Shown here piece after piece: positions 1 through 43,203 of a DNA stretch of 43,203 nt. The translations under genes were made by a program, and so were the position numbers. The notes beneath the pieces are model-generated. The model searched no databases and was not told the DNA's origin. It worked only from the letters and a program-made list of their open reading frames with translations. Each line of letters opens with the position of its first letter. Within the stretch, counting starts at the first letter, position 1. Source of the stretch: Subtercola vilae (GTDB lineage Bacteria > Actinomycetota > Actinomycetes > Actinomycetales > Microbacteriaceae); contig NZ_QYRT01000031.1 of assembly GCF_004923255.1 (NCBI RefSeq), forward strand, positions 1 to 43,203, written 5' to 3'.

Positions 1-67
1 CACCGAGACCTACACGCTAAGAGACCGCCTAACGCTCGCTGCTCCCGTGAGCACAACAGATAATTGA

Positions 68-512
68 ATGGTGAGTTTCGCAGCCCTCTCCTTGGACGAT
101 GTCGACGGCCTGCGCGGATTCCTTCGCGAGACTGACCTGACGCTGGCTGGATGAGCCCGCATTGAACCTCTGGGTCGAGCGAGATGCCGACAACGAGATC
201 ATCGGCAGCACGGGATTCGAGCTAAGCAACGACCGTAAACACGCGTTAATACGCAGCGTCGCGGTCGCGCCCCAACGCCGCGCAGCCGGAGCAGGCTCGC
301 GGCTGGCAAGGTATGCGATGGGCCAGGCGTCCAGGATGGGAGCGATGCGAGCGTGGCTTTTCTCGCGCCGGTCCGGTCCCTTCTGGCAGCAGCTTGGATT
401 CGCAGGTGCGGACTTGTACGAGTTGGCAGCTGCTCTGCCGGAAACGCATCAGGTAGCCTCTTCGTCGAAAGTGGGCAACTCGAACGCGAGGTTGCATGGA
501 CGCGGTCGCTAG
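68..512 (+). pseudogene. Frameshifted ArsN2-like GNAT N-acetyltransferase
   Basis: An ATG at 68 opens a frame giving about 28 residues that fit an ArsN2/GNAT N-terminus (ALSLDDVDGLRGFLRETDL), stopped by TGA at 152-154. From about 150 the match continues one base out of phase (LDEPALNLWVERDADNEIIG, then LIRSVAVAPQRRAAGAGSRL with the acetyl-CoA loop region, GPFWQQLGFAGADLYELAAA) to a stop at 510-512. Joining the frames gives a near full-length small acetyltransferase with the ArsN2-style tail. ArsN2 relatives are usually linked to arsenic resistance genes; none is visible here, so the neighbours may lie left of the window. The lesion looks like a short deletion around the GGCTGG repeat at 145-150. 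A sequencing error cannot be excluded. The family is recalled from motifs, not searched. Confidence 0.6.
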
Positions 513-537
513 GAAGCGATGCCCGCTGAGGGATCGA

Positions 538-654
538 CTACAAGAGCAGTTCGATTTCATAGAGGCTGGAAGCCAGCTGACGTTCGCTGTTCGGTGCCGT
601 GACATCCCGAACGTGTTTGAAGCCTTGGCGTTCGTAAACTTTGGAAACCCTGGG
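538..654 (-). pseudogene. C-terminal remnant of a second GNAT acetyltransferase
   Basis: On the minus strand one frame reads KVYERQGFKHVRDVTAPNSE and then LYEIELLL before a TAG at 538-540. The pattern 'Y-ERQGF-x-HVRDV' is the usual last beta-hairpin of GNAT N-acetyltransferases. Stops at 655-660 in the same frame close it upstream, so only about 35 residues survive. It lies between the decayed ArsN2-like gene and the truncated conjugation gene, which suggests a scar of past rearrangement. It has no start or ribosome site and is unlikely to be expressed. Confidence 0.45.
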
Positions 655-739
655 TTATCAGTCGCGCAATCAAGCCGCACCAAGCGCGTGCCGCGAAAAC
701 GGGCCATCCCCGGGCGAGACCGCAGCCGACACTCAGACC

Positions 740-926
740 ACGACCAGACGCCCCCCTTGGGGCTGGTGACAGCACCGTTACCAGCACCCCAACCCTGCAG
801 GTAAGCCTCGGTGAGGCGCGCTACCAGGGCTTCCTCGGATGGGCGGGGCCCAGCGCTCGGGCCGCGGGTGCTCGAATTGAGCACCCGGCGATACCAGGGA
901 CGGCTATCTGTTGATGCGTCACTCAT
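740..926 (-). pseudogene. Truncated last gene of the conjugation operon (N-terminus only)
   Basis: An ATG at 926 has a good GGAGAGG ribosome site and lies 16 bases after the stop of the peptidoglycan hydrolase gene, so the start looks genuine and co-transcribed. The first ~60 residues (beginning MSDASTDSRPWYRRVL, then SEEALVARLTEAYLQGWG) look like protein. Further on the open frame runs antisense to the acetyltransferase remnants and becomes arginine/serine-rich noise, ending at 246. I infer that the true 3' part was lost at a junction near 660-745. The function of the intact gene is not recognisable. Confidence 0.4.
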
Positions 927-941
927 GTGAGTCGACCTCTC

Positions 942-2054
942 CTATGGGGTTGGTGTGGTGGGCGGCGTTGAGGTTTGGAAGGTGAGGGTCCCGTCGGTGT
1001 GACCGACGTCGATGTGAAGGTGGGTGCAGCTGTCGTCGAATTCGACGAGGTTCGTGAGGGCCAGGCTTATCCCTGCTGACTGCCGGCAGGACGATTGACC
1101 GACGTCGGCCCCGTGGGGCATGACGGGGTCGAGGATGCTGATCAGTTTGAGAGAGTTCTTATCGGCACCGGTGAGCCCGGAGCCGTCGAGGATGTAGAAG
1201 TCCACGGCGTGCCCGCCACCGTTGAAGTAGTGCGCGGATGCTGTCCCGGCGCCTTCGATCTGGTTGGTGCATTTTCGGTTGATGTCGGACACACCGACTT
1301 TTGCGAAGTTCCGGACGGCCAGGACGATGACTTGGAGGATCCGGACGTCGACGCCGCAGTCAGGAACGGTTTGGCCGTCCGCGATCCACCGGATCTCTTT
1401 GATGTGGTCGGGTGTTGACCCGACGAGTTTTCCGGCGTCGACGGCGACGATGAGTTCTTTAGCAAGCGCTTGGGCGTCCGCGGATACGGTGCACGCCCCG
1501 CCTGCACCGGCAAGGGTGTTCACAACGGTTTGCGCGTCGGCCCAGAATGGGGCGTAATACAGGGGATCTTGATTGATTTGCACGGCGTGCGTGGCGAGAG
1601 ATGGCTCCAGGGTTTCCCAGTCCGGTACCTGAACAAGGCGTGCGAGGAACGCTGCGGCCGCTTTCGCCGTGTCGAGCCGATCCGCGACGGTTCCATAGCT
1701 TGCGCCTTGCTGAAACGTGCCGATCGTGGTGTTATCGACGGCGTCGCCGTGGTCAGGGTCACCGAGCGAGGACTCTCCCATCGCCGTCATCACGGCGATG
1801 GTTTCGGCTCGGAGATCATATTTGCCGGCTACCGCAACACTCATGATCGTCGCGGCGATCGCGAGTTGAGGTTTAGCCCATCGCCCTACAGAGTCGGGCA
1901 CGGTACTCACCGCGGTGCTTATCGCAGTGCTTATCGCAGTGCAGCCGGTGCTGGTGGCTCCGGACGCGCCAGCACCTCCGACGAACAGCACTGCGGTGAT
2001 ACCTCCGACGATGATCAGAGCGAACACGACGAGGATGTTCAGAGCGGCTTTCAT
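942..2054 (-). CDS. Exported two-domain peptidoglycan hydrolase of the conjugation system
   Basis: 370 residues. An N-terminal membrane segment (about 6-27) is followed by a lysozyme-like lytic domain (about 65-185) with the likely catalytic Glu94 in AMGESSLG and the FQQ motif at 114-116, as seen in actinobacterial conjugation muramidases. The C-terminal part (about 215-350) has metal-site motifs resembling LAS/M15-type peptidases: SAHYFNGGGHAVDF (His275, His282, Asp285) and HLHID (His345, His347). The likely role is local opening of the cell wall for the transfer channel. The ATG at 2054 shares a base with the upstream stop (TAATG), so translation is probably coupled; a longer open frame to 2300 only shadows the lipoprotein gene. 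The spacing between the first His and Asp is longer than in classical M15 enzymes, so the peptidase call is tentative. Confidence 0.75.
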   Translation of the reverse strand: MKAALNILVVFALIIVGGITAVLFVGGAGASGATSTGCTAISTAISTAVSTVPDSVGRWAKPQLAIAATIMSVAVAGKYDLRAETIAVMTAMGESSLGDPDHGDAVDNTTIGTFQQGASYGTVADRLDTAKAAAAFLARLVQVPDWETLEPSLATHAVQINQDPLYYAPFWADAQTVVNTLAGAGGACTVSADAQALAKELIVAVDAGKLVGSTPDHIKEIRWIADGQTVPDCGVDVRILQVIVLAVRNFAKVGVSDINRKCTNQIEGAGTASAHYFNGGGHAVDFYILDGSGLTGADKNSLKLISILDPVMPHGADVGQSSCRQSAGISLALTNLVEFDDSCTHLHIDVGHTDGTLTFQTSTPPTTPTP

Positions 2055-2653
2055 TAGTTCTGCCCCGCGGGCGGAATCGCGCGGGACACAGCCCAATTCC
2101 CGGCACCGGACGGACGAACCATTATGACCTGGTAGACCCCCGTAGACGTGGGTACGTCGCAGGTCGCAGTAGCGACCATGGCGCCCTGTTCCAGGGTGGG
2201 ATCTCCGGAAAGGGTAAATGATGCCATGGTCGCTGGGTCGTTGTATTGGTATCCGGTGGCTGCGAAGTCGGTCAGGAATCCGCGGATCCCATCGAACCAC
2301 GCCTGTTTGGGTAGCTGGGTTTGGCTGTACGCCCGCATGAATCCGGTCGCCGTCGACGTTGCCGCTTCAGCGCCCGCTTGGTCGATGGGGGCGGTCGGAA
2401 TCACAGGCCCGGTCCCATCGGAGCCGGCGCTGTCGGGCGCGGCGGCAATGCCGGTCACAGCCGGTACACCACCGGTCGGTGCTGCAGTCGGTGAACCCTG
2501 AGTAAGGGGATCAGACGGTACAGGCGAAGCTGCTGCAGTACTCGTCGACGGGGGTGTGCCAGCGTTCGACGAACTGGCTGTGGAACAGCCGGAGAGGGTG
2601 AGCGTGACGACCAGAGCGGTCGTGCAGGCGAGCGCTGCAACGCGGCCGCTCAT
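2054..2653 (-). CDS. Conjugation-operon lipoprotein
   Basis: 199 residues. The start at 2653 (ATGA overlap with the upstream gene) gives a signal peptide with hydrophobic core ALACTTALVVTLTL and lipobox LSGC, so it should be a membrane-anchored lipoprotein. A Ser/Thr/Ala/Pro-rich linker of about 75 residues leads to a compact domain (about 95-195: GFMRAYSQ, WFDGIRGFLTDFAATGYQY, YQVIMVRPSGAGNWAVSR). A tethered domain after a linker recalls VirB8/TcpC-type NTF2-like subunits of Gram-positive transfer systems, but I see no diagnostic motif and call the fold only by analogy. Position in the operon supports a role in the transfer complex on the outer face of the membrane. Confidence 0.65.
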   Translation of the reverse strand: MSGRVAALACTTALVVTLTLSGCSTASSSNAGTPPSTSTAAASPVPSDPLTQGSPTAAPTGGVPAVTGIAAAPDSAGSDGTGPVIPTAPIDQAGAEAATSTATGFMRAYSQTQLPKQAWFDGIRGFLTDFAATGYQYNDPATMASFTLSGDPTLEQGAMVATATCDVPTSTGVYQVIMVRPSGAGNWAVSRAIPPAGQN

Positions 2654-3369
2654 GTGATTTCTCCGGATTCCTGGTCGACGAACGGTTCGGTGCGTTTCTC
2701 GGCAGGCTTTTTCGCCCGCCCGGCCTTGGCTTTTTGTTCGGCGGCTCGGGTTGCTGCGAGAGTGCCCTCTATTCCGGTGCCGTCGGTGACGAAGGTTTCG
2801 AAATCTTCCTCGTCGAATGTGAGAGGGTGCGCTTTCTCGGCCAGGTCGACGTGCTGGTGGGTGGTGCATTTGTTCCAGAAGTCCCGGATCCGCTCCAGGG
2901 TTGGCCAGAGGGAGCGTTCATGCCACTCGAAGAGAGCCGCGGACGGCGCCGATTGGGCGGTACGATATGCGCCGGCGTGGCTGACCATCAACGCGGTGAG
3001 GTGCTCGACCACGAGCGGGTGTTTGTACCAACACGGCCGCAGACCGTAGCGGTCTTGGCCGAGGTATTGGACGTAGCGCCGCTCGAGCCACGCGACCCAT
3101 TCGAACAGTTGCCCCCACAGCTCGGCAGCTTCTAGGCCTTCGAGCTCTTTCCAGAACCAGGGCCCACCGGGCCGTGTCTTCAGGTACGTGAGGATCTGGC
3201 TCAGCGATCCGTCCAGACCGTCAACCCGCTCGAGAAGGGTTCCGTGATGCCTATCAAGATTTTCTAGCCCAGAGGTGATCTCCTCGAGCAATGCGGCGAG
3301 TTCCTCCTCGCTTCCTGGGCTGTTAGCGGGCGACGGGTCGCCTGGTTCTGGGCCAATGTGGTCGGTCAT
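2650..3369 (-). CDS. Soluble conjugation-operon protein, unknown function
   Basis: 239 residues, ATG at 3369 overlapping the coupling-protein stop (ATGA). The N-terminus is acidic, followed by a helical stretch likely to form a coiled coil (about 20-60: EEELAALLEEITSGLENLDR). The middle is rich in Trp, Tyr and His (WFWKELEGLEAAELWGQLFE, SLWPTLERIRDFWN), and the C-terminus is basic (AEQKAKAGRAKKPAEKR). No signal peptide or membrane segment is visible. DUF4913-type proteins with similar Trp-rich centres occur in actinobacterial conjugative elements; I recall that resemblance but cannot confirm it. Placement right after the VirD4-like gene suggests a cytoplasmic partner of the coupling protein. 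Confidence 0.65.
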   Translation of the reverse strand: MTDHIGPEPGDPSPANSPGSEEELAALLEEITSGLENLDRHHGTLLERVDGLDGSLSQILTYLKTRPGGPWFWKELEGLEAAELWGQLFEWVAWLERRYVQYLGQDRYGLRPCWYKHPLVVEHLTALMVSHAGAYRTAQSAPSAALFEWHERSLWPTLERIRDFWNKCTTHQHVDLAEKAHPLTFDEEDFETFVTDGTGIEGTLAATRAAEQKAKAGRAKKPAEKRTEPFVDQESGEIT

Positions 3370-5060
3370 GCTTGGTCCTCCGCTGTGAAACCTTCGAGTT
3401 CGAGTACGTGCTGCTCGGAATCGAGGAACACCTTTTTGTCTTTGCTCTCGAACCATGCGGGGAGACGAACGATCGCCGGGGCGTGGTTGCGGTAATTCAG
3501 AAGCGCTTGACCCACCCGGAGCTGAGCGATGTCCGAAACGGTGAGTACATCGTCTTTCGTGGTCGCGGTGTTCGTTGAACCGCCGCGATCGCTGGCGGAG
3601 TAGCTGACCTGGTCAGTCCACCTTCGACCGGCTAAGGCAACCATCTCTTGCAGATGCTTGGTGTCTCGTGACCCACCAAGCTGCAGGAACACGGAGGCAT
3701 TGTTGACGATCTCGTTCGTGCCGTGCTCACCGAAACGGTGCGTGAGCTGGTCCCGGTTCTGCGCCACAACGACGGTTTTTATTCCGTGGCCACGACCGTC
3801 TGACATCAGGGTCGGCAGCATCGGGATCGGGCAAATGTTGGGTACCTCGTCCAGAATGTTGTGCAGGACCGGCGACAATCGCCCTTCACGGGTACGTGTC
3901 GCGGCCCTGGTCGCTTCTTGCTGGATCGACTCCACGAGGGTGGTGATGACGGGCGCTGCGAGAGCGTTCCCGCCGGACTGGGTGAGGAGGTAGAGGGTGT
4001 CTGTTGAGGCGTGGAAGGTGCTGGAGCTGAACCCCTCCCCCGGGTTCGGGCACACGGAGTCGAGGATCGCGCGGATCGAGAACGCTTGGAGTACCCCGGA
4101 GAGGGTCTGTTCCACGTTCGAGGCGGTCTCTGGGGATTCGCCGCGGGAGTATTTCATCAAGTCGTCGTACCAACCGGTATTCGCATCCGGGTGGTCACGG
4201 AGGATCGCGAAGGGTTCGTCGTCTTTGAAGTCTCGCGTCCATGCGAGCACGTCCCGCATCGATTTGTTCTCCAATGCTGCAGCGTGCAGCATGCAGCGGA
4301 GGATCGTCTCTGACGCGTTCGCGAAGAACCCGCTATTACTGGAGTCGCCCTCCAGCGGCCGGGCGGCTACGAGCGCGCGGGCGCGGCGCATCGCGGTTTC
4401 ATCGTCCGCGCAGCCGGCGACGATGTCCCATTTGATCGGGTTCGGCCAGCGTGAGACGCCCTCGGGGTCAAAGACGTGAACTTTCCCGAAGACCCGGCGA
4501 AGCCACGCTGTGAGGCGCAGCACGTCGGGTTTGGTTGACGTGTTGATCAGGGGGGCGCGGCCGGCGCGGAAGATGTATCCAACGACAGCCCGCACTGTCT
4601 TTCCCATCCCGGAGGGGGCAAGGATCAGGGCGGAGTCTTCGTCGGTGTCGTAGATCCCCCGCCGGCCGATGTAGGCGTATGGGCGGCGCGCCTTCTTGAA
4701 CGCACGCGTCAGGGCGGCGTTCAGGTCTGGGGCGTTCGATAAGCCGGTGTGGGTGGACCCGATCCGGACCCGGCGGTAGAAGCTGGCAGCGACGATCCAG
4801 ACGGTGATGAACAGTGCCAGGTACGCGCCTGTCACCCAGAGCACGGGGGCGACGTCGGGAAGTGGACCGTCGCTGGTGGTGCCGTTTTTGAAGATGTAGC
4901 CGACGGCGGCCTGCAGGCTCGGGTTGATTTGCTCGAGCTTGTTGCCGAAGACGGTGACGACGGCGAGGTGCCAGGACAGCACGAGTAGCCCGGCACCGAG
5001 CCAGATTGGCCAGGTGTGGGTGGTGTTCGGGTCGGTGGCGGTGGTGGGGGTGACGGTCAT
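3366..5060 (-). CDS. Type IV coupling protein (VirD4/TraG/TraD family ATPase)
   Basis: 564 residues. Two N-terminal membrane segments (about 17-36 and 73-93) precede a cytoplasmic ATPase. Walker A is APSGMGKT (148-155) and the Walker B region is LHNILDEVPNI; the GGSRDTKHLQEM segment is typical of TraG/TraD proteins of actinobacteria and firmicutes. These hexameric ATPases dock the DNA-relaxase complex at the membrane and feed it to the channel. The ATG at 5060 overlaps the upstream VirB4-like stop (ATGA); the open frame to 5501 is only antisense/shadow sequence. Its presence points to DNA conjugation, not pure protein secretion. Confidence 0.9.
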   Translation of the reverse strand: MTVTPTTATDPNTTHTWPIWLGAGLLVLSWHLAVVTVFGNKLEQINPSLQAAVGYIFKNGTTSDGPLPDVAPVLWVTGAYLALFITVWIVAASFYRRVRIGSTHTGLSNAPDLNAALTRAFKKARRPYAYIGRRGIYDTDEDSALILAPSGMGKTVRAVVGYIFRAGRAPLINTSTKPDVLRLTAWLRRVFGKVHVFDPEGVSRWPNPIKWDIVAGCADDETAMRRARALVAARPLEGDSSNSGFFANASETILRCMLHAAALENKSMRDVLAWTRDFKDDEPFAILRDHPDANTGWYDDLMKYSRGESPETASNVEQTLSGVLQAFSIRAILDSVCPNPGEGFSSSTFHASTDTLYLLTQSGGNALAAPVITTLVESIQQEATRAATRTREGRLSPVLHNILDEVPNICPIPMLPTLMSDGRGHGIKTVVVAQNRDQLTHRFGEHGTNEIVNNASVFLQLGGSRDTKHLQEMVALAGRRWTDQVSYSASDRGGSTNTATTKDDVLTVSDIAQLRVGQALLNYRNHAPAIVRLPAWFESKDKKVFLDSEQHVLELEGFTAEDQA

Positions 5061-6553
5061 GAGTTCTGGTGCCTTTGTGTGTCGAGCGCTTCGTTGGTGT
5101 CGGTCATCGCGACCTCCCACCTCGAGCGGGTGTGCTCGACGAGCATCTCGGGGCGGGTTCCGATCTTGAGGTACTGGCGGCCGTTGGGCAGGCCCTGCAG
5201 CTGCTTCGCGGTGCCCGGTTTGAGGCTGAAGAGCCGCTCGCACATGCGCGCGTCGTCGTTGAGTCCTTGCCGATACAGATGTACCGTCTGCGCTTCTTTG
5301 ATGAACGCGATCGCGGGATCCTTCTTGGGGATGTCGGAGACGTGGTGGAGGCTGACGATGTTCGACAAACCGTGGGCCCGGGCCAGTTTCGCGTTCGACT
5401 GGATTACTTTTCCGCTGGGCCCGCCGACCAGGTGCCAGCCTTCCTCGACGACACAGTTGGTCTGCCAGCCGGGGTGCTTTTTCATGATGCCAAGCAGCCA
5501 CACGTTGATCAGCATCATGCTGATTGTTAGTGCAGGGCCGGACTCTGGGAGGCGGGAAATATCGAAGACGGTCAGTTTGCCGTCGAGGCGAACGTCTTTG
5601 CTGGTCTCTCGATCGAACAGTCCTTCGAGCTCGTCGGAGACGAGCTTGTCGAGGAGGAACTTCACCGTCAGTCCCGCTTCGTTCATCTTCCTTTTGGCGT
5701 GCGGGGCCAGGTCTTTGAACTCGTCGATGTCGACGTTGCCGAGGAACTCGATTACGTCGGGGATCACAGGTACACGTCCGGCCCGTTCGGCGGTGCGGAT
5801 ACCGTACCGGTATGCCATGCGGAGCGCTTTGCCTTCCCAGGAGGTGAGTTCTTTACCGGATTGGCTGAGTTCGGCGACGGTTCGAAGCGTCGCGTATCGG
5901 CCGCCGCCTTTATCTCCGCCGAGCAGCAGCGGGTCGAGCATGTTCAGCGTCGATCCTTCACTGTCGCTGCCGATCCGGAGCCGGATGGTGTCGTAACCCA
6001 TCTCGCGGCAGAGGCGTGCGTATTCGGACTCTTCGCCTTGTGCTTTCTTGTCAATAACACAGACCCGCCGCCCCTTGAGTAGAAGGGGCCGCGCAACGTA
6101 GACCGTTTTGAGGAGGGACGATTTCCCCGATCCAACGTCGCCCATACAGACGACGTTGGGTGAATCGACGATCCGTTTGTTGTACGCGGTGATCGGATCG
6201 TGCGCGACGGGGGTTCGTGAGAGGGTGTCGCGGCCAACGAGGATTCCTTCGTCGTCCGTCGGCGCGGCGATCACGGCGGTGTTCAGTATCTCGGCCTGCC
6301 TGGTCGTGCTCGGCGCACCCGGGGCGGTGGGGGCGTAGAACCCGCGCTTGGCCAGAAACCCGCGCCGCGGCGGTAAATAACCGCGCCGAATGTCGGCGTC
6401 CCATGCTGGCGCGTCGCTGGCCGCGTCCTGCGGCTCAGGGATGGGACGCTCTGGCCCGGCCAGCACGTCTGGCGGGGGCGGGGGTGCGGGTAGGCGATCA
6501 TTCCGCCTTGCCCTCCGCGTGGCGGTGGGCTGGCCGGTGGCCGAGATTGTCAT
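5057..6553 (-). CDS. VirB4-like conjugation ATPase
   Basis: 498 residues. A Pro-rich N-terminus (about 20-60) precedes a RecA-like ATPase with Walker A GDVGSGKSS (138-146), a VCVIDKK strand, and Walker B NCVVEEGWHLVG near 365-372. The LHHVSDIPKKDP and RQGLNDDARMCERLFSL segments fit VirB4/TraE C-terminal lobes. It energises channel assembly and transfer at the inner face of the membrane. In actinobacteria the VirB4 N-terminal part is often a separate SCO6880-type protein, encoded here by the gene just upstream; the two together would make up one functional VirB3/VirB4 unit. The start at 6553 overlaps the upstream stop (ATGA). Confidence 0.85.
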   Translation of the reverse strand: MTISATGQPTATRRARRNDRLPAPPPPPDVLAGPERPIPEPQDAASDAPAWDADIRRGYLPPRRGFLAKRGFYAPTAPGAPSTTRQAEILNTAVIAAPTDDEGILVGRDTLSRTPVAHDPITAYNKRIVDSPNVVCMGDVGSGKSSLLKTVYVARPLLLKGRRVCVIDKKAQGEESEYARLCREMGYDTIRLRIGSDSEGSTLNMLDPLLLGGDKGGGRYATLRTVAELSQSGKELTSWEGKALRMAYRYGIRTAERAGRVPVIPDVIEFLGNVDIDEFKDLAPHAKRKMNEAGLTVKFLLDKLVSDELEGLFDRETSKDVRLDGKLTVFDISRLPESGPALTISMMLINVWLLGIMKKHPGWQTNCVVEEGWHLVGGPSGKVIQSNAKLARAHGLSNIVSLHHVSDIPKKDPAIAFIKEAQTVHLYRQGLNDDARMCERLFSLKPGTAKQLQGLPNGRQYLKIGTRPEMLVEHTRSRWEVAMTDTNEALDTQRHQNS

Positions 6554-8172
6554 AGTTGTTCCTTCGCGCCTTTTCCGGCGATGAGAGATTCGAGTTGGGC
6601 GTAGCCCTGACGCCGGGCCGGGGTGAGCCCTCGGCCGACCGGCCAGGTGGTTGCGTGCGCGGCGGCTTGGTAGGTGTCGAGCCAGATGAGCTTGTTGATG
6701 CCGGCCTGTGATGCGGCGTCTTCGATGGCGTCGACCGCTTCGATGAGTGCTGGTTCGTCGGTGGCGGACACGGTGACGTAACCCACCCAGGCGACGCCGT
6801 GGATTCCGCTGCCGGGGTTGAGATCTCGGCGGCGGCGCTTCGCGGCACTGAGCGAGACGGTTGTCTCTTCGTCAGCGAGGCGACCTCGCTGCTGGTCTGT
6901 TGCGCTCTCGGTGAGGTCGCTGACGACGTCTTGTCTGGCGAGATAGCGCGCTTCTGCCTGTGGGATGACCTCGAGATGGAACGACAGCGTTCGTACGATC
7001 TGCTTACTCATCCCTGTCAGCATCGGAACAAGCCAGAGGCTGTTCCGGTATGACGTCTCGACGTGTTTCGCTTCGATTCGTGCGGTGCGGCTCAGGGACT
7101 TGGTGATGGGGCCGTTGGGGCCCGCTGCGGCGGCCGAGAACGTCGTGTACGACCATTTATCTTCACTGGGCACCCAACCGGAGGTGGCCGAGACGTCAGC
7201 GACCTGGTCGATCGGGAACGACGGGTGCTGCATGTGCCTGATGACCGCTGCGGTCTGGCGTGCGGAGAGCACGGTAACGGAGCGGAATTTTGCGGTCCGA
7301 AATGCTGAGGCAACGTTTCGGATCTCGTCCTCCATCAGACGGATCCAGCCGTCGCGGCCGACGCCGCGGCGTTTCGCTTTATTGATGAAGAGCGGGGTGA
7401 TGGGCCACGACACCGTGAACATGTGCCGTTGGAACAGCTGGCCGCGGCGCAGCCCGGTGATGACCTCTTGGTAGGACTCTGCGACGATCGCGGGCGCTTC
7501 CGAATCGCGGTTATTGTTGACCCACCGCTCGTGACGAGCGGAGTCGACGGGCAGCACACGTGTCAATGTTTGGATGCGACCCACCAGAGCCGCCCTTTCG
7601 CCATTTCTGGCAAGGAGCGCTCCGTATGCTTCCGCGCACGCATCCAGAAAACTGTCTCCTTCGATGCCGGCGATCTGGCCGGCAGTGCTGAAAGCGACCG
7701 AGAGGTACGCTTCCTGCTCGAGAGGGCGATGCCAGGCGATGCCGGGTTGACCGGTGCGGTCCTCCAGCCAGCTCATTCCTTCGACCCCGTCCGGGGTCTC
7801 CCGCATGGCGGCGAGCTTGCGGTTTGCAGCTTTTCGTTCTTTGCCCCGGGCAGCGACAGCATCAGCCATCCACTCGTCCCAGACATCGCTGTCATAGGGC
7901 ACATACACCGTTGTTCCGGTGCGGATGCGGCCCCTCCACCGCCACTTGCCTAGCTGGCGAGCAAGGATGGTGCCGTTCTCGGTTCCCATCGTCCCCAACC
8001 AGGCCACCGCGAAGATCGGCAGGGCCACCAGGAGCCCGTTGAACTGCAAAGCCAGCACGAGGATCGCAGACGTAACGCCCGCGATCGACAATGCCCACGC
8101 TCGAGCTTTGGGCACTCGGCCCCACGCCCCACGAGAGCTTGATTCGCCGCCGAGGATAGATGTACGTGCCAT
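6550..8172 (-). CDS. SCO6880 family conjugation protein (PrgI/VirB3-like membrane part plus VirB4-like N-terminal domain)
   Basis: 540 residues. Two adjoining membrane segments (about 25-62) are followed by a long soluble region with SCO6880-type features: the GTENGTILARQLGKWRWRGR stretch after the membrane, WLEDRTGQPGIAWHR, and YLSVAFSTAGQIAGIEGDSF. There is no Walker A, which fits a VirB4 N-terminal scaffold working with the separate ATPase encoded next. Expected at the inner membrane face of the transfer channel. ATG at 8172, 20 bases after the upstream stop; the downstream ATPase gene overlaps by four bases, supporting coupled synthesis. Confidence 0.85.
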   Translation of the reverse strand: MARTSILGGESSSRGAWGRVPKARAWALSIAGVTSAILVLALQFNGLLVALPIFAVAWLGTMGTENGTILARQLGKWRWRGRIRTGTTVYVPYDSDVWDEWMADAVAARGKERKAANRKLAAMRETPDGVEGMSWLEDRTGQPGIAWHRPLEQEAYLSVAFSTAGQIAGIEGDSFLDACAEAYGALLARNGERAALVGRIQTLTRVLPVDSARHERWVNNNRDSEAPAIVAESYQEVITGLRRGQLFQRHMFTVSWPITPLFINKAKRRGVGRDGWIRLMEDEIRNVASAFRTAKFRSVTVLSARQTAAVIRHMQHPSFPIDQVADVSATSGWVPSEDKWSYTTFSAAAAGPNGPITKSLSRTARIEAKHVETSYRNSLWLVPMLTGMSKQIVRTLSFHLEVIPQAEARYLARQDVVSDLTESATDQQRGRLADEETTVSLSAAKRRRRDLNPGSGIHGVAWVGYVTVSATDEPALIEAVDAIEDAASQAGINKLIWLDTYQAAAHATTWPVGRGLTPARRQGYAQLESLIAGKGAKEQL

Positions 8173-8192
8173 TGTGTCGGGGTTCCCTTGTT

Positions 8193-9638
8193 CTAGTCCT
8201 GGGCCGCTTCGGCGGCGTGCCCGGCTGTCGACTCCGCCATCTGGGCTCCTTTGCTCGCAGCTGACAGCGCCGCCGCCGCGATCAGGGTCGGGACGCCAAC
8301 AGCGGCACCGACACCAGTCGCGGACTCCGCGGCGCCAGCTGCAGCGGCGCCCTCTGCAATCCCGGTTGCGCCGGCTGCGACGCCTTCTGCTCCTGCAGCG
8401 CCCGCCGCCCCTGTCGCGCCGACAGCTTCGGTGCTGGATGCTGCAGCCGCAGCGCCTGACTCACTCGCCATCGCGGTGCTCGGCGCTCCGGGGGAGCCGG
8501 CACCTGTCGTGGGCGCTGATGCGGAACTGCTGACGTCGGTGTTCGCCGGCGCTTCTGAGCCGGGAGAGACCTGAGCTGCGCTTTGCTCGTTCGCGACACT
8601 GGTGAGCTGGCTCTCGCCGCCGTCTCCGCCGCTGTTCCCTCCGCTGGGACTGCCAGAGGGGCCTGACGATGGGCTACCGGGGGCGGTGAACCCTCCGCTG
8701 CTGGCGTGCCCTGCATTGCCGAGAGGGCTGGCAACTTTGGCGAACGCCAGTAACCCCATCGGGGCGAACACCACCAACCCCATGATCACTCCCACGGTTA
8801 CGAGGTTGACCAGAACGACGAGGCCGTTCTGCTGCGCGGTGGAGGCCGGGTCCGCCCACGATAAACCGAGACCAGAGATGGCGAAGAAGCCGATCGCGAG
8901 CAGGAAGAACAAGAAGAAATGCGACGCGATGATCCCGACCACGACCAGCGGGGCTTTCTTGGCGAAGCTCCGAGTCCGGGGATCTATCAGCCAGACGATG
9001 CCGAGGGGGATCAGCGCTGCGCTCAGGTAAACGGCGGCCAATTGAACGATGCAGATCACGACCGCACCGATCAACGCAAGCAAGACCACCAACATCACGA
9101 TGATTCCCACCACCGCGCCGCCGGTGATGCCTGCAACATCCTTGGAGGCGAACCGGGCGGAAAGGGTGGTCAGGAACGCAGTCTGGGTTCCGCCGAGCCC
9201 CCAGGCGGTGACGCCATCCGTCGCTGCTGAGACGATGTTGGAGAACGTGGCACCAATGATGGGGCCGAAAACAGTTCCGGCCAAAAAGAGAGGCCCGTAC
9301 TCGAAGACCGACTCGAACGCTTCCCGGCCGCCCATCTCATGCCGACCCGCTCGGGCCAGGGTGACGATGATGAGGATCACGAAAACCAAGACCGCGATGC
9401 CGAAGGAGGCTTCGTAGCATTGGATCCACCACGCGGCGCTGAAATCTGGCTTCAATGCGTCGACGAGTGCGGGTAACACGGTGCCCGAGAGACCTGCGGT
9501 AGCTTCTTGGATCTTGGAAAGTACGTAGCCCAGCGGGTCGGTGGCGAAGCTGACGGCCTGCACGCCGGCGCCGATCACGCCTCCGATCCCGTCGGTGATT
9601 CCACAGCCAATGGGGCCTAACACGCATCCGTCGGCCAT
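8193..9638 (-). CDS. VirB6/TrbL-like polytopic membrane protein
   Basis: 481 residues. The N-terminal ~60 residues are Gly/Ala-rich with Cys pairs (CVLGPIGCG), followed by about six hydrophobic segments (for example GIAVLVFVILIIVTL, VGIIVMLVVLLALIGAVVIC and ASHFFLFFLLAIGFFAI). The last ~180 residues are an Ala/Ser/Gly/Pro-rich tail (AAGAAGAEGVAAGATG), low in complexity and probably unstructured. This hydrophobic core plus long soluble tail is the TrbL/VirB6 arrangement, the channel component that passes DNA across the membrane. The start at 9638 shares a base with the preceding stop (TAATG). Confidence 0.8.
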   Translation of the reverse strand: MADGCVLGPIGCGITDGIGGVIGAGVQAVSFATDPLGYVLSKIQEATAGLSGTVLPALVDALKPDFSAAWWIQCYEASFGIAVLVFVILIIVTLARAGRHEMGGREAFESVFEYGPLFLAGTVFGPIIGATFSNIVSAATDGVTAWGLGGTQTAFLTTLSARFASKDVAGITGGAVVGIIVMLVVLLALIGAVVICIVQLAAVYLSAALIPLGIVWLIDPRTRSFAKKAPLVVVGIIASHFFLFFLLAIGFFAISGLGLSWADPASTAQQNGLVVLVNLVTVGVIMGLVVFAPMGLLAFAKVASPLGNAGHASSGGFTAPGSPSSGPSGSPSGGNSGGDGGESQLTSVANEQSAAQVSPGSEAPANTDVSSSASAPTTGAGSPGAPSTAMASESGAAAAASSTEAVGATGAAGAAGAEGVAAGATGIAEGAAAAGAAESATGVGAAVGVPTLIAAAALSAASKGAQMAESTAGHAAEAAQD

Positions 9639-10342
9639 TAGCAGCCCCCTTCAAATTTGGTCCCGACGCTGTAGATGTCTTGCATCGTGCGTGCGGACGC
9701 CGTGCCATCGCTGAACTTCCAGCCGTCGCTGGTTGGCTTCAAGGTGTACGTCCCGGCTGCCGTCGTCACCTGGCCCGGGTTGCTGGCATCCGCGACGTCT
9801 GGTTTGTCGTTCAGATACATGGGTGCGGCGATCGTGACGACTACCGCGTCCGGAGTCGCGGATTCGATGTAGTACACCGCGCCGTCAAGCGAGACCCGCT
9901 TGTTCGCGCCGTTGTATTGCCCGCCGGGGGCGGCGTACTTCGGGACGAACGTGACCATCGTGCTCGTGAATGGTTCCACGGTCGTCGCCGCGAGCACATG
10001 GTAGTAATCGTTCGCCGGGGCGGGGCCCGGGAGGGAGATGTATTGCAGCCAGGCACCGAAGAAGGTGACGGCGCCCAACGGTGTGAGATCTTTACGGGCC
10101 TGCTCGGCGAGCAGCTGGTCGACGGTAATAGCGGTCCCGCCAACACAGCCATTCGCGGCGGCGCCTGTGACGCTTGCCCGCGGCGACGCGGTTGCTGCGC
10201 CCGCGATGATGCCGGCAGGCGCGGGTGGGGCCACAGCGACCCACACACCCACGCCGACGGCCAGCAGCACCGCGGCGCCGGCGATGATGCCGATCACTGT
10301 GCGACGCCGACGCGAACGCTGACCTGGAAGCTCCGAAGTCAT
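9638..10342 (-). CDS. Single-pass membrane protein of the conjugation operon
   Basis: 234 residues. A basic N-terminus (RSRRRR) and one membrane segment (about 15-37, GIIAGAAVLLAVGVGVWVAV) imply an outward-facing protein. An Ala/Ser/Pro linker precedes a domain (about 62-234) containing LGAVTFFGAWLQYISLPGPA and DAVVVTIAAPMYLND. Its layout resembles the lipoprotein two functions downstream, and a VirB8/TcpC-like assembly role is the natural guess, though no signature is visible. The stop overlaps the start of the VirB6-like gene; the start overlaps the stop of the small membrane gene upstream (ATGA). Confidence 0.65.
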   Translation of the reverse strand: MTSELPGQRSRRRRTVIGIIAGAAVLLAVGVGVWVAVAPPAPAGIIAGAATASPRASVTGAAANGCVGGTAITVDQLLAEQARKDLTPLGAVTFFGAWLQYISLPGPAPANDYYHVLAATTVEPFTSTMVTFVPKYAAPGGQYNGANKRVSLDGAVYYIESATPDAVVVTIAAPMYLNDKPDVADASNPGQVTTAAGTYTLKPTSDGWKFSDGTASARTMQDIYSVGTKFEGGC

Positions 10343-10671
10343 GAAAAGACCGTGATGATCGCGCCCACGATGATCGGTAGAGCGACCAGACCGCCCAGCG
10401 AGCCGAGCGAGCCGATGACCTTGCTCTTGGCTGAACCGGCCTGCTGCGGATTCGAGTTATCCCGTGCATGCCTCACGGCCACGAGGGCCATGATCAGGTA
10501 GACGATCGCGACGATGATCGCGATGCCCCACACCCCGGCAAGGAGAAGCTGCCAGAGCGCGGTGAACTTCACCCCGAGGAACGTGAAGTTCGGGGTGATG
10601 TTGTTCAGTGGGTTGTCGAACTGGTGAACGTAGGACGCAACGGTCGTGCTGAGGCGCAGAGTGATGTTCAT
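10339..10671 (-). CDS. Small two-TM protein, VirB2/TrbC-like
   Basis: 110 residues with two membrane segments (about 38-65, WQLLLAGVWGIAIIVAIVYL, and 86-109, GSLGGLVALPIIVGAIITVF) joined by a short polar loop carrying RHARDNSNPQQ. Size, topology and position before the VirB6 and VirB4 genes fit the VirB2/TrbC-like subunit found in Gram-positive transfer systems, where it is usually a channel protein and not a pilin. ATG at 10671, 21 bases after the ParA-like gene. The assignment is by layout only. Confidence 0.65.
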   Translation of the reverse strand: MNITLRLSTTVASYVHQFDNPLNNITPNFTFLGVKFTALWQLLLAGVWGIAIIVAIVYLIMALVAVRHARDNSNPQQAGSAKSKVIGSLGSLGGLVALPIIVGAIITVFS

Positions 10672-10692
10672 GAGGTTTCCTTCGGATGCGTG

Positions 10693-11793
10693 TTAGTGGA
10701 CGTTGGCTTTCAGGACCTGAACGATCCGCGCTGACGCGCGGGTCCAGGCGCGTCGCGAAGGCGCGCTGAGTTTGGCGAGAGTCATCTCTCCCCCGGCGGC
10801 GATGTGCGGGTCGAACGGAATATCGAACAACGTTCGCTCCGTCTCCCCCCGCAACGTCAGTGCGCGGAGTTTCTGGTCGACGTGCGGGTCTTCTCGGGAG
10901 CCGTTGTGCATGAACAGGATGGTCGCGGTGTCGGCCAGCTCTGGGTGCCCATACCGGCGCACCACATCAAGCAAATTCAAAACACCGAAGAGGGAATCAA
11001 CCGAGGCGATCGTGGGCACGACGAGAGCGTCGGTTAGCTCGAGCGTCTTAACAAACGCCGACGAGTGCATGTTGTTTCCGGTGTCCGCGATGCTGATCCG
11101 GTAGTACCGGTCCAGCAACCGCTCAATGCTGACGATGTCATCCTCGAGGAGTACGGCCCGGTCAGCGATCGACCCGATGACGTCCGCGCCGGAGCTTTGC
11201 GGGGCCACGTATCCGCCGAGCTCGCCGTGGTTCGAGACGGTGTCGACTCTCTCGAGCAACTCAGCCAGACCACGCGCCGGGGTCCCTTCTGCCCGTCGAC
11301 CAATGCTTCCCGCCGCATCAGGGGCGTCCCATATCACAACGGAACCGCCCCGACCTTCCGCGAGGGTGTCCCCGATCGTTTTCACTGACGGAGTCTTTCC
11401 GACTCCGCCCTTCGGGTTTGCCACGGTGATGTGGACGGGTCGCACCCACATCGTCTGCCTGATCGTCAGCTTCGCTTCCCGGTCCGACACCTCGTCGCTT
11501 CCCGGCTTGAGCTTGACCAGTCCGCCCGTCAGCTGACGGACCCTTCCCCGGGCGCCCCACAACGCCGGTTCAGGCGTCGCGGTCTCCGTCGGCATCACCG
11601 CGAAATCCTCCAGCACCGACCGGTGAAGGACGACAGCCGCGGCGGGTTCTCCCTCACCAGGTCGCACCCGCTCCGGTCGGGCTGCAGAGGCCACCGCGGC
11701 GGAGTGGGCGGGCGATGTGGGCGGGAGCGCGATCTCGAGATAAGAGTCTGTTCGGTGTCCGTCACCGAACAGCTCGTCTGTGGGTTGGGTCAT
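10693..11793 (-). CDS. ParA/MinD-like ATPase heading the conjugation operon
   Basis: 366 residues. About 115 N-terminal residues are variable and Pro/Ala-rich; the C-terminal domain is a P-loop ATPase with deviant Walker A PKGGVGKTP (127-135), a WDAPDAAGS switch region and the ISIADTGNN strand. Related ATPases open conjugation operons of actinobacteria; a role in positioning the transfer apparatus or plasmid at the membrane is inferred. The chosen start at 11793 has GGAAGGAAG about eight bases upstream; an in-frame ATG at 11811 exists but lies before that ribosome site. Thr after the P-loop Thr is replaced by Pro, slightly unusual. A separate, more typical ParA is encoded at 31.8 kb. Confidence 0.8.
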   Translation of the reverse strand: MTQPTDELFGDGHRTDSYLEIALPPTSPAHSAAVASAARPERVRPGEGEPAAAVVLHRSVLEDFAVMPTETATPEPALWGARGRVRQLTGGLVKLKPGSDEVSDREAKLTIRQTMWVRPVHITVANPKGGVGKTPSVKTIGDTLAEGRGGSVVIWDAPDAAGSIGRRAEGTPARGLAELLERVDTVSNHGELGGYVAPQSSGADVIGSIADRAVLLEDDIVSIERLLDRYYRISIADTGNNMHSSAFVKTLELTDALVVPTIASVDSLFGVLNLLDVVRRYGHPELADTATILFMHNGSREDPHVDQKLRALTLRGETERTLFDIPFDPHIAAGGEMTLAKLSAPSRRAWTRASARIVQVLKANVH

Positions 11794-11977
11794 CAGAATG
11801 CTTCCTTCCATCGAAGGGCATGACAGGTGCGGCACCGTGCGGTCCGCGCCCTTCACGAACAAGAAGGAGAGGCACGCGCAGTCCGCTGCTGCGCGCACGC
11901 GTGCTTCTTATGAGCACACGAAGACACCCCGCCCCGAATAGGGGGTGCTCGACTACTTCAGCAGGAGAAGGACCCGA

Positions 11978-12260
11978 ATGTCACACCCCCCCGGCCCGGC
12001 CCGAGAACCGCCCCTCTCCCCCACAGCCCGCGGACGCACCCTCCCGAACTATCTGCAGCGCACGTATCCCCGCGAACCCCGATACGCCCGAGTTGGTTCG
12101 GGAAGAAACCCGGCTCCTTGCCGAGCACGCCGCGAACGTGAAGTCCTACACGGCCGGCGGGTGGGTGGTTACTGCGAACACCATGATCAACAACTACGCC
12201 AACCGCACCTACCTGATCCTCGACGTCGTCGAACGCGCAGAGCCGGCCGGTCAGCCGTGA
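11978..12260 (+). pseudogene. Small gene with a poly-C frameshift after its start
   Basis: A strong ribosome site (GGAGAAGGA) precedes ATG 11978, but the frame from it turns into Arg/Pro-rich noise. The frame ending at TGA 12258-12260 has clear coding character (NPDTPELVREETRLLAEHAA, GGWVVTANTMINNYANRTYL, ILDVVERAEP). A run of seven C at 11983-11989, two codons after the ATG, separates them; six C would join the ATG to the good frame, giving about 93 residues beginning MSHPPARPENRPS. It could be a real frameshift, slippage-based switching, or a sequencing error. An alternative ATG at 11910 is in the good frame but lacks a ribosome site. Function unknown; no signal peptide. Confidence 0.5.
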
Positions 12261-12282
12261 CAGCGCAGAGCCCGGCTGGCCT

Positions 12283-12477
12283 CTACTCGGAGGAGGTGCC
12301 GCCTATCAGCTGAGCTTTTTCAATCGCCGCATCGCGAATGAATGCTGACAGGTTCGTACCAGTTGAGGCCGCCGCTTTGCTGATCAGTTCCCGCTCCGAC
12401 GCGCGCAACCGCAAAGCTACCGGATTCACCGGCGGATCTTTCTCAGGCGGTCGGCCCATCGTTTTCGCCACGACCAC
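12283..12477 (-). CDS. Ribbon-helix-helix DNA-binding protein (MobC/DUF1778-like)
   Basis: 64 residues from GTG 12477, or 58 from ATG 12459. After MGRPPEKDPP comes VALRLRASERELISKAAAST and GTNLSAFIRDAAIEKAQL, the beta strand plus two helices of ribbon-helix-helix proteins. Relatives act as antitoxins, repressors or relaxosome accessory proteins (MobC). No toxin gene is adjacent. It is divergent from the plus-strand genes at 12574, and the intergenic region carries two copies of a 19-bp repeat that is a natural candidate for its operator. Confidence 0.65.
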   Translation of the reverse strand: MVVAKTMGRPPEKDPPVNPVALRLRASERELISKAAASTGTNLSAFIRDAAIEKAQLIGGTSSE

Positions 12478-12514
12478 ATACTAACCGTATTGCACTAATT
12501 ATCACGACATGTAG

Positions 12515-12556
12515 TTATCGCGATACGGAAAGTGCTATTATCGCGATACGGAAAGT
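12515..12556. promoter_or_regulatory. Two 19-bp direct repeats with palindromic core
   Basis: TTATCGCGATACGGAAAGT occurs at 12515-12533 and again at 12538-12556, 23 bases apart, with palindromic core TATCGCGATA. The second copy ends 17 bases before ATG 12574 and the pair lies between divergent genes. A half-related TTATCACGACAT is at 12499-12510. The layout fits an operator for the ribbon-helix-helix protein at 12283-12477 controlling both directions. Confidence 0.55.
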
Positions 12557-12573
12557 AACCCGGAAGGTGCCCG

Positions 12574-12801
12574 ATGACTGTCACTCCCACCCCCAACAAG
12601 CCACCTCGGCCTTTGGTGGCCGCGGCGATACGGCCCGGCTCAAAAACCAGCCTGGTCAGGTGGTACCCGACCGGCGACGGCTGGCGAACGGAACTGCTCA
12701 CCGGCATCTATCGCGGCCGAAGCTCGGACGTCTGGAAAATCGAAATCGCCAACGAGGAACGTCACCTCCCCCGTGCAGACTGGCACCCGTGCACCCTCTG
12801 A
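12574..12801 (+). CDS. Small hypothetical protein
   Basis: 75 residues from ATG 12574 with GGAAGG about eight bases upstream. The sequence is compact ([40 protein letters not shown]), Trp-rich, with no membrane segment or known motif. It lies 55 bases before the single-strand binding protein gene and probably shares its transcript, starting from the promoter region that carries the 19-bp repeats. Function not recognised. Confidence 0.6.
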
Positions 12802-12856
12802 ACCCTCTGGCTCAGTCACGTTTCTCCACAGAATCACTCAAGGAAAGAAGGAAAAG

Positions 12857-13303
12857 ATGGCCGGCGAAACGATTATCACCGTCGTGGGGAACCTGACGGG
12901 TGACCCGGAGCTGCGGTACACGCAGAACGGGCTTGCGGTCGCGAACTTCACGATCGCGTCCACACCACGCACCCTTGATCGCAGTTCGAACGCCTGGAAG
13001 GACGGGGATCCGCTCTTTCTGCGGGCGAGCGTTTGGCGGGAGTTCGCTGAGCACGTCGCAGGGAGCCTGACGAAAGGATCACGAGTCATCGCGACCGGTC
13101 GCCTCAGGCAGCGCTCGTATGAGACAAAAGAGGGAGAGAAGCGATCCTCGATCGAGTTGGAGATCGACGAGATCGGCCCCAGCCTTCGCTACGCGACGGC
13201 GACTCTCGCCCGGCCCGCAACGACAAGCACGGCTCCTGCGTCAAGCGACGCCGGCGACGTGTGGGATCAGCCCGGGTCGTACAGCGACGAAACCCCGTTC
13301 TAA
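12857..13303 (+). CDS. ssb: Single-stranded DNA-binding protein
   Basis: 148 residues from ATG 12857 (GGAAAGAAGGAAAAG upstream). The OB-fold is clear: [58 protein letters not shown] and [21 protein letters not shown] flexible tail ends in the acidic tip DETPF, the usual site for partner binding. It coats single-stranded DNA during replication or after conjugative entry. A second, more divergent SSB-like protein is encoded at 34.7 kb, so this element carries two. Confidence 0.92.
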
Positions 13304-13452
13304 AAGCCAACCACCCCGAATCCGGAACCAGTGGATCCCGAACCTCTGCCGACCCGGCACCGTATGGTCAGCAGAGGTTCGGGTAACGGGTCGGGCGTGA
13401 CCCTCCTGCGCCGTCTGCCAACCCTCGCACCCTCAAAAGTAGGAATCTCCCG

Positions 13453-14121
13453 ATGCCACGAAAGACCAGGTCCGCCCTCTACATCCTCGGCGTGATCATC
13501 GTGGTTGCGGGGATCGTCGTTTACTTCGGCCCCCGGGTCCAAGGCGACTCTGTCCCGCAAGCCGGCGTTGATGGTTCGCACACGCCTGAGCTGGACTCGA
13601 CCTCGAGCGGCGTCACTCTCCGTCAAATCCACTCCCCCGGCACAGTCGAGCGCGACCTTACCCTTCCCGCCGGACAGTGCCACATGATTGTCGTCGACGC
13701 CGACGCGGGCGAGTACCTTCCCGACCAAACGTGCACACCAGGCGCGGTCGACCCGGCTGTCACTCAGGAGAGCATCGACGCCACGATCTGTGTCAGCGGG
13801 TACACGTCCACCGTGCGACCCCCGTCGACCGATACGAACAAAATCAAGACGATGGAGCTGGCCGCGTACGGCATCGCGTACGACAAGACCATCGAACTCG
13901 ATCACCAGATCCCGCTCGAGCTCGGGGGCGCGAACAGCGTCTCGAATCTATGGCCAGAAGCGAACACCAGCACCGCGACCACAGTGAACAACCCAAAAGA
14001 CCAGGTCGAGAACGACCTCAAAACCGCGGTCTGTGATCACACGGTCACCCTGATCGCGGCGCAAACCGCGATCAATTCGAACTGGGTCACTGCTGAAACT
14101 GTGCTCGGTCTTTCCCGCTAA
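13453..14121 (+). CDS. Exported HNH-type nuclease
   Basis: 222 residues. One N-terminal membrane segment (about 8-26) is followed by an extracytoplasmic domain with paired Cys (DQTCTPG, ATICVSGYTSTVRPPS) and the nuclease core IELDHQIPLELGGANSVSNL with WPEA, then NPKDQVENDLKTAVCD. This arrangement matches secreted HNH-like endonucleases common in actinobacteria; the His in LDHQIPLELGG is the expected catalytic residue. ATG 13453 has AGGAATC upstream. Its job in a conjugative element is unclear: extracellular DNA breakdown or surface exclusion are guesses. It heads a group of three exported proteins. Confidence 0.75.
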   Translation: MPRKTRSALYILGVIIVVAGIVVYFGPRVQGDSVPQAGVDGSHTPELDSTSSGVTLRQIHSPGTVERDLTLPAGQCHMIVVDADAGEYLPDQTCTPGAVDPAVTQESIDATICVSGYTSTVRPPSTDTNKIKTMELAAYGIAYDKTIELDHQIPLELGGANSVSNLWPEANTSTATTVNNPKDQVENDLKTAVCDHTVTLIAAQTAINSNWVTAETVLGLSR

Positions 14122-14198
14122 CGCGGGATCGAACTCGTGCAGGACACAATGACTGATAACTCCGCACCAGGCATCATCACTGCACCACGGAGCACCTC

Positions 14199-15563
14199 AT
14201 GAATATCACCGATACCCCGTCAGAACGACCTGGTCGACGTCGACCATGGAAGCGCACTGTTGCTGCGATCACTCTGATCGCAGTTATCGTGCTCGGCGCG
14301 GCAGGGGCCGGCATCACGACGGTCATCGTTCACAACAACGAGCATGACCAGGCACAGGCAGCCATGCTCGCCGCGTCGACCACGTACGAGGTGGCCGCCA
14401 CGGCGCAGAACGCGGCGGCAGACGGCATTAAGGCGACGGTCGCCGTGTCGGCGGCGTTGTCCGCATCCGCGCAGCAGCTGATGAACGAGTCGGCGCCGAA
14501 CGGTCTTGATCTGCTCACCCCAGACAGCCGCGCCGCTCTCAACACGCAGCTCGCCGCGCTGAACACGGCGCTAGCTCCTGAAACCAGCGCTGCCATCGCG
14601 AAGCTCTACACACCGGCCAGCGCCCCCGCAGCCTCGACCCCAGGCCCTTCGGGAGCAGCTAGCCCGGCCGCGCCGGCAGCGGACGCTACCCCCGGCATCC
14701 CGAGCGCAACCCAGTCGGTTGCACCTACCCCCCAAGGCAGGGAATACATCAGCCCGACCGGGGACGTCGTCTCATTCACCGACGACACCGACTCGCTGAA
14801 CAAAACCGCCCAATCAATGACTAACGAAGCCGTCATACTCACCGAGGCAACACCGCCCGTGGTTGCCCAGACCGCACAGCTCGTGACGCTTAACACGAAC
14901 GTGGTCGCGGCGATCGACGCAGCAGCTGGCACCGTCGCCGTTCAAGGCACCGCTATCCTCGCCCTTGTTCAGGGAGCATCACAGCCCGAGAAAGATGCCC
15001 TCACCGCGTCGATCGCGGCCGTCGCGGTGCCAGCCGACCCGTCGGCGGACCGGGCAGCAACCGTCGGCGCGGTCAACACCTACGTCTTAGCTGTGAACGC
15101 CGCCACCACCTCCCTCGCCGCGAACGCCGCAGCAGCGCAGGCCGCAGCGAACGAGTCCAGCTCAGGCGGCAGCTCGAGCGGTGGTGGCTCATCGTCCGGG
15201 TCCCATGGAAGTGGCTCCTCCGGTGGCGGCTCGAACGGCGGAGGCGGCTCGTCAGGAGGTAGCGGTTCCAGCGGCGGAGGCGGCTCGAACGGCGGAGGTG
15301 GTTCGTCAGGAGGTGGCGGCGGCTCCAGTGGCGGAGGCGGCTCATCGGGAGGCGGCGGCGGCACGCCCCCCGTCGATAAGAGCCTGAAAATCCGTGTCGG
15401 GTCGCAGGTTGGTTCTTGCCCGAGCGCGTACCCGACCTCCTACAGTTTCAGCCAGTCGGTGTCGTATGGCTCGACGCTAACCGTTCCAAACCGTTGGCTG
15501 GACTACAGCACGAGCGACACCGGCTCTGGGTGGTCTGTATCCGGCGACTACTGCGACCAGTGA
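14199..15563 (+). CDS. Membrane-anchored protein with Ser/Gly linker
   Basis: 454 residues. A basic N-terminus and one membrane segment (about 20-44) lead to an Ala/Thr-rich helical ectodomain (about 48-315), then a 70-residue stretch almost wholly Ser/Gly (about 316-388) and a small C-terminal domain with two Cys (VGSCPSAYPTSYSFSQSVSY, SGDYCDQ). The same C-terminal pattern is seen in exported actinobacterial proteins displayed on long linkers. Codons in the linker are varied (GGC/GGA/GGT, AGC/TCG), so it is an old repeat. The stop overlaps the next start (GTGA). No enzymatic motif; a surface role is inferred. Confidence 0.65.
   Translation: MNITDTPSERPGRRRPWKRTVAAITLIAVIVLGAAGAGITTVIVHNNEHDQAQAAMLAASTTYEVAATAQNAAADGIKATVAVSAALSASAQQLMNESAPNGLDLLTPDSRAALNTQLAALNTALAPETSAAIAKLYTPASAPAASTPGPSGAASPAAPAADATPGIPSATQSVAPTPQGREYISPTGDVVSFTDDTDSLNKTAQSMTNEAVILTEATPPVVAQTAQLVTLNTNVVAAIDAAAGTVAVQGTAILALVQGASQPEKDALTASIAAVAVPADPSADRAATVGAVNTYVLAVNAATTSLAANAAAAQAAANESSSGGSSSGGGSSSGSHGSGSSGGGSNGGGGSSGGSGSSGGGGSNGGGGSSGGGGGSSGGGGSSGGGGGTPPVDKSLKIRVGSQVGSCPSAYPTSYSFSQSVSYGSTLTVPNRWLDYSTSDTGSGWSVSGDYCDQ
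15137..15365 (+). repeat. Ser/Gly-coding low-complexity repeat
   Basis: Imperfect tandem units of the type GGCGGAGGCGGCTC(G/A) encode the linker of the anchored protein. The units are a possible site for length variation by slippage or recombination. Confidence 0.6.
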
Positions 15564-16018
15564 CGATACGAAGGATTGCCATACTGCTGGCCGTCAAAAC
15601 CATCGGCCTCGCCGGCTGCACAAGCCAACCGGCGGCGCCAACTCCGGTCTCGGCCGCGGCCGCGCAAGCGCCGCCGACCGGATCGGTTGAACCGGGGCCG
15701 GTGATGGGTGGATCCGCCGCGGCCGATCAACCACTTTTCGATGCAACGAACGAGGCGACGATTCAGCACAACCCCGCAGCGTCGGGCGCCGACTTCGCCG
15801 CTGCCCTCGCCGGCGCCGGGTTCGCGGCATCGACGCTGCAGTACACAGCGGATACGACGAGTGCTGGCCTGACCGCCGCCTCGACCCAGTTCTCTGCGCA
15901 GCTCGGCGCGGCGTGTCTGATCGGCCAGTATGGGGCAGGCGCAACGGGGTATCGCAGTATCGTCGCGGCCACGCTAAACGGGCTCTGCCTCGTCGGAGGT
16001 GCCGCTATCGGCGGCTGA
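15560..16018 (+). CDS. DUF6993-type lipoprotein
   Basis: 152 residues from GTG 15560, overlapping the previous stop by three bases. The signal peptide ends in lipobox GLAGC (AVKTIGLAGC). After a Pro/Ala linker the domain PLFDATNEATIQHNPAASGA, FAAALAGAGFAASTLQYTAD, and ACLIGQYGAGATGYRSIVA followed by LNGLCLVGG matches the DUF6993 family of Microbacteriaceae lipoproteins as I remember it. The conserved Cys pair (CLIGQYG and GLCLVGG) may form a disulfide. Function unknown. The gene ends before a strong hairpin terminator and completes the exported trio. Confidence 0.7.
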   Translation: MTIRRIAILLAVKTIGLAGCTSQPAAPTPVSAAAAQAPPTGSVEPGPVMGGSAAADQPLFDATNEATIQHNPAASGADFAAALAGAGFAASTLQYTADTTSAGLTAASTQFSAQLGAACLIGQYGAGATGYRSIVAATLNGLCLVGGAAIGG

Positions 16019-16031
16019 ATCCAAACTAGCG

Positions 16032-16073
16032 ATGAGGAAGGCCCCGTGGAACATTCCACGGGGCCTTCCTCAT
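16032..16073. terminator. Bidirectional terminator hairpin
   Basis: ATGAGGAAGGCCCCGTGGAA pairs perfectly with the complementary arm ending CCTTCCTCAT. It lies between the converging lipoprotein gene (plus) and the small membrane protein gene (minus) and can serve both. Confidence 0.85.
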
Positions 16074-16089
16074 TTGCGCCAGTATCGGG

Positions 16090-16248
16090 CTAGCCGACCG
16101 TACCCGAGCTGTCGGAGTAGAGCCAACGGTCGGCCATCGGAAACAGCCACGCCACGAGGCAGAACCACGCGGCGCAGACCAGTGCTACCGCGAGGACAAT
16201 ACTGAGCCACAGAGGGCCAGGCAGGGCCCGCCAGATGAGGGTGTACAT
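16090..16248 (-). CDS. Small membrane protein after the sortase
   Basis: 52 residues from ATG 16248, five bases after the sortase stop, with AGGA overlapping that stop. It is mostly one hydrophobic segment (WLSIVLAVALVCAAWFCLVA) with a short polar tail ending in DSSGTVG. Small TM proteins next to class E sortases are common in actinobacteria; function is not known. The longer frame upstream is shadow of the sortase gene. Confidence 0.6.
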   Translation of the reverse strand: MYTLIWRALPGPLWLSIVLAVALVCAAWFCLVAWLFPMADRWLYSDSSGTVG

Positions 16249-16253
16249 GGTGG

Positions 16254-16985
16254 CTATCCTTTCGACGCGACGGTAGCCGCGATCTCGGCGGGGGCGCCGG
16301 CGGTGAGGGGTTGGAAGGACTCGAACGAGCCGTAGGCGATGAGACGTTCGACGGCGTGAAACGGCGGGTTGCACGTCGTCATGGTGATGAGGCGGGCCCC
16401 AGCGGGTGCACCGTTGACGGTCGGGACGGCATTCAGGACGTTCACCTGGTCGGGTTGCACGTACTGGAAGTTCCGGAAACGGTAGGTGTACCAGCCGTCC
16501 GGGGTTTGGATGTAGATCGCGTCTCCGATCTGCAGTTTCGAGACATCGATGAAGGTGTTGCCGTAGCCGCTGTCGTGCGCGGCGATCGCAAAGTTCCCGA
16601 CACCACCAGGCATTGCGGTACCCGGATAGTGGCCGACGCCGGCGTCGTAGGAGTTCAGCACCGTTTCGGTGTCGACGGTCTCTCGAATGGTTCGTTCCCA
16701 GTCCGAACCAAGCCGGGGTACGTAGATCACGGCTAGCGGTTCCGTGGCACCCGGCGCTGCGTCGACGGGCGGGTCAGCGGGGCTTCCTGCAGGCGCGGTC
16801 GCGGCGTGACTGATCCACGTCTGCGAAAGCGTCGACGCGGCGGCGCTCTGCCCGGCGTTCAGGACGATGCTGTTGAACCAGGTCTCCCAGCCGAGGAACA
16901 GCACCACGATCAGCCCGGCGGTGACGAAGGCGTCTGCGGCGTAGCGGAGAGGTGTCACCTGGCAGCGGTTTTTCCGGTGAGTCAT
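16254..16985 (-). CDS. Class E sortase
   Basis: 243 residues. One membrane segment (about 18-36) precedes the sortase beta-barrel. The active-site residues are visible: His137 (FAIAAHDSGYGNTF), Cys205 (LITMTTCNPPFH) and Arg214 (VERLIAYG). The 'T-TTCNP' signature and the actinobacterial layout fit class E, which cleaves LAxTG signals. The gene just upstream encodes a surface protein ending in LAHTG, the expected substrate. Expression seems independent of it, since a strong terminator separates them. ATG 16985 follows AAGAGAAAC. Confidence 0.85.
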   Translation of the reverse strand: MTHRKNRCQVTPLRYAADAFVTAGLIVVLFLGWETWFNSIVLNAGQSAAASTLSQTWISHAATAPAGSPADPPVDAAPGATEPLAVIYVPRLGSDWERTIRETVDTETVLNSYDAGVGHYPGTAMPGGVGNFAIAAHDSGYGNTFIDVSKLQIGDAIYIQTPDGWYTYRFRNFQYVQPDQVNVLNAVPTVNGAPAGARLITMTTCNPPFHAVERLIAYGSFESFQPLTAGAPAEIAATVASKG

Positions 16986-17018
16986 GTTTCTCTTAGTCCA
17001 AGCTCGAGGGCTGAAATA

Positions 17019-17057
17019 CAGTGATGGGGCTCTCGGTGTACGAGAGCCCCATCACTG
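17019..17057. terminator. Terminator after the surface-protein gene
   Basis: CAGTGATGGGGCTCTCG and its complement flank a five-base loop. It lies 69 bases past the surface-protein stop and 34 bases before the sortase start, so the sortase needs its own promoter or read-through. A second hairpin (GGTAGGAAC/GTTCCTGCC) sits at 17094-17120. Confidence 0.8.
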
Positions 17058-17125
17058 GTCAGAGCCGGTTGGGTGGTGTCGGCCGGGACTGGTAGGAACG
17101 TTCTATCTGTTCCTGCCGGCCGGGG

Positions 17126-20119
17126 TTACTCGGCCGTCGTGCTGCGGCGCCGACGGATCATGAACAGCGCGAACAGGACCCCGCCGCCGGCGAGCAGACC
17201 ACCGGCGAGGAGTACCAGCGGCTGCGCGTCGAAGCCGGTGTGAGCCAAGACAGGCGTGCCCGGTGAACCGTTGAACAGTTCTTCGGTGCAGCCGCCCTGG
17301 ACGATGACTTTGCCATTTTGTCCGATCAGCTGCTCTACGAACCCGTAGTTACCGGCGTCCAAACCTCCGGTTGCGGGAGACGTGTAGCTCGTGTTCGCGT
17401 TGGGTCCAGCGGTGATGCTGATCGCGGGCAGCGTCGTCACGAGCGACGTGGCGTCGCACACCAGCGTGTTGTTCGTAGCGCCCTGCTTGTACAGAGAAAC
17501 CACGGCGGTCGTGCCGGGGTTGATCGTACCGTTCACCACGAGGGTGTCCGTGGCTGTGCTACCCGCGGTCAGGGTCGACGGCGGGGTGGTTACCACCGTC
17601 GGCTGCGAAACGGGGAACAGCTCATCAAGGCAGCCGCCTGTCACGATCGCAACGCCCTTCGCGTTGAGCAGCTGCTCCACGAAGCCGTAGTTTCCGGCGA
17701 CCAGGGCGTCAGTCTCAGCAGACGTGTACGAAGCGTCGCTGGCAAAGCCAGCGGTGATCGCGATCGGCGCCGAAATGGCATCGACCTGAGTGCTCGTGTC
17801 ACAGACCAATGTGGCAGCGCCAGTTGCCTGCTTGTAAAGCGTGACAACAGCGGTGGTGCCGGGGTTGATCTGCCCGTTGACGGTCAGTGTGTCGTGTGCC
17901 GTCGCGCCGGACGAAAGCCCGGTCGGCGGCGCGGTGACGACCGTTGGCTGAGCAACAACGGTCTGCTCACTCGTGACACCGCACTTCCCAGTGCTGATGA
18001 CATTCGTGGTGCCGTGAACGCTGGCCGTCTCGATCCAGAAGACCTTCCCTGTCGTGGTGTCCGCGACGGGGAAAGCCTCGGATGGGTAATCGCCCGCCGT
18101 TGTCGCGGTGACCGGCTTGGTGCTCGTGTACGTCAGAGTCGACGCATCGCACACCGGGCTGGTCGAGCCGTCCTTCTGCAGGTATCCCTTGAAGGTGACG
18201 TCAACGCCGACGGTCGGCATCGGCCCGGTGATCGTCGCAGTGTCCTGAACCGTGCCACCAGGTGCAGCATCGGCCTGAGCCTTTGTGGTGACCGTCGGGG
18301 TGAGGATCTGCGCCGTCTCGGCGGGAACGCCGTAGTTGTCAGACCAATCAGCGAAATACCCCTGATATTGCGCAGGCTGATCGGCCTTCACAAGCGCCCA
18401 CACAACGGTGTCGTATCCAGCGGCGTAGCCCACGTCGATCGAGGACGACGTCACGGTTCCTCCACCAGCAAGAATCTGGGTTGCGGTCCCGATCTTGACG
18501 GCGTCGGCGGGAACGGTTGAAGCCTGCACTGGTGCCTTGTCTGAGTGGTAGACGGCTCCCGAAAGTGTTACCGGGATCGGGGTTCCGTTGCTGTCGCGGA
18601 GCCAGTCACCGCCCACGAGGGTGGGGGTGATTGCGTCGGTGACCGAACCGCCCAGTACCTTGCTCGTGTCGCTCAGCGTGGTCGACAGAGTGGGGCGGGA
18701 GGGGGTGATGTGGGACTCTGCGACCTGGCCGAACTTGTCGGTGAAGGAGTAGCCGTCGGGGAGGACGGTTTGCGCATCGGCGCTCTGATCAGCGGCGCTG
18801 ATCGCCCAGACCCACGTTGAGTATCCGGCTTGGGTAGCGGGCGTGTCGCTTGAGGCGGTGTACACCTTATTCGGGCCGTCAGCCGCGGTAGTTGTAACGC
18901 TGGCGTGACCCAACACGACCGATCCTGCCGGAGCGGTATCTGACTCCGTGAATGCGGCGGTCGACCAGTACAGGGTGCCGTTGGCCACGATCGGGACGTA
19001 GCTACCGTCACCGGCCTTTGCCCACGGGTTCGTTACTGTGCGACCACTGGATGCTTGGAAGCTCGTCGTGCTGAAGGTGAGGTTGTCTTGCGGGGTAGCG
19101 CCCGCGTCGACGAACGTTGACGCAACCGTCGTGCCCACGATGGGCGCGAATGCCGCGGAACGCGCGAACGGGTCGTGGCCTGAAACTGTGAACGTCGCGG
19201 TCGGAGCTGTTGAGGTGCCAGCAACCAGTAGCCGCTGCTCTGAGCCGGTGTTGTACTGTGCAACGTTCGAGTCAGCGTGTGACCCGGTCGACGGGCCGGT
19301 GAAAGTACCTGATCCGGAGATTTGGTAGTCCTTGACGCCGGCGGGCGGTGCGCCGTGGACGTCCAGTGTTTCTCCGGCGGTCACACCGGCAACCGATGAG
19401 CTACCGGTCGCGGTGAAAACGCCGTTGGTGAGGGTGATCGCACCCGTCGCGGTTGACGGCTGAACGTCTGCCGTCACCGTGCCGTCGAAGTTACTGCCGA
19501 CGACCGCGAAGTCGAGGGTTCCGCTGCCGGTTCCGCCGCCGCCGCTGTTCCAGTTCGCGTCGGCGTCGGCCCAGATGGTGTTGTATTCGTCGGTGACCTC
19601 TGGGTGGCTGGCCGAGATGTACGCAGCGCCTTCGGCTTGGGTGCCTGGGCTGATCCCGCCACCAAGATGAGAGCCGGTGTAGGCGTAGATGTACGCGTTC
19701 ACCGCTGCGGCCTGGACGTCGTCGCCGGTGTCGCCGTATTTCAGCAGGACGTAATTGACCTTCGTCATGTCGTCGCCTTGCAGTACCTGGCCGGCGTCGG
19801 CGGTGAACGACGTGACGTACTGCCCGCCGTCTGTGTCCCCGAACGCGCCATCGCGCGACGGGTCAGCGCAGTAGCCTCGTTTTCCGTCGGGCGTGATTTC
19901 GTTACCGAGGTGACCACCGAAAGAGGAACCGTCATCGAACCCCGCGCCTTGCGTTGCAGCGTTCGCTGGGGCGGCGGCGAGAGTGAGGCCGGTCAGAGAG
20001 ATACCGGCGGCCGCGGTGATCGCGAGCACCCTGACCATCAACGAGTGTGGCGACTTGTGTGTGTCACCCTTTTTGCGGCGAGGGCCGGGGCCCGCGCCTG
20101 GCGGCGTGCTAACTGACAT
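17126..20119 (-). CDS. LAHTG-anchored surface protein with candidate thioester domain
   Basis: 997 residues. A signal peptide (about 29-54, ending APANA) is followed by an N-terminal domain with GYCADP (Cys84) and DVQAAAVNAYIYAYTG (Gln136). A Cys early in the domain and a Gln in a 'Q-x-A-x-x-x-x-x-Y' helix are what thioester adhesin domains use to form an internal Cys-Gln bond able to attach covalently to host molecules. Several Ig-like beta domains follow, including two tandem ~113-residue repeats near 735-945 (QPTVVTAPPTGL and QPTVVTTPPSTL; both with NPGTTAVV, LYKQ, NYGFVEQL and a GGC). The C-terminus is LAHTG (958-962), a hydrophobic segment and RRRRSTTAE: a sortase E signal. Likely a cell-contact adhesin. 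ATG 20119. Confidence 0.8.
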   Translation of the reverse strand: MSVSTPPGAGPGPRRKKGDTHKSPHSLMVRVLAITAAAGISLTGLTLAAAPANAATQGAGFDDGSSFGGHLGNEITPDGKRGYCADPSRDGAFGDTDGGQYVTSFTADAGQVLQGDDMTKVNYVLLKYGDTGDDVQAAAVNAYIYAYTGSHLGGGISPGTQAEGAAYISASHPEVTDEYNTIWADADANWNSGGGGTGSGTLDFAVVGSNFDGTVTADVQPSTATGAITLTNGVFTATGSSSVAGVTAGETLDVHGAPPAGVKDYQISGSGTFTGPSTGSHADSNVAQYNTGSEQRLLVAGTSTAPTATFTVSGHDPFARSAAFAPIVGTTVASTFVDAGATPQDNLTFSTTSFQASSGRTVTNPWAKAGDGSYVPIVANGTLYWSTAAFTESDTAPAGSVVLGHASVTTTAADGPNKVYTASSDTPATQAGYSTWVWAISAADQSADAQTVLPDGYSFTDKFGQVAESHITPSRPTLSTTLSDTSKVLGGSVTDAITPTLVGGDWLRDSNGTPIPVTLSGAVYHSDKAPVQASTVPADAVKIGTATQILAGGGTVTSSSIDVGYAAGYDTVVWALVKADQPAQYQGYFADWSDNYGVPAETAQILTPTVTTKAQADAAPGGTVQDTATITGPMPTVGVDVTFKGYLQKDGSTSPVCDASTLTYTSTKPVTATTAGDYPSEAFPVADTTTGKVFWIETASVHGTTNVISTGKCGVTSEQTVVAQPTVVTAPPTGLSSGATAHDTLTVNGQINPGTTAVVTLYKQATGAATLVCDTSTQVDAISAPIAITAGFASDASYTSAETDALVAGNYGFVEQLLNAKGVAIVTGGCLDELFPVSQPTVVTTPPSTLTAGSTATDTLVVNGTINPGTTAVVSLYKQGATNNTLVCDATSLVTTLPAISITAGPNANTSYTSPATGGLDAGNYGFVEQLIGQNGKVIVQGGCTEELFNGSPGTPVLAHTGFDAQPLVLLAGGLLAGGGVLFALFMIRRRRSTTAE

Positions 20120-20234
20120 GGATGCTCCTCAGCATTGGTGGAAACCGAAGGCTTCGGCTCGCACCACGAAGAAGCGCGACAACGCGCACCACCAAAAGCC
20201 AATGACCGTGGTACGCCGGCGTAACAAGGGACTG

Positions 20235-21041
20235 CTACGCGGCCATCATTCGGCTTTGATAGGTGCGAAGTGCACGGAAATGGGTGGGCGACGTCTTCGG
20301 GTCGAAGTCCTGGTCTCGAAGGAACCCGTATGCCAGGGATGTCTCTCGCGGGGTCGGCCTGCCGCCCCAGGTCACGTTCGCGACCGCGTCGATCTGCGCC
20401 GGACGCAGCGCCGGGAAGAGCTCGCCAGCCGCGCACCGATCGCCATGGTCGTAAGAAACCCGCTGCGGCGGGTTCTCAGCGAGGTGCCAGACCAGGTCGG
20501 CAACCACACCGCGGAGCCCGGCAGGGGTGCGAGGGCTGATGGTCTGGAAAGTGAGGTCGACGACGTCGCGTAACGGCGTCAGGCCGTGTTCTGGGACCCA
20601 GGCCGGGTCGCAATGCTGCTGACGCGGATCCGCGACCTCAGCGCTCAGCCCGTCGAGCGCGTCGGCGTGGAAGCCCGCACGATTCCATAACCACCCCGGC
20701 GATTTCCCGGGACGAGGCCGGTCCGTCGCGCACGTGTAGAGATACGCTGCGGGATCCCTCACGAAACCGGGGTCGTCGTTATCGATAATCGCGAGTCTGT
20801 TGAGCGCGGCCGGTGACGTGAGAAGTTCGGTCAGGATGAAGGATCCGACCTCGTTTGGCTCGAGCGGGAACCAAAGCGGGTCGACGCTGTACTTCACCAA
20901 AGCAGGCCCAACCAGCGCTTCCAACAGGCCAATGAACGCCACTCCCTCGGGCTGGCGGAAACAGTCTCGTCCGGTGGCCAAGGCGACGAAACCGTCCCGA
21001 AGGAGAGCTGTTTCCTCGGGGCTGGTGCTGATGCTAGACAT
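20235..21041 (-). CDS. Unknown protein overlapping parB; weak sigma-factor-like features
   Basis: 268 residues from ATG 21041, which overlaps the end of parB by eight bases, so the two are probably translated together. No membrane segment. The stretch DNDDPGFVRDPAAYLYTCAT faintly recalls region 2 of ECF sigma factors, and RPAQIDAVANVTWGGRPTPR plus THFRALRTYQSRM could be a region-4-like helix-turn-helix. Both resemblances are weak and the core-binding signature is not clear. Alternatives are a ParB partner or a plasmid-specific DNA-binding protein. The longer frame upstream to 21197 is shadow of parB. Confidence 0.55.
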   Translation of the reverse strand: MSSISTSPEETALLRDGFVALATGRDCFRQPEGVAFIGLLEALVGPALVKYSVDPLWFPLEPNEVGSFILTELLTSPAALNRLAIIDNDDPGFVRDPAAYLYTCATDRPRPGKSPGWLWNRAGFHADALDGLSAEVADPRQQHCDPAWVPEHGLTPLRDVVDLTFQTISPRTPAGLRGVVADLVWHLAENPPQRVSYDHGDRCAAGELFPALRPAQIDAVANVTWGGRPTPRETSLAYGFLRDQDFDPKTSPTHFRALRTYQSRMMAA

Positions 21042-22134
21042 GGCGCGCCTGCACAAGCGTATTGATCTGATCGAGCCTTCCGATAAGTCGCTGGGCCGAA
21101 GCGAGGACGCCGTCCCAATCCTCTGCAGCGAGAGGGTCCTCACCGATCGCGTCGACCACGTCGGCTCCTTTGACGCGGATGATCTTCTCTTCCGCAAGCG
21201 TTACCGCGTTCACCAGCTGGCTGATGAGATGGCTGTGAATCTTCGTGGCCATGCCATCCGCACCAATCCGGTATTCCTCGACGATGCGGAGCGCTTTGTT
21301 GTAATACCCGTCGACCTTGCCAGACTCGTTCGCCGACGCGACAAGTTGGCCGAGCTCGTCGCGAACCGGCGCCGGCAATGAAAGGTCTTCATGAAGGGAG
21401 CGGATCTTTTCGTACTTCATCACAGTTTTCTCGGACGCCGGGACTAAACGCTCGATAATCTCTCGTCGGCTTCCCGGACGATCCAATGCGGCCTGTATCG
21501 AAGCGGGCAACTTTCCCTCTCCGATGATCAGAGCGACTCTCTCGTCACTGCTCATCGGAGTCGGCAAATTTCCCACCGTGCCCGGACCGCCCCAACGTTC
21601 CATATTTAGGCGGTCACCGTTGATCCGTCTGACTCTCTTTTCTCGCTCGGCCAGCGCCGGCTGCAGCGACTTCACCAGGTCGGCCTGCTGCTCCAGGCTC
21701 GGCGTCGACCGAGCTTGGTTCTCTTCCCAGCGCAGCAGATCACGCGTCTCGACGTCTTTGGGGTCAATGTCCTCGAACACCCGCGCGCTAATGGTCTCCC
21801 ACCGTAACTGGCGGGCCGCAGCCAGGCGTACCCGGCCAAAGATCAGCCCGTAGTGGAAGTCCAACGAAATGGGATGAAGCTGCCCGTATGCTTCCAGCGA
21901 CGCGGCCATTCGGGCGACGTCGCGGGCATCCACCACCGAATCCGGTTGGTCGGTTCCACCGTGCACGCGCGCCACAGGCACCTGTTCGGTGCGGACGGCG
22001 CCAATGTTTCGGGAGCTTTCCACCGGGCGCAACCCTTGCGAGCCTCCCCGGGCTGCCGGGTCGAACATCGATCGAGCTGCGGGCGTTGCGGGCACATTTG
22101 AAGATCGTTCCTGCGCCAGAAACTCTCCCATCAC
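21034..22134 (-). CDS. parB: ParB/Srx-fold nuclease-like partition protein
   Basis: 366 residues from GTG 22134 (or 365 from the adjacent ATG 22131) behind GGGGAGGGG. The ParB-type N-terminal domain is seen as VPVARVHGGTDQPDSVVDAR, MAASLEAYGQLHPISLDFHY and GLIFGRVRLAAARQLRW, followed by a helical middle with DERVALIIGEGKLPASIQAA and a conserved EKTVMKYEKIRSL helix. It probably binds DNA for partition or regulation. No ParA lies beside it; the nearest ATPases are at 10.7 kb and 31.8 kb. A perfect inverted repeat at 22211-22226 in its promoter region is a likely operator. Confidence 0.75.
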   Translation of the reverse strand: MMGEFLAQERSSNVPATPAARSMFDPAARGGSQGLRPVESSRNIGAVRTEQVPVARVHGGTDQPDSVVDARDVARMAASLEAYGQLHPISLDFHYGLIFGRVRLAAARQLRWETISARVFEDIDPKDVETRDLLRWEENQARSTPSLEQQADLVKSLQPALAEREKRVRRINGDRLNMERWGGPGTVGNLPTPMSSDERVALIIGEGKLPASIQAALDRPGSRREIIERLVPASEKTVMKYEKIRSLHEDLSLPAPVRDELGQLVASANESGKVDGYYNKALRIVEEYRIGADGMATKIHSHLISQLVNAVTLAEEKIIRVKGADVVDAIGEDPLAAEDWDGVLASAQRLIGRLDQINTLVQARHV

Positions 22135-22210
22135 AATGTCCCCTCCCCCACGGGGAGTCTCGCAAGATCCCCATCAACGCCCAGCGCGTACTATTTATAC
22201 GCCATCAGTA

Positions 22211-22226
22211 TAGTGTGAAAACACTA
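22211..22226. promoter_or_regulatory. Palindromic operator between divergent parB and wHTH genes
   Basis: TAGTGTgaaaACACTA is a perfect 6+6 inverted repeat. A TATACT sequence overlapping it in the parB direction is a plausible -10 element. A further TAGTGTT half-site lies at 22310-22316, just before the wHTH start at 22318, suggesting autoregulation of either divergent gene. Confidence 0.5.
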
Positions 22227-22317
22227 ATTGCGTATTATTGGTACTCCAAAGTCGACGCCGCTCCGCGCTGAAGCCAATTGGCGGCAGAACGCTTTGCGCT
22301 GCGCCAAAATAGTGTTC

Positions 22318-22671
22318 ATGCCCCCGAGACACTCATGGCCGACTCCGGAGGAGAGGCCAGTAGACCTTGAGGCGGCTTTGCAGGTACTAGGCGATCGGCT
22401 GTGCGTTGAAATTCTTAGATTCATGTGGCCACTAACGAGCGCAAGCGTGGCGCAACTGCTCCGGGGCACCCAGATCACGCGCTCATCCCTGACCAACAAG
22501 CTGCTTATCCTCGAGAAAGCTGGATGCATCACGGCCGATGTTCCCGAAGGCGAAAGCCGCGTCGGTAAGAATCTGAACTACTCGGTCGTGCATGAACGCG
22601 TCGAAACCCTCCAGCAAGCCTGGAAGTCATACGTTCTCAGCAGCACGCCGCCAGACCAGCCGCTGCCCTAG
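22318..22671 (+). CDS. Winged-helix (ArsR/MarR-like) regulator
   Basis: 117 residues from ATG 22318. The order of helices fits a winged HTH: VDLEAALQVLGDRLCVEILR, then ASVAQLLRGTQITRSSLTNK as the recognition region, then LLILEKAGCITADVP and a wing (GESRVGKNLNYSV). No metal-binding Cys pair as in classical ArsR sensors. There is no strong ribosome site; an alternative TTG start at 22228 would extend it into sequence that looks non-coding. It is divergent from parB and lies upstream of the XRE/ImmA module, so it might control either. Confidence 0.7.
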   Translation: MPPRHSWPTPEERPVDLEAALQVLGDRLCVEILRFMWPLTSASVAQLLRGTQITRSSLTNKLLILEKAGCITADVPEGESRVGKNLNYSVVHERVETLQQAWKSYVLSSTPPDQPLP

Positions 22672-22687
22672 TACTCCTGTAGACACT

Positions 22688-22711
22688 GGTCTCCTTGGTA
22701 GGATGCCCACG
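22688..22711 (+). promoter_or_regulatory. Possible leaderless promoter of the XRE gene
   Basis: TAGGAT ends six bases before the GTG at 22711 and there is no ribosome site. This spacing fits a -10 hexamer whose transcript begins at the start codon. The -35 region is poorly matched. Confidence 0.3.
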
Positions 22712-23370
22712 TGAGTAGAAAAGCGGACGCCCCTGTGACCCCGTGGGCGCGCCAGGTGGCCCGCGCGATCGCGACGCTGCAAGCTCAGACAGGAATTTCT
22801 CACGCAGAACTCGTCAGACACTGCGGCTTTTCGCACACTTACTACTACAAGCGCCTTCGCGGCGACGAAGCGTTCGATCTCGACGACGTAGCAAACCTCG
22901 CCGCCCCTCTGGGTGTCACTCTCGTTGAGCTCATGGAGCTCGCGGCTTTGATGCCGGAGAAGAACGAAGATGATCGCGGCGCGGTCGTCAAAGTCGATGG
23001 GGCTGAACTCGGCCGCCGGCTTCGCTATTTGGAGGACACCTCGGTCTACGAGTTGGACATACCTGAGCTTGACCGGCAGCTCCAAACCGAAGGATTCTCC
23101 TTCAACCAGAACGACTGGACCGAGCTGACAACCGGGACCGCAACCAGCAGCGTTTACGAGGCAATCCTCAAGCGAATCGCCCAGGCTTTCCACGTACCGG
23201 ACGAATACCTCACCGATACGGGGCGGCCGGCTTGGGCGGATCGAATCGAGGCGGAGATCGACTTCGATAGAGCTGTCCAAGATGCCCACGTTCAACGCAT
23301 CGCAGCTCGGTCGCTCGGTGAAGTGAGCGCCGCCGAGCTTCGCGCACTAGCTGCAGCAATTCGCGGTTAG
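22711..23370 (+). CDS. XRE-family HTH regulator
   Basis: 219 residues from GTG 22711. The HTH is at about 15-72: VARAIATLQAQTGISHAELV, GFSHTYYYKRLRG, then FDLDDVANLAAPLGV. A second, weaker helical unit (about 128-165) with VPDEYLTDTGRPAWADRIEA resembles the extra helix-turn-helix copy of larger XRE repressors. The next gene, eight bases on, encodes an ImmA/IrrE protease; such pairs typically work as repressor and protease, with cleavage releasing downstream genes. Here those would be the membrane protein and hydrolase genes that follow closely. Confidence 0.8.
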   Translation: MSRKADAPVTPWARQVARAIATLQAQTGISHAELVRHCGFSHTYYYKRLRGDEAFDLDDVANLAAPLGVTLVELMELAALMPEKNEDDRGAVVKVDGAELGRRLRYLEDTSVYELDIPELDRQLQTEGFSFNQNDWTELTTGTATSSVYEAILKRIAQAFHVPDEYLTDTGRPAWADRIEAEIDFDRAVQDAHVQRIAARSLGEVSAAELRALAAAIRG

Positions 23371-23377
23371 TCCGCTC

Positions 23378-23881
23378 GTGGGTTCTAATCCGCAACCCCG
23401 GTGGTTGGAGAACGATGGAGTCATCTTGCGCGCCGAGCAGGCCTTCGTAAAGCATGGGTTGAGCAGAATCCGAACAGCAGAGGATCTCCAGCAACTGGTC
23501 ACGGAGATCAGCGGAAAGCCGGTCGAGCTCAAGCTCATCAGCGACACAAACATGAAAACCACGACAGCGCTCTGGATCGAGGATCAACGCCGGCACCGGA
23601 TCATTCTCCGCAAGCAAGACCGGCCGCTCTACCGCGCCCGAGGGCTACACCACGAATACGCCCACATCATCCTTGGCCACCCAACGTGTATCGGCCATGT
23701 TGCCGACCCTCTCATCAGGCGAGAGCGGACCTTTGGTGACCAGACGATGTCCGCCGCAATTAACGCCGACGAGGCCGGCGACGCAGCCCAATGGGAAGGC
23801 GAAGCCGAATATCTCGCCGGACTCATTGCGCGCACCCTTTTACACCCGATTTACCTCGACGACGAGCGACTATTCGGATAG
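23378..23881 (+). CDS. ImmA/IrrE family metallopeptidase
   Basis: 167 residues from GTG 23378. The zinc motif is H92-E-Y-A-H96 inside LHHEYAHIILGHP, with a downstream acidic helix (WEGEAEYLAGLIARTLL) offering the third ligand Glu. The preceding strand pair TALWIEDQRRHRIILRKQ fits the family fold. These soluble proteases usually cleave the partner XRE repressor in response to a signal. Located between the regulator and the membrane-protein gene, with gaps of seven and nine bases. Confidence 0.88.
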   Translation: MGSNPQPRWLENDGVILRAEQAFVKHGLSRIRTAEDLQQLVTEISGKPVELKLISDTNMKTTTALWIEDQRRHRIILRKQDRPLYRARGLHHEYAHIILGHPTCIGHVADPLIRRERTFGDQTMSAAINADEAGDAAQWEGEAEYLAGLIARTLLHPIYLDDERLFG

Positions 23882-23890
23882 GCAGATTCG

Positions 23891-24820
23891 ATGCTGACCT
23901 ATCTGATCGTCTTCCTCATTCTGGCCGTTCTCTTCGTGACGCGCGCCAGTAGCGCTTACCGTGTGCCACACGCCCGCACTTCATGGCTGGCTTCAGGCAT
24001 CGGCGCGCTGGCGATTCTCACGCTCGGACCAGTCATACCAGTCGAAGAACTCGATGGATTCCTGGGCGGCACGAACCTGATCTACCTCGTCCAGTGCATC
24101 CTGGCCACCCTTGCTTTCTCGCTCTTCGCCCGCGCTGCGCTCATCACCGATACCCACCTGCTGCTCCCGGCACGGACCTGGCCGGTCCTTCTCTGGTGTG
24201 CCGTCTTCTGTGTACCGTTCTTCTTCATCAAAAGGCGCGAACCAACCGCGGATCTCTTTATTCGCGTCCACATCGACCAACTTGCATCTGTCCTCTGCGC
24301 ATCCCTCTACATGCTTGGAATCGCGGCGATCTCGACGAGGCTGCTTCTTGGTACCCGCAACAAGTCCGACCGGGTCTACTGGCTCTTCCGACTCGGAGCA
24401 ACGCTGGCGATCGCCGGAATAGCGACGCAAATCGCCGCCCTTATCCTCGACCACTTCAAAATCGGGCCATACGCCCTGGCTGATTTCTTCTACGACTGGT
24501 TCAACCCGCTTTTCTACGGAGGCGTCATAACCATCGGACTCGGTATGGGCGTGTTTGCCATCAGCCGGTGGGGACGAACGAGGCGTCTCAAGAAACGCAT
24601 CCGCGAACTAGAGAACCTGCTGCGTGCTCGAGGTATCCAAGTGCCGAGCACGTCCGGTGATGAGCTCTCCTACGCCGTTTACACCCTGATTGTCTGGATC
24701 ACCGACAACGTCATCAACGGTGACATCGTGCTCAGCCCAGAAGAGGCACTGGTCGTCGAAGAATCTGAACTCTGGATCGAACGCAAACTCCCGCAACTCG
24801 ACCAACTCGCCGCACTATAA
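23891..24820 (+). CDS. Multi-TM protein of MAB_1171c/DUF6545 type
   Basis: 309 residues. About seven hydrophobic segments span residues 1-225 (for example LTYLIVFLILAVLFV, LLWCAVFCVPFFF, FYGGVITIGLGMGVFAI), followed by a basic hinge (RWGRTRRLKKRIRELENLL) and a cytoplasmic C-terminal domain (about 240-309) with SYAVYTLIVWITDNVINGDI and VVEESELWIERKLPQ. This layout and placement after XRE and ImmA genes match a membrane family usually annotated as MAB_1171c-like. Its function is not established to my knowledge; a sensor or pore coupled to the hydrolase gene that follows is inferred only from the operon. Confidence 0.7.
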   Translation: MLTYLIVFLILAVLFVTRASSAYRVPHARTSWLASGIGALAILTLGPVIPVEELDGFLGGTNLIYLVQCILATLAFSLFARAALITDTHLLLPARTWPVLLWCAVFCVPFFFIKRREPTADLFIRVHIDQLASVLCASLYMLGIAAISTRLLLGTRNKSDRVYWLFRLGATLAIAGIATQIAALILDHFKIGPYALADFFYDWFNPLFYGGVITIGLGMGVFAISRWGRTRRLKKRIRELENLLRARGIQVPSTSGDELSYAVYTLIVWITDNVINGDIVLSPEEALVVEESELWIERKLPQLDQLAAL

Positions 24821-24836
24821 CCACAACTGGAGTACC

Positions 24837-25949
24837 TTGAAGCGCCTTATCGCGGCTGCCACCACCGTTACTGCTCTACCGCTCGCGCTCGGTGTCGTCT
24901 TTGCCCGCCGCGTTGTCGGGTCATATGGCCACGGATCCCAACAGGTTGTCAGCTCGAGCGCCGACTCCATCACTTTTCACGCCAACCGGAAGACCAGCCA
25001 CCCCGGCACGTTCGGGTTTTGGTTCACCGAAGGCCACGCGCTGGTTGGTGAAGTCATCGCCACCGACGAAGACCGTAAGACCGTAGAACGCAGGCTCATC
25101 ACTCTCGAAGGACAGCTCAGCGACAACACCAAAGGCATCTGGGAAGGTGACGTCTTCCGGAATCCGAGCGTCATCGGTCACTACCGCGATATCGACATCA
25201 TCGGCCCGACTGGAGTTTCACCCGCCTGGCAATTCGATGGCGAAGACAAAGGGTTCTGGGCGATTCACGTCCATGGCATCAGGACCACCAAGATGAACGC
25301 CGTTCGCACGGTGCCGCCTTTTCAAAGCTCCGGAGCGACGTCGCTGGTCGTTTCCTACCGAGGCGATGGAGAAGGCCCATCAACCGGCCAAAGCGGCGCC
25401 ATGCTGGGCCTGACCGAATGGGAAGACGTCGAAGCTGCCATCGACTACGCGATCAACAACGGCGCCCGGCGCATCGTTCTCGTCGGCTGGTCCATGGGGG
25501 CCAGCGTCGTTCTCCTAGCAGCTGAACGATCCGCCCACAATGGACTCATCGCAGGAATCCTTCTCGTTTCGCCGGCGGTCGAATGGCGCACCATCATGAG
25601 CTACCGCGCACAAAAAATGGGAATCCCCCTTCCTCGCCTCTGCAGCCGCCTCGCGGAGCTCGTACTGTCCACTCCGGGACTGTGTCGTCTGGCCGGCCTG
25701 GCAGCGCCCATCGACTTCACAATGCTGGACTGGACCCACCCAGGCCGAGTCACAGTCCCGGTGTTCGCTGTCCACTCTGACGGGGACCAGACGATCCCCC
25801 TGCAGCTCTCACGAACCTTCGCGGACAACAACCCCGACCTGGTGGATCTTCACATCACCGCCGACGCTGACCATTCGTGGGAATACAACGTCGGCCCCGA
25901 AAATTTCAACCAAGCCATCCAGGCTTGGGCAGAAATGATAGCCCGATAA
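24837..25949 (+). CDS. Membrane-anchored alpha/beta hydrolase
   Basis: 370 residues from TTG 24837, with GGAG at a good distance; the open frame upstream is shadow of the membrane gene. One N-terminal hydrophobic segment (about 4-23) is followed by ~115 residues of beta-rich sequence and an alpha/beta hydrolase fold: nucleophile elbow GWSMG (Ser219), acid in AVHSDGDQ (Asp315 or 317) and His346 (ADADHSWEY). The oxyanion region IHVHGIRT is at 143-150. The substrate cannot be told; lipid or ester cleavage at the membrane is plausible. It closes the XRE-ImmA-membrane protein run and ends before a small hairpin. Confidence 0.78.
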   Translation: MKRLIAAATTVTALPLALGVVFARRVVGSYGHGSQQVVSSSADSITFHANRKTSHPGTFGFWFTEGHALVGEVIATDEDRKTVERRLITLEGQLSDNTKGIWEGDVFRNPSVIGHYRDIDIIGPTGVSPAWQFDGEDKGFWAIHVHGIRTTKMNAVRTVPPFQSSGATSLVVSYRGDGEGPSTGQSGAMLGLTEWEDVEAAIDYAINNGARRIVLVGWSMGASVVLLAAERSAHNGLIAGILLVSPAVEWRTIMSYRAQKMGIPLPRLCSRLAELVLSTPGLCRLAGLAAPIDFTMLDWTHPGRVTVPVFAVHSDGDQTIPLQLSRTFADNNPDLVDLHITADADHSWEYNVGPENFNQAIQAWAEMIAR

Positions 25950-25950
25950 G

Positions 25951-25970
25951 CACCCCCCGTACCAGGGGTG
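25951..25970 (+). terminator. Short GC hairpin after the hydrolase gene
   Basis: CACCCC and GGGGTG flank an eight-base loop starting two bases after the stop. There is no U-tract, so termination strength is uncertain. Confidence 0.4.
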
Positions 25971-25989
25971 AACCATATGAGTAGCGACG

Positions 25990-26009
25990 TACTGCCTGTG
26001 CAGGTAGTA
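25990..26009. promoter_or_regulatory. Palindromic operator with overlapping -10 of a leaderless gene
   Basis: TACTGCCTGTGCAGGTAGTA is a nearly perfect 20-bp palindrome. TAGTAT (26005-26010) at its right edge lies six bases before ATG 26017, the spacing of a -10 box for a leaderless transcript; there is no ribosome site. Binding by the wHTH encoded immediately downstream would block it. Confidence 0.5.
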
Positions 26010-26016
26010 TCGCAAT

Positions 26017-26337
26017 ATGACAGCCCTGATGAGCGCAGCCAAAACTTGGAAGGGTCGCCACCAGATGCCTTCCGCATCAGCAACAGACCGTCTGGTAGCG
26101 GTAATGACCATCCCGGCCAGCGAGGTCATACGAGCGATTTCGGCATCTGCCGAGTCCGTGAGTGAAATCGTGCGGCGTACCTGCCTGCGTTCAGACGAGG
26201 TGAGCGAGACCCTTGACGAGCTCGAGCGCGTCGGCTGCGTCAGTGAGCTAAGCGTCAACGGTGACACTCTCTACCGCGCAAACCGTCACCAAATTTCCAC
26301 GGTTACCCTCTTCGGCGGCTTCCCTGGAACTACTTAG
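26017..26337 (+). CDS. Small winged-helix regulator
   Basis: 106 residues from ATG 26017. The core AVMTIPASEVIRAISASAES, SEIVRRTCLRSDEVSETLDE and LERVGCVSELSVNGDTLYRA fits a winged HTH of the ArsR/MarR kind, with the wing around the NGDTLY turn. It is similar in size and layout to the regulator at 22318 but is a different sequence. The promoter region holds a palindrome suitable for autoregulation. Its position between the hydrolase and replication regions leaves the target open. Confidence 0.65.
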   Translation: MTALMSAAKTWKGRHQMPSASATDRLVAVMTIPASEVIRAISASAESVSEIVRRTCLRSDEVSETLDELERVGCVSELSVNGDTLYRANRHQISTVTLFGGFPGTT

Positions 26338-26581
26338 TCACGTGCCGATCAGTAAATATTCCCTCTCAGAAAATCGCGGGGCGCGGGGATCGGGCCGGAT
26401 TCCCGACGGGTCAGCTGTGGCTTACAGCTGCGCACTGCTCATTGAAAGACTTGAATCCGGAAGACCGCTTCGCTACAAGTGGACTCTGCTCCAAGCTCCT
26501 TGGATCTTAACTCGCCATACAGGAGCGCAACACGCCGCCCGCCAAACGTTTCCTTTAATGATTTGCCGGTTGGATGGACGT

Positions 26582-26812
26582 ATGGGCAGACCAAGCAAGG
26601 GACCGCGATTCTCCATCATGGCAAAGCCAGCTTTGCCTCTCGCCGAAGTCATCAAGACCAATGCCGACGCGCTCGGACTGGCCTACGGCGAATACATCAC
26701 TGCCATCGTCGCGGAATCCCTTGGAATGCCCGAGTATGCTCCGAGGCCCGAGCGAGACAGGACTAACGAACTGCCGATCCCCGGGGAGACACCGATCAGC
26801 AAAGTGGCCTAA
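26582..26812 (+). CDS. Small DNA-binding-like protein (ribbon-helix-helix type)
   Basis: 76 residues from ATG 26582; an in-frame ATG at 26558 is an alternative and neither has a strong ribosome site. MGRPSKGPRFSIMAKPALPL is followed by EVIKTNADALGLAYGEYITA and IVAESLGMPEYAPRP, which reads as a beta strand and two helices in ribbon-helix-helix style. It is the first of three small genes before rep that are separated by repeated terminator-hairpin cassettes. A role in controlling replication is inferred from position. Confidence 0.55.
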   Translation: MGRPSKGPRFSIMAKPALPLAEVIKTNADALGLAYGEYITAIVAESLGMPEYAPRPERDRTNELPIPGETPISKVA

Positions 26813-26820
26813 TCGAAAAA

Positions 26821-26844
26821 GGCCCGTCGCTTGCGGGACGGGCC
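26821..26844 (+). terminator. Cassette A terminator
   Basis: GGCCCGTC and GACGGGCC flank an eight-base loop, nine bases after the stop at 26812. It belongs to the first of three terminator-hairpin cassettes. Confidence 0.7.
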
Positions 26845-26856
26845 GATGAAGTTTCG

Positions 26857-26902
26857 TAGCTCAGAACCCTCCACAGTTTGCCGACCTAGAGGTTCGAGCT
26901 AA
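26857..26902 (+). ncRNA. Cassette A conserved hairpin
   Basis: TAGCTC-A-GAACCCTC pairs with GAGGTTC-GAGCTA, with a bulged A. Cassettes B and C repeat the element; the sixth pair is C-G here and T-A in B, a compensatory change. A further 10-bp inverted repeat (CCGGTTCATC/GATGAACCGG, 26916-26962) follows in this copy only. Confidence 0.55.
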
Positions 26903-27009
26903 TCCAACGAAGAAACCGGTTCATCAGCCCGGTGCCTTCGCTGTACCCCAACGGATGAACCGGAAGGAATGGTCTCATAGTAACCGATAGCGCTTTTTCA
27001 GCGCCAGTA

Positions 27010-27477
27010 TTGGCGAACTCAATTTCGGGCGTGTCTAACGCGACACAGTCCCCTTCGACGGCATCTTTCGACGGAACTAAGGCTTCCGGTCAAGCTGCCG
27101 ACTTCGTGACTGCTGTTAGTTCAGTCGCCCAACGAACGCCTCTCGAAACGGTTCCCTATCGAATTCCCGACACGCTGCCCCGCCTGACGTTAACCACCCC
27201 TTTAACTCGACATGCTTTCCTCATGACGCAAGCCAAGAACGCAGGCATCAAGCGGAACCGCCGCCCCGCAGGGGCCAAGGTTGTTGAACGAAAAATTGTT
27301 CTCTCAGCCGAGACTGCTGAGCGACTAAGAGCCGCCGGCATGGCCTCTGGCTCCTTGTCGCTGTCGCTGTACCTTGAACTGCTAGTTGGCCAGCTCGAAG
27401 CAGAACGCGGGGCCCTCCCTGTTCTGTCTCCTACGCTCGACATCCACTCCAAGGAGGCTGTCACGAAGGCCGCCTAA
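27010..27477 (+). CDS. Small DNA-binding-like protein with uncertain start
   Basis: The reliable part is residues encoded from ATG 27223 (84 residues): a basic start (NAGIKRNRRPAGAKVVERKI), then VLSAETAERLRAAGMASGSL and SLSLYLELLVGQLEAERG, resembling a ribbon-helix-helix or related small regulator. The open frame extends up to TTG 27010 (155 residues), and the added Ser/Thr-rich part could be real. No start has a clear ribosome site. It follows cassette A and is followed by cassette B. GC3 is lower than in the replication gene, suggesting a different origin. Confidence 0.5.
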   Translation: MANSISGVSNATQSPSTASFDGTKASGQAADFVTAVSSVAQRTPLETVPYRIPDTLPRLTLTTPLTRHAFLMTQAKNAGIKRNRRPAGAKVVERKIVLSAETAERLRAAGMASGSLSLSLYLELLVGQLEAERGALPVLSPTLDIHSKEAVTKAA

Positions 27478-27484
27478 ACGAAAA

Positions 27485-27508
27485 GGCCCGCCGCTTACGC
27501 GACGGGCC
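27485..27508 (+). terminator. Cassette B terminator
   Basis: GGCCCGcCG and CGaCGGGCC flank CTTACG, eight bases after the stop. Closely similar to the cassette A terminator. Confidence 0.7.
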
Positions 27509-27520
27509 GGACAAGTTTCG

Positions 27521-27565
27521 TAGCTTCGAACCCTCTTCGCTGCCAGGCCAACGGGTTCAAGCTAA
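27521..27565 (+). ncRNA. Cassette B conserved hairpin
   Basis: TAGCTT-C-GAACCC pairs with GGGTTC-AAGCTA, with a bulged C where copy A has a bulged A. It lies about 20 bases before the ribosome site (AAGGGAGG) of the gene at 27599. Confidence 0.6.
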
Positions 27566-27598
27566 TTCAGATCACCAGCCCACAAGGGAGGTTTCTCT

Positions 27599-27802
27599 AT
27601 GACCGTCACTATAGCAACATCAACTGAAATTCCTAGAGGTTCCTTTTTGGGCGTGTCGTACTACCCCACAAAGACCCTCGTCCGCCATTCAGAGCAACGA
27701 TGCTCTGACTTCGCGTTGAACGACAGACTCACGATGAGCATGCCTGCTCTCGTCTTCTCGCGCACGTCTCCCAGACGGGAGCTGCCTACGGCCGTCGCTT
27801 AA
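27599..27802 (+). CDS. Small hypothetical protein between cassettes B and C
   Basis: 67 residues from ATG 27599 with a strong AAGGGAGG ribosome site. The sequence (MTVTIATSTEIPRGSFLGVS, FALNDRLTMSMPALVFSR) shows no motif. Its tail ELPTAVA and the other two cassette genes' tails (PISKVA, AVTKAA) all run into a near-identical terminator. It could be a short regulatory peptide or a decayed member of the set; the good ribosome site argues for translation. Confidence 0.5.
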   Translation: MTVTIATSTEIPRGSFLGVSYYPTKTLVRHSEQRCSDFALNDRLTMSMPALVFSRTSPRRELPTAVA

Positions 27803-27806
27803 CGAA

Positions 27807-27836
27807 AATGACCCGCCGTACTATCGGCGGGTCATT
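27807..27836 (+). terminator. Cassette C terminator
   Basis: AATGACCCGCCG and CGGCGGGTCATT form a 12-bp perfect stem with loop TACTAT. Same position relative to the stop as in cassettes A and B, with a different stem sequence. Confidence 0.75.
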
Positions 27837-27847
27837 CCCAAGTCATG

Positions 27848-27889
27848 TAGTTCGAACCCTCTTTGCTTGCCGGCGGGAGGTTCGAGCTA
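27848..27889 (+). ncRNA. Cassette C conserved hairpin before rep
   Basis: TAGTTCGAACC pairs with GGTTCGAGCTA (one T-G pair, no bulge). It lies about 20 bases before the ribosome site GGGAGG of the replication gene at 27924, as in cassette B. Confidence 0.6.
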
Positions 27890-27923
27890 ATTCGATCCAC
27901 CTGCCCTCACGGGAGGCTTTTCT

Positions 27924-29930
27924 ATGCCCGAAACATTACCCCAGCCGATGGGTTCATTACCTGAGCGTCGTGTCGGCGTGTCGTCGACCCCGGCGATCGC
28001 TGAGGACGCGAATGCGCTGTTGCGCGCCTGGGATTTGACCAGGCGGTTGAGTCCGCGGGGCACGGTGCGGGTGATGAAGCGGGACGCGTACGGCCGGTTG
28101 GATGAGAATAGTTACCCGAGCACGCACATGGTGGGTCCTGGGGCGCCGTCGACGCCGTGGTGCATGAATCTCGCGGACGAGGCGGGGTTGTTTTGGGTGT
28201 TGTGCTTCGACTTCGATGGCAAGGACAAGCACGGGGTTGATCCGGAGCTGATGGAACTCGCCCGGGATGAGAGCGACGCGCTGTCAACGGTTCTGGGTGA
28301 GCTGTCGATCGCGCATGTTGTCTGCCAGTCGTCCGGTACCGGCGGCCGACACGTCTGGGTGGCTCTGAACGCTGGCGTACCGGCCGATGAGATAGCGGCG
28401 CTTGGTCGTGCGGCGCGGGCGAATTATCGGACGCTGGATCATGGGATGCTGCACAACGCCCGCACGGGCGCCGCGCGCCCTCCGTTGTCGCCTCACCGTG
28501 ATGGGAGCCGCTCGAGTGTGCTCCGCGGCCGGCTGGACTCTTTGCTCGCACCGTCCACCGACGCCGAGATGGTTGCTGAGCTTGCCCGGGTCCTTGATAA
28601 GCGGAAGCCCGCCCCCCGTGCGCTTGAGACGGCACCGTCCGGCCCGGTTGATGCCCGGCATCACGCGCACCGGACGTTGAGCGCTTCTGGGACTGCGCAT
28701 ATGGCCACGATTGGTGGGGGTAGTAACCCGTCGTGGACGGGGTTCATGTGTCTTCTCGCGGCCGCGCACGCTGGCTGGCAGCTCGCCGATGTCCAGCACG
28801 CTGCGAAGGTGGCACCGGGGATGGAGCATTACCGCAGCAAGAACACCGGCCGCGGCACCCGTCGTGCCCGGAGTGCGGCGGAGGCGGCCGAACGGCTTGG
28901 CCGGCAGTGGGAGAAGGCTCAGCAGTACGCCGCCATCCAGCGCCCACTCCCCCCAACAGGGAAGGCACCGGCGGACCTGACGGAGCTGGACGGCATCGTT
29001 GGCGCCGTAGAGGCCGTTCTGGGCTCTTTTTACACGGCTCCTGGCCGTTGGGGTAGCACCGAGTCGGCGCAGTCCCAGCGCAGCGTCCTGGCCGCTCTGG
29101 CGTACCTGTCCCTACAGACCGGGAAACGCATCGTCGCCGCCTCGATCAGAGACCTCGCCCTGATGACAGGGCTCGGCCGGACAACCGCAGCAGACGCACT
29201 CGTAGCCCTCACAGAGCAGGACCTGATCGAACGGGTTAGCAGCAGCGATGGCGGCAATGCCGCGGAATGGCGGATGACCCCCGAGTTTTCCACAACCTCA
29301 GGAACAGTCCGGTCACAACCACTACATAACCCCCGCCCCCCTGCCGATCTCTTCAACACCAGAGCCGATCAAGTGGCCACCCTGGAGAACCTGCTTGCTG
29401 ATCAACGGCACGACCTGTTTACCCGCGCCGGGCTGGGTCACCTGGCAGGGAAGGTCTACGCACTGCTCCGACAGATCCCCGCCCTGACCGTCGAATCTGC
29501 TGCACGGTTGCTGGGTGTGTCGACGAAACATACGATCACGGTGCTGAGCCGGTTACGTCGGCACAGGCTAATCATTCGCCATCCGGAAGGCTGGGCCAGG
29601 TCCAAACGTGATCTCCGACACTATGCAGCGAAACTGATCGGTGTCGCGGGCATTCTGGTGGATCGGGCAAACCGGTACCAGAAGGAGCGGGAGGTGTGGG
29701 CATGGTGGTTGGCTGAGGTGAACCAGATGAACTCGACCCCGAGGCGTCGTATCAGGAGGCCACACGTTTCGAGCCGGACGCTGCAGTTCGTTGATGATCT
29801 CCCGGGTGAACGGCAATGGCCCCGCTACCCTCGAGCTGCTGACGGTCGAGCCGATCACAAAGAAGCCCGCTATTGGGCTGTGAACGGAATGCTTGACCCC
29901 GGATCGTTGTGGTACTCCAGCGCCGCCTAA
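27924..29930 (+). CDS. rep: Replication initiator with primase-like domain
   Basis: 668 residues from ATG 27924 with GGGAGG upstream. The N-terminal ~250 residues show archaeo-eukaryotic-primase hallmarks: the acidic motif FDFDGK (Asp96, Asp98), the SSGTGGRHVWVAL motif (136-148, His143) and a later LDHGMLHNARTGAARPPLSP stretch. The C-terminal half has two helix-turn-helix units (about 404-445, IRDLALMTGLGRTTAADALV, and about 525-560, ESAARLLGVSTKHTITVLSR), suitable for origin binding. This primase-plus-HTH make-up is seen in Rep proteins of actinobacterial plasmids. Its G+C and codon bias are higher than those of the small genes before it. The hairpin cassette before it may set its expression and thus copy number. 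Confidence 0.75.
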   Translation: MPETLPQPMGSLPERRVGVSSTPAIAEDANALLRAWDLTRRLSPRGTVRVMKRDAYGRLDENSYPSTHMVGPGAPSTPWCMNLADEAGLFWVLCFDFDGKDKHGVDPELMELARDESDALSTVLGELSIAHVVCQSSGTGGRHVWVALNAGVPADEIAALGRAARANYRTLDHGMLHNARTGAARPPLSPHRDGSRSSVLRGRLDSLLAPSTDAEMVAELARVLDKRKPAPRALETAPSGPVDARHHAHRTLSASGTAHMATIGGGSNPSWTGFMCLLAAAHAGWQLADVQHAAKVAPGMEHYRSKNTGRGTRRARSAAEAAERLGRQWEKAQQYAAIQRPLPPTGKAPADLTELDGIVGAVEAVLGSFYTAPGRWGSTESAQSQRSVLAALAYLSLQTGKRIVAASIRDLALMTGLGRTTAADALVALTEQDLIERVSSSDGGNAAEWRMTPEFSTTSGTVRSQPLHNPRPPADLFNTRADQVATLENLLADQRHDLFTRAGLGHLAGKVYALLRQIPALTVESAARLLGVSTKHTITVLSRLRRHRLIIRHPEGWARSKRDLRHYAAKLIGVAGILVDRANRYQKEREVWAWWLAEVNQMNSTPRRRIRRPHVSSRTLQFVDDLPGERQWPRYPRAADGRADHKEARYWAVNGMLDPGSLWYSSAA

Positions 29931-30021
29931 CGGCCTGGTCGACGCCGCAGCGGTAGACAATATCCAGACGGTTCCCGCAGGTCAGGGAAGGCGGCTTGTT
30001 GATCTCGACCGGGCGTGAGCA

Positions 30022-30064
30022 CCGACCTGGCTTGACAGCGCCTCGGGTTGCCGAGCCAGGTCGG
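30022..30064 (+). terminator. Terminator after rep
   Basis: CCGACCTGGCT and AGCCAGGTCGG form an 11-bp perfect stem about 90 bases past the rep stop and 36 bases before the next gene. Confidence 0.65.
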
Positions 30065-30100
30065 ACGCCCCGGGGTGGTTGGGCGGTGTAGGTTTTTGGC

Positions 30101-30346
30101 ATGCCGCGTCTGATTTCGCTGCCTGACAAGCATGACCCGTCCAGCCCGCGACGGATCTGGTTCAACCCGGAACACGTCGTATCGTTGATCCCGAAATTCG
30201 GCAGCAACGGCACCCGGCACACCTTCACTGTCGAGATCAAACTCACCGGCATCCCCGCGATGGACGCCTGGCTCGGCGACTACGGCTCGCGAACCGACGC
30301 CGACAACGTCTGGCGGGCCTTCCTCACTAGCATTACCACCGGCTGA
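30101..30346 (+). CDS. Small hypothetical protein
   Basis: 81 residues from ATG 30101. The composition and third-base bias are clearly coding (RRIWFNPEHVVSLIPKFGSN, HTFTVEIKLTGIPAMDAWLG). There is no signal peptide, membrane segment or recognised motif. It stands alone between the rep terminator and the first ~200-bp leader element. Function unknown. No convincing ribosome site is seen, so translation may be weak or the transcript short-leadered. Confidence 0.6.
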   Translation: MPRLISLPDKHDPSSPRRIWFNPEHVVSLIPKFGSNGTRHTFTVEIKLTGIPAMDAWLGDYGSRTDADNVWRAFLTSITTG

Positions 30347-30518
30347 CTAGGTGCGCGCAGCTCGCACGGAGCGTCAGGTCGTCGACATCGGGGCTGATCT
30401 GCGCCGCGGAAGACTGGTCCCTACCCGGTTCCGGCCTCGGCGCAGAGGCCGGAACGTCTGACCGACCAAGCACGGACACGGGCACGGATGCCGGCGCGGC
30501 CGACAACGCACTGATCTG

Positions 30519-30728
30519 ATGGAGCCGCCGTGGGCGGCGCTGCCTGGTCGAACATGTTTCCGTCTGTCTGGCCACTTCACGATAGTTCGCTTCCTGCCCT
30601 CCGTGCCCACCAGGTTGGACGCGCCCTGCGGGCTGATTTCGCCCAAACTGGCACGCACTCCGTGCCGTCCGCTCTCACTCGCTGCGCTTGCCAGACAGGC
30701 AAAAAAATCAGTTGAGGGAGAGAACCCC
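30519..30728 (+). ncRNA. Structured leader, copy 1
   Basis: This stretch shares blocks with 34187-34409: GGAGCCGC then GGCGGCGC, TGTCTGGCC, TTCAC, TAG-TCGCTT, and TTGCCAGACAGGC. TGTCTGGC (30565-30572) and GCCAGACA (30690-30697) can pair, closing a ~133-base domain. A coding start with ribosome site follows 31 bases after. The 170 bases before it (30347-30518) hold nothing I recognise. Confidence 0.45.
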
Positions 30729-30920
30729 ATGAGCACCACCCTTGAAAGCATCCTCCGCGACCAGATGGTCACCTACCTCGTCAGCCGCAGCATCACCTGC
30801 CCTATCACCGGGAAAGTGCTCGACACCCGCACCTGCGTCACCGTCACCGACCGCGACGGGGACCCGAGTGTCGTGCTCTCCCCCAAAGGTTGCACCGACG
30901 ACCTGGACAGCACGAGCTAA
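30729..30920 (+). CDS. Small hypothetical protein behind leader copy 1
   Basis: 63 residues from ATG 30729 with GAGGGAGAG upstream. It contains two Cys in SITCPITGKVLDTRTCVTVT and an acidic end (CTDDLDSTS); a third Cys is in SPKGCTDD. The CPITGKVLD stretch recalls small metal-binding or RING-like modules, but the ligand set is not complete. Coding bias is strong. The gene is probably controlled through the leader element that precedes it; no partner gene follows. Confidence 0.6.
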   Translation: MSTTLESILRDQMVTYLVSRSITCPITGKVLDTRTCVTVTDRDGDPSVVLSPKGCTDDLDSTS

Positions 30921-31044
30921 GTCCTACTCCCCCGCACCAGAAAAGTAGCTGCGCAGCGAATCAGTGGAATAGAAACCGTCACCAACCGCGTGACCAAAGT
31001 AAACGACACCTAGCTAAGGCGAGCAGAACAGACAGGCGAGCAGA

Positions 31045-31175
31045 ACAGATAAATCAGGCACCGACACGACGCCCTGGGGGAGTTCAGTTGCGCCGGCTTC
31101 AAACTCACCCACACCGGAACAATCTATAACGCGGAGTCAGTGGTGTTCATAGACTCACTAATACGCGCGGCGTAG
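31045..31175 (+). other. Possible small coding remnant
   Basis: One frame reads CAGFKLTHTGTIYNAESVVF followed by IDSLIRAA and TAG at 31173-31175, with a plausible codon bias, but it has no normal start codon. It may be the tail of a lost gene. Nearby 31018-31047 holds a direct repeat GCGAGCAGAACAGA. Confidence 0.25.
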
Positions 31176-31275
31176 CGGGGCGGTCGCCATTGGCGTCGCA
31201 GTCTTGCGAGCGGTCGCCCCTCGCGCTCCCCCAGACGCCACTCCCCCTCGTAGTAGTAGGTCACCGCACCTGCTT

Positions 31276-31310
31276 TGTAACTTACAGACTCTGTATGTTA
31301 CGAATGCTTG
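31276..31310. repeat. Outlying partition-type repeat
   Basis: GTAACTTACAGACT followed by CTGTATGTTAC carries the same ACAGACT/GTAAGT words as the large arrays to the right and is probably an outer part of the centromere-like region. Confidence 0.4.
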
Positions 31311-31458
31311 TCCTGCAGTTCTCGGAGACAATGTGAGTTCTGCGCTACCGGGCGATGATTGCGTACAAATCGATTGTCACTGCTGTTACCAACGGATATG
31401 AGAAGCCTGGCTGGGGCTGGTCTCAGCCGGTATGCCGATGGCTTTCGCCCTTCTAAAC

Positions 31459-31548
31459 GTACAGACTCTGTAACGTACAGACTCTGTAACGTACAGACTC
31501 TGTAACGTACAGACTCTGTAACGTACAGACTCTGTAACGTACAGACTA
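31459..31548. repeat. Five tandem 16-bp repeats plus a partial copy
   Basis: GTACAGACTCTGTAAC is repeated five times without change from 31459 to 31538, then GTACAGACTA. Located 220 bases before parA. It is most likely a centromere (parS-like) or iteron array. Confidence 0.9.
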
Positions 31549-31556
31549 TCGGCGGC

Positions 31557-31620
31557 GTAAGTCCGTAAGTCCGTAAGTCCGTAAGTCCGTAAGTCCGTAA
31601 GTCCGTAAGTCCGAAAGTCT
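31557..31620. repeat. Seven tandem 8-bp repeats plus a variant copy
   Basis: GTAAGTCC is repeated seven times (31557-31612), then GAAAGTCT. Inverted and spaced versions (GACTTACAGACTT, GTCTGTAAGTTC) continue to about 31715. Eight-base periodic repeats are a common binding array for ribbon-helix-helix ParB proteins. Confidence 0.9.
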
Positions 31621-31769
31621 GGTAGTTTGTAACTTACTAACTCACTGAGCTCAGACTTACAGACTTCGGTACTTCCGATGTCTGTAAGTTCGTAAGTTCC
31701 TGACTTACAGACTTAGACTCGCCGGCGCTGCTCCGGGCAAATGTCACTACATCGGGATTGGAAAACAAC

Positions 31770-32429
31770 ATGCGCATAGTGTCTCTGGTCGGTCAGAAGG
31801 GTGGGGTGGGAAAGACAACGACCACGATGAATCTGGCCGCCGTCATGTCCAAACACTCTCGTGTGCTGGTCGTCGACGTCGACCCTCAGAAGTCCACAAC
31901 GTGGTGGGCAGAAAACGCGGGGGAGAGTCTTCCTTTTGACTTCGCCGCAGACGTGGATCCAGACAACCTCGCCCGACTTCGCGAACTGCCCTACGACACC
32001 ATCTTCGTCGACACACCAGGCAGCCTCGAAGACACTCGTGTCCTATCCGCAGTTCTCGATGCATCTGACTTCGTCATCCTTCCGCTCAATCCGGAGCCGC
32101 TCAACACCCCCGCGATGATACGAACGATCAAACAACACATCGCTCCCCGAAATCTCCCCTTCAGGGTCTTGCTCAGCAAAATCGACCGACGTCGTGCGGG
32201 CCAGCTCGAGGACTGGGAGCAACTCGTCGACCACGGACTCAAGTTGCCGCGGTTCCGGCAATATGTGCGACTCTATGCAGCCCACGCCGACGCGCCGCTG
32301 GAAGGTCGGGTGGTCACCCAATACGCCGACACTCGGCAAAACGCAAATGCCATCTTCGATTACACCCACGTGGCCATGGAACTCATGGCCATCTGGGCCA
32401 ACGAACCCCTGAAAGCTGAGGCGCGGTAA
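31770..32429 (+). CDS. parA: ParA partition ATPase
   Basis: 219 residues from ATG 31770 (GGAAAAC upstream; an in-frame TTG at 31758 is less likely). Deviant Walker A KGGVGKTT (10-17), [15 protein letters not shown] as the A' motif and [10 protein letters not shown] as Walker B are clear. Length and lack of an N-terminal HTH fit small ParA ATPases of type Ib, which pair with ribbon-helix-helix centromere binders. The stop overlaps the next start (TAATG). It drives plasmid positioning by ATP-dependent binding to the nucleoid. Confidence 0.9.
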
Positions 32430-32863
32430 TGGCTCGAGCCGACTTGAACGCAATGCTTGGCCGACTAGGCGAGGAGGATGTCACCAACTCAGAGCCCGTG
32501 ACGTTCGAAGCGGCAGCGGGTACCAGGCCCCCAAGAACCTCGTCAGCTAAACGAAAAGTGACGCCGACGAAGTCAACCGACAAGTCAGAGGCCATCGATT
32601 CTGGAAGCGTAGCGGGGGAGGCCGCGGGTAAGGCGCCCGTGCCGCTCTACATGCGCCTCGAGCGCAAAGAGGCGCGGCTGAGGGCCGACCAATACTCGAA
32701 ACTAACAGAACACGCTCGGCGGCTCAGCAGAGCCAAGGCCGAGGGCGGCGACCGAATCACAGAAAACACTCTGATCCGTGTCGCGATAGACCTGCTGCTC
32801 GATCGCGCCGACTTACTGGCCGGATCAGACGAAGCGGAACTACGTAACTCTGTAAGTCTGTAA
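32429..32863 (+). CDS. ParB-like centromere-binding partner of ParA
   Basis: 144 residues, start overlapping parA. The first ~70 residues are disordered and charged; then PLYMRLERKEARLRADQYSK, LTEHARRLSRAKAEGGDRIT and ENTLIRVAIDLLLDRADLL give a strand-helix-helix pattern of ribbon-helix-helix proteins. It should bind the repeat arrays beside the operon. The last codons and the stop lie inside a downstream GTAAGTCT array. It is unrelated to the ParB-fold protein at 21.0-22.1 kb. Confidence 0.75.
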   Translation: MARADLNAMLGRLGEEDVTNSEPVTFEAAAGTRPPRTSSAKRKVTPTKSTDKSEAIDSGSVAGEAAGKAPVPLYMRLERKEARLRADQYSKLTEHARRLSRAKAEGGDRITENTLIRVAIDLLLDRADLLAGSDEAELRNSVSL

Positions 32864-32883
32864 GTCTGTAAGTCTGTAAATCT
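32852..32883. repeat. Downstream 8-bp repeat array overlapping the parB-like stop
   Basis: GTAAGTCT three times and GTAAATCT once. It differs from the upstream array word by one base (GTAAGTCC) and overlaps the end of the coding region, so the operon is flanked by arrays on both sides. Confidence 0.8.
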
Positions 32884-33015
32884 GTGGAATGTCTGACCAC
32901 GACCTTTGATGTTCACGGACCGATGTGCCGCAAGTCCGAAATCGATAAGTGATTTCGTTGTGATTGCGAGTAGAAGAGCCTTGTTATTCGGGTGTCATTG
33001 GTGTGGAATGGAGCT

Positions 33016-33405
33016 ATGACCACAACAACGTCACGTCCGGGGCTTCGCGCTTATGAGGACTCGTTGCGTCTTGCGCCCGCCGAAGTGGTAGCAGCGCTTC
33101 GAGAAACGCTTGGTGCGAAGTTGGTTGCTTATCTCGGGGGAGTGCGTGAGACCCGGGCGGTGCGCGAGTGGGCGGATGGAACCCGGATCCCTGCTGACGA
33201 GGTGATTCAGCGGCTTCGTGCCGCGTACTACGTCACAGCGATGCTCCGCGATAGAGAGTCCGCGCCGACGGTAGCGAGCTGGTTTCAGGGGATGAATCCT
33301 GAGCTTGACGACGTCGCGCCGGCGCGCATGCTCCGTGAGCAGGATTTGGACACGGCTGGGCCGGCCGTTCTTGCTGCAGCTCGATCTTTCATCGCTCTCG
33401 GCTAA
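33016..33405 (+). CDS. Xre/MbcA/ParS-type antitoxin
   Basis: 129 residues from ATG 33016; an upstream GTG at 32992 is possible. The sequence LAPAEVVAALRETLGAKLVA, GGVRETRAVREWADGTRIPA and DEVIQRLRAAYYVTAML fits the Xre-like N-terminal part, and SWFQGMNPELDDVAPARML plus AAARSFIALG fits the DUF2384 C-terminal part that blocks RES toxins. The RES-domain frame follows without any gap. Such antitoxins also repress their own operon. Confidence 0.8.
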   Translation: MTTTTSRPGLRAYEDSLRLAPAEVVAALRETLGAKLVAYLGGVRETRAVREWADGTRIPADEVIQRLRAAYYVTAMLRDRESAPTVASWFQGMNPELDDVAPARMLREQDLDTAGPAVLAAARSFIALG

Positions 33406-34125
33406 CTGAGCGTTCCTTCGACAGAACTAACGATCCGCGAGAACCCAGGAAACGTCTGGCGCGTCGGGTTTGCCCCGGACCCATGGGCGTGGAGCGACTG
33501 GAAGTACGCGATCGATGAGGGCCGCTTCAATGGCCGCTGGGACGACCTCCGCGGGCAGTTCCGTACCGTCTACGCCGGCAACACCCTGTATGCCTGCCGG
33601 ATCGAGGTACTTGCCAAATATCGGCGAGACGCCGCGCTCGCCCTCGAGCTCGATGGCATAAACGAAGACCCCGCAGACACTGATGAGTTTCCGGCCCGTC
33701 CTGCTGCCACGGTTGGGTACGACTGGCTGGAGCTGCGGCTCGCATCCAGCGGCATGCTCGGCGGAATGTTCGGCGACATCAATGCGTCAGCGACGATCGC
33801 GGCGCTCTGGCCACGGTTCGCACCCATGGCGATCGAACTCGGTGCGAAAGATTTTGATCTCGCGGCGTTGAAGGATTCTGGACCCCGCGATCTCACGCGC
33901 TCCATCGCGTCCTGGCTGTACGCCCTCACCGACCCGGTGATCGACGGGGTCGAGTTCAGTTCCCGTCACGGCGACGACCTCCGGCTTTGGGCCATCTTCG
34001 AACGCCCCTCGGGGGAGACGAACGTGTCGCCGCTGCTGACGCAGCGCGAGAACTCCCGGCTTACACCTGAAACCCCAGAGCTCGTTGAGGCGTTCAGAAC
34101 ACTTGGGCTGGCCTGGGCGAGCTGA
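33406..34125 (+). CDS. RES-domain toxin
   Basis: 239 residues if read from CTG 33406, the codon straight after the antitoxin stop and in the same frame. The RES core is plain: VWRVGFAPDPWAWSDW (Arg19), GRFNGRWDDLRGQFRTVYAG (Arg40, Tyr56), LYACRIEVLAKYRRD (Glu67) and FSSRHGDDLRLWAIFE (Ser185/186). RES toxins of the Xre-RES type break down or transfer NAD. No ATG, GTG or TTG occurs in frame before the internal ATG 33754, which is well inside the domain, so a rare start (CTG) or stop read-through is needed. Its last ~30 residues recur downstream at 35.05-35.14 kb. Confidence 0.75.
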   Translation: MSVPSTELTIRENPGNVWRVGFAPDPWAWSDWKYAIDEGRFNGRWDDLRGQFRTVYAGNTLYACRIEVLAKYRRDAALALELDGINEDPADTDEFPARPAATVGYDWLELRLASSGMLGGMFGDINASATIAALWPRFAPMAIELGAKDFDLAALKDSGPRDLTRSIASWLYALTDPVIDGVEFSSRHGDDLRLWAIFERPSGETNVSPLLTQRENSRLTPETPELVEAFRTLGLAWAS

Positions 34126-34186
34126 CTCACCACGGCTAGCGCCGCCAAGACGGAGGTGACGCTAGCCGGCACGGAGGCCGGCTGGG

Positions 34187-34409
34187 AAACGGAGCCGCTG
34201 CGCGGCGCAGCGAACCATGAGACGTTTTCACCTTGTCTGGCCGTTCACCGTAGCTCGCTTTCACGCCTCCAGGTCACGCATTCGCGGCATATCCTCCTGC
34301 GCTGCGCTGCGTCCGGTATTCCACGACCTGACACTGCGGCGTTCACGCTCGCAAACGATTCCCTTTGCCAGACAGGCTAAGCATAATGTCGGTGGGAAGG
34401 GGTAGAACG
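34187..34409 (+). ncRNA. Structured leader, copy 2
   Basis: Related to 30519-30728 in the same order of blocks. TGTCTGGC (34234-34241) can pair with GCCAGACA (34367-34374) across ~141 bases, 35 bases before the NrdH start. Confidence 0.45.
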
Positions 34410-34646
34410 ATGAGCGAGATGGTGGTCACGGTGTATTCGAAGCCCGCGTGCGTGCAGTGCGTGGCAACAAAGAAAGCCCTCGAGCGCAAGGGCATCCGTT
34501 ACACCGAAGTCGACGTCACGACGAACGATGCTGCCCTGGAGTATGTGACCGAGGAACTCGGCTATAGCGCAGCACCTGTCGTTGTCGTTGACGATCATCA
34601 CCACTGGTCGCAGTTCCGACCCGACCTCATCGACAACCTGGCGTAA
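34410..34646 (+). CDS. NrdH-like glutaredoxin
   Basis: 78 residues from ATG 34410 behind GGAAGGGG. The thioredoxin fold is clear: VVTVYSKPACVQCVATKKAL with active site Cys14-Val-Gln-Cys17, then GIRYTEVDVTTND and YSAAPVVVVDDHHHWSQFRP (cis-Pro loop). NrdH proteins reduce ribonucleotide reductase; here the gene stands without nrd genes and directly before an SSB, which suggests support of DNA synthesis after transfer or in replication. The ~200-bp leader copy 2 lies just upstream. Confidence 0.85.
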   Translation: MSEMVVTVYSKPACVQCVATKKALERKGIRYTEVDVTTNDAALEYVTEELGYSAAPVVVVDDHHHWSQFRPDLIDNLA

Positions 34647-34680
34647 CCGATCACAACAGAAATTGAAGGAGCAGAAACCC

Positions 34681-35049
34681 CTGTCCACAGCACGCACCAT
34701 CACTGGCAACTTGGCCGCTGACGTCGAGGTCGTCAAAGCCGGCAGTATCGACATCGCGAAGCTCCGTGTCATCGAGAGCACGGGCGAATACCGGGGCGGC
34801 AAGTATGTTGAGCACCCCGATGCTACAACCCCCTTCGTTGAGGCCAAGTTCGAGCTCGGTGAGAACGTCGCCGCAACCCTTCACAAAGGAGACGCCGTGA
34901 TCGTTATCGGCCGCGAACACACCAGCAGCTGGGGCCCGGAAGGGTCCAAAACGTATGGCCGCGTCATCGACGCCGACACCATTGGCGTGGACCTTGGCCG
35001 CGCCGTCGCCGCCGTCCGGAAAGTCACCCGTGACGATGACGGACGGTAG
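34681..35049 (+). CDS. Second SSB-like OB-fold protein, CTG start
   Basis: 122 residues read from CTG 34681, placed nine bases after AAGGAG; no ATG/GTG at a matching position. The OB-fold strands are TARTITGNLAADVEVVKAGS, IAKLRVIESTGEYRGG, PFVEAKFELGENVAATLHKG and DAVIVIGREHTSSWGPEGSK. It lacks the acidic DxxPF tip of the SSB at 12.9 kb, ending instead in VTRDDDGR. It follows the NrdH gene by 34 bases and is probably co-expressed. It may bind single-stranded DNA in a specialised role. Confidence 0.7.
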   Translation: MSTARTITGNLAADVEVVKAGSIDIAKLRVIESTGEYRGGKYVEHPDATTPFVEAKFELGENVAATLHKGDAVIVIGREHTSSWGPEGSKTYGRVIDADTIGVDLGRAVAAVRKVTRDDDGR

Positions 35050-35140
35050 CGGGCCACTGCTGACGCAGCGCGAGAACGTACGGCTCACACCAGACACTCC
35101 CGAACTCGTCGAGGCATTCGCAACGCGGGGCCTGGCGTGA
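35036..35140 (+). CDS. 34-residue ORF matching the RES toxin C-terminus
   Basis: ATG 35036 overlaps the end of the SSB-like gene and encodes MTDGSGPLLTQRENVRLTPD followed by TPELVEAFATRGLA. The RES toxin ends in SPLLTQRENSRLTPETPELV and EAFRTLGLAWAS. About 27 residues match at both protein and DNA level. It is either a duplicated fragment left by recombination or a small protein expressed by coupling. No partner domain is present. Confidence 0.4.
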   Translation: MTDGSGPLLTQRENVRLTPDTPELVEAFATRGLA

Positions 35141-35347
35141 GCGAGCTGACCCGTGGCGCCGCGCAGCGGTCGCATTCGGGGCTCAGGATTAAGTCTCCCG
35201 GCGAGCCGCTGATACGGGGGTCCTAGCCGCTTCGCCCTGTGTGCTTGTGTGTTGTGCAAGGGTTATTGTACGAACGAGGTCCATAATAGATGTTCTAGCC
35301 CGGAAATGGGCTCGGCTGAGCCGTGAGACCGGGGGAGGACAACGCCA

Positions 35348-36526
35348 ATGGATGAAGTCACTCTCCTCGGGGAGAAAAAGGGCCACGTCGCACGGGGCGG
35401 GGGTGGGGAGGTTGCGGGTGCGGTGAGGGTGCCGGTGCGGTCGCGTGCGGAGGAGTTCGCGGCACCGAACACGGTGAAGGGGTATCGCAGTGATTTGCGC
35501 CGGTTCCGGTTGTGGTTGGCACGAATGGACCACCTGCCTCCCGGTCAGATAGATGAGGGTTTCCTGGCCAGTCCGGAGTTTGATACGGTCCCGGTGTCCG
35601 GGCAGACGGTCGCGGACTACCTCGATCTGAAGGCGGAGGAAACCGATCCAGTCACGGCGGAGCGGAAGTTCGCCGCGTCGACGATCGTCCGGTGGGTTGC
35701 CGCGATCGGTTGGGAGCACCTACTGCAGGGCTGGCCGTCCCCGGTGAAAGATCCGGCCGTGGTCCAGGCACTGAAAGTGATCCGCCGAACCAACGCCCGA
35801 CCTACGAAACGCGCCGCCCCGCTACTGCTTGATCCGCTGCGGAAAACGTTGCTGTCTGTCGATATCAGCGGGGAGCAGCGCGGGGTCCTCGGTGCACGCG
35901 ATGTCGCACTGATCTTGTTCGGCTGGGTGGGCGCGTTTCGTGGCAGCGAACTCGCCGCCCTGCAGGTCAAAGACGTGACGGTGGTGCCCGGGGAGGGGCT
36001 TCGTGTTCGGGTGACGAGGTCCAAAACGGACCAGGAAGGTAGGGGAGGGGTGAAGGCGTTACCGTTCGGGTCAAACCCTGTTACTTGCGCGCCGTGCGCG
36101 TACACCCGCTGGTACCGCCTCCTTGCCGCACAAGGCGACCGGCGGGACCGGGCTGCGCTGATGCGGAATGTCCGGGAGAACACCTTCGCGGTGCACGTCT
36201 GTCGGGAACCGCTACCCGGGGTGTTGCCGGGCTCGGTGCCGTTGTTTCGTGCGGTGTCCACTGCGGGCCTGATCAGGGACGCCCCGATCACCGGGGACAC
36301 TGTCAGCCGGGCTGTGAAACGCCGAAGCCACGCCGCTGGTATTGATGTGCCGCAGTTGAGCGGTCATTCGCTGCGTGCAGGGTTCATCACCGAAGCTCTG
36401 AACGCGGGAGCGTCCACAGCGGAAGTGATGCGGCAATCGTTGCACCGGGACGAACGCACCATCCTGATCTATGACCGGGAAAACAACCCTCTGAAAAGAA
36501 ACGCCGTCACCCGGGTCCGGCTCTGA
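35348..36526 (+). CDS. Tyrosine recombinase (integrase)
   Basis: 392 residues from ATG 35348. The N-terminal core-binding domain (about 36-150) contains APNTVKGYRSDLRRFRLWLA. The catalytic set is complete: Arg198 (GAFRGSELAAL), Lys226 (RSKTDQ), His340 and Arg343 (SGHSLRAGF), His366 (SLHRDER) and nucleophile Tyr375 (ILIYDRE). It can catalyse site-specific integration, excision or dimer resolution. A recombinase-like partner gene overlaps its stop. No flanking att repeats were recognised, so its target in this replicon is open. Confidence 0.88.
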   Translation: MDEVTLLGEKKGHVARGGGGEVAGAVRVPVRSRAEEFAAPNTVKGYRSDLRRFRLWLARMDHLPPGQIDEGFLASPEFDTVPVSGQTVADYLDLKAEETDPVTAERKFAASTIVRWVAAIGWEHLLQGWPSPVKDPAVVQALKVIRRTNARPTKRAAPLLLDPLRKTLLSVDISGEQRGVLGARDVALILFGWVGAFRGSELAALQVKDVTVVPGEGLRVRVTRSKTDQEGRGGVKALPFGSNPVTCAPCAYTRWYRLLAAQGDRRDRAALMRNVRENTFAVHVCREPLPGVLPGSVPLFRAVSTAGLIRDAPITGDTVSRAVKRRSHAAGIDVPQLSGHSLRAGFITEALNAGASTAEVMRQSLHRDERTILIYDRENNPLKRNAVTRVRL

Positions 36527-37485
36527 TGCGACCAGAGCTCCGCACCCAATGGGCGCTTTTCGCTGATTGGTGCGCGTCGTACGACCAGGCACCGATCCCG
36601 GCATCCGCGGAACTTGTTACCGGTTTTCTTACCGCGTTCCCCGGCACCTCGCGTACGCAGCGCCGCCGGGTCCGTGCGATACGCCTCCAACACGACCTCG
36701 CCGGGATACCACTCGATATCCCAGCGATGGCAGCTGCCTCGTCGACCGTCTGGTCTGCCATGCCGGGCTTGATCGAGGCTGGTGCCGCGTTGTCGCAGAT
36801 GCCCCGCTACGGCGCCCCACAACGCCACGGAACCCGGCATGGCAGCGGGCTGCGCGGCAGGAGAGACGCCTGCCTCATCGTTCTCGTTGGCGTCTTGCAG
36901 TTGTCCCGCCGGGAGGCCCGACAGATCAGCACCACCGACGTGCGCATTGACACTACCCTCACCGGGTCAATCATCCGGATCGGTGACCTGGTCGTGCCCC
37001 GCACCGATACCCCCGGGTCGTGTCCTTCCTGCGCTATCACCCGATGGCTTCGCGTGACCAACGCGATCAGCATCGGGCACCGCGGAACCGCATTGGACCT
37101 CATCGACGTGACCCGAAAAGACGAGACAAGTCACGATTGCGACCGCCCCTTCAGCATCGACATGCCCGGCGGTGAGGGTGCGATAGCGGGGCTGCTGCTG
37201 CTCAGCCTCACCCACGAGGGCTGGACCCAACCCGGCGTTGCCCTGAGCACCCGATCGATTAGTAAAATCGTTCACGCCCGCCGAATACCCACCGGACACC
37301 GCGAGGAACCAACCTACCGACGCCCCAGCCCCGCGGGCCGGTTCGCCATGGCAACAGCAGAACAGGTCTACCGAGCCGCGGGAGACGTTGATGACGAAGC
37401 CGATCACCTTCTCCGCCGGAGCCAACGACTTCTCGCACTCATCGAAAAGACAGTCACTCTTGGTGACGCAGCGGAACGAAGATGA
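36526..37485 (+). CDS. Recombinase-like partner protein without catalytic set
   Basis: 319 residues, ATG 36526 overlapping the integrase stop (TGATG). The N-terminal part (RTQWALFADWCASYDQAPIP) and middle (RRDACLIVLVGVLQLSRREA) resemble a core-binding and a degenerate catalytic domain of tyrosine recombinases, but I find no H-x-x-R box or nucleophile Tyr context. A CPSC pair (SCPSCAITRW) mirrors CAPC in the integrase (247-250). It may form a non-catalytic half of a heteromeric recombinase. Coupled translation supports a fixed ratio with the integrase. Confidence 0.65.
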   Translation: MRPELRTQWALFADWCASYDQAPIPASAELVTGFLTAFPGTSRTQRRRVRAIRLQHDLAGIPLDIPAMAAASSTVWSAMPGLIEAGAALSQMPRYGAPQRHGTRHGSGLRGRRDACLIVLVGVLQLSRREARQISTTDVRIDTTLTGSIIRIGDLVVPRTDTPGSCPSCAITRWLRVTNAISIGHRGTALDLIDVTRKDETSHDCDRPFSIDMPGGEGAIAGLLLLSLTHEGWTQPGVALSTRSISKIVHARRIPTGHREEPTYRRPSPAGRFAMATAEQVYRAAGDVDDEADHLLRRSQRLLALIEKTVTLGDAAERR

Positions 37486-37679
37486 GTATGACCTCCCCCG
37501 TCTGTCCTTCATACGACCCACGTCCCGCAGCCGGCGAAGGGCGAAGCCGCTTCGCACAACGACTTCGCGGCCGCGCGCACCGGGTACTCCAAGTGCAACC
37601 TGATCGAGCAGGCTATACGGCAAGGGTCTGGGGGTAGCCGGCGAAGGATGGCCGCCACGTTGAGGGGCACGGCGGCCCG

Positions 37680-37976
37680 GTGCCCTGGATGGGCCATGAC
37701 GTCGTCGAAGCCGTCCGCAACGACCCGGTAGGTATGGATCTCATCAGCATCAACGGACAACCCGACGACCTCACCATCACAACCTGCATCGGCATAACAG
37801 CAGAACAATCAGCGATCCAGATCTGCTGCCGAGCCCACGAGCTTTACGAAGCTATTTCACAGACCAAGGACTCATCCCACCCACAACCATCAAAGTCAAA
37901 ATCGGCCGCGTCGGGTAAAACACACCACGACCGGCTGCCAAGCCAAGCCACAGGAAACAGTCCGCACCAACATTGA
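37680..37976 (+). CDS. Possible small gene or gene tail
   Basis: From GTG 37680 or ATG 37689 the frame DVVEAVRNDPVGMDLISING then DLTITTCIGITAEQSAIQIC shows strong coding bias up to about residue 60; afterwards it becomes Ser/Lys/His-rich and less convincing. No ribosome site is visible. It could be the tail of a larger lost gene. The rest of 37486-38138 holds only short inverted repeats (ACCAA-TTTGGT near 38074) and nothing I can name. Confidence 0.35.
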   Translation: MPWMGHDVVEAVRNDPVGMDLISINGQPDDLTITTCIGITAEQSAIQICCRAHELYEAISQTKDSSHPQPSKSKSAASGKTHHDRLPSQATGNSPHQH

Positions 37977-38138
37977 GTTCCGCGTCGAGGTCCTGACACG
38001 GCCCACGTCGATGGGTGATCGATCAACCGATCAAGCACCATCCTCTCCCGGACCCGGACCAAGATTGACATACTCACCAAGACTTTGGTACCCGGGGGAG
38101 CACATTTTTTAGGCCGTCTCGAGGCGGCGGCGCTATTC

Positions 38139-38471
38139 CTAGTTCGGTGATGCACGCACGAGCGCGGCAATGGTTGCGGGAGGGTTTTCCGGCATCACGA
38201 TCAAGCCGCGGGAGCTGTTAGCCGAGGCGGTGAGCTCGGCAAGCCATGCCGGGTTGATCGCGGGGGCCCGGCTGCCACTGAATCGGAAGTAGAGCGGGAT
38301 CGCAGGGTGTAACCAAATGGACGCCCGCCCGCTACCAACATCGGGCGACAATGCCCACGACATCGCAAAGCTCTCAGCGCGCCGCAGCTTTTGCATGATC
38401 ACGATCTGCAAGTGGGTCAGAGTACGATCGTTCAGCTCGATTTCTGTACCGTCGTACGTTAAAGAACCCAT
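38139..38471 (-). CDS. DUF7882-type protein
   Basis: 110 residues from ATG 38471, with AGGGAG upstream; an in-frame start at 38492 is less likely. MGSLTYDGTEIELNDRTLTH, LQIVIMQKLRRAESFAMSW, ASIWLHPAIPLYFRFSGSRA and ELTASANSSRGLIVMPE are characteristic of a small protein family widespread in Microbacteriaceae. The function is unknown. The gene is alone, with 250 bases of non-coding sequence upstream in which no clear promoter was found. It is the best lineage marker in the window. Confidence 0.75.
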   Translation of the reverse strand: MGSLTYDGTEIELNDRTLTHLQIVIMQKLRRAESFAMSWALSPDVGSGRASIWLHPAIPLYFRFSGSRAPAINPAWLAELTASANSSRGLIVMPENPPATIAALVRASPN

Positions 38472-38738
38472 CAGAACTCCCTTAGTGAACACTGGCTATG
38501 CGGTCACCAAGAGCCTTCCCGCATGATTCGCTCTTTGAGGCCGGTGTGAGGGGTTGAAAAAAGTTAGGTGTTCATAGTCCAAACGGATGACTACACAGCC
38601 AAGTTCAGCGGCAGTCTTTACACTACATCGCCGACACGCATTCGTGCGGCGGAAAAATTCTTACTAGACGAAGTTCACCCCTAAGTGTGGACTCTGAAAT
38701 GCGGTTGCATCTGAAACCGCACCGGATTGCCGCGCACT

Positions 38739-39017
38739 TCAGCCCTCATAGTCGTTGTCGAAATCAGAGCCAGGCACGAATGGGCTGTCTAAGTCACCGT
38801 CGTCCCGGTCTTCTTCCGGAACCTCACTCACCACGAAAGTGATTGGAACACCCGGGGAGACCAGAATAGACAATTCCCGGTTCCCGTAAAGAGTGACCTT
38901 CACAATGTCCCCGCCCCCACGGACCGCAGCAAGAGCTAAAGCCTCGATAGTGTCGATGTCCTGGTCTTGAGCGAGCGGGTGTTGCGTGTCGCTCACGGTG
39001 ATGATGATGCGTTTCAT
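38739..39017 (-). CDS. Small acidic hypothetical protein
   Basis: 92 residues from ATG 39017 behind GGAGGTTTG. The sequence opens MKRIIITVSDTQHPLAQDQD and IDTIEALALAAVRGGGDIVK, with a beta-alpha-beta feel and TLYGNRELSILVSPGVPITF, and ends in a very acidic tail (EEDRDDGDLDSPFVPGSDFD). The DSPF motif resembles an SSB acidic tip but without an OB-fold. No function can be assigned. The 350 bases upstream (39018-39367) hold a small hairpin (ACCCG/CGGGT at 39100) and no other gene. Confidence 0.6.
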   Translation of the reverse strand: MKRIIITVSDTQHPLAQDQDIDTIEALALAAVRGGGDIVKVTLYGNRELSILVSPGVPITFVVSEVPEEDRDDGDLDSPFVPGSDFDNDYEG

Positions 39018-39367
39018 AAGGCAAACCTCCACTGCACACTAAAGCATGACGGCGCTAAGAAGCGAAACCGTGGACAGACCCCGTTCGAGCGTGTATGTAC
39101 CCGCCTAGACGGGTTGGGCTGCTGCGGGGTGTTCGGACAGCGGATCGGCACGGTTGCACCAGGACCGGTCCATCGGTGGCAGGCAAGTTCCTTCGGCCCT
39201 GAAGGGCCGTCGACGTGGCCGCGGACGCTGCGGATATAAAAACCGATTCTCCCGGACGGCGCTGCGGCGGGGTATGCCTTGCTGTTCTCGGCCCGGTGCG
39301 TATTCCTTTGGCAACCCCTGACCGTTTCTTCTTCACCGATTCGCCTGCCCCGCATCCTGATCGGACG

Positions 39368-40334
39368 GCTGACACCTCAAAGACCGCTGCAGTGGTTTAC
39401 AACCGAGTCAAAGTTGACCTCGACGCGCTCCGGAAGCCGTGAACTCGTCTGCTCGCGAAGCGGGGTGGGGTGATTCGGTTTGGTTGGAGACGTCCGTTGA
39501 AGACGTCGGTCAAGGCGTCACTGAGCAGGCCATAGAGCTCGGTTCCAATCCGGTGATCGTGGCCGGTGGTGACGGGACCGTCCGTGCCGTCGCTGAAGCA
39601 GTCCGGGGCACTGGCATCCCGGTAGCTCTCCTGCCATCGGGGACCGGGAACTTGCTTGCCCGGAATCTGAAACTTACCCTCGACGACGTGCCCGGCTCGG
39701 TGCTCGCCGCGTTCACCGGAACGGACCGGGCCATCGATCTCGGAGTGGTCGATATTGAACGGGCCGATAAGACCCGGGACTGGCACGTGTTCGTCGTGAT
39801 GGCTGGGATGGGTATCGACGCGAAAGTGATCGCCAACACCGACGAGAACCTCAAATCCAAAGCCGGTATCGCTGCGTACGTCGGTGCGGTCAGCAAATCC
39901 CTCAGGGACCCCAACGAACTGCACCTCAGGTTCAAACTCGACGACGAACCGGTCAAGCATGCAACCGTGCACACGGTGATCCTTGGCAATTGTGGGTCGC
40001 TGCCGGCATCCTGTTGGTGCCCAACGCCGTCATCGACGACGGCCTGTTTGACCTGCTCCTCATGCGGCCAGGCAGTGTCCTCGGCTGGATCAGGGTGTGG
40101 GCGAAAGTTGCCTGGAACGGGATCGTGCGCCGCACGAAGGCGGGGAAGGCGTTCGCGGGGGAGCAGAAGAACGATGGCGACCTGCACTACCGGACCGGTA
40201 AAAAGTTCAGCGCCCGTCTGTCACGGCCGGAAGAGATCGAACCCGACGGTGACGGGCTCGGGAAAGCCGTCGCCTTCAACGCCTGGATCGAACCCGGTGC
40301 GCTGCAGATCCGTGTCTCAGCCGACGCCAACTGA
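39368..40334 (+). pseudogene. Decayed diacylglycerol kinase family gene
   Basis: Three frames together make one diacylglycerol/sphingosine kinase-like protein. The N-terminus KTAAVVYNRVKVDLDALRK runs to TGA at 39440-39442; one base lost there shifts to the frame from GTG 39439 with NPVIVAGGDGTVRAVAEAVR and VALLPSGTGNLLARNL (the GGDGT and SGTGN motifs). A second shift near 40005 leads to ILLVPNAVIDDGLFDLLLMR and the end at 40332-40334. The intact enzyme would phosphorylate lipids. The start region is also unclear. It looks like a chromosomal gene captured or left behind and inactivated. Confidence 0.75.
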
Positions 40335-40340
40335 CTCACC

Positions 40341-41085
40341 CATGGCTGAGGAGTATCGGGTGTTCCGGATGCCCAAACAGCCGGGTATTCATCGGCCAAC
40401 AGTTCAGTTGCTGCATGGCATCGCGCTCTCGCACCGCTCGCCCACCCGGGCCGGAAGACTGCGTGCCCGGCGCGGCGACATCATCGGAATCGACCTCCCC
40501 GGGTTCGGCGGCACCCGCCGGGCGAAAAACCTGTTGAGTGTCGAAGCGTACGCTGCCGGAATCGCAGGCGTTCTGGACCGTCTCGAAGCTGACCCGGTGA
40601 TTACGGTGGGGCACTCCATGGGTGCGCAGTGCGCTGTCGAGCTCCCGTGAGCCGCCCCGACCTGGACAAAGTCGTCGTGATGATCGGACCAGTTGTCGAC
40701 CTCCGCTACAGAACCATGTGACAGCAGGGCGTCCGGCTGCTCCGCGACGCGGCTCTCGAACCGCGACAGACGAACATGATGGCCCAATTCGACTACGCCC
40801 GCTGCGGACCGGCCTGGTTCCTCACCGAAACCTGTGCCATGCTCGCCTGCCGCACCCACGACCGCGTTCAGCAACTGATCAAATCGCTTCTGGTGCGTCG
40901 CGGGAGCAACGGCCCGATAGCGGATGAATAGTGGGTGAGTTGGCCGGCCACCCACACCGGGTAACACCAGCCAGAGCATGCCCGGGTACCGCCACAACGT
41001 CGGACATAGTGCCCTGGCGGAGACCGAGAGAATGATCATCCTCTTCGAAGAACACCTCAGCAGCCAACCGGGAGACCGCGAGTGA
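40341..41085 (+). pseudogene. Decayed alpha/beta hydrolase gene
   Basis: From ATG 40341 the frame gives TVQLLHGIALSHRS, GDIIGIDLPGFGGTRRAKNL and VITVGHSMGAQCAVEL (nucleophile elbow GHSMG), stopping at TGA 40648-40650. Coding traces continue out of frame: DKVVVMIGPVVDLRYRTM with a TGA for Trp, QFDYARCGPAWFLTETCAML, an amber codon in IADE*WV, and GHRHNVGHSA with the catalytic His region. At least two shifts and two stop codons make it inactive. It follows the diacylglycerol kinase remnant by six bases; the two probably decayed together. Confidence 0.7.
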
Positions 41086-41412
41086 ACGCCCGTCTCGGAA
41101 GGCGCAGACTGGCCACTCTGATGATGCTTCTCGCAACTGACGCGTCCGGTCGCGGCCTTCTCTCGGGTGTCGCGATCGCCAGCAATCTTCGACCCGGTTT
41201 CTCGGCCCAAAATCGTCGAGGGCTCTTGATTGCCGAGGTGGTCGGGATAACACGGGGTCAAGGCTACGGCAACGTCTTACAGGTGGCTTAGGCGGGGGAG
41301 GGATGCCGGCCGAGGGTGAGGACACCGCTCATGCTGCGTTGTCGGGTCTGCTGCACGGATGGGTGACAGTTTGACGTGCCCCACAGTTTGGTTACCCGTT
41401 GGGGTGTGTAGA

Positions 41413-42285
41413 TTAGGCCGATCTGGATGTTTGTGTGAAGCGTAACTCGTGCTCGACTGGAGAGAGATACTCCAGCTGGGAATGGCGTCGTTGTCGGTTG
41501 TAAAAGATTTCGATGTAGTCGAAGATCGCGTTCGCCAAGTCGAGCCTTGTGCGCCATTTCTTCCGGTTGAGAAGCTCGATCTGCATGCTTGACCAAAAGG
41601 ATTCCATCATGGCGTTGTCGTAGCAGTCACCGATTGTGCCAAACGAGGGCATCCGCCCGGACGAGCGAATCTTGTTGGTGAAAGCCCACGAGGTGAATTG
41701 GACTCCGTGGTCGGCATGGACGATTCCGCCGGCTGCAGGTTGCCGGTTTTTGATCGCCATGTCCAGCGCGTTGACGACCAAGGTCGAGTCTTGGGCGCTA
41801 TCGATCGACCAGCCGACGATCTTTCTAGAGAACGTATCCATGACCGCGCAGCAATAGATTTTGCCTTCTCTCGTTGGATGTTCCGTGATGTCCGTGATCC
41901 ATAGTTCGTTTGGTGAGAGCCGGTGAAACTTGCGGTGTACCAGGTCGTCGGCGATGGCGATGCCGTGCAGCCGTTTCACCTTCGCTGGCCCTGGAAGCCC
42001 ACGGATGCCGGCTTTGCTCATCAGAACAGCCACCAGACGCTCGCTCACCTGGAGTTTCATGCCGATCGTCAACTCCGCATGAATCCGGCGGGACCCGTAG
42101 GTTTGCCGGGACGCGGTATGGACTTCGCTGATCAAACCCGTGAGCCACAAGCGGCGCATCTGAGTGGGCGATATTGGCCGGTTTTTGTATCTGTAATAGC
42201 CGGGGCTGCTGACTCCGAGGAGTCGGCAGCACAGCTTGGCCCGGTAGCCAGCCTCGATCAGCTGGTCGACTACCGGGTGAATCCT
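41413..42285 (-). CDS. IS3-family transposase OrfB (DDE integrase)
   Basis: 290 residues counted from the predicted frameshift at 42285; the first ATG in frame is 42159. IHPVVDQLIEAGYRAKLCCR leads to the HTH_21-type QTYGSRRIHAELT region and the rve core: ELWITDITEHPTREGKIYCC (first Asp), GIVHADHGVQFTS (second Asp) and DNAMMESFWSSMQIELL (Glu). The tail YIEIFYNRQRRHSQLEYLSP is typical. It is made as an OrfAB fusion by -1 slippage at the A4 run (42285-42288) near the orfA end. No disruption is seen, so the element may be active. Confidence 0.88.
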   Translation of the reverse strand, partial: RIHPVVDQLIEAGYRAKLCCRLLGVSSPGYYRYKNRPISPTQMRRLWLTGLISEVHTASRQTYGSRRIHAELTIGMKLQVSERLVAVLMSKAGIRGLPGPAKVKRLHGIAIADDLVHRKFHRLSPNELWITDITEHPTREGKIYCCAVMDTFSRKIVGWSIDSAQDSTLVVNALDMAIKNRQPAAGGIVHADHGVQFTSWAFTNKIRSSGRMPSFGTIGDCYDNAMMESFWSSMQIELLNRKKWRTRLDLANAIFDYIEIFYNRQRRHSQLEYLSPVEHELRFTQTSRSA

Positions 42286-42566
42286 TTTGGGCCAGGACGA
42301 TCTTCCCCGTGGAGCTTCGCGGCGATCTTCAAGATCTCGACTTCTGTTTCGAGTTGTCGGATTCGTTTCTTCGCTTTCGCCAGCTCAGCGGTTTCCGGCG
42401 TGGTTATCCCTGGCCGTTCTCCTCGATCGATCTGGTCTTGGCGCACCCAGCCGTGCAGTGCTGCCGCGCTCACCCCGAGCTGAACGGCCGCGGTCGTGAT
42501 GGGTTTGCCGGCTCGCACGAGAGCGACTGCTCTCAGGCGAAACTCGGCGGGGAATGGTCGTGGCAT
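42270..42566 (-). CDS. IS3-family transposase OrfA
   Basis: 98 residues from ATG 42566. The helix-turn-helix PFPAEFRLRAVALVRAGKPI, TTAAVQLGVSAAALHGWVRQ is followed by a leucine-zipper-like coil (ELAKAKKRIRQLETEVEILK). It ends GPKGFTR at TAG 42270-42272. The CCAAAAGG sequence near the end gives the -1 frameshift into orfB. Alone it can act as regulator of transposition. Confidence 0.88.
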   Translation of the reverse strand: MPRPFPAEFRLRAVALVRAGKPITTAAVQLGVSAAALHGWVRQDQIDRGERPGITTPETAELAKAKKRIRQLETEVEILKIAAKLHGEDRPGPKGFTR

Positions 42567-42643
42567 GGATGAAGCCTCTCAAAAGGGGCCCGAATCTTCA
42601 CACTGTTTCAGGTAACCAAACTATGGAGCAGGTCAGTTTCTAG

Positions 42644-42862
42644 TCACGCAGCCAGTGTGGCTGGCGTGTTCATGATGGCCTCGAGTTCGATCGTGGCCAA
42701 ACGGCCCAGGCGGGGCTGCCCGCGTCGGCGGTGGTAGGTCCGTTCGATCCAGGTCACGATCGCGAGCCGAAGCTGGTCCCGGGTGGTCCAAGATCGGCGG
42801 TCGAGGATGTTCTTCTGCAGCAGGCTGAAGAAGGATTCCATCGCCGCGTTGTCGCCACACTG
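42644..42862 (-). pseudogene. C-terminal fragment of an IS transposase
   Basis: The frame reads QCGDNAAMESFFSLLQKNIL, RLAIVTWIERTYHRRRGQPR and LGRLATIELEAIMNTPA with stop TGA at 42644-42646. This is the tail of a DDE (rve) transposase with its catalytic Glu in AMESFF, of a type different from the neighbouring OrfB. Everything before the QCGDN is missing, replaced by the inverted copy of the element end. Confidence 0.8.
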
Positions 42863-42904
42863 GCTGCGTGACTAGAAACTGTCATCTACTCGTGCAGCAG
42901 ACCC

Positions 42905-43203
42905 CACTGCGAAACATCGAGTCTCGCTCGTTCGAAGTCAGGTCAACACCGGAGCCGGAGTCCTACGGTTGTCCCGGCAAAAATTGCCCAGACTACGGAG
43001 GATCGATAGCCGCAAACTGGAACCGGACTTGAAATCAATTCTCAGATAACCCCGAGGTCCATGGGTGGCTACGCCGGTCATGGCCGGTTATGGTAGCTGG
43101 CAGTTCGTCGAGTGGGGTGGTCTTGCTGCCGTTGTTGCTGGTGCTGAGCTAATTTCGGGGCCAGCTAGTGGCTAGTTTTGTCGATTGAGTTCCTACAAAT
43201 AGC
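42905..43203. other. Non-coding end of window
   Basis: No open frame with coding bias, no repeat shared with the rest of the window, and no RNA gene was found in this stretch. Small local inverted repeats (GGCTACGCCGG/CATGGCCGG near 43064) are the only structure noticed. Confidence 0.4.

Follow-up and report, generated by a model that had tools for sequence, protein, structure and literature searches.

We propose that each of three hairpin units arranged in series on an actinobacterial contig is a minus-strand gene for a counter-transcribed antisense RNA, consisting of a −10 box, a recognition hairpin (P1) and an intrinsic terminator, and that the last of them, unit C, controls the replication gene rep. 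We put the probability of this reading at about 87%. Each antisense RNA would begin close to the next plus-strand gene's start codon, cross that gene's ribosome site and P1, and stop at the GC terminator that follows the upstream small gene. Antisense C would have the rep mRNA leader as its target: its loop would contact the complementary P1 loop of rep mRNA, and pairing would then extend over the ribosome site and block translation. With few plasmid copies there would be little antisense RNA, and Rep would be made only then; incompatibility would be expected from the same RNAs. The small upstream gene, probably encoding a ribbon-helix-helix protein, would add a second level of control by repressing the operon in the manner of CopG, and many relatives may cut Rep output further via an AUC, AUA or AUU start codon lying within the antisense −10 box. 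What the sequence itself shows is the strand, the structure with its covariation, the fixed −10-like box, the position and the frame of the non-AUG start; transcription, loop contact, block of translation, repression and incompatibility are deduced from it.

The whole stretch of DNA analysed (the window) is 43,203 bp long and is one entire contig. Its three units lie at about 26813-26903 (A), 27480-27566 (B) and 27803-27891 (C), with the features listed in Table 1. The pattern GAACCCTC-N8..26-GGTTCRAGCTA matches three times in the window and never in 100 shuffles, and the units are the sole matches in the 4.04-Mb genome to a similar pattern and to R1, a covariance model built from 47 units (a fuzzy search was also used). 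The three hairpin copies described in an earlier note on this DNA are therefore real, and so are its pair changes (the sixth pair is C-G in A and C and T-A in B; the fourth is T-G in C) and its bulge, which is one base in A and B and missing in C. A stop codon precedes each GC stem within about ten bases, in the order the note gave. The strong ribosome site that it placed after B and C is there, as GGGAGG, 7 nt and ATG; A has none and belongs to a second class of leaders. The dispersed copies without a single function that an integron attC or a repetitive extragenic element would have were not found: the genome has three matches, all here, and strong R1 matches in other genomes sit at replication genes.

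Table 1. Features of the three units and their surroundings in the window.
Feature	Position	Strand	Remarks
Motif AACACGCC	26529-26536	+	differs from the GACACGCC motif at one position; lies directly before gene a
Gene a, probable ribbon-helix-helix regulator, type a	26582-26812	+	76 aa; 15-relative profile matches Arc repressor, E=0.0072
Predicted antisense RNA A	26813-26970	-	~158 nt; start inferred ~7 nt past the −10 box; R1 78.6 bits
Intrinsic terminator of predicted antisense A	26821-26844	-	GC stem, TTTTTCG on minus
P1 recognition hairpin A	26857-26901	-	arms 26857-26868 / 26891-26901; sense loop contains GTTTGCCGAC, 26876-26885
Putative antisense −10 box A	26977-26982	-	TACTAT on minus = ATA GTA on plus
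rep 5′ remnant	26977-27222	+	IVTDSAFSAPVLANSISGVS..., like class II start IVTDSAVSAPFFSVNRAGVS of L034; frame open into gene b
Putative promoter/operator of gene b	27169-27206	+	GACACGC 27169-27175, GTTAAC 27189-27194, TTTAAC
Gene b, probable ribbon-helix-helix regulator, type b	27223-27477	+	84 aa; alignment A4; two helices in AlphaFold; NikA E=0.034 (weak)
Predicted antisense RNA B	27474-27601	-	~125 nt; R1 85.8 bits
Intrinsic terminator of predicted antisense B	27485-27508	-	TTTTCGTTTA on minus
P1 recognition hairpin B	27521-27564	-	arms 27521-27533 / 27553-27564; sense loop GCTGCCAGGC, 27539-27548
Gene c, probable remnant	27599-27802	+	67 aa; rep-start-like 5′ end; end like the tail of small regulators; no Pfam match
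Putative antisense −10 box B	27608-27613	-	TATAGT on minus; nt 10-15 of the next ORF
Predicted antisense RNA C, opposite rep leader	27800-27926	-	~125 nt; R1 84.4 bits
Intrinsic terminator of predicted antisense C	27807-27836	-	..GGGTCATTTTCG on minus
P1 recognition hairpin C	27848-27889	-	arms 27848-27858 / 27879-27889; sense loop GCTTGCCGGC, 27865-27874
P2 hairpin CCC-tcac-GGG	27904-27916	+	includes half of the rep ribosome site GGGAGG, 27911-27916
rep	27924-29930	+	668 aa; in a family of replication proteins found on actinobacterial plasmids; primase-like and HTH matches weak
Putative antisense −10 box C	27933-27938	-	TAATGT on minus; nt 10-15 of rep
Motif GGCGTGTC	27975-27982	+	5′ end of rep; also 27028-27035 (after A) and 27650-27657 (after B)

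The GC stems had been taken for terminators of the small genes. This does not fit their strand: the T-runs beside them lie on the minus strand and their G-U pairs form only there, which rules out sense-strand terminators. The stems would end a leftward transcript, and for this reason we read the unit as an antisense RNA gene that overlaps with the next gene's leader. A terminator caller reports the stems of A and B as minus-strand, while that of C scores under its threshold; the U-tracts are short (TCTTTCGTTT).

In Pfam, rep gives AEP-TOTE at E=0.00067, below the cut-off, and HTH_Crp_2 at 27.2 bits, at the cut-off. Its relatives are found in 203 plasmid records and at 40 loci of the genome collection, and the nearest named organisms with a relative are Subtercola. 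Given rep and the ParA-like gene, conjugation coupling protein and integrase also encoded here, the contig probably represents a plasmid or else an integrative relative of one. Elsewhere in the window (39439-40650), one ORF joins a diacylglycerol-kinase-like part to an alpha/beta-hydrolase part.

The window stacks its units in the order regulator a, antisense A, rep remnant, regulator b, antisense B, remnant, antisense C, rep; pairs of units occur at ten other loci. The reading of the array as one with remnants follows from the frame of gene b, which begins like rep, and from gene c, which begins like a class I rep. The first remnant would have its non-AUG start at the ATA at 26977, with a Shine–Dalgarno (SD) sequence, AAGGA, 8 nt upstream. 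A clean fusion of the rep 5′ end with gene b was considered, the frame being open, yet gene b has its own upstream motif, and its start was consequently taken as the ATG at 27223. Loop A is nearly identical to the loop of the first (non-rep) unit in the Rathayibacter plasmid locus L043 and is similar to that of the rep leader of L014. Units A and B look like control modules captured from related control regions. At somewhat less than even odds they are instead dead relics of old rep regions without function: both precede rep 5′ remnants, A occurs in such an arrangement only in the window, and gene c looks eroded. However, box, stem, loop and terminator are intact in A and B, the B–C pair is kept in two other loci (L005 and L017) with its sequence changed and still paired, and extra units are found in ten other loci from at least five genera. 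As captured modules, A and B probably still make antisense RNA, and these RNAs may act in trans. The L043 plasmid itself carries two full regulator–antisense modules in series (4997-5883).

In 35 of the 40 genome loci, comprising all 35 with an intact rep 5′ end, a minus-strand R1 match lies 30-149 nt ahead of the rep match; in the other five the contig begins inside rep (L050, L051), only the C-terminal part is present (L053, L056) or the region is replaced (L025). In L025 (5700-6000), a Subtercola copy of rep has had its 5′ end and leader exchanged for other sequence. Of these 35 rep-adjacent units, 26 formed part of the R1 training set and nine were found by R1 (L027, L037, L040, L042, L044, L045, L046, L047, L052). 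The unit is also present in 10 of 10 close plasmid records (L057-L066). Ten further records (L099-L108) comprise five R1 matches at E ≤ 1e-6, two weak ones and three without a match, where the unit was placed by eye; in L109-L112 it was seen by eye and R1 also matches two of the four. Two Rhodococcus leaders (L113, L114) have a small regulator-like gene and hairpins with no R1 match. Placement by eye, with R1 weak or silent, concerns L099, L100, L101, L102, L107, L109, L110, L113 and L114. The covariance search that the earlier note had suggested has thus turned up homologues beyond the original three, before rep on many plasmids from actinobacteria that live in soil or on plants, and the note's idea that the unit before rep tunes copy number is likely.

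The leaders fall into two classes, and class I consists of GGGAGG (or AGGAGG), 7 nt and an ATG. The search pattern for ATG leaders took 36, from which four were dropped: L020, L021 and L061 belong to class II, and L023 has its box 3 nt nearer. In all 32 remaining leaders, a minus-strand TANNNT (A...TA on the plus strand) occupies exactly nt 10-15 of the ORF, against 2 box matches in total at 51 other offsets. These leaders represent 17 distinct starts, and 11 of the 32 precede an ORF other than rep. Such boxes are otherwise rare (13 of 11,739 codon pairs in the window; 65 of 49,915 in 12 loci); here they are upheld by the rare codons TTA and ATA, and a G is frequent two bases before them (14/17, 19/23), like in extended −10 promoters. 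An RNA started from such a box would begin at about the complement of the start codon. As to a promoter and a terminator of its own, the antisense gene has the G-U pairs and minus-strand T-runs of its terminator and the −10 box in 32 of 32 leaders; no −35 box is conserved among the leaders. A sigma-70 promoter scan of 26500-28200 returned 0 promoters, and so it is the position of the −10 box that carries the promoter claim.

The class II box falls on the opening codons of rep. A pattern blind to frame (SD, 5-10 nt, ATHNTA, or xTGACTNTA) matched 38 of the 42 non-class-I leaders; shuffled sequences averaged 0.3-0.4 matches, and elsewhere in the same loci 3 of 2,339 stretches matched. Because the search pattern demanded ATNNTA, conservation of the box is partly built in, and the independent evidence is the hit rate against controls together with the frame. 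A start-like codon is in frame with rep, with no intervening stop, in 34 of 34 class II leaders at varying distance; it is ATC in 19, ATA in 11, ATT in one, CTG in two and TTG in one, and ATA is also found in L020, L021 and L061. Several leaders (L039, L063, L102, L109) have an in-frame stop 12-18 nt ahead of the putative start codon, and L042, L102, L103 and L105 contain no ATG, GTG or TTG at all from the in-frame stop to a conserved W-x-L-T motif. The exceptions are L019, with an in-frame ATG three codons before the ATA, L023, which starts with ATG, and L104, with a weak SD. To judge from the sequence, class II rep appears to start at AUC, AUA or AUU, with the same codon serving as part of the antisense −10 box. 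Since this seems to be the real start, the annotated rep starts, which fall inside the conserved region in the records opened (e.g., L102 and L103), are probably wrong.

It is unlikely that translation of class II rep enters by a −1 frameshift out of a mini-ORF of four codons (xTG-NNN-CCA-TCG-TAA and similar) or starts at an internal GTG. Many class II leaders do have an xTG in the −1 frame just past the SD, and a GTG 24 nt ahead of the W-x-L-T motif is common; however, the xTG overlaps or adjoins the SD, the mini-ORF stops too early in L020, L021 and L061 and is absent from L039 and L106, most such GTGs have no SD, and the four leaders named above are devoid of ATG, GTG and TTG between stop and motif. 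In the open-access literature searched, no antisense RNA for these plasmids and no non-AUG rep start is described.

The structure itself is conserved as pairing. In alignment A1, 95.0% of 1,054 cells are paired, and 11 of 23 pairs have changes on both sides (4.7 in shuffles, with 1 of 500 as high), amounting to 45 cells with two-sided change versus 11.6 in shuffles. The covariation score of 0.189 exceeds the shuffled 0.119 ± 0.007 (0 of 500 as high) and falls to 0.100 or less when the partner is shifted by 1-3 columns. Among deeper relatives, P1 arms have been swapped wholesale with pairing kept, e.g., GATCTG/CAGATC in L102 and TAGACC/GGTCTA in L118. Selection on RNA structure, which the earlier note had argued from three copies, is supported by these figures, and the differences between copies, on which it had staked its argument, do preserve pairing. 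The predicted antisense RNAs fold stably: −52.1 kcal/mol with z −4.05 for C, −54.3 kcal/mol with z −3.5 for B, and z −3.2 for A (143 nt).

We consider it very improbable that the structure acts in the sense mRNA leader only, as an attenuator, a riboswitch or an RNase or protein site, with no antisense RNA made. The plus strand of C folds nearly as well as the minus strand (−53.1 versus −52.1), as the two are complementary; P2 overlaps the ribosome site in part, and in copy C the U-G pair can form on the plus strand only. Against this reading stand the counts of the terminator stem, where 47 sequences at nine pairs give 383 Watson–Crick cells, 32 G-U cells on the minus strand (at six of the nine pairs) and none on the plus strand. 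An asymmetry of exactly this kind is borne by the transcribed strand when the RNA tolerates G-U pairs. P1, in the same 47 sequences, has 529 Watson–Crick cells, 33 G-U cells read on the minus strand and 15 on the plus strand, these 15 plus-only cells arising partly from bulged rows. The T-runs occur solely on the minus strand, and the minus-strand TANNNT keeps one fixed place in ORFs that differ in sequence. That the palindrome is a DNA element (a replication origin, recombination or single-strand site) is hardly credible: the core-group arms in A1 conserve both sequence and pairing, and modules have recombined beside them, but deeper relatives carry unrelated, still paired arms, strand-asymmetric G-U pairs and a terminator are senseless for double-stranded DNA, and the position is tied to the start codon.

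An antisense RNA gene of this type would belong to no family known to Rfam, whose curated covariance models gave 0 matches at the gathering score; up to E=10, the region 26780-27960 returned seven matches, none of them a plasmid antisense family. The U-turn motif YUNR is found in the loop of the sense strand only in 41 cases, of the antisense strand only in 21, of both in five and of neither in 10; these counts have no chance control and the motif is common by chance in loops of such size, so that we make use only of repeated motifs and their flips.

The cassette is not confined to this type of rep. In 299 Microbacteriaceae genomes, R1 has 38 matches at E ≤ 1e-9, in 25 genomes; 36 precede or lie close to one or other of two replication genes, or sit on a truncated copy of such a locus, and two are at contig ends (G166). 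Thirty-one are near a rep of the window type. Five others are on four contigs without it, the fifth being a copy cut by the contig end; at four of these five places the downstream gene could be read and represents a second family, for which blastp against rep gives no match at E < 1. Relatives of this second replication protein occur in 145 plasmid records, some annotated as "replication protein" or "rep protein", and a Frigoribacterium plasmid (L120; R1 E 3.2e-10) is a fifth replicon with it. The regulator–antisense cassette was seen before this protein in L115-L118, L120 and L122. In leaders of the second family the boxes are ATC or ATA and the sense loops read GTTTGGCGAC or similar, and this type of loop is reversed (GTCGCCAAAC) in Curtobacterium, Herbiconiux and Rhodococcus leaders; the U-turn may thus be carried by either RNA. 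Weak matches of the scan (E 1e-8 to 1e-3; many of 82/299 genomes) resemble chance hairpins and were left out, and an order-level scan gave five matches at E 8e-11 to 8e-8. One 39.9-kb contig has a unit near both of its ends (L118 and L119, G247:C2); it is probably a circular plasmid with overlapping ends.

From its occurrence before both genes, the cassette appears to have been swapped between unrelated replication proteins. The spreading cassette that the earlier note had envisaged holds to the extent that the unit travels with a small regulator and serves two unrelated initiators; it is a replication-control cassette, not a free repeat. A broader reading, which we regard as doubtful, is that of a mobile cassette of Actinobacteria, its regulator gene, antisense RNA gene and rep start codon travelling together as a block, with at least two unrelated initiators and a mostly obligate non-AUG rep, where stacked A and B RNAs would exclude or restrain matching incoming plasmids. 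The start would be obligate because its codon is also the antisense −10 box, and if this were true, Rep output and its inhibitor would be tied to the same six bases.

Part of this organization has precedents. The copG-rnaII-repB region of pMV158, as described in PMC4485353, has a CopG repressor, antisense RNAII and an atypical rep translation start. The resemblance covers the small repressor-like gene followed by an intergenic antisense gene against the operon, the intrinsic terminator behind the small gene, and the target just upstream of the atypical start. In contrast, the RNA predicted here has ~125-160 nt rather than 48 and its own P1 hairpin apart from the terminator, the hosts are Actinobacteria, Rep is larger and unrelated, starts are non-AUG and units are stacked, and repression and inhibition are our inference. 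Pfam gives no sign of a rolling-circle RepB of the pMV158 family in rep, only the weak primase-like and HTH matches. R1/IncFII (copB-copA-repA) and IncI/IncB plasmids also combine a repressor gene and an antisense RNA over the leader with a loop U-turn motif, and are theta-type and low-copy, as the plasmids here would be. The IncI/IncB loop is UUGGCG, which resembles the loop TTTGGCGAC of many relatives. Unlike in those systems, Rep is unrelated and neither a tap/repY-like gene nor a pseudoknot partner was noticed, without a systematic search for them. CopB of R1/IncFII acts on a second promoter, according to PMC5717011.

Exchange of replication control and rep modules has a precedent in Pseudomonas replicons, which excerpts of PMC5304414 present as chimeras of exchangeable modules, in another phylum and with other modules. 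Mycobacteriophages with RNA-based prophage origins, where RNA is thought to start replication, likewise are low-copy actinobacterial replicons with RepA-type proteins, but the accessible sections of PMC7157519 describe no such antisense unit. Mycobacteria also have relatives of the second replication protein. The unit is a candidate determinant of copy number and incompatibility for many uncharacterised plasmids of Cryobacterium, Clavibacter, Curtobacterium, Rathayibacter, Arthrobacter and others. It also offers a marker for typing them; standard replicon typing gave no result in almost all of the records opened. Stacked units make the origin and merging of incompatibility groups directly testable, and class II rep seems to be a case of a start codon sharing its bases with an antisense promoter.

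An ORF ends at the unit in 70 of 70 cases, and it encodes a protein of 75-85 residues with an extended stretch and two helices, except at the second unit of L005, L017, L046, L047 and L106, at unit C (remnants) and possibly in L037. Neither gene a nor gene b has a Pfam match. Among the members of the small-gene profile, 8 of 15 match CopG_antitoxin (best E 0.015) and 3 of 15 HicB (0.0089), all below curated cut-offs; one small-gene profile also matches a designed repeat protein (E 0.00081, no stretch passing). Foldseek gave a best E of 1.7 for the small regulator, with Arc, NikR and MatP among its 45 matches. Taken with the matches in Table 1, a ribbon-helix-helix protein is the probable product.

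The exact motif GACACGCC stands just upstream of the small gene at 20 of 70 units, against 12 of 2,898 stretches elsewhere; with up to one mismatch and in either orientation, it does so at 59 of 70 units versus 21.7% elsewhere. Its reverse complement, GGCGTGTC, follows within 230 nt of the unit in 44 of 70, so that the motif is oriented alike upstream of the operon and of the putative antisense promoter. We doubt that GGCGTGTC is an iteron of the window Rep, as it also occurs after units that precede other ORFs, and 26 of 70 units lack it within 230 nt. Several Cryobacterium reps (L026-L033) contain tandem copies of GACACGCC/GGCGTGTC. Upstream of small genes there are also palindromes such as TGTTTCTGATTCAG or ATGCATGCATTAA (L028, L037, L040, L048, L057, L063, L065 and others); judged by eye, those between the GACACGCC motif and the small gene vary with the type of small gene, and they are candidate type-specific operators.
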